Source of the DNA: Flavobacterium sp.
GTDB lineage: Bacteria; Bacteroidota; Bacteroidia; Flavobacteriales; Flavobacteriaceae
DNA: 5,463 nt
Assembly: GCA_024709705.1 (NCBI GenBank)
Contig: JANJWE010000058.1
Span: forward strand, 1 to 5,463
Direction: 5' to 3'
Position 1 is the stretch's first letter, and every line of letters begins with the position of its first letter. A program made the translations under genes and the position numbers. The notes below the pieces were generated by a model, which saw nothing but the letters and a program-made list of their open reading frames with translations, had not been told where the DNA came from and ran no database searches. Below, piece by piece: positions 1-5,463 of this stretch.

Positions 1-179
1 GTGGCCAAATTGGAATCGGGATTTTCTAATTCGTCAAAACTTGGCATGGAACCAAACAAACCAAAATTTGCAAAGACAAAAAACAGAAATATTCCGCCCA
101 ATCCGTATAAAAATACTTTCCAGAATTTTTTTTGGTAATAGGCTATATCTTTTGTGAGTGTATTTTTTTTATGAGCCAT
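1..179 (-). CDS. Penicillin-binding protein 1A-like bifunctional peptidoglycan synthase, N-terminal fragment (runs out of the window)
   Basis: This is the first 59 codons of a longer gene that continues beyond base 1. The start is the ATG at 179-177, reading MAHKKNTLTKDIAYYQKKFW. A short basic cytoplasmic tail is followed by one hydrophobic segment at residues ~22-43 (VFLYGLGGIFLFFVFANFGL). Then comes GSMPSFDELENPDSNLA, the juxtamembrane pattern I recognise at the start of class A PBPs (glycosyltransferase plus transpeptidase) of Flavobacteriia, where a 'MP-F-ELENP-NLA' stretch precedes the glycosyltransferase domain. The expected protein is a type II inner-membrane enzyme that polymerises and cross-links peptidoglycan in the periplasm; its catalytic domains lie outside the window. 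It begins 1 nt after the gldH stop (TAA-A-ATG), so it is almost certainly co-transcribed with gldH and ricT. The assignment rests on the N-terminal 59 residues only. Confidence 0.75.
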   Translation of the reverse strand, partial: MAHKKNTLTKDIAYYQKKFWKVFLYGLGGIFLFFVFANFGLFGSMPSFDELENPDSNLA

Positions 180-180
180 T

Positions 181-663
181 TTACTTTATTGTTTCAATTC
201 GTAATCCAATTTCGGTTATACCTTCCAGATTTTCAACGCCTTCAATTTTATTTTGCTGTCTAACCGCCTGTTGTATATAAAAGGTGTGTGGTTGGGTATG
301 GCTAAAAGTAAAGTTTTCTTTGTAAAAAAGCTTACTCTCTTTGGTATCGGTCATTCCATTGCCCAAAAGAGTCCCATCCGGATTTGCCATAACATATTCT
401 AGGGTATCAATAATTGATTTTTTGTTCCCTTGATTCATTTCAACAATTAAAAAAAGGTTTTGAAAAGGATAATTGTTGTTGTTTCTTACCGTTAAAAAAA
501 GATTGTATTTTTGGGTTGAATCTTTGGGAGTAAAGTCAAACGAAACGATACTGTCTTTATGCCAAGATTCTCCGGTGCTTTTGTATTGGTCAAAAACCCG
601 ATTTTTATCACACGAAAATAATGTGAACCATACAAGTAAAAACAAACTATTTCTTAATGTCAT
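181..663 (-). CDS. gldH: Gliding motility lipoprotein GldH
   Basis: This is a 160-residue lipoprotein. I chose the ATG at 663-661 because it places a classical signal at the N-terminus: MTLRNSLFLLVWFTLFSC, with a short charged start, a hydrophobic core and the lipobox LFSC. Cys18 would be the lipidated residue. Reading 22 codons further upstream would add a very basic stretch in front of the signal, and that DNA encodes the end of ricT, so I reject that start. The mature part begins DKNRVFDQYKS and continues with W-KDS-VSFDF, the pattern of GldH; the length also fits. GldH is one of the lipoproteins needed for gliding in Flavobacterium johnsoniae and is linked to the GldKLMN/type IX secretion machinery of the cell envelope; its exact biochemical role is not settled. 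Its start overlaps the end of ricT by 17 nt, and the PBP gene starts 1 nt after its stop. Confidence 0.9.
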   Translation of the reverse strand: MTLRNSLFLLVWFTLFSCDKNRVFDQYKSTGESWHKDSIVSFDFTPKDSTQKYNLFLTVRNNNNYPFQNLFLIVEMNQGNKKSIIDTLEYVMANPDGTLLGNGMTDTKESKLFYKENFTFSHTQPHTFYIQQAVRQQNKIEGVENLEGITEIGLRIETIK

Positions 664-1816
664 TTTTGTTTTGGGTATTGGGTCTTCTTTTTTTATTATT
701 GTTTTTTCTTTTTTTCTTGGGTTGGTCAAAACGTGTTAAACTTTCTTGTCCCATTGCATTGTTAAAGTCTTGTTTTGGCTCTTGGGCTAGTTCTAAAGCA
801 AAATCTTCAAGCGAACTCACTTTTTTCTTTTGCTTGTTTTCTGCAACGATTTCTTTAACTTGATCTACATGTAATACATGCCAATTTGCAATATTATCAG
901 CATAGGCAAACCACATGAGTCTTTTAAAGATATCTTGCTTTTGGCAATAGGCCAAACCTTTCTCGGTATCTAATTTGGTATCAAAATCCGGAAAATCTTT
1001 CAAAGCATCCATGTAGGTATCTAACTCATAGTTCAAACAACATTTTAGTTTACCACATTGTCCGGCAAGTTTTTGCGGGTTTAATGAAAGCTGTTGGTAT
1101 CGAGCAGCAGAGGTGTTTACACTTCTAAAATCGGTCAACCAGGTAGAGCAACACAATTCTCTACCACACGAACCGATTCCGCCTAAACGAGCCGCTTCCT
1201 GACGGAAACCTACTTGTTTCATCTCGATTCGGGTTTTGAAAGATTGGGCATATTCTTTAATCAATTGACGAAAATCTACGCGGTCTTCTGCGGTATAATA
1301 AAAAGTAGCTTTTGAACCATCTCCTTGAAATTCAATATCAGAAATTTTCATTTGCAATTGCAAACGAATCGCAATTTCTCGAGCGGTTACCTTCATAGGT
1401 TCTTCTTTTGCTCGGGCGTCTGACCAAATATCAATATCTTTTTGAGAAGCTTTTCGGTAGATTTTGGTAATTTCAGGACTAGTAGGATTTACGCCTTTTT
1501 TCTTCATTTGAACCTTAACCAATTCTCCGGTTAGGGTAACAATTCCGATATCATGTCCCGGTGAAGCTTCAGTTGCCACAATATCACCAATAGAAAGTGA
1601 CAATTTTTCGGTATTGCGGTAAAATTCTTTTCTTCCGTTTTTAAAACGCACTTCCACACAGTCAAAAGGTTCTTGACCGCTAGGCAAACTCATATTGGAA
1701 AGCCAATCGAAAACCGTTAATTTGTTGCAGCTATCGGTGCCGCAAGTCCCTTTATTTTGACATCCTTTCGGAGCTCCTCCATCTTTACTCCCGGTAGAAC
1801 AGTTTGTACAAGCCAT
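647..1816 (-). CDS. ricT: PSP1-domain protein, RicT (YaaT) family
   Basis: This is a 389-residue protein starting at the ATG at 1816-1814 (MACTNCSTGS). Two in-frame ATGs lie upstream (1849 and 1837), but they fall in a leader hairpin and add only 4-11 non-conserved residues. The PSP1 domain spans about residues 50-270. Its two signature cysteine clusters are GSCGRELCC (Cys217, 222, 223) and AGQCGKLKCCLNYE (Cys254, 259, 260). In Bacillus subtilis, RicT acts with RicA and RicF in a complex that carries [4Fe-4S] clusters and affects mRNA maturation, sporulation and competence. Whether partners exist here cannot be seen. Compared with the ~275-residue Bacillus protein there is a cysteine-rich N-terminal tail (Cys3, 6, 19, 25, 30) and a long C-terminal extension ending in a Lys/Arg/Asn-rich segment (residues ~366-389) that could bind nucleic acid. 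It is the first gene of a ricT-gldH-PBP operon. The family call is firm; the molecular role in Bacteroidota is open. Confidence 0.88.
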   Translation of the reverse strand: MACTNCSTGSKDGGAPKGCQNKGTCGTDSCNKLTVFDWLSNMSLPSGQEPFDCVEVRFKNGRKEFYRNTEKLSLSIGDIVATEASPGHDIGIVTLTGELVKVQMKKKGVNPTSPEITKIYRKASQKDIDIWSDARAKEEPMKVTAREIAIRLQLQMKISDIEFQGDGSKATFYYTAEDRVDFRQLIKEYAQSFKTRIEMKQVGFRQEAARLGGIGSCGRELCCSTWLTDFRSVNTSAARYQQLSLNPQKLAGQCGKLKCCLNYELDTYMDALKDFPDFDTKLDTEKGLAYCQKQDIFKRLMWFAYADNIANWHVLHVDQVKEIVAENKQKKKVSSLEDFALELAQEPKQDFNNAMGQESLTRFDQPKKKRKNNNKKRRPNTQNKNDIKK

Positions 1817-1836
1817 AATTTTATATATATTGGTCA

Positions 1837-1856
1837 TCTCGTTATACAAAACGAGA
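1837..1856 (-). promoter_or_regulatory. Hairpin in the ricT leader
   Basis: There is a perfect 7-bp inverted repeat, TCTCGTT / AACGAGA, with a 6-nt loop, ending 20 nt upstream of the ricT ATG. In the transcript it would form a stem-loop in the 5' untranslated region. No T-run follows it in the direction of transcription (the sequence continues TGACCAATATATAT), so it does not look like an intrinsic terminator. It may affect translation or stability of the ricT-gldH-PBP mRNA, or be a protein-binding dyad. The repeat is visible; any role is inference. Confidence 0.4.
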
Positions 1857-1881
1857 CTACTTACATTAAACGTTAAGAGTG

Positions 1882-1917
1882 TAAAGATAGTATTTTTTTG
1901 GTTGATGTCTCACCAAA
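1882..1917 (-). promoter_or_regulatory. Possible Bacteroidota-type promoter for ricT-gldH-PBP
   Basis: On the minus strand TATCTTTA (1889-1882) resembles the Bacteroidota -7 element TAnnTTTG with one mismatch in the last base. Upstream is TTTG (1917-1914), the -33 type element, separated by 24 nt, which is a few bases longer than the usual ~19-21. It lies about 65-100 nt upstream of the chosen ricT start, in the only non-coding stretch between the ferredoxin and ricT genes. Read-through from the upstream operon is an alternative, since no convincing terminator separates the two. Confidence 0.4.
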
Positions 1918-1942
1918 GTTTGATTTTCAAATCCTAAAAAAA

Positions 1943-2173
1943 TCACGTTTCTTTTACCGAAATAATATGCACCGGACAAGCTTTTTGAGCCGCTTCACAA
2001 GCTTCTACAATCGTATGATTGGGCGACTTTAAAGTATGAAAACCTTTGGTATTTACGGATTTCAACAAAACTGATTTTCCGTCTTTTTTTGACATTTGAA
2101 ATTGTGCCGGAGCCATTTCTACACAATAATTGCATCCTATACATTTGTCGCGTTGCAAAGTTATGACTACCAT
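1943..2173 (-). CDS. Small mono-cluster [4Fe-4S] ferredoxin
   Basis: This is a 76-residue soluble protein. It starts with a beta strand (MVVITLQRDK) followed at once by the cluster motif CIGCNYC (Cys11, Cys14, Cys17). The fourth ligand is expected to be Cys66 in ACPVHII, giving the C-x2-C-x2-C ... C-P arrangement of single-cluster ferredoxins. Cys59, seven residues before Cys66, is extra and could form a disulfide with another cysteine or be free. Such proteins carry single electrons to cytoplasmic enzymes. Its ATG overlaps the stop codon of the U32 gene by one base (TAATG at 2175-2171), which implies co-expression and probably translational coupling, so the U32 Fe-S protein is the natural partner candidate. 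The stop is TGA at 1945-1943. The fold call is firm; the partner is inference. Confidence 0.88.
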   Translation of the reverse strand: MVVITLQRDKCIGCNYCVEMAPAQFQMSKKDGKSVLLKSVNTKGFHTLKSPNHTIVEACEAAQKACPVHIISVKET

Positions 2174-3414
2174 TATTGCTCCACAATTTTATATAATTTA
2201 TCCGAATTTCTCACTCTAAAAGGTAATTTCAGGGTGCAACTATCCCCTTTGGATGCTTTTTCTAAACGGTTATCGTTTACTAACATTTCATTGATTACGA
2301 GTTCCTGAACACCGGTAGTTGGTCCGGTTATCATGATTTTATCACCAATTTTGATGTCGTAAGCCTCAATTTTAAATTCGGCGATATTCGTTTTCGGAAA
2401 AAAGTGAACGCCTTTACCCACATATACTTTTTTCTGTGTTGCATTTGAGCCCGGATTGGCACTCCATTCACCTAATTTTTGTCCCAAATAATAACCCGAC
2501 CAGAACCCTCGGTTGTAAACGGTGCTTAAATCTTCCATCCATTGATCGATTTTTTCTTTCGTAAAAGTTCCGTCGTAATAGGAATCAATTGCATCCCGAT
2601 AGGTTTTGGTGACCATTGCTACATATTCCGGAGCACGCCCTCGCCCTTCTAATTTCAAAACTTTAATTCCCGAATCGATTACTTGATCCAGAAAATCCAG
2701 CGTACATAAATCTTTGGGAGACATCATGTATTCGTTATCAATTTCAATTTCAAATCCGGATTCTTGATCAATTACGGTATATTTTTTTCGGCAATTTTGT
2801 TTGCAAGCCCCTCTGTTGGCAGAGGAATTGTGTGAATGTAAGCTCAAATAACATTTTCCGGAAACAGCCATGCACAAAGCCCCGTGCCCAAAGATTTCGA
2901 TTTCAACTAAATTACCACTTGGACCTTTTATTTGTTCTTTTTCAATTTGTTCCGTGATTTTTTTCACTTGACGCAAACTCAATTCACGGGATAACACAAT
3001 AGTGTCAGCAAATAAACTGTAAAATTTGACGGTTTCTACATTTGTCACATTCAATTGAGTGGAAATATGTACTTCCATACCGATTGTTCTAGCCGAAGCA
3101 ATTACAGCTTGGTCTGAAGCAATCACAGCTGTAATTCCGGCTTCTTTGGCTTTGCTAACCAACGTTTTCACAACAGATAAATCGTGGTCGTAAACAATGG
3201 TATTCAGCGTTAAATAAGTTCTAACCTTTTTGGCATTGCACCGTTTTGCAATTTCGGGTAAATCTTCCAAAGTAAAATTGATGGTTGCCCGAGCTCGCAT
3301 ATTTAATTGTTCTACACCAAAATATACCGAATCGGCACCGTTATCTAATGCGGCTTGCAACGATTCAAAATTTCCGGCCGGAGCCATGAGTTCTATTTTT
3401 CCTGATGGAGTCAT
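2173..3414 (-). CDS. trhP: U32-family protein, TrhP-like tRNA uridine-34 hydroxylation protein
   Basis: This is a 413-residue cytoplasmic protein formerly called 'peptidase U32'. The N-terminal TIM-barrel-like part begins with the family hallmark ELMAPAGNFESL (residues 8-19). The U32 signature is complete at residues 173-191: EIFGHGALC, four residues, then G-K-C-Y-L-S. Cys181, Cys188, Cys204 (or Cys208) and Cys237 are candidate [4Fe-4S] ligands, matching the spacing idea known from UbiU/UbiV. Residues ~328-413 form a separate C-terminal domain with a GPTTG-QEL core. The length fits the short U32 class that includes E. coli YegQ (453 aa) and Bacillus YrrO (422 aa). Those proteins make 5-hydroxyuridine at the tRNA wobble position in a prephenate- and Fe-S-dependent way. 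The adjacent trhO gene supports this role over other U32 functions such as ubiquinone hydroxylation or 23S rRNA C2501 hydroxylation (RlhA is far longer). It starts 2 nt after the trhO stop (TAG-TC-ATG). The family is certain; the substrate is likely but inferred. Confidence 0.82.
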   Translation of the reverse strand: MTPSGKIELMAPAGNFESLQAALDNGADSVYFGVEQLNMRARATINFTLEDLPEIAKRCNAKKVRTYLTLNTIVYDHDLSVVKTLVSKAKEAGITAVIASDQAVIASARTIGMEVHISTQLNVTNVETVKFYSLFADTIVLSRELSLRQVKKITEQIEKEQIKGPSGNLVEIEIFGHGALCMAVSGKCYLSLHSHNSSANRGACKQNCRKKYTVIDQESGFEIEIDNEYMMSPKDLCTLDFLDQVIDSGIKVLKLEGRGRAPEYVAMVTKTYRDAIDSYYDGTFTKEKIDQWMEDLSTVYNRGFWSGYYLGQKLGEWSANPGSNATQKKVYVGKGVHFFPKTNIAEFKIEAYDIKIGDKIMITGPTTGVQELVINEMLVNDNRLEKASKGDSCTLKLPFRVRNSDKLYKIVEQ

Positions 3415-3416
3415 GA

Positions 3417-4784
3417 CTAACCAATGATTTTAAACAATTTATCCGATAATCGAATGCGAAACGGAACTGCGAAGGTTAATTTGTCCCCCGGTTTGGCAAC
3501 CGTTCCCTCTTGGCCATTGACAAACATTTTGTCTAAAATCAATTCTTGATTTCCGGTGGTTGGTCCGGAAATTAAAATTATATCTCCAGTGTTTACCTCT
3601 TGGTTTTCAATTAAAAACAAACCAACACTAGCTTTGGTATAATAATGTTCGGCTTTTCCAACTAATACTTTTTTGCGTTTGATGCGTTCGCGAATGGGTT
3701 TTGGTTTTTCAATATCATTTGCAACAGCCAATGATACATCGCTCAATTCACCGGAATGTTTGAATTTTAAAGCAGGCGATTTTCCTTTTTTGAAAATCAT
3801 GTTTCCTTTTTGAACGCCTTTTCTCAATTTGACTTGTTCGGCTAAAGGCAGATGAATGATTTCCTGACATTCGGAGGAACAGCAATTATCCATTTTTTCT
3901 TTGCATTCATCACATTGGATGAATAACAAATGACAACCGTCATTCACGCAATTGGTATGATTGTCACATGGTTTTCCGCATTGATGGCATTGCGAAATAA
4001 TATCGTTGGTGATGCGTTCGCCCAATCGATGGTCGAACACAAAGTTTTTGCCAATGAATTTACTTTCCAAACCTTCTTGCTCAATTTGACGGGCGTATTC
4101 AATGATTCCGCCTTCTAATTGATAGACGTTTTTGAAACCTTTATGCTTGAAATACGCACTCGCTTTTTCGCAACGAATTCCGCCTGTGCAATACATCAAC
4201 AAATTTTTTTCTTCTTTGAGGTCTTTTAATTGTTCTTCAATAATGGGAAGCGATTCTCTAAAGGTATCCACATCCGGAGTGATAGCTCCTTTAAAATGGC
4301 CTATTTCACTTTCGTAATGGTTTCTAAAATCAACTACAATGGTGTTTGGGTCTTCCAAAAGTTGATTGAATTCTTTTGCTTTTAAGTGAATTCCTTTGTT
4401 GGTAACATCAAAAGTGGAATCATCTAAGCCATCGGCTACAATTTTATGACGGACTTTTATAGTTAATTTTAAAAAGGAATGATCGTCTTGTTCGCGAGCA
4501 ATATTCAATCGAATGCCTCTCATGAAATCATACACTTCCAGCGTATCTTTGAATTGGTAAAAATAATCTGCCGGCAACGAAAGTTGGGCATTAATTCCTT
4601 CGTGAGCTACATAAATTCTTCCCAAGACATCCAAAGGATTCCAGACTAAGAATAAATCATCTCTAAATTTTTTTGGGTCTTCAATTTTGGCATAGGCATA
4701 AAAAGACAACGTGAGTCGTTGTTTGCCGGCTTGATCTATAAGCTCGGCTCTCTCTTCTGCCCTCATCGTGTTATACAGTTGCAT
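3417..4784 (-). CDS. trhO: Oxygen-dependent tRNA uridine-34 hydroxylase TrhO (rhodanese family) with an extra C-terminal domain
   Basis: This is a 455-residue protein, first gene of the operon. Domain order: an N-terminal acylphosphatase/ferredoxin-fold domain (~24-110, with AHEGINAQLS at 60-69); a rhodanese domain (~130-235) with VVDFRN at 150-155 and the active-site loop CTGGIRCEKA (Cys199 presumed catalytic, Cys205); then a cysteine cluster that probably binds metal (Cys266, 269, 273, 279, 284, 291, 294, 301, 302, 306), closely matching the same region of E. coli YceA. YceA/TrhO hydroxylates U34 of tRNAs to ho5U using O2, so it acts in the cytoplasm on wobble decoding. The common family core ends near residue 335, and E. 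coli TrhO is about 350 residues. Here a linker with a basic KPKPIRERIKRKK stretch leads to an additional domain (371-455) that matches the C-terminus of the neighbouring U32 protein. The ATG at 4784-4782 is the only start that keeps the conserved QLYNT...ERAELI beginning. No Shine-Dalgarno is present, as usual in this phylum. Confidence 0.9.
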   Translation of the reverse strand: MQLYNTMRAEERAELIDQAGKQRLTLSFYAYAKIEDPKKFRDDLFLVWNPLDVLGRIYVAHEGINAQLSLPADYFYQFKDTLEVYDFMRGIRLNIAREQDDHSFLKLTIKVRHKIVADGLDDSTFDVTNKGIHLKAKEFNQLLEDPNTIVVDFRNHYESEIGHFKGAITPDVDTFRESLPIIEEQLKDLKEEKNLLMYCTGGIRCEKASAYFKHKGFKNVYQLEGGIIEYARQIEQEGLESKFIGKNFVFDHRLGERITNDIISQCHQCGKPCDNHTNCVNDGCHLLFIQCDECKEKMDNCCSSECQEIIHLPLAEQVKLRKGVQKGNMIFKKGKSPALKFKHSGELSDVSLAVANDIEKPKPIRERIKRKKVLVGKAEHYYTKASVGLFLIENQEVNTGDIILISGPTTGNQELILDKMFVNGQEGTVAKPGDKLTFAVPFRIRLSDKLFKIIG

Positions 4785-5040
4785 GCTATAAACGTTTTTG
4801 GGTTTTACAATAAATTGAATTCTAAATGGAAGAATTTTGGGTAAAAGTATAAATATTTAATATGAATTAAAAAAAATGAAGTTCGTTTTATAAAGAAGAT
4901 AGGGTTTTCATTTTATTTAAAATCCTTATTTTTAATAAAGTTTATTTAGAGTTGTAATTTTAATTTATATCAGATGTGCAGATTTCACAAAGTTCATTGA
5001 ACTGTAAATTGTATTTTGTATTCCTGAATTTAAATTAATT
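4785..5040. other. AT-rich intergenic region upstream of trhO, no gene seen
   Basis: This stretch lies between trhO and the terminator of the lipoprotein gene. I find no ORF with coding character, tRNA or riboswitch-like fold in it. It should hold the promoter of the trhO-trhP-ferredoxin operon. The best -7 candidate on the minus strand is TACTTTTA (4849-4842), about 58-65 nt before the ATG, but no TTTG -33 element stands at the right distance. A short dyad, AGTTCA-T-TGAACT, lies at 4991-5003. Confidence 0.5.
4842..4849 (-). promoter_or_regulatory. Weak candidate -7 promoter element for trhO-trhP-ferredoxin
   Basis: TACTTTTA on the minus strand fits TAnnTTTG except for the last base. It is placed sensibly for a leader of about 50 nt before trhO. 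There is no matching TTTG upstream (the sequence there is nearly all A and T), so this is only the best available candidate in a region rich in chance matches. Confidence 0.25.
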
Positions 5041-5077
5041 TAAGAAAGGAGAGTTATTCTTTAAATGCAACTCTCCT
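5041..5077 (-). terminator. Rho-independent terminator of the lipoprotein gene
   Basis: This is a perfect 9-bp inverted repeat AGGAGAGTT / AACTCTCCT (arms 5077-5069 and 5055-5047) with a 13-nt loop. It starts 22 nt after the stop codon of the lipoprotein gene and is followed on the minus strand by the T-rich tract TTCTTAAATTAATTT. The stem has the GC-rich base expected of a terminator. It separates the lipoprotein transcript from the trhO operon, so trhO needs its own promoter downstream of this point. Confidence 0.65.
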
Positions 5078-5098
5078 CATTTCATGGGCTTAATTTTT

Positions 5099-5463
5099 CT
5101 AATTTCCAACTATTACACAACCCCCATTATCACATTCTACCGTTTGGGGTGGTAAAACAACTGCACAGTCTGAAACTGCATTCGTTTGAATGTTGTACTC
5201 TAGGTTTAATTGATTGTAGATTTCAATCATTGACTCTAATTCGTCTAAATCAATCGATGATGGAAAAGTTAAAAACTCTGTTGGCCCACCACACGGTTTC
5301 ACACCAAATGCTATAGTGTTGCAGTTTTCTGAGTTGTTGCATTCAAAACCGGCGATGTAATCCATAATCTCCTGTTTTTTCAAATTTAATTGTTCAAGGG
5401 TAATAGGTTCAGAATTATTGTCTTCACACTGAAAACTTTGAAGCAACACGGCCAATACAAATA
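5099..5463 (-). CDS. Putative cysteine-rich lipoprotein of unknown function, start beyond the window
   Basis: The frame is open to the right edge, where it reads FVLAVLLQSFQCEDNNSE. That is the end of a hydrophobic signal followed by a lipobox-like SFQC and an acidic start of the mature chain. This is typical of small Bacteroidota lipoproteins, so the true ATG is most likely a few codons outside the window; the TTG at 5455 is not needed as a start. The mature part is about 109 residues with six further cysteines, consistent with up to three disulfides in the periplasm or outer membrane. Its recognisable stretches are KKQEIMDYIAGFEC, AFGVKPCGGPTEF and AVSDCAVVLPPQ. I have an impression of similar small hypothetical lipoproteins with a 'KPCGGP' motif in Flavobacteria but know no function. 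The stop is TAG at 5101-5099, followed by a terminator; it appears to be the last gene of its transcript. Confidence 0.7.
   Translation of the reverse strand, partial: FVLAVLLQSFQCEDNNSEPITLEQLNLKKQEIMDYIAGFECNNSENCNTIAFGVKPCGGPTEFLTFPSSIDLDELESMIEIYNQLNLEYNIQTNAVSDCAVVLPPQTVECDNGGCVIVGN

Follow-up and report, generated by a model that had tools for sequence, protein, structure and literature searches.

The closest described relatives of the locus reported here are the two tRNA U34 hydroxylation proteins of E. coli K-12. TrhP (YegQ) is prephenate-dependent and consists of a U32 part followed by a Peptidase_U32_C domain, and TrhO (YceA, UPF0176) is a protein of 350 amino acids with UPF0176_N, Rhodanese and Rhodanese_C domains and a CTGGIR loop. 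A 2019 survey reports TrhP orthologs mainly in proteobacteria, and the passages of the same paper on tRNA preference describe E. coli TrhP as serving all six tRNAs, preferring tRNA-Leu3 and tRNA-Pro3, and E. coli TrhO as serving mainly the other four; in gels TrhO bound tRNA-Ala1, and tRNA-Leu3 was not shifted (PMC6599085). The B. subtilis TrhO-tRNA-Ala complex 9j5o contains a TrhO chain of 352 amino acids, which is too short for the additional domain described below.

The stretch analysed here ("the window") comprises the 5,463 nucleotides of contig JANJWE010000058.1 of Flavobacterium sp. (GCA_024709705.1), and all features discussed lie on its minus strand. In the order of that strand it carries trhO (3417..4784; 455 amino acids), a TrhP-like U32 gene (2173..3414; 413 amino acids; PF01136 at E 1.6e-69), a gene for a 4Fe-4S ferredoxin (1943..2173; 76 amino acids; Fer4_13 at E 1.5e-11) and, downstream of the ferredoxin, ricT and gldH. 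The trhO stop codon and the U32 start codon are 2 bp apart, and the ferredoxin start codon overlaps the U32 stop codon (TAATG). A cysteine-bearing hypothetical protein of 118 amino acids is encoded at 5099-5455 and may extend past the contig end; it has no Pfam or NCBIfam match.

The window TrhO contains all three of the Pfam domains of its E. coli counterpart and passes the NCBI TrhO equivalog NF001133 (262.5 bits, cut-off 170). Its CTGGIR loop (residues 199-204; 4173..4190) aligns C199-R204 with E. coli C200-R205, residues of which are reported to be essential in E. coli TrhO (PMC6599085), and its basic residues K110 and R112 align with E. coli K112 and R114. It is thus predicted to be an O2-dependent ho5U34 enzyme. 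It is about 110 residues longer than the E. coli and B. subtilis proteins, and the added part consists of a linker (residues 344-369; 3678..3755; delimited by the tail alignment and pLDDT) and a U32_C-like beta-barrel (residues 370-455; 3420..3677). In an alignment of TrhO tails, from which two unusual genus members (G413 and G322, see below) were left out, the Flavobacterium linker starts at the point where the TrhO proteins of other genera end; it averages 24 amino acids (range 18-33 in 124 TrhO proteins), and TrhO has therefore been extended at its old C-terminus. E. coli TrhO runs slightly beyond the linker start and is still without the domain, as an earlier note on this DNA had stated. 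The extra domain gives a known enzyme a new architecture and does not make a new system of it.

The same note, made from the sequence alone, had aligned TrhO residues ~371-455 without gaps to residues ~328-412 of the U32 protein, with about 40 of 85 positions identical by hand count. A BLASTP comparison of the two window proteins gives a single significant match, also ungapped, between TrhO 370-454 and U32 327-411 (40/85 identical, 57/85 positive, 85.5 bits, E 2e-22). Smith-Waterman alignment gives a score of 210, against a mean of 26.3 (SD 5.1, maximum 56) in 1000 shuffles, whereas the N-terminal parts of the two proteins score 33 against a shuffle mean of 35.5 (n=300) and have no excess similarity, in agreement with the note's view that the rest of the two proteins is unrelated. 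In a profile-profile comparison the TrhO domain matches the TrhP-like domain (residues 327-413 of the U32 protein; 2176..2436) with probability 100 and E 1.3e-49, and 29 positions reach at least 80% conservation in each of the two sets of domains. The two C-terminal domains are homologous. Their DNA (255 bases) is only 57.6% identical, and 40% identical at third codon positions, so that the pair is diverged, and the trees described below point to a single old event; the note's contention that this is no recent duplication stands. A search of the window's own genome (82% complete) at E 10 found these two genes only and no third copy of the domain. The note knew of no description of domain sharing between TrhO and U32 proteins; none was found in the literature searched, which does not exclude an earlier one.

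An AlphaFold2 model of TrhO gives the domain as a confident stretch in an otherwise poor model, with pLDDT under 50 at residues 321-369, and a fold comparison finds that the domain shares its fold with a solved U32 C-terminal domain. This supports the assignment of the added part as a U32-type C-terminal domain forming a small beta-barrel, which is what the note had supposed. The Pfam match that it had expected was not obtained for either window protein: at E 10 neither domain matches Peptidase_U32_C (PF16325), and the identification rests on the fold comparison for this reason. The domain of one relative matches PF16325 at E 0.031 (14.9 bits, gathering score 28.2), and E. coli TrhP meets the gathering score. 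In one comparison each, profiles of the TrhO-domain and TrhP-like sets match the single E. coli TrhP tail weakly (P 0.0007 and 0.011, respectively). A PDB sequence search with the TrhP-like protein gave no match, and a fold search with its model gave matches dominated by its TIM barrel, among them U32 peptidase Mk0906 (5d88). The C-terminal domain of the Geobacillus thermoleovorans U32 peptidase (4he5, 4he6) is 19% identical to the TrhO domain; there the barrel sits on a U32 protein, whereas the Flavobacterium copy sits on a rhodanese-type enzyme. Further fold relatives, at 8-19% identity, are the domain 2-type barrels of EF-Tu, EF-Sec and eEF1A and the C-terminal domain of IF2; unlike these proteins the window TrhO has no GTPase. 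The EF-Tu, EF-Sec and eEF1A barrels of this type and the IF2 C-terminal domain touch tRNA. The literature searched held no description of the function of the U32 C-terminal domain itself.

The U32 neighbour shares with E. coli TrhP the U32 core, the catalytic glutamate and four cysteines (E173, C181, C188, C204 and C208 in the window protein) and a collinear C-terminal domain. The cysteines form the motif CX6CX15CX3C (residues 181-208; 2791..2874), as described for U32 proteins in PMC11574389, and are predicted Fe-S ligands. The two proteins differ in that the E. coli tail is recognised as PF16325 and the window tail is not, and in that the window protein scores 197.4 bits, in two stretches, against the NCBI TrhP equivalog NF011996, below the cut-off of 534; it is therefore named "TrhP-like" here, and its role as an oxygen-independent TrhP is a prediction. 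Occurrence in other genomes bears on that role. A family sample of 199 genomes, with nearly one for each genus, contains 177 with TrhO at E 1e-100; a U32 gene is present in 21 of the 22 without TrhO versus 47 of the 177 with it (Fisher p 2.5e-10, kinship ignored). Two genomes (G021 and G581) in which the match came solely from U32 paralogs or from the domain on TrhO were counted as lacking the U32 gene. A recheck of the 22 at E 0.001 found the TrhO core in none of them, the only matches being U32-type C-terminal domains or lone rhodanese stretches. Other families of the class show the same pattern (U32 gene in 4/4 genomes without TrhO versus 4/33 with it; p 0.001, kinship again ignored). This complementary occurrence predicts the U32 protein as the Bacteroidota TrhP. 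The ferredoxin gene directly follows the U32 gene in 96 of 98 fetched U32-bearing loci, the other two being cut off, and is not seen in any of 56 loci that lack the U32 gene and have room for it; since it tracks the U32 gene in this way, the ferredoxin is predicted to be the likely electron partner of the TrhP-like protein. The earlier note had called the neighbour the U32/TrhP protein. Intact catalytic residues, neighbourhood and complementarity with TrhO make it likely that this protein is the TrhP of these bacteria, but the name goes further than the NCBI cut-off allows.

The TrhO query matches 270 of 296 sampled Bacteroidota genomes. Among the 150 matches listed, 24 extend to residue 453-455, namely the window, all 17 others of its genus and all six from another family of the same order (coded f2); the remaining 126 stop at or before residue 362. 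Most TrhO proteins of other genera are thus without the domain, and it is not a general TrhO feature, a possibility that would have undone the note's argument. In a sample of 149 genomes of the genus, 148 have a TrhO match and the domain is present in 145 of these. There are three exceptions. In G322 the gene meets a contig end. G431 (L036 1146-2177) has a TrhO of 343 amino acids that stops where the linker would start, one base before the U32 start, which is read as loss of the domain. G413 (L033 1106-3436) has a single 776-amino-acid frame in which a TrhO core is joined to a complete TrhP-like protein and one C-terminal domain is present. In a search for further TrhO-TrhP fusions, no protein among the best 120 of 5624 covers over 49% of that frame, so the G413 fusion is single and unconfirmed and may be an assembly fault. 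We note that in G202 (L034) trhO shares its frame with the U32 gene (open frame 872), a stop codon and a few bases keeping them apart, so that a lost stop would fuse them. Three of the family matches listed have the domain, of which the window and G021 belong to one genus and G475 to genus g176. Among named genomes, a scan found a relative encoded in 535 stretches; in the best 80 of these the domain follows a TrhO core in every case, a U32 gene lies within 2.5 kb in 44, and the titles are mostly Flavobacterium or its higher groups. Two metagenome bins among these 80 are labelled Rhizobium and Bifidobacterium and are probably misnamed.

In a tree of TrhO cores (without inferred root) one branch with support 100 separates 127 cores, the 124 with the domain and those of G431, G413 and G322, from all 28 of the set without it. 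The presence of the domain requires two changes on this tree (G322 and G413 uncounted), read as one gain and one loss, the direction following from the absence of the domain in other genera. The tree fits a single gain, and several independent gains are rejected since the domain-bearing TrhO proteins form a single clade. The f2 TrhO proteins (loci L013, L016, L018, L019, L043 and L044) nest within the window's genus, with supports of 89-95 on surrounding branches, and the TrhP-like cores of the two f2 genomes (of six) that have one lie outside the genus, which suggests that f2 acquired trhO by horizontal transfer. In a tree of the domains themselves (87 TrhO and 49 TrhP rows after removal of near-identical rows at 88% identity) a branch at 100/100 has every TrhO copy on the same side. 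The sharing of the domain is old and single in origin.

A rooted domain tree based on 92 columns (near-identical rows removed at 80% identity, seven long-branch rows and E. coli left out) included 19 further TrhP sequences, with the root on four of them. Here the TrhO domain clade (46 rows, 100/99) lies inside Flavobacterium TrhP domains, in a group of 46 TrhO and 7 TrhP rows supported at 98/83. A tree constrained to keep the TrhP domains of the family together and TrhO out is 34 likelihood units worse (p-AU 0.045). Of 10 TrhP domains from genomes that have the domain on TrhO, three (that of the window and two from f2) are not in this group; the U32 core of the window groups with its genus (support 93). 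The tree thus gives moderate support to a Flavobacterium TrhP domain as the probable donor, and the C-terminal domain of the window's TrhP-like protein is likely of the donor type. Among 24 loci of other genera picked for close genes, 16 have a U32 gene that starts close to the trhO stop, from 35 bases before it to 19 bases after it, and their TrhO proteins have no domain (7 of the remaining loci have the reversed gene order and 1 a gap of 147). The gene pair is thus older than the capture. The simplest path would be duplication of the 3' end of the downstream trhP-like gene onto the upstream trhO, and this copying would have happened once, in an ancestor of the genus Flavobacterium.

The U32 gene (at E 1e-60) is present in 73 of the 149 genus genomes; in one of these, G432 (L107), it matches as two overlapping pieces in different frames, as if frameshifted, beside an intact domain-bearing TrhO. 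Of these 73, 71 retain the domain; where TrhO occurs and the U32 gene does not, 74 of 75 genomes retain it, the 75th being a contig end. For disjoint genome pairs the dN/dS of the domain is 0.102 when the locus includes the U32 gene (21 pairs) and 0.109 when it does not (10 pairs), and that of the TrhO core is about 0.03, of the linker 0.12-0.19 and of the TrhP-like domain 0.04 (20 pairs). The domain is therefore under purifying selection also where the U32 gene is missing, although its evolution is faster in TrhO than in TrhP (0.10 versus 0.04), and its retention with unchanged dN/dS argues for a use that does not depend on the U32 protein. The idea that the capture made TrhP dispensable is unsupported by loss rates: the U32 gene is absent from 76/149 genus genomes and 131/199 family genomes, no more often in the genus than in the family.

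Taken together, we lean towards the reading that the U32-type domain of Flavobacterium TrhO, a predicted small beta-barrel, likely goes back to a single copying of the 3' end of the adjacent trhP-like gene in an ancestor of the genus, and likely serves as an extra grip on tRNA. Recognition of tRNA by the domain, which the earlier note had put forward together with docking, is suggested by its fold relatives, by its retention without the U32 gene and by the fact that both host proteins are predicted to act on U34. The barrel would most likely add a tRNA contact to TrhO by way of the flexible linker, with the rhodanese part doing the chemistry as in other TrhO proteins, and the gain would lie in affinity or in the set of tRNAs. 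The domain is not needed for tRNA binding as such, since the 9j5o chain has no room for it. Given the E. coli preferences, its likeliest use would be better handling of Leu3/Pro3-like tRNAs by the O2-dependent enzyme. We offer only tentatively the stronger version, that the captured barrel carries TrhP tRNA selectivity and enables Flavobacterium TrhO to hydroxylate U34 in those Leu and Pro tRNAs that are poor substrates of E. coli TrhO.

The small net charge of the domain (+1.8) counts against a tRNA contact and would suit a protein-docking or self-association part through which TrhO would bind the neighbouring protein, the ferredoxin or another copy of TrhO, and which would make no tRNA contact. 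The trhO and U32 genes adjoin in many genomes, and G413 has both proteins in one frame with a single such domain, which also fits docking; we nevertheless think this unlikely, because the domain persists with the same dN/dS in nearly all TrhO-bearing genus genomes that have no U32 gene, and the ferredoxin is not seen in the U32-less loci with room for it. TrhO may self-associate through the domain. A structural relic of gene fusion with little functional effect could explain its loss in G431, the lack of a separate copy on the TrhO half of the G413 frame and its faster evolution relative to the core, yet a relic is quite improbable for a domain that is kept in 145 of 148 genus matches at a dN/dS of 0.10 and in which the motifs common to TrhO and TrhP persist. 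That the two domains have been kept alike by repeated gene conversion or recent duplications, such that their similarity would say little about age, is barely credible: identity of the TrhO domain to the window's TrhP-like domain does reach 58-65% in one subclade (42-51% elsewhere), but gene conversion is rejected by the 100/100 split of all TrhO copies and by same-genome pairs that are no more alike (0.489) than cross-genome pairs (0.482; 69 genomes), the TrhP of the same genome ranking 20th of 68 at the median.

The preferred reading, an added tRNA grip of U32 origin, bears on the question of how TrhO and TrhP choose their tRNAs. A U32 domain has moved onto an unrelated enzyme predicted to act on the same nucleotide, and it stays there after the donor-type gene is lost. 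The survey also points to the U32 protein as likely doing the job of TrhP in Bacteroidota. If the selectivity reading is true, substrate choice in this U34 hydroxylation pathway would be a portable module that was passed between two unrelated catalytic machines.
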